Below, piece by piece: positions 1 through 13,889 of a stretch of 13,889 nucleotides of DNA. Source of the stretch: Gallionella sp. (GTDB taxonomy: Bacteria > Pseudomonadota > Gammaproteobacteria > Burkholderiales > Gallionellaceae). Position numbers and translations under genes: made by a program. The notes below the pieces were generated by a model that saw only the letters and a program-made list of their open reading frames with translations, searched no databases and had not been told where the DNA came from. Position 1 is the first letter of the stretch, and each line of letters starts with the position of its first letter. The stretch spans positions 1 through 13,889 of the forward strand of contig JAUYGW010000099.1 of assembly GCA_030690245.1 (NCBI GenBank). The letters are read 5' to 3'.

Positions 1-2217
1 CTCAAGATCGCCCGTGAGGGTGGGCAGATGACGCCTGCCGATCTGGCAAAGTTCGAGATGCAACGACGCTATGCCACTCTGGTTTCGCTGGCCATTGAAG
101 GCATGGCCACCGTCACCGACGAAATCATCGACCTGCACGACCGCATCATTGGCAAACTATTCAACGCCGCCAAGAACAAGCATCAGCAGCAGTTTCAGGC
201 TTCCGGCAAGGCGATCAATGACAAGGTGCGGATGTATGGCCGCATCGGGCAAGCCCTGCTGGAAGCCAAACAGAGCGGGGGCGATCCGTTCGCCGCAATC
301 GAAACCGTCATGCCGTGGGAAAGGTTTGCAGCCAGCGTCACGGAGGCGCAAAAGCTTGCGCAACCGGAGAGCTTCGACTTTCTGCATCGCATCGGTGAAA
401 GCTACGCCACGTTGCGCCGCTACGCACCGCAGTTCCTGGACGTACTCAAGCTACGGGCGGCACCAGCCGCCAAGGGCGTGCTCGACGCCATCGACGTGCT
501 GCGCGGCATGAACAGCGACAGCGCACGCAAGGTGCCCGCTGACGCGCCGACCGCATTCATCAAGCCACGCTGGGCGAAACTGGTGCTCACGGACGATGGT
601 ATTGACCGGCGCTATTACGAGCTGTGCGCCTTATCAGAGCTTAAGAACGCGCTGCGCTCAGGCGATGTCTGGGTGCAGGGTTCGCGCCAGTTCAAGGACT
701 TTGATGAGTACCTGGTGCCGGTCGAGAAGTTCGCTACTCTGAAGCTGGCCAGCGAACTGCCGCTGGCAGTGGTCACTGACTGCAATCAGTATTTGCACGA
801 CCGACTGGAATTGCTGGAACAACAGCTCGCTACCGTCAACCGCATGGCGGCGGCCAATGATCTGCCGGACACCATCATTACCGAGTCCGGCCTGAAGATC
901 ACGCCGCTGGACGCGGCAGTGCCGGAATCCGCGCAAGCCCTGATTGACCAATCGGCGATGCTGCTGCCGCACCTCAAAATCACCGAACTGCTCATGGAGG
1001 TCGATGAGTGGACAGGTTTCACGCGGCACTTCACGCACCTTAAGACTGGCGACACCGCCAAGGACAAAACCTTGTTGATGACGACGATCTTGGCGGATGC
1101 GATCAACCTGGGCTTGACCAAGATGGCCGAGTCCTGCCCAGGCACGACCTACGCCAAGCTCTCGTGGCTGCAAGCCTGGCACATCCGGGATGAAACGTAT
1201 TCGACGGCGCTGGCCGAACTGGTCAACGCGCAGTTTCGGCAACCCTTCGCCGGAAACTGGGGTGACGGCACCACCTCATCGTCGGATGGCCAGAACTTCA
1301 GAACCAGCAGCAAGGCGGAAAGCACCGGGCATATCAACCCGAAGTATGGAAGCAGTCCAGGGCGGACGTTTTATACCCATATCTCCGACCAGTACGCGCC
1401 CTTCAGCGCCAAGGTGGTCAACGTCGGCGTGCGCGATTCGACCTATGTACTCGATGGTCTGCTGTACCACGAATCTGACCTGCGCATTGAGGAGCACTAC
1501 ACCGACACAGCAGGCTTCACCGACCATGTGTTTGGCTTGATGCACCTGCTGGGCTTTCGCTTCGCACCGCGCATTCGCGATTTGGGCGACACCAAGCTGT
1601 TCATCCCCAAAGGCGATACCGCCTATGAAGCGCTCAAACCGATGATTAGCAGTGACCGGCTGAATATCAAGCAGATACGCGCTCATTGGGATGAGATTTT
1701 ACGGCTGGCTACCTCAATCAAGCAGGGCACGGTGACGGCCTCGCTGATGCTCAGGAAACTCGGCAGCTATCCACGTCAAAACGGCTTGGCCGTAGCGTTG
1801 CGCGAGTTGGGCCGTATAGAGCGCACGCTGTTCATCTTGGACTGGCTGCAAAGCGTGGAGCTGCGCCGCCGCGTGCAGGCCGGTCTCAACAAAGGCGAGG
1901 CGCGCAACGCGTTGGCCAGGGCGGTGTTCTTCAACCGGCTGGGCGAAATTCGCGACCGCAGCTTTGAGCAGCAACGCTACCGAGCCAGCGGCCTCAATCT
2001 GGTGACGGCGGCCATCGTGCTATGGAACACGGCCTATCTGGAACGGGCAACCAACGCTTTGAACGGGCACGGCAAACCGGTAGACGACACGCTGTTGCAA
2101 TACCTGTCACCGCTAGGGTGGGAACACATCAATCTGACCGGCGATTACCTTTGGCGCAGCAGCTCCAAGGTCGGCGCAGGCAAGTTCAGGCCGTTGCGAC
2201 CGCTGCCACCAGCTTAA
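1..2217 (+). CDS. tnpA: Tn3-family transposase TnpA (5' partial)
   Basis: This DDE transposase of the Tn21/Tn501 type catalyses replicative transposition by recognising the 38-bp ends and forming cointegrates. The reading frame is open from base 1 ([10 protein letters not shown]...), so the 738 residues seen are the C-terminal three quarters of a protein usually near 990 residues; about 250 N-terminal residues lie outside the window. From memory the sequence follows Tn21-type TnpA closely throughout, including [24 protein letters not shown] and LTGDYLWR. The expected catalytic triad is visible, numbered from the first codon of the window: D429 in SSSDGQNF, D502 in HYTDTAGF and E633 in LNKGEARN. 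The spacings of 73 and 131 are close to those of Tn3 TnpA. No frameshift or internal stop is present, so the gene may be functional. The stop at 2215-2217 falls inside the terminal repeat. Confidence 0.96.
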
Positions 2218-2250
2218 CGTGCTTTATTTTCCGTTTTCTGAGACGACCCC
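2213..2250. repeat. 38-bp terminal inverted repeat of the Tn21-like element
   Basis: Read inward from the host side (reverse strand), the repeat starts GGGGTCGTCTCAGAAAACGG and ends ACGTTAAG. That is the length, GGGG start and ...AAG inner end typical of Tn21-subfamily ends. It supplies the last codon and stop of tnpA on one strand. On the other strand it supplies seven foreign codons (VVSENGK, after one junction Gly) and a stop to the interrupted cysteine desulfurase. Confidence 0.92.
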
Positions 2251-2892
2251 ATAAAGAGCGCCTACCCCTTTAGTGGCATAGAACTTGTGTCCCGCCAAGG
2301 TCAGCAGATCGACACCCAGCGCTTCGATATCGAGTTCAACCTTGCCAGCTGACTGGGCGGCATCGGTGTGGAGCAGCGCGCCCATAGGCTTGACCAGGCG
2401 AGCGATTTCGGCAATCGGCTGGATCGTTCCAACTTCGTTGTTCGCGTGCATGACCGACACCAGCCCCGTATCGGGGCGCACGGCTGCGGCAACCGCTTGG
2501 GGATCGACGCGACCGTAACCATCCACCGGCACCACGGTCAAGCTCCAGCCCATCTCGCGCAGGTGTTGCGCCGGCTGCATGATCGCCGGGTGTTCGATTG
2601 CGCTGATGACAAGATGCCGTTTCGTGTGTCCAAGGGCATTGGCGATGCCGAGCAGGGCCAGATTGTTGGCTTCGGTCGCGCTGCCGGTAAAAATGATTTC
2701 AGCTTCCCGCGCATTGATAAGCGCAGCCACCGACGCCCGCGCTTCTGCGACAGCCTGCCGGGCAGCTATTCCATACACATGCGACGAAGAAGGATTGCCA
2801 AAGCGCTCGACCAGATAAGGCAGCATTGCCTCCACCACTTGCGGAGCGACCGGCGTGGTCGCGTTGTAATCGAGATAGACAGGTGTCCTCAC
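2224..2892 (-). pseudogene. Cysteine desulfurase (NifS/IscS type), truncated by transposon
   Basis: The N-terminal half is a class V PLP-dependent cysteine desulfurase, a family that takes sulfur from L-cysteine as an enzyme-bound persulfide. Visible family features are YLDYNATTP (8-16), GNPSSSH (32-38), FTGSATEANNLAL (68-80), the PLP-stacking His in SAIEHPA (H101), HANNEVGTIQ (149-158), HTDAAQS (D177) and the PLP lysine in AGHKFYATKG (K203). Host sequence stops after Y214 at the transposon edge; eight junction- and repeat-derived residues follow before a stop. The C-terminal domain, with the catalytic cysteine loop near residue 325-330 in IscS, is missing, so the product should be inactive. 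The start is GTG, and its GTGA overlaps the stop of the upstream SHOCT gene by four bases, suggesting translational coupling. Full-length relatives have about 380-400 residues. Its place as last gene of a sulfur operon fits supply or trafficking of persulfide sulfur. Confidence 0.93.
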
Positions 2893-3131
2893 GGCTCCAT
2901 ATCTCGCTTCTTCTGCTCATATTCCTCACGATCAATCTCGCCGCGAGCGTAGCGTTCCTGCACGATCTCCAGTGGCGTCTTGTTGCGAGCCCCCTGGCCT
3001 GATGGTGATTGTATTAGCATCCATCGGATGAGCGCCGCGATTCCAAGAATGATTAGCACCCAGAATAGCAGCATGAACAGCATGCCAAAGCCCATACCCC
3101 ACCAGCCAAAACTGCCCCAGTCACTCGTCAT
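2889..3131 (-). CDS. Small SHOCT-domain membrane protein
   Basis: This 80-residue protein has one hydrophobic segment (about residues 13-36, GMLFMLLFWVLIILGIAALIRW) after a short Trp/Gly-rich N-terminus. It ends in a C-terminal SHOCT motif (about 52-78, LEIVQERYARGEIDREEYEQKK). SHOCT is a short helical module found at the C-terminus of many small membrane proteins and thought to mediate oligomerisation; no enzymatic role is known. A longer frame to 3242 is open, but the ATG at 3131 is preferred because AGGAGG lies six bases upstream and the extension has no coding character and would overlap the preceding gene. It lies 31 bases after the outer-membrane protein gene and overlaps the cysteine desulfurase start by four bases, so it belongs to the same operon. 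Its role in the pathway is unknown. Confidence 0.85.
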   Translation of the reverse strand: MTSDWGSFGWWGMGFGMLFMLLFWVLIILGIAALIRWMLIQSPSGQGARNKTPLEIVQERYARGEIDREEYEQKKRDMEP

Positions 3132-3162
3132 GTCATGCCTCCTCTGCGATTCATGGTGAAAG

Positions 3163-4506
3163 TCAGAATTCGTAACGGGCCTGGAGATACACATTGTCAT
3201 CGCGGGCGAGTTGGCCGAACTGACCCCATGGCTTGCCGCCAAACAGGTTGGCGCCGATTGCGCCCCACCATCGGTCGGTGAAACTATAGCGCAACTCCGG
3301 GTTCACGAAGTGGTCGCCATTGCTGGTGTTGTACGAGGCATAGGCAGAAAACCGCAGCGTCTGGTGCAGGAAGAATTGCGTCAGGCGCGCCGTGACAGTG
3401 TGGCTCCAATGCTTTTCGACCGGAAAACCGGCGGGCAGCGCAGCGAGGTAGGCGCCGTAGTCGTGCATGTGCTCGGCGTAGTACTGGAAGCCGAGCGAGG
3501 TATCTTCCGCTGGCTGTATCTGGTAGCCGGCGAGCAGTCGCGTCTGTGAGTTAGGCACGGCGAAGTCTTTCCCCGCGCGATCCTCACGCGAGTCATAGTA
3601 AGCCGCTTCCAGGCTCAGCACCCCTGCGCCCGCGCGACCGGAAAGGCTGGCGCCATAGATCGAGAGCCTGGGGTAAAAATAGGTGATCTTCGTTGGTGCC
3701 GCCATGTTGTCTGGCCGCATTGAGGGGGTGCGCTGGAAGCCGCGATATAAATAGAGCGCCGCATCATAGCCTGCGATGTCGCGGTAAGCGCGCAACCCAA
3801 CGTCCCCCTGTCCCGGCTTGACGGTTTCGCGGTTGGTCACTGCCGGCATCGGGTCGTAAAGCCGGAAACGGTTGGCATCGGGAATACGGCTCTCCTGGAA
3901 ATCCGGCGCAAGTACCAGCTCGAAGTTGGCAAACTCGGGATAGGCGCCCAGTTTCACCGCATCCACACCGCGCTTGAGGTATTCCAGCGGCCGCCCGGCG
4001 AACAGTGCCTCGTAATCTTTGGGAAAAAAATCGTTCACGAACACCAGATCGCCCAGGCCCCAGGTGATGATCTGCCGACCGGCACGCAAGCCCCAGTTGC
4101 TTGCCGCATAGTCCGCATAGCCTTCGCGCAACTCGGATTGATCATGGCGACCGAGATGGTCGTAGGAAAAATCGCCCTTGACCAGCAGCCGCCAGGCGTC
4201 TTCGGTGGCGTCGAGCTGGATCCGCGCGTGCTCCTCCAGCCACTTGTAATGGCGGCCATCCGGGTTCGCCGCGACGGCATTGAAGGCCGTGTTCTGTTGC
4301 ATGAAACCGGAGAGAGCAACTTCCGCCCACGCGGTAAGAGGTGCCAGCAAAACAACGAAATAAAGCGCGGCAACAACCCCTCTCCCCAACCCTCTGGATG
4401 AAACAACTAGCCATTCGACTAGGCTGCCAAAAACCGCAGCCAAGTCGCTGGTTATCCCGCAAGGGGAGAGGGGGTAAACGTGAAGGGCGATTGTTTTGAT
4501 TGGCAT
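3163..4506 (-). CDS. Putative outer-membrane beta-barrel protein with repeat-expanded N-terminus
   Basis: The 447-residue product reads as an exported outer-membrane barrel. A hydrophobic signal core (about 44-57) is followed by TAWA with predicted cleavage after A61. Many alternating aromatic strands follow, and the protein ends in a C-terminal aromatic (QARYEF), the usual BAM recognition signal. The segment GRQIITWGLGDLVFVNDFFP (142-161) resembles DUF1302-like barrels, but I cannot assign a family firmly. The ATG at 4506 is chosen because it overlaps the stop of the upstream LolA-like gene as TGATG, implying coupling. Residues about 11-44 are encoded by an inserted palindromic repeat, giving an unusually long pre-signal region; a TTG near residue 40 is an alternative start. 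Position after the RND exporter and periplasmic LolA-like genes suggests it is the outer-membrane part of the same export route. Confidence 0.8.
   Translation of the reverse strand: MPIKTIALHVYPLSPCGITSDLAAVFGSLVEWLVVSSRGLGRGVVAALYFVVLLAPLTAWAEVALSGFMQQNTAFNAVAANPDGRHYKWLEEHARIQLDATEDAWRLLVKGDFSYDHLGRHDQSELREGYADYAASNWGLRAGRQIITWGLGDLVFVNDFFPKDYEALFAGRPLEYLKRGVDAVKLGAYPEFANFELVLAPDFQESRIPDANRFRLYDPMPAVTNRETVKPGQGDVGLRAYRDIAGYDAALYLYRGFQRTPSMRPDNMAAPTKITYFYPRLSIYGASLSGRAGAGVLSLEAAYYDSREDRAGKDFAVPNSQTRLLAGYQIQPAEDTSLGFQYYAEHMHDYGAYLAALPAGFPVEKHWSHTVTARLTQFFLHQTLRFSAYASYNTSNGDHFVNPELRYSFTDRWWGAIGANLFGGKPWGQFGQLARDDNVYLQARYEF
4377..4474. repeat. About 98-bp palindromic repeat inserted in frame in the outer-membrane protein gene
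   Basis: The ends form an exact 11-bp inverted repeat, CCCCTCTCCCC at 4377-4387 and GGGGAGAGGGG at 4463-4473. Inside is a second hairpin: CGACTAGGCTGC (4416-4427) pairs with GCAGCCAAGTCG (4436-4447) with one mismatch around an 8-base loop. The outer arms resemble the dispersed CCCTCTCCCC...GGGGAGAGGG repeats common in proteobacterial genomes. It lies between the coupled start codon and the signal-peptide core of the outer-membrane protein and keeps the frame open, adding roughly 33 codons. That it is a mobile or dispersed repeat is inferred from structure; only one copy is in the window. Confidence 0.75.
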
Positions 4507-5306
4507 CAGTCAACCCACTTGCGCGGCGGCTGGCGCAGGAAGCGTTCCGAGAACAGGCTGTCCTCCATGCCGAGGTTATAGTCAGTCTTGAGGTAAGCGA
4601 CCTCGGTGCGATGGCCGGTCTGCAGATTTTTCATGGTGCGCCGGACCACCGTGGGAATTCCCTTCACCTCGGCGATTTCATCGGCGCTGAACTGTTTGTA
4701 GCGGGTATTTTTCTTGTCGTATTGTTCTTCCTTGAGCGGCAGGAAACTTGTCTTGTCCACCCACGTTATTTTGTGGCCGAAGTCGGCATCCGAACCCTTG
4801 GGCGTACTCTTCACCACATAGCAGTCGCGGTCACCAACTTTTCCCTCGCGCTCGACTATGTGGTCGTCGTCCTCGATGTCGCGGCCGGAAACGTCCTCGT
4901 AGGTGAAGTCGGAGCCGACGAAGCTGGAGCGCTTATCCTGCGCGGCGATGCGCTTGACCATGCTGATCGCCGGGATGAACATCCAGCGGTCGTCATCCCT
5001 GGCCGGGTACTTGTGAATCATGAAAGTCATGTCCTTCACATCGGTCGGACGGAAGAAATACATGAAGTATTTCTGGTCGCCGCCTGCCTCGCCCATATTC
5101 TTGCGCAGCATGGTCATCTCGCGCACCCGTTCCTGCCCGTCCTTGTTGATGAGCTTCATCACCACCCGCGCCTTGAAATCCTTGCCCGGATAGAGGAAGG
5201 CGGCCTGGGACTTCTTCATCACTTCTTCGCCCGTGAGAGCCTGCGCCTGGCCCGAAAATGCCAGGGGCAACAGGGCGGCGATCAGCCATATCCACCAGTG
5301 CTTCAT
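4506..5306 (-). CDS. Periplasmic LolA-like outer-membrane lipoprotein-sorting family protein
   Basis: This 266-residue exported protein has a signal peptide (residues 1-23, MKHWWIWLIAALLPLAFSG then QAQA with cleavage before LTGEEV). The mature part fits the family usually annotated as outer membrane lipoprotein-sorting protein, a LolA-fold protein distinct from the LolA of the Lol pathway. Supporting segments are DFKARVVMKL (43-52), KYFMYFFRPTDVKDMTF, the region around DRWMFIPA, SSFVGSDFTYEDVSGRDIEDDDH, and the C-terminal YNLGMEDSLFSERFLRQPP. It has no lipobox. Such proteins are typically encoded beside RND/MMPL exporters and are thought to carry a lipid or hydrophobic cargo across the periplasm. 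The start is one base after the exporter stop, with AAGGAGA just upstream inside the exporter 3' end; its own stop overlaps the next start (TGATG). Cargo is unknown. Confidence 0.88.
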   Translation of the reverse strand: MKHWWIWLIAALLPLAFSGQAQALTGEEVMKKSQAAFLYPGKDFKARVVMKLINKDGQERVREMTMLRKNMGEAGGDQKYFMYFFRPTDVKDMTFMIHKYPARDDDRWMFIPAISMVKRIAAQDKRSSFVGSDFTYEDVSGRDIEDDDHIVEREGKVGDRDCYVVKSTPKGSDADFGHKITWVDKTSFLPLKEEQYDKKNTRYKQFSADEIAEVKGIPTVVRRTMKNLQTGHRTEVAYLKTDYNLGMEDSLFSERFLRQPPRKWVD

Positions 5307-5307
5307 T

Positions 5308-7659
5308 TCAATCTCCTTTCACAATTGCCGGTGCGGTGTCCGCCGCCAGCTTGGGTTGGTCGAATAGCCAATTTCTCCCCAGCATCACCAGCGCGGGCAG
5401 ATAGAGGATGGTGAGCAGCGCGGAGAGCAGCATCATCGAGACGATGAAGGCGCCCACCGCCATGTAGGGTGTGAGGGGCGCTGCGAGCATTACCGAGAAG
5501 GCTGCGGCGAACAGCAGCGCATTGCGCAGAATGCCCTTGCCCGGACGCGCCGCCGTCCACAGCAACGCCTCCCTTACTGCCGCCTCGCTTGTAGCACCGC
5601 CCGACTCGGCCAAATGCTGGCGGAAGCGGCTGATGAAGTGGATGGAGAAATCCACCGCCATGCCGAGCGACAAAGTGCTCATCACCGACAGCGGCATGTC
5701 GAAGTCCTTGCCGACGAAGCCGACTACGCCGTAGATCAACAGTATGGTGAACAGCAGCGGCACGTAGGCGACCAGCGCCCACTTGGCCGAGCGGAAGTCC
5801 AGCGCCAGGATGACGAATACCACCACCAGCGCCAATATGAGGCCAAGCACCAGATCGCCCAGCACCTCGTCGTTCCACACCAGATTGAACCAGGCGATGC
5901 CTGCCGGTTTCACTGTCACCGCCAGCGGGTGAGCCTTCTGGTAGGTGTCCGCCGCCTGAATCACCTGGCGCATCGCTTCCGCATCCCAGGTCTTGAGCTG
6001 CACCCACAGATTGGCTTTCTGAAAGCCTGGATCGACCACGTTGTCCAGATCGGAGGGTTTGGCCGACATGCTGAACAGGAACAGATATTGGCCGACCGTG
6101 TCCTGTGTATCCGGCACTACATCGAATTTCGGGTCGTCATCGTGCAGGACGCGGTTGATGCGTTTTACGTAATCTGCGACCGAAAAAGTCTTACCCACCA
6201 CCGGCAGGGTTTCCAGATATCGCTGCAATCCCTCCAGCCAGCGCATGGTCTCCGGGCTTTTTATAAACTCTGGCTCCCCGGACTGCACCACCAGGTAGCC
6301 GAGCGAAGTACCGCCCAAGGCCTGGTTCATCGCCGTGTCGGCGATACGGATTTCACTCGACGGCTTGAACCAGGCCACCATGTTGTTGTTGACGTGAATC
6401 TTCGTCGTGCCGACGATGGCTATCCCCACCAGCACCAGGCCTGCGAGCATGGTGGCCAGCGGGCGACCGGCGCCGATCCCGCCGACTCTATGCAGGAAGC
6501 GCGCGGTGCGATCCAATTCCACGCTCTCGCCCTTGGCGGCTTTGGCGATCTTCTCTTCCTTGACGAAGGTGAGGATGGCCGGAATCAAACTGAATGAGAA
6601 CAAGCGCAGCACCACCGTGCCAAAGGCGATCAGCCCGCCGAACACCTGCACCGGCACGATGTTCATGAACAACAGCACGGCGAAGCCGGCGGCGGTGGCG
6701 AGCGCCGTGAAGCGCACCGGACGGCTCACCGCCTGCATCGTTTCGCGGATCGCCGCCAGCTTGTCTCCGCGCTCCCGGTAACGGAAATAGAACTCGTTGA
6801 AGATATGGATGCTGTCGGTGGCGATGGCCATCAGGAATACCGGCGCCATCGAACTCATGATGTGTACCGGATAGCCGGTGCCGATCAGCGACCCTATGCT
6901 TATGATGATCGCCGCCATGGCGACACCCATCATGGTGAACGACAGCGACAGGTTGCGGAACATGAGCTGGATGGCGATGAACATGATCATGCCTGCAATC
7001 GGCGAGAAGATGCCCATCAGCTTGAACATCTCGGCGCCGAAGGTGTCGCGCGCCACCGGATCGCCCGCGACGTAGTAGCGCTCCGGCCCTTTCTCCCCGG
7101 CCACGATCTCGCGGATATTGCCGGCGATGACGGCGCCGTTGGCTCCCTTCTCCAGCGGCACGTAAATGGCCGTGGTCTTGCCGTCCTTCGAGATCACTCG
7201 GTCGACCAGCAGCGGGTTGCCGGAAAGCGCGGAGCGGAGCGCCTCCACCTCGGCCTGGCTGTGCGGCGCACCCGGCATGAGCGGCCCCACTTTCAGCGTG
7301 CCGTCCTCGGCCGTGACGTTGGTGATGGTGGTGAAGCCGTTCACATCCCGGCTCGCCACGCCTTCGAGCTTGAGGATTTCATCGGTGATACGGGCGATAC
7401 GTCCAAGGGTTTCCCTGTTCAGCACGCCGTCATCATTCCGCACCCCAACGACGATGGTGTCCTCGTAGAGGGCGAAGGTCTTGTCCACCTCGTTGTTCCA
7501 GACACGCACGTCCGAATTTTCCGGCAGCATGTTCTTCGGGTTGGTGTCAGTCTTTATATTCGGGAACTGGGTGAGGAACAGCAGCGTCAGCGCCACCGTC
7601 GCCCAGATAACCAGCTTCGGGCGACGGATGGAGAATTCGACAAGTGAAAATTTGAACAT
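5308..7659 (-). CDS. RND-superfamily (MMPL-type) exporter permease
   Basis: This 783-residue inner-membrane protein has the duplicated RND layout. There is TM1 near 15-31, a large periplasmic loop (about 35-205), a five-helix bundle (about 210-370), TM7 (about 400-418), a second periplasmic loop (about 420-600) and a final five-helix bundle (about 602-762). Symmetrical acidic residues sit in the fourth helix of each half, D282 in IATDSIHIFNEF and D670 in GMAVDFSIHF, the expected proton-relay positions. It is smaller than HAE1-type pumps (about 1040 residues) and has no fusion-protein gene beside it. It therefore fits the MMPL/HpnN-like branch that moves lipids or hydrophobic molecules out of the inner membrane. 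The ATG at 7659 follows a run of seven G on the coding strand, five bases upstream, which serves as the likely ribosome binding site. It is 48 bases downstream of the flavoprotein gene without an evident terminator. Confidence 0.92.
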   Translation of the reverse strand: MFKFSLVEFSIRRPKLVIWATVALTLLFLTQFPNIKTDTNPKNMLPENSDVRVWNNEVDKTFALYEDTIVVGVRNDDGVLNRETLGRIARITDEILKLEGVASRDVNGFTTITNVTAEDGTLKVGPLMPGAPHSQAEVEALRSALSGNPLLVDRVISKDGKTTAIYVPLEKGANGAVIAGNIREIVAGEKGPERYYVAGDPVARDTFGAEMFKLMGIFSPIAGMIMFIAIQLMFRNLSLSFTMMGVAMAAIIISIGSLIGTGYPVHIMSSMAPVFLMAIATDSIHIFNEFYFRYRERGDKLAAIRETMQAVSRPVRFTALATAAGFAVLLFMNIVPVQVFGGLIAFGTVVLRLFSFSLIPAILTFVKEEKIAKAAKGESVELDRTARFLHRVGGIGAGRPLATMLAGLVLVGIAIVGTTKIHVNNNMVAWFKPSSEIRIADTAMNQALGGTSLGYLVVQSGEPEFIKSPETMRWLEGLQRYLETLPVVGKTFSVADYVKRINRVLHDDDPKFDVVPDTQDTVGQYLFLFSMSAKPSDLDNVVDPGFQKANLWVQLKTWDAEAMRQVIQAADTYQKAHPLAVTVKPAGIAWFNLVWNDEVLGDLVLGLILALVVVFVILALDFRSAKWALVAYVPLLFTILLIYGVVGFVGKDFDMPLSVMSTLSLGMAVDFSIHFISRFRQHLAESGGATSEAAVREALLWTAARPGKGILRNALLFAAAFSVMLAAPLTPYMAVGAFIVSMMLLSALLTILYLPALVMLGRNWLFDQPKLAADTAPAIVKGD

Positions 7660-7707
7660 GATTTCCCCCCCAAAAAATTTTGCTGTTGCCGAACGCGATG
7701 CGTTGCG

Positions 7708-8856
7708 TCAGAACCGCCTGTAAAGCCAGTACTTCTCGTACAGGATTTTGCCCATGTGCCAGAAGCGATTTGGCCCGCGCATCCCTACTTGCGGCGTCGG
7801 CTCGGCGTAAAAATTACCCTTGCCGATGCCGGCACGACCGCCGCCAGTCTCGATAAAGCACATGCCCTCACCGGTGAATTGGCGCGTCTCGCCCTTGCCG
7901 GTCCATGCATAGGCGATGTTGTGCGCTACGACTTCGGCCTGGCCGTCGGCGAACACGCCGGCTTTGGGCAGCGGGCGCCCCATCTTGAGCGGAATGGTAG
8001 TAATGTCGCCTAGCGCGAAGACGTTCTCGAACTGTGTCTGAAGCGTGTGGCGGTCAACGGGAATCCAGCCGCTCTCGTTGGTCAAACCTGCCTCACGCGC
8101 CACCGCTGGTGCGCGGTGCGGCGGAACATAGAGCAGCAGGTCGAATTCTGCTTCAGTGCCATTTTCGAATGAAATGCGCCGGTTGGCGGCATCGACCTCT
8201 TTGACCTGATGCTCGGGATGGTAAGCAATGCCGCGCGCCTCGACCATCCCGCGCACGGCGGCGCCCAACTCGGGACCGGCGACGAACATCGGCCGAGGTT
8301 CGGCGGCGAAGAACTCGATAGTGGTTTTCTCGCGCAGGCCGCGCTTGCGCAGATAGCTATCTACCAGCAACGCAGTCTCGTAGGGCGCAGCTGGGCACTT
8401 GTATTGCGGCGCTGCGGTCAGGATGACAATGCGCCCTCCCGAAAACCGGACCAGCGCGTCGTGGATCGCGGTTGCGCCTTCCATCGTATAAATGCAGAGA
8501 CCGCTTTCGGCGAGGCCGGGAATGGTATCCGGTGCGTACTCCGCACCCAGCGCGATTACCAGCGCATCGGCGCGCAGGGGTTGCCCGTCAATTTCTACTT
8601 CCCGCCGGGCGGGATCAATCCGCGTGACGTTGCCTTGGCGAAACTCGATGCCGTGAGGCAGCCGATCCAGTGGGCGCGTGAAGTCCTGCGGAGTCCGCTG
8701 TCCCACCATCAGCCACAGCAGCGAAGGCGGGAAAAAATGCTGTCCGGCGCGATCCACCGCGATCACGCGGTCGGAAGCGGGCAGCAGCTTGCGCAACGTC
8801 TCGGCGGCAACGATGCCGCCGATCCCCGCGCCCAATACCAGCACAGTGCGACTCAT
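7708..8856 (-). CDS. SQR-like FAD-dependent oxidoreductase
   Basis: This 382-residue flavoprotein of the sulfide:quinone oxidoreductase / flavocytochrome c sulfide dehydrogenase group starts with a Rossmann FAD motif (VLVLGAGIGGIVAAETL, 5-21). It carries the second FAD motif FENVFALGDITTIPL (276-290). Three cysteines, C121 (GLCIYT), C154 (YKCPAAPYE) and C333 (GMCFIETGG), occur at spacings close to the three conserved cysteines of characterised SQRs. C154 and C333 would be the redox pair that accepts sulfide and passes electrons to FAD. The C-terminus KILYEKYWLYRRF is basic-aromatic, like the membrane-binding tail of SQRs. Probable role: oxidising sulfide or another reduced sulfur compound to a persulfide or polysulfide with transfer to quinone, but a related specificity is possible. 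It starts 10 bases after the DsrE gene, in the same operon. Confidence 0.85.
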   Translation of the reverse strand: MSRTVLVLGAGIGGIVAAETLRKLLPASDRVIAVDRAGQHFFPPSLLWLMVGQRTPQDFTRPLDRLPHGIEFRQGNVTRIDPARREVEIDGQPLRADALVIALGAEYAPDTIPGLAESGLCIYTMEGATAIHDALVRFSGGRIVILTAAPQYKCPAAPYETALLVDSYLRKRGLREKTTIEFFAAEPRPMFVAGPELGAAVRGMVEARGIAYHPEHQVKEVDAANRRISFENGTEAEFDLLLYVPPHRAPAVAREAGLTNESGWIPVDRHTLQTQFENVFALGDITTIPLKMGRPLPKAGVFADGQAEVVAHNIAYAWTGKGETRQFTGEGMCFIETGGGRAGIGKGNFYAEPTPQVGMRGPNRFWHMGKILYEKYWLYRRF

Positions 8857-8866
8857 TTTGTTCTTT

Positions 8867-9217
8867 CTAGAAAACGATGACTTTGTCGGCCCACTGCGTC
8901 CACGCCGTGAGTTGATCCATGGTGCTGCGCGACGCGCCTTCGATCATCTCCTCGGCAGCGATGCCGCGCGCGTCGAGGCAAGTGCCGCATACGCCGACTT
9001 CTCCATTACCGCGCACCACCATGCCCAGCATGTCGCCGATGTTGTAATAACCCTGCGGCACCTTCTGTCCGCCTTTGGCGCACGCAGCCGCATCACCGAT
9101 GAGAAAAACCTTAACTTCCGCTTCACCGGTCTTGAGTAGCCAGCGCGCAAGGCGCAAGCCGTTATAGCTGCGCTCCGTCCCGTAAGGAGCGTCGTTCAGT
9201 ATCATCAGGTGTTTCAT
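8867..9217 (-). CDS. DsrE-family sulfur-carrier-like protein
   Basis: This 116-residue protein has the DsrE/DsrF/TusD fold. The start MKHLMILNDAPYGTERSYNGLRLA (1-24) is the typical first strand and helix. VKVFLIGDAAACAKGG (35-50) is the second strand with C46, and EVGVCGTCLDARG (73-85) carries C77 and C80. Members of this family bind or transfer persulfide sulfur on a conserved cysteine; the CGTC pair here occupies that position. It is the first gene of the operon, with GGGAGG five bases before the ATG and a good promoter upstream. Being beside an SQR-like enzyme suggests it receives or buffers sulfane sulfur in the cytoplasm. It is not dsrE of the DsrEFH complex as far as can be seen, since no dsrF or dsrH follows. 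Confidence 0.9.
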   Translation of the reverse strand: MKHLMILNDAPYGTERSYNGLRLARWLLKTGEAEVKVFLIGDAAACAKGGQKVPQGYYNIGDMLGMVVRGNGEVGVCGTCLDARGIAAEEMIEGASRSTMDQLTAWTQWADKVIVF

Positions 9218-9239
9218 AATATCCTCCCTTGGTTATAAC

Positions 9240-9259
9240 AATCCAACGATTGTTGGAAT
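9240..9259. promoter_or_regulatory. Palindromic operator, probably for the ArsR-rhodanese regulator
   Basis: The 20-bp near-palindrome AATCCAACGATTGTTGGAAT has exact arms TCCAAC (9242-9247) and GTTGGA (9252-9257) around GATT. It covers the expected transcription start of the minus-strand operon and lies about 90 bases upstream of the divergent regulator gene. A related half-site, TTTGTTGGTAT, occurs at 9309-9319 over the regulator's own -10 box. GGATTGTTAT recurs in both leaders (minus strand 9244-9235, plus strand 9342-9351). Binding by the neighbouring regulator is inferred. Confidence 0.65.
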
Positions 9260-9260
9260 G

Positions 9261-9289
9261 ATTAGAGCAGCATCCGCACACATTGTCAA
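9261..9289 (-). promoter_or_regulatory. Sigma-70-type promoter of the dsrE/SQR/RND operon
   Basis: On the minus strand a perfect -35 box TTGACA (9289-9284) and a -10 box TCTAAT (9266-9261) are separated by 17 bases. Transcription should start near 9254, leaving a leader of about 37 bases that contains the GGGAGG ribosome binding site. The start point falls inside the palindromic operator at 9240-9259, as expected for repressor control. Confidence 0.78.
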
Positions 9290-9313
9290 CGGAATCATCG
9301 GCACATGGTTTGT

Positions 9314-9322
9314 TGGTATAAT
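9314..9322 (+). promoter_or_regulatory. Extended -10 promoter of the ArsR-rhodanese gene
   Basis: TTGGTATAAT (9313-9322) contains a consensus TATAAT at 9317-9322 with the extended TGn element. No good -35 box is seen at normal spacing, which is common for extended -10 promoters. Transcription would start near 9329, about 20 bases before the ATG at 9350, and this excludes the earlier in-frame ATG at 9305. Confidence 0.6.
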
Positions 9323-9349
9323 TCGCAATCAAATAACTACCGGATTGTT

Positions 9350-10003
9350 ATGGTGAAAGACGCACGCAAGATCAAAAACCTGCTTTATGAACAGGTGGCA
9401 CGGATTGGCAAGGTATTCTCAAGCCCCAAGCGGCTGGAGTTGATTGAGTTGCTTTGTCAGGGTGAAATGACGGTGGAAACGCTTGCGCGTGAGGCTTCTA
9501 TCAGCATGAAACTGGCTAGCGCCCATCTGCGCGAGTTGCGGGGTGCCCATCTGGTCGAAACCGAGCGGCGGGGCAAAAACATTCTCTATCGTTTGGTCGA
9601 CAAGGAGGTCGCCGATTTATGGGTGCATGTTCATACCCTAGCCGAAAACCGACTGATTGAACTGCAAACGGAATTGCAGAAAATCGCCACGCAACCAAAC
9701 GATTTGGTGCCCAGTGATCGTGAAACGCTGATGAAAATGGCGCGCCGGGGTGAAGTGGTCGTGCTGGATGTACGCCCAACCGAAGAGTATCTGGCGACGC
9801 ACCTTCCATTCGCTCGCTCCATTCCCATCGACGAACTGCGCCAACGGCTTGCGGAACTACCAAAGGATAGGCCGATTGTTGCCTACTGCCGCGGCCCTTA
9901 TTGTCTGATGGCGATAGATGCAGTAGAGCTGTTGCGCAAGGAGGGTTTCAAGTCTGCGCATTTGCGGGATGGTGTCGCGGAATGGAAGGTGACAGAAGTT
10001 TGA
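9350..10003 (+). CDS. ArsR-type regulator fused to a rhodanese domain
   Basis: This 217-residue protein has two domains. Residues about 8-95 form an ArsR winged helix: VARIGKVFSSPKRLELIELL, then the recognition helix region TVETLAREASISMKLASAHLRELRGAHLV, then the wing ERRGKNILYRL. Residues about 122-217 form a rhodanese domain: VVVLDVRPTEEYLATHLPFARSIPI and the active loop CRGPYC (C180-C185), ending LRDGVAEWK. Cysteine-loop rhodaneses carry sulfur as a persulfide, so the fusion probably couples reactive-sulfur sensing to DNA binding. The only cysteine in the DNA-binding part is C36, so the two-cysteine switch of SqrR/BigR-type sensors is not present there. The ATG at 9350 is used because the promoter lies after the ATG at 9305; the ribosome binding site is poor. 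It is divergent from the sulfur operon and is its likely local repressor. Confidence 0.9.
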   Translation: MVKDARKIKNLLYEQVARIGKVFSSPKRLELIELLCQGEMTVETLAREASISMKLASAHLRELRGAHLVETERRGKNILYRLVDKEVADLWVHVHTLAENRLIELQTELQKIATQPNDLVPSDRETLMKMARRGEVVVLDVRPTEEYLATHLPFARSIPIDELRQRLAELPKDRPIVAYCRGPYCLMAIDAVELLRKEGFKSAHLRDGVAEWKVTEV

Positions 10004-10013
10004 CAGGCTCTTA

Positions 10014-10237
10014 GCCTACGCCGAAACTTGGTTATGTTGTTCTACAACGTGGAGTTGTGGCTTTGGCCACTATAGCTACGCGGTTTTACATCAGCTTCGC
10101 CGATATGAGCCTGCGCCGCAATCTGGTCCTGTTGTTTCACAACGGTGGTGATTGTGGCTTCGGCCACCGCTACGCGGTTTCACATCGGCTTCGCCGATAT
10201 GAGCCTGCGCCGCAATCTAGTCCTGTTGTTTCACAAC
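10014..10237. repeat. Degenerate tandem repeats, about 2.3 copies of a 90-bp unit
   Basis: Two near-identical copies, 10055-10143 and 10152-10237, share GCTACGCGGTTT, CTTCGCCGATATGAGCCTGC and GTCCTGTTGTTTCACAAC, and differ by a 3-base indel and scattered substitutions. A tail-only third copy precedes them (10021-10047, ending GTTGTTCTACAAC). Each unit holds several small hairpins with TTC or TTCG loops, for example GTGGCTTCGGCCAC (10154-10167) and ATCGGCTTCGCCGAT (10184-10198). The unit ends in 16-17 bases that match the complement of the proB 3' end. Frames open across the repeats give low-complexity peptides with no start signal, so I read the region as non-coding, lying between two convergent genes. 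Confidence 0.8.
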
Positions 10238-10249
10238 AGGACTAGATTG
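10213..10249. terminator. Perfect 17-bp hairpin at the proB 3' end
   Basis: CAATCTAGTCCTGTTGT (10213-10229) and its exact complement (10233-10249) flank a 3-base loop, TTC. The stem is the junction of the last repeat copy with the final codons of proB, whose stop codon lies at the loop. It sits between convergent genes and could act on both strands, but neither side has a T tract. A role in RNA 3'-end protection or Rho-independent pausing is therefore only possible, and the terminator label is tentative. Confidence 0.45.
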
Positions 10250-11349
10250 TCACGGTGGATGATTTCTTCGTCGCCGCCGTACCCGAGCAAGGCCTCGATT
10301 TCCTGGCTGGCATGGCGCGCGATACGCCGCGCTTCGTCGGCGTTGTAGTTGCTCAGGCCGCGCGCGATGTCGCTGCCGTCCTCGCCGACGCAGGCGACAA
10401 CCGCACCGCGCTCGAATTCCCCGAACACGCTCTTGACGCCGATCGGCAGAAGGCTTTTGCCTTCAGAGCGCAATGCCCTGATCGCGCCGCCATCCAGCAC
10501 CAGCTTCCCCGCAACCTGAAGATGATCGGCCAGCCATTGTTTGCGTGCGGCCAGGGTGAGGGCAGGGGCGGCGAGCAGCGTGCCGATGGCTTCGCCCTGC
10601 ATCAAACGCAACAGCACATCGCGTTCATGGCCAGAAGCGATGACGGTATGCGCGCCGCTGCGCGCCGCGCGCTTTGCCGCGAGTATCTTGGTGATCATGC
10701 CGCCGCGCCCGATCTGGCTGCCTGCGCCACCCGCCATGCTTTCCAGCTGTATATCGCCGGCCTGCGCTTCGCTGACCAGCGTCGCACCCGGGTCTTTGCG
10801 CGGGTCGGCGGTGTAGAGGCCGCTTTGATCGGTGAGGATGATGAGCACGTCGGCATCGATCAGATTGGTGACCAGCGCGCCCAGCGTGTCGTTGTCGCCG
10901 AATTTGATTTCGTCGGTCACCACCGTATCGTTCTCGTTGATGATCGGGATGACGCGCAACGAAAGCAGCGTGGTCAGCGTGGTGCGCGCGTTCAGATAGC
11001 GTTCGCGATTGGCCAGATCGGCATGGGTGAGCAGCACTTGCGCCGCATGCAAACCATGTTTGCGAAAGCAGCTTTCATAGGCCTGCACCAGGCCCATCTG
11101 CCCGACCGCCGCTGCGGCCTGCAAATCGTGTATCGAAGTAGGGCGGGTGCTCCAGCCGAGGCGTTGCATGCCTTCGGCAATCGCGCCGGAGGATACCAGC
11201 ACTACTTCGCGGCCGCCGGTGTTGAGTGCGGCAATCTGCCGAGCCCAATCGCCCAGCGCGTCAAGATCCAGCCCCGCACCCTGATTCGTCACCAGGCTGC
11301 TGCCTACTTTGACGACGATGCGCTTGCATTGGGTCAACACGGTTTTCAT
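10231..11349 (-). CDS. proB: Glutamate 5-kinase
   Basis: This enzyme phosphorylates L-glutamate with ATP, the first step of proline synthesis in the cytoplasm. The 372-residue protein has the full two-domain form. The amino-acid kinase domain (about 7-255) carries [56 protein letters not shown] and [19 protein letters not shown] domain (about 275-358) includes [27 protein letters not shown] and [18 protein letters not shown]. The ATG at 11349 is used; a TTG two codons earlier is also in frame. The last codons (HRDNLVLL) form one arm of a perfect hairpin. It follows obgE in the same direction, the usual betaproteobacterial order, but a REP-type inverted pair separates them. proA is not in the window. 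Confidence 0.97.
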
Positions 11350-11384
11350 GTGCAAAGTTATTTCAAAGATTCATTCAAAAAATT

Positions 11385-11439
11385 GTAGGAGCGGGCCATG
11401 CCCGCAAACCTTCTTATCGCGGGCATGGCCCGCTCCACA
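11385..11439. repeat. REP-type inverted pair (BIME-like) between obgE and proB
   Basis: Exact 18-bp arms GGAGCGGGCCATGCCCGC (11388-11405) and their complement (11419-11436) surround a 13-base spacer. The left arm is preceded by GTA, giving the GTAGGAGCGGGC...GCCCGC form known from GTAG-type REP sequences mobilised by RAYT (TnpA-REP) transposases. Each arm is itself a short palindrome (GCGGGCcatGCCCGC). On the minus strand the structure is followed five bases later by TTTTTT (11382-11377), so it may also reduce read-through from obgE into proB. No RAYT gene is in the window. Confidence 0.82.
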
Positions 11440-11461
11440 GTATTTTGCACTGCTTCAGAAA

Positions 11462-12535
<1,074 letters not shown>

Positions 12536-12556
12536 CTACCAAGTTAAGTTCTGGCA

Positions 12557-12586
12557 AATAAAAAAGCCCTACCTTGCGATAGGGCT
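12557..12586 (-). terminator. Intrinsic terminator after rpmA
   Basis: On the minus strand AGCCCTA and TAGGGCT (12586-12580 and 12571-12565) form a 7-bp GC-rich stem with an 8-base loop, followed at once by TTTTTTATTT. It lies 22 bases after the rpmA stop and 38 bases before obgE, so it would end or attenuate the rplU-rpmA transcript ahead of obgE. Confidence 0.88.
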
Positions 12587-12608
12587 GATTTGTTTCAACG
12601 AGTTGCTG

Positions 12609-12866
12609 TTAAGCAGCTACGATTGAAACAGTTCTACGCTGTTGCGCGCCCTTGATGGCGAACACCACCTTGCCAGTGATCTTGGCAAACAGTGTGTGAT
12701 CCTTGCCCATGCCGACGTTGTCGCCGGGATGGAATTCAGTGCCGCGCTGACGCACGATGATGCTGCCCGCGCTGATCAGTTCGCCGCCGTAGCTCTTCAC
12801 GCCCAGTCGTTTTGAGTGTGAGTCGCGTCCGTTACTGGTACTGCCGCCGCCTTTTTTTGATGCCAT
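12609..12866 (-). CDS. rpmA: 50S ribosomal protein L27
   Basis: This is large-subunit protein L27, whose N-terminal tail reaches the peptidyl transferase centre. The 85-residue length is normal. The sequence matches the family throughout: [53 protein letters not shown]. The ATG has AAGGAG eight bases upstream. It is 33 bases after rplU and cotranscribed with it. Confidence 0.98.
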
Positions 12867-12899
12867 GTTATCTGCTCCTTACTAGAATTACGCCCAAAA

Positions 12900-13211
12900 C
12901 TAAGCCGAAATGCCGTCGATGCGGATTTCGGTGTAGTTTTGACGATGACCTTGATTCTTTTGATAGTGCTTACGGCGGCGCATCTTGAAGATGCGTACCT
13001 TGTCGCCGCGCCCGTGCGCAACGATAGTCGCTTTTACGGAAGCTCCGATCAGCAAAGGCCTGCCTACGGACAGCTTGTCGCCGTCGGCTACCATCAGCAC
13101 TTTGTCCAGCACAATGGCACTGCCCACGTCGCCGGGGATGATTTCAACTTTTAAAGTTTCACCGGACGTAACGCGATATTGCTTACCACCGGTTTTAATG
13201 ACTGCGTACAT
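12900..13211 (-). CDS. rplU: 50S ribosomal protein L21
   Basis: This large-subunit protein L21 binds 23S rRNA. The start [14 protein letters not shown] gives 103 residues, the family's normal length. The end [35 protein letters not shown] holds the basic RNA-binding region. The frame is open 18 codons further upstream, but that stretch overlaps the -10 box and is rejected; the ATG at 13211 has GAGG five bases before it. First gene of rplU-rpmA, with its own strong promoter. Confidence 0.98.
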
Positions 13212-13263
13212 AACAACCTCGATTACTATTGTGATTTTGGGGCGATTCTTCGCGAAGGCGCGC

Positions 13264-13291
13264 ATTATACCTAAATATCCGGCCCCGTCAA
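13264..13291 (-). promoter_or_regulatory. Strong sigma-70-type promoter of rplU-rpmA
   Basis: On the minus strand TTGACG (13291-13286) and a consensus TATAAT (13269-13264) are separated by 16 bases. Transcription should start near 13257, leaving a leader of about 46 bases before the rplU ATG. The -35 box lies 9 bases after the rho stop codon. Confidence 0.85.
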
Positions 13292-13299
13292 AATCCTTT

Positions 13300-13889
13300 T
13301 TAACGGCGCATGGAGTCGAAAAACTCGGCGTTGTTTTTGGTCGCCTTGACCTTGTCGAGCAGGAATTCCATCGCTTCCAGTTCGTCCATCGGATAGAGCA
13401 GTTTGCGCAGCAGCCAGATCCTTTGCAGGATATCCGGCTTGATGAGTAATTCCTCTTTGCGCGTACCGGAGCGGTTCACGTTGATCGCCGGGTAGATGCG
13501 CTTCTCGGCCATGCGGCGATCCAGGTGGATTTCCATGTTGCCGGTGCCCTTGAATTCCTCATAGATCACGTCGTCCATGCGCGAGCCGGTGTCGACCAGC
13601 GCGGTGGCGATGATGGTCAGCGAGCCGCCTTCCTCGAAACGTCGGGCGGCGCCGAACAGTTGCTTGGGGATGGCCAAGGCGCCCGAGTCGAGCCCGCCGG
13701 ACATCGTGCGGCCGGTCTGCGCCATGCCGGGGGCGTTGTTGAACGCCCGGCCGATGCGGGTCAGCGAGTCGAGCAGGATGACGACGTTCTTGCCCTGCTC
13801 GGCCATGCGCTTGGCGCGTTCGATGGCGAGGATGGAAAGGCCCACGTGCCGCTTGGGCTCGTGGTCGTTGCTGGAGGCGAGCACTTCGC
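13300..13889 (-). CDS. rho: Transcription termination factor Rho (5' partial)
   Basis: The last 195 or so residues of Rho, the hexameric RNA-dependent ATPase that terminates transcription; the N-terminal RNA-binding domain and Walker A loop lie beyond the right edge. Visible parts are the Walker B strand [11 protein letters not shown], the catalytic-core stretch [64 protein letters not shown] with the R-loop (FKGTGN) and the arginine-finger segment (SGTRKEELL), and the normal C-terminus. The last 110 residues look like standard betaproteobacterial Rho. The segment before them ([25 protein letters not shown] and [38 protein letters not shown]) departs from the usual proteobacterial STFDEPA...ARAYNTV..SGKVLTGGVDANAL form and is about two residues longer at the Q-loop. 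It lies upstream of rplU on the same strand. Confidence 0.95.

Follow-up and report, generated by a model that had tools for sequence, protein, structure and literature searches.

The window analysed here, 13,889 nucleotides from a groundwater bacterium (Gallionella sp.), carries six tightly packed minus-strand genes, encoding in order of reading a DsrE-family protein, an SQR-like flavoprotein, an HAE3-type RND exporter, a LolA-like carrier, a porin-type barrel and a SHOCT protein. A divergent regulator gene lies ahead of them, and a nifS gene broken by a transposon follows. The features, from the regulator to the transposon, are:

9350–10003, plus strand: divergent ArsR-family repressor–rhodanese fusion with the motif CRGPYC (PF01022, PF00581; reading frame open from 9305)
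9325–9349, plus strand: possible operator 2, abutting the start of arsR-rhodanese, second-ranked in the window
9261–9289, minus strand: candidate promoter, TTGACA-17 bases-TCTAAT, by reading of the sequence (TTGACA at 9289–9284)
9237–9261, minus strand: predicted operator 1, an imperfect palindrome adjoining the −10/start region of the promoter proposed for the operon
8867–9217, minus strand: DsrE-family protein, YchN-like (PF02635, E 4.8e-24; 1jx7 YchN, E 3.3e-20), with a CGTC motif found by alignment
7708–8856, minus strand: SQR-like flavoprotein (PF07992) with two conserved cysteines, C154 and C333
5308–7659, minus strand: inner-membrane RND/MMPL exporter, probably of HAE3 type (TIGR00921, PF03176)
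4506–5306, minus strand: LolA-like periplasmic carrier (PF17131 LolA_like, E 8.4e-59)
about 4378–4481, minus strand: REP/MITE-like repeat of ~100 bp, inserted at the LolA/barrel junction
3163–4506, minus strand: outer-membrane beta-barrel, porin type (AlphaFold model, Foldseek porin matches, weak Wzi/DUF1302)
2889–3131, minus strand: small SHOCT membrane protein (PF09851, E 1.2e-9; reading frame open to 3242, ATG at 3131)
2251–2892, minus strand: 5′ portion of nifS (cysteine desulfurase), cut short by the transposon insertion (TIGR03402, profile 1–209 of 379)
2251–2255: 5-bp target duplication ATAAA next to the 38-bp inverted repeat, with ATAAA on both flanks (window and contig C343)
2213–2250, minus strand: 38-bp terminal inverted repeat of Tn3 type, partner at G000:C343:5798–5835 with 3 mismatches
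28–2217, plus strand: Tn3-family transposase TnpA, N-terminal end cut by the contig end (NF033527, 1028.5 bits, profile 242–954 of 954; PF01526, E 4.8e-158)

Coordinates give gaps of 10, 48, 1, −1, 31 and −4 bases across the seven genes, as originally predicted, the value of 31 presuming that the SHOCT protein starts at ATG 3131. A scan of the operon region for terminators gave 10 candidate sites, where shuffled sequence averaged 8.1, and none stood out, in agreement with the claim that no internal terminator is present. The original prediction of one tight operon appears largely right for the six genes. The single ‘strong promoter’ of the original prediction fared less evenly: TTGACA and TCTAAT boxes with a 17-base spacer are there, but a sigma-70 consensus scan of 2200–10300 gave no site. 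Values of dN/dS for the RND, SQR, DsrE and barrel genes were 0.10–0.14 against the related locus L026.

Family or model matches bore out six of the seven predicted gene identities (DsrE, SQR-like, RND/MMPL, LolA-like, barrel and SHOCT). The seventh, a working cysteine desulfurase at 2224–2892 as a functional member of the operon, fails in this genome because a Tn3-family transposon interrupts nifS. The split lies at 2250/2251; the nifS reading frame enters the 38-bp inverted repeat at 2250, so its final codons are transposon DNA, and the 3′ part (G000:C343:5301–5798, TIGR03402 profile 208–374) adjoins the other inverted repeat. Transposase, 38-bp inverted repeats and 5-bp duplication, the marks of the Tn3 family, are all present, and the element runs from 2213 to C343:5835 with its middle unassembled. 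Since inverted repeats and matching ATAAA flanks occur on both contigs, a true insertion is likelier than an assembly misjoin. DNA 1–2251 matches, at 92.2% identity, plasmid DNA that bears the annotation Tn3 family transposase; a plasmid search with the transposon cargo found no record with 80% coverage, the six best listed matches being ilvB/ilvN-type stretches. Genes for NifS lie near 5 of 31 related cassettes with enough flank.

The SQR-like protein has the expected pyridine nucleotide-disulfide oxidoreductase fold with redox cysteines: in an alignment of 18 sequences C333 was found in all and C154 in 17 (the exception being L030). Its best NCBIfam match was type III SQR (NF049943, E 4.8e-67), at 226.6 bits below the 525-bit cut-off, and SQR chains were the best PDB matches, with flavocytochrome c also found.

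For the RND protein, TIGR00921 was the best NCBIfam match (172.9 bits, E 8.5e-51; below the cut-off of 351.9), and Asp282 and Asp670 were invariant in an alignment of 31 sequences. Identity with the hopanoid transporter HpnN was rejected, the scores (60.1 bits vs 751.85, and 34.3 vs 1100) being far under both HpnN cut-offs. A LolA-superfamily periplasmic partner is indicated by the PF17131 match and by an AlphaFold model (mean pLDDT 80.0) whose best PDB matches were 9tp6 (LolA3) and 4z48 (DUF1329); RND–LolA fusion reading frames occur in three paralogous loci (L070, L071 and L073). The barrel model (mean pLDDT 84.2; residues 1–40 under 50) matched porins best (E down to 8.1e-11, with a query-based TM-score near 0.45), and its Wzi and DUF1302 profile matches were weak and below cut-off (DUF1302, 21.1 bits vs 23.2). 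The start region of the barrel reading frame passes through the ~100-bp repeat, which has at least 43 matches in its own genome, itself included (the best others 90–95% identical), and is missing from this junction in five relatives; TTG 4389 is the likelier start by sequence. In the alignments of the RND, LolA-like and barrel proteins no cysteine reached even 90% conservation, so these proteins bear no mark of sulfur on the cargo.

Besides its rhodanese cysteines, the window regulator carries a single cysteine in the HTH part. A BigR/SqrR-type regulator was ruled out because the protein has no tetrasulfide-forming cysteine pair; its score against the BigR model was 45.7 bits, under 155. A weak NCBIfam match named TsoR was not adopted as an identity. 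In the short ArsR of another locus (L044), the cysteines are out of register with the one of HlyU in the alignment made.

With a weight matrix trained on 8 other loci, the window left out, operator 1 scored 31.0 against a maximum of 17.0 in 200 mononucleotide-shuffled windows. Operator 2 scored 16.6, just below that maximum (shuffle mean 9.7), and second sites were found at L069 (16.5) and L030 (20.9). Across 2.34 Mb of its own genome, a degenerate operator pattern (up to 3 mismatches) occurred only at operator 1 and at one transposon-borne arsR-rhodanese gene; the reversed control pattern gave 2 sites. The matrix found no site above 15.1 at L026, L027 or L029 and none above 5.2 at L113. L026, from the congener G018, has arsR-rhodanese, dsrE and SQR genes, yet lacks an operator above 15.1, and the degenerate pattern had no match in G018.

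Searching from the LolA-like protein gave 38 loci (L064–L066, the same DNA as L026, L030 and L034, were left out as duplicates), all with RND and barrel genes beside it. We scored all reading frames from 5.5 kb upstream to 4.5 kb downstream of each cassette, using profiles for DsrE, SQR, ArsR, NifS, PDO and MFS that we built from the compared loci themselves. Where at least 2 kb of upstream DNA was available (31 loci, with 7 of the 38 omitted), an ArsR-family gene was nearby in 27 and a DsrE or SQR-like gene in 21; DsrE and SQR were both missing near 10, and three (L033, L035 and L061) had none of ArsR, DsrE and SQR. DsrE or SQR lay near 22 of all 38 loci in a narrower search range and 23 in a wider one; in the far control of the narrower range, RND, OMP, ArsR and NifS occurred at no locus and DsrE and SQR at one each.

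When the 31 loci and the two closest from a class search were compared with 13 distant paralogous cassettes, DsrE/SQR occurred in 23/33 vs 1/13 (Fisher p 1.8e-4) and ArsR in 28/33 vs 1/13 (p 1.8e-6), in counts and tests that ignore phylogeny (the RNDs of L045 and L047, for example, are identical), leave out 9 intermediate class loci (SQR 2/9, ArsR 4/9) and keep controls L124 and L130 despite less than 700 bases upstream. The lone DsrE/SQR positive among the distant controls was an opposite-strand SQR-like gene 5–6 kb upstream at L073. By sequence, the association of sulfur genes with the exporter is well supported, and the idea that they form a conserved unit with the envelope route has held up at the level of gene neighbourhoods: the neighbourhood was found again across phyla, with an ArsR-rhodanese gene and a matching operator ahead. 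Separately, a selD–yedF–Se/S carrier cluster adjoins a related cassette of Ilyobacter.

The ArsR-rhodanese|dsrE head also stands before a different module. Among 21 such heads, 9 had RND without a PDO-like (persulfide-dioxygenase-like) gene, 9 a PDO-like gene without RND, 1 both and 2 neither (Fisher p 0.0019), in groups that were sampled by RND status, as RND-bearing heads were drawn from RND and LolA searches and the others from 12 of 26 arsR-rhodanese matches, mainly places without an RND gene. L053 and L113 (DsrE too far, no ArsR-rhodanese) and L156 (no DsrE found) were left out. In the 9 heads with a PDO-like gene and no RND, 8 of which belong to one genus, that gene comes with an MFS transporter; its protein is also similar to glyoxalase II. 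One locus (L152) is the L030 cluster minus the RND–LolA–barrel trio. Since the same head leads to PDO-like and MFS genes elsewhere, we read the trio as an alternative means of disposing of a sulfur product.

The closest characterised exporter is AmeABCD of Castellaniella defragrans, with AmeD of HAE3 type, AmeB of the LolA superfamily and AmeA of DUF1302 type (PMC6394551); it too joins an inner-membrane RND of HAE3 type (a probable one in the window), a LolA-superfamily periplasmic protein and an outer-membrane protein in one cassette. Deletion and dye data show AmeABCD to be an exporter; it has a fourth protein, AmeC (COG4447), DUF1329/DUF1302-type partners and a monoterpene island, while the window has PF17131, a barrel with a weak DUF1302 score, no AmeC-like gene (all seven operon genes being of other families) and ArsR, DsrE and SQR partners. 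A LolA-like protein and an RND transporter are also proposed for hydrophobic cargo in ApeL/ApeM/ApeN, with a LolB-like partner in place of the barrel, polyene synthesis genes and, in the table passage concerned, no sulfur genes (PMC8253772). The prediction that RND–LolA–barrel sets move hydrophobic cargo agrees with these two systems. Porphyromonas gingivalis LolA3 (PDB 9tp6) is the closest solved LolA-like relative, at 28% identity and a TM-score of 0.71–0.74 by query; the words RND and MMPL are absent from the main text of its report (PMC13103446). The LolCDE–LolA–LolB pathway uses an ABC transporter, whereas the LolA-like partner here is an RND gene at every locus, and the window operon contains no LolCDE-type ABC transporter gene.

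Azospira suillum Dsui_3440-3443 similarly groups SQR with efflux genes in a single operon, which is induced by H2S, is highly expressed when H2S is oxidised and has a Bar-seq fitness effect; deletion left the H2S oxidation rate unchanged (PMC5358917). That pump has an MFP subunit, and LolA, DsrE and ArsR are not named in the main text (PMC5358917). In the SqrR, BigR, SoxR and sHdrR regulons too, ArsR-type repressors stand beside sqr, rhodanese and pdo genes, and RND pumps are among the probable targets named for sulfane-sulfur-responsive ArsR regulators (PMC12423496). Those sensors have two conserved cysteines in common (PMC12423496); the regulator of the window, a fusion to rhodanese, has a single one in the HTH part.

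The gene content, the recurring neighbourhood, the operator motif, the alternative modules and the nifS insertion are all read from sequence; signal, operator binding, direction of transport and cargo are inferred. The ArsR-rhodanese protein, a putative persulfide sensor through its rhodanese cysteine, would repress the operon through the palindromic operators, and probably also itself. In response to a rise in sulfide or sulfane sulfur, DsrE as a sulfur carrier, the SQR-like flavoprotein for sulfide or persulfide oxidation and the trans-envelope route would be made together; NifS, where intact, would supply persulfide to the pool or draw on it. The proton-driven RND would lift a hydrophobic product from the inner membrane, the LolA-like protein would ferry it through the periplasm and the barrel would release it, an alternative to a PDO-like hydrolase and MFS transporter for clearing the sulfur product. 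We give about even chances to this overall reading, in which the operon responds to sulfane sulfur and its trio clears a hydrophobic product linked to sulfur. Its narrower form, in which the trio serves specifically to export zero-valent sulfur, as S8 or hydrophobic polysulfanes, from the SQR/DsrE branch, replacing persulfide dioxygenase, is rather unlikely.

Sulfide or polysulfide stress might instead induce a transporter of (modified) lipid to the outer membrane, for envelope remodelling or repair, the sulfur genes only marking the stress. LolA3 has a hydrophobic groove (PMC13103446), RND and LolA-like proteins are proposed movers of aryl-polyene lipids (PMC8253772), and HpnN is among HAE3 members (PMC6394551). 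Lipid cargo would also fit three kinds of gene that neighbour cassettes: one for a fatty-acid hydroxylase at L037, whose cluster is present in 5 of the compared loci, one for a VTT-rhodanese protein at L027, whose cluster is present in 3, and one for a PAP2 protein at L060. ArsR, DsrE and SQR are nevertheless the recurrent partners, no lipid gene being equally frequent as far as the clustering and profile searches show, and the swap with a PDO-like gene and MFS would go unexplained; we find lipid transport rather doubtful. General efflux of toxic apolar compounds, with polysulfides or organosulfur compounds as one inducer of several, has a precedent in Castellaniella, where cells with ameABCD deleted tolerate monoterpenes less well and accumulate more Nile Red (PMC6394551), and related LolA-like proteins are widespread (117 of 274 class genomes match at E 1e-20). 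That distant cassettes lack the sulfur partners speaks against it, as does the fact that no degradation island stood out in the clusters, and we consider it unlikely.

Export of a thio-metal complex, to detoxify arsenic or mercury, is suggested by ArsR, MerA-like and ArsM-like neighbours: across arsR, L027 and L067 have genes for a methyltransferase like ArsM (E 1.5e-51 at L027 and 4.6e-52 at L067, neither reaching the cut-off) and a flavoprotein, that of L067 resembling lipoamide dehydrogenase and MerA, and in L067 an aquaporin-like reading frame appears to come next. Such neighbours stand beside few loci, however, and with a rhodanese domain in the window regulator and SQR and DsrE in the operon, we judge this very unlikely. 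A mobile RND cassette landing by chance beside sulfur genes was already disfavoured and seems barely credible. The cassette does move: in G047, of another family, RND is 83% and ObgE 63% identical to the window (87% vs 98% in congener G018), and on the RND tree (59 rows, RND pieces under 700 aa left out; long branches, above all L131) it takes 13 changes to account for the sulfur label, which was therefore gained or lost often. Shuffled labels needed a mean of 19.9 changes, though, with 1 of 500 shuffles as low, and the same partners recur across phyla in differing gene orders, part of the loci sharing an operator.

How zero-valent sulfur from sulfide oxidation crosses the outer membrane is, to our knowledge, not settled, and RND–LolA–barrel cassettes are common and, as far as is known to us, mostly uncharacterised. 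Because the pairing of sulfur genes with a pump recurs in distant bacteria, it may be a way in which some microbes expel a sulfur-related oily product; the Ilyobacter cluster leaves open a wider family handling zero-valent chalcogens generally. Were the trio a zero-valent sulfur exporter, it would be a genetically defined route of elemental sulfur excretion in Gram-negative bacteria. A regulon joining SQR and DsrE to a full inner-to-outer-membrane hydrophobic route, swapped with a PDO-like gene, is a concrete candidate open to testing, and would give a role to one branch of the RND–LolA–barrel cassettes.

The window is one entire contig (C166) of a 2.34 Mb genome that is 82.5% complete, and the proteins nearest to its LolA-like protein belong to metagenome bins of Gallionella and other Betaproteobacteria. 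Its genes are as follows:

From 9217 downward, minus strand: dsrE, SQR-like gene, RND exporter, LolA-like gene, barrel, SHOCT gene and the first part of nifS
9350–10003, divergent to these: ArsR-type repressor fused to a rhodanese domain
Past the ArsR–rhodanese gene: proB, obgE, rpmA, rplU and rho (names read from translations)

The ArsR–rhodanese gene was absent from the original prediction, which had described the minus-strand series as a seven-gene operon behind one strong promoter. That gene set holds up, except that nifS is broken, the barrel probably starts elsewhere and the single strong promoter is partly supported. The nifS reading frame matches only positions 1–209 of the 379-position NifS profile, and its final codons are a 38-bp Tn3-type terminal repeat (2213–2250) adjoining a Tn3 transposase gene. 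One further copy of the repeat (at most three mismatches) exists in the genome, on contig C343, where it adjoins the rest of nifS (profile positions 208–374), and an identical five bases, ATAAA, lie outside each repeat. The split profile, the repeats and their flanks thus point to a Tn3-family element inserted in nifS, with the element's middle outside the assembly. Because a convergent gene and then others read as unrelated follow nifS on its 3′ side on C343, nifS appears to be the operon's final gene. The genes upstream of it are open, with dN/dS of 0.10–0.14 for RND, SQR, DsrE and barrel between the window and the homologous locus of a congener (L026). A REP/MITE-like repeat with at least 43 matches in the genome lies at the LolA/barrel junction (4378–4481) and lengthens the barrel reading frame by about 35 codons.

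The LolA-like protein, searched against one genome per species (84,980 species), returned 38 loci, by title from Betaproteobacteria, Nitrospirae, Deltaproteobacteria, Elusimicrobia, Omnitrophota and one Rhodospirillales bin; 37 of the titles start with MAG and the remaining one names a bin. A candidate cultured carrier is Dechloromonas sp. A34, whose LolA-like protein is 82% identical. In all 38 loci the LolA-like gene was accompanied by RND and barrel genes, with the barrel cut at a contig end in L051 and about 4 kb between RND and LolA in L039. From 5.5 kb upstream to 4.5 kb downstream of this cassette, an ArsR-family gene was found in 29/38 loci and DsrE or SQR-like genes in 23/38. Where 2 kb or more of upstream DNA was available (31 loci), the counts were 27 for ArsR-family, 21 for DsrE or SQR-like and 5 for NifS, and none of ArsR, DsrE and SQR was nearby in three (L033, L035 and L061). 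Gene order ran ArsR–DsrE–RND–LolA–barrel–SQR–NifS in an Elusimicrobium (L050) and ArsR–RND–LolA–barrel–DsrE in L060 and L062, while DsrE/DsrF/DsrH-like genes and SQR precede the cassette in two Nitrospirae (L038 and L039; in L038, DsrE and DsrH were confirmed by Pfam). That the partners stay constant while their order varies points to function more than to inheritance of a single string. The expectation that sulfur genes and exporter form a conserved neighbourhood was borne out, as the partners recur in loci of several phyla, and on this genomic evidence the coupling is real and widespread.

In Deltaproteobacteria (L046, L047 and relatives; clusters c20 and c21), a gene between ArsR and SQR encodes a 147-aa protein in L046 and a doubled, 278-aa form in L047; the 278-aa protein had no Pfam match.

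LolA-like relatives are common: at E 1e-20, 117 of the 274 genomes searched from the class had one, and we compared 20 such stretches (two nearest, nine intermediate and nine distant). The two nearest (389 and 365 bits to the window protein) also gave rhodanese, DsrE, SQR and NifS matches; SQR was found in 2/9 and ArsR in 4/9 intermediate stretches, and DsrE or SQR in 0/9 and ArsR in 1/9 distant ones. When the distant stretches were pooled with four paralogous loci (L070–L073) as 13 distant cassettes, DsrE/SQR was found in 23/33 related loci versus 1/13 (Fisher 1.8e-4) and ArsR in 28/33 versus 1/13 (Fisher 1.8e-6), both with kinship ignored. When mapped on a 59-member RND protein tree, the sulfur label required 13 changes; shuffled labels averaged 19.9, and one shuffle in 500 came that low. 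The label is clustered, yet many gains or losses must have occurred. DsrE genes themselves are rare, with 36 matches over the 12 genomes searched (0 to 9 each, two in the Gallionella genome), and one lay within the cluster in 6/6 genomes with an RND protein at least 83% identical (the window's own, G011, G013, G016, G018 and G047), a seventh, G034, being left out as its contig is too short.

Upstream of dsrE lie TTGACA, 17 bases, TCTAAT and then an imperfect palindrome, and comparable palindromes precede arsR–rhodanese or dsrE in related loci. A matrix built from eight such sites, with the window excluded but the region not chosen blind (the window palindrome had been noticed beforehand), scored 31.0 at 9237–9261 and 16.6 at 9325–9349, directly before arsR. 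Mononucleotide shuffling of the window (200 times) gave scores of up to 17.0, so chance could account for the second site taken by itself. In leave-one-out tests each of the eight sites topped its own locus, on either strand, and two loci outside the training set scored 21.1 (L037) and 24.8 (L112); L033 reached 16.2, inside the cassette, and nothing exceeded 15.1 in L026, L027, L028, L029 and L113. A degenerate pattern (at most three mismatches) matched the Gallionella genome only here and at a transposon-borne arsR–rhodanese gene, the reversed control pattern matched twice, and the congener G018 held no match to the degenerate pattern.

RND orthologues of at least 84% identity were present in 6/37 genomes of the genus, the window's own included, and an 83% orthologue in G047, from another family. 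Horizontal transfer of the cassette is suggested by the contrast between G047 (RND 83% and ObgE 63% identical to the window) and G018 (87% and 98%).

On its C343 side (C343 5798–10699, locus L080), the Tn3-family element that splits nifS bears an arsR–rhodanese gene that shares the operator motif, a methyltransferase gene, ilvB, a small-subunit-like gene, trxB and dsrE. A complete-looking 9.9-kb element in a congener (G001; L150, 5774–15684), which has both repeats and is flanked by AAATA at either end, bears an arsR–rhodanese gene (92% identical), dsrE, a PLP gamma-lyase-like gene and two reading frames read as methyltransferases. Together, these elements appear to carry a transposon-borne sulfur-type regulon. 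On an Ilyobacter polytropus plasmid (pILYOP01; L132), a LolA–barrel–RND cassette follows selD, yedF and a putative Se/S carrier gene, a single case hinting at a possible selenium link in a distant branch.

Asp282 and Asp670 are invariant among 31 aligned RND proteins, in the two stretches that hold the proton-relay residues of RND pumps. Across the alignments of RND, LolA-like and barrel proteins no cysteine reached even 90% conservation, which makes transport of a covalently bound persulfide unlikely and a hydrophobic cargo the likelier case. The predicted LolA-like model (mean pLDDT 80.0) matched LolA3 of Porphyromonas and DUF1329; its residues 121–140, 15 of which are invariant in 39 sequences despite low model confidence there, are a candidate docking loop, where the RND protein or the barrel may make contact. 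The barrel was predicted as porin-like (mean pLDDT 84.2). In three paralogous loci (L070, L071 and L073) an RND reading frame of 1052–1064 aa also matches the LolA profile and is followed by a barrel gene; the fused frame is consistent with a direct transfer from RND to LolA.

Among the best-ranked open-licence papers, no description of an RND–LolA–barrel set with DsrE and SQR was found. The nearest characterised exporter of this build found was AmeABCD of Castellaniella (PMC6394551), LolA-like and RND proteins are paired in aryl-polyene clusters (PMC8253772), and RND pumps are among the probable targets of sulfane-sulfur ArsR repressors (a 2025 paper, PMC12423496); LolA3 is covered in PMC13103446 and PMC11885536, and Thioalkalivibrio under arsenite in PMC6620896. 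The account of an Azospira SQR–RND operon reports high expression under H2S-oxidising conditions, a Bar-seq effect and an oxidation rate unchanged by its deletion, but its pump is of another type than the window trio (PMC5358917).

The divergent ArsR–rhodanese and dsrE pair also occurs without the exporter. Of 21 loci with both genes, nine had RND without a persulfide-dioxygenase-like (PDO-like) hydrolase, nine had the hydrolase and an MFS gene without RND, one had both and two neither (Fisher 0.0019), the two groups having been sampled by RND status and 8/9 PDO loci coming from one genus. Against solved structures the hydrolase best matched 3tp9, a beta-lactamase/rhodanese protein, and also ETHE1 persulfide dioxygenase (4chl, E 3.9e-16) and glyoxalase II; the best NCBIfam match of the L030 protein was GloB, below cut-off. 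Given these matches, 'persulfide dioxygenase' is a likely name. In L027 and L067, the other side of arsR–rhodanese holds a flavoprotein gene (lipoamide-dehydrogenase/MerA-like in L067) and an ArsM-like methyltransferase gene. One genome (G003; L152) has the series dsrE, PDO-like, MFS, SQR-like, amidotransferase, rhodanese, MFS and nifS; L030, where the SQR-like protein lacks C154, has the same set with RND–LolA–barrel inserted behind the amidotransferase gene. From the RND/PDO-like split and these two loci, we infer that the trio acts as an output module that can be swapped within a sulfur regulon. The trio itself is probably an exporter of an already known kind, placed here under a sulfur regulon, and its exchangeability may be the best clue to its role.
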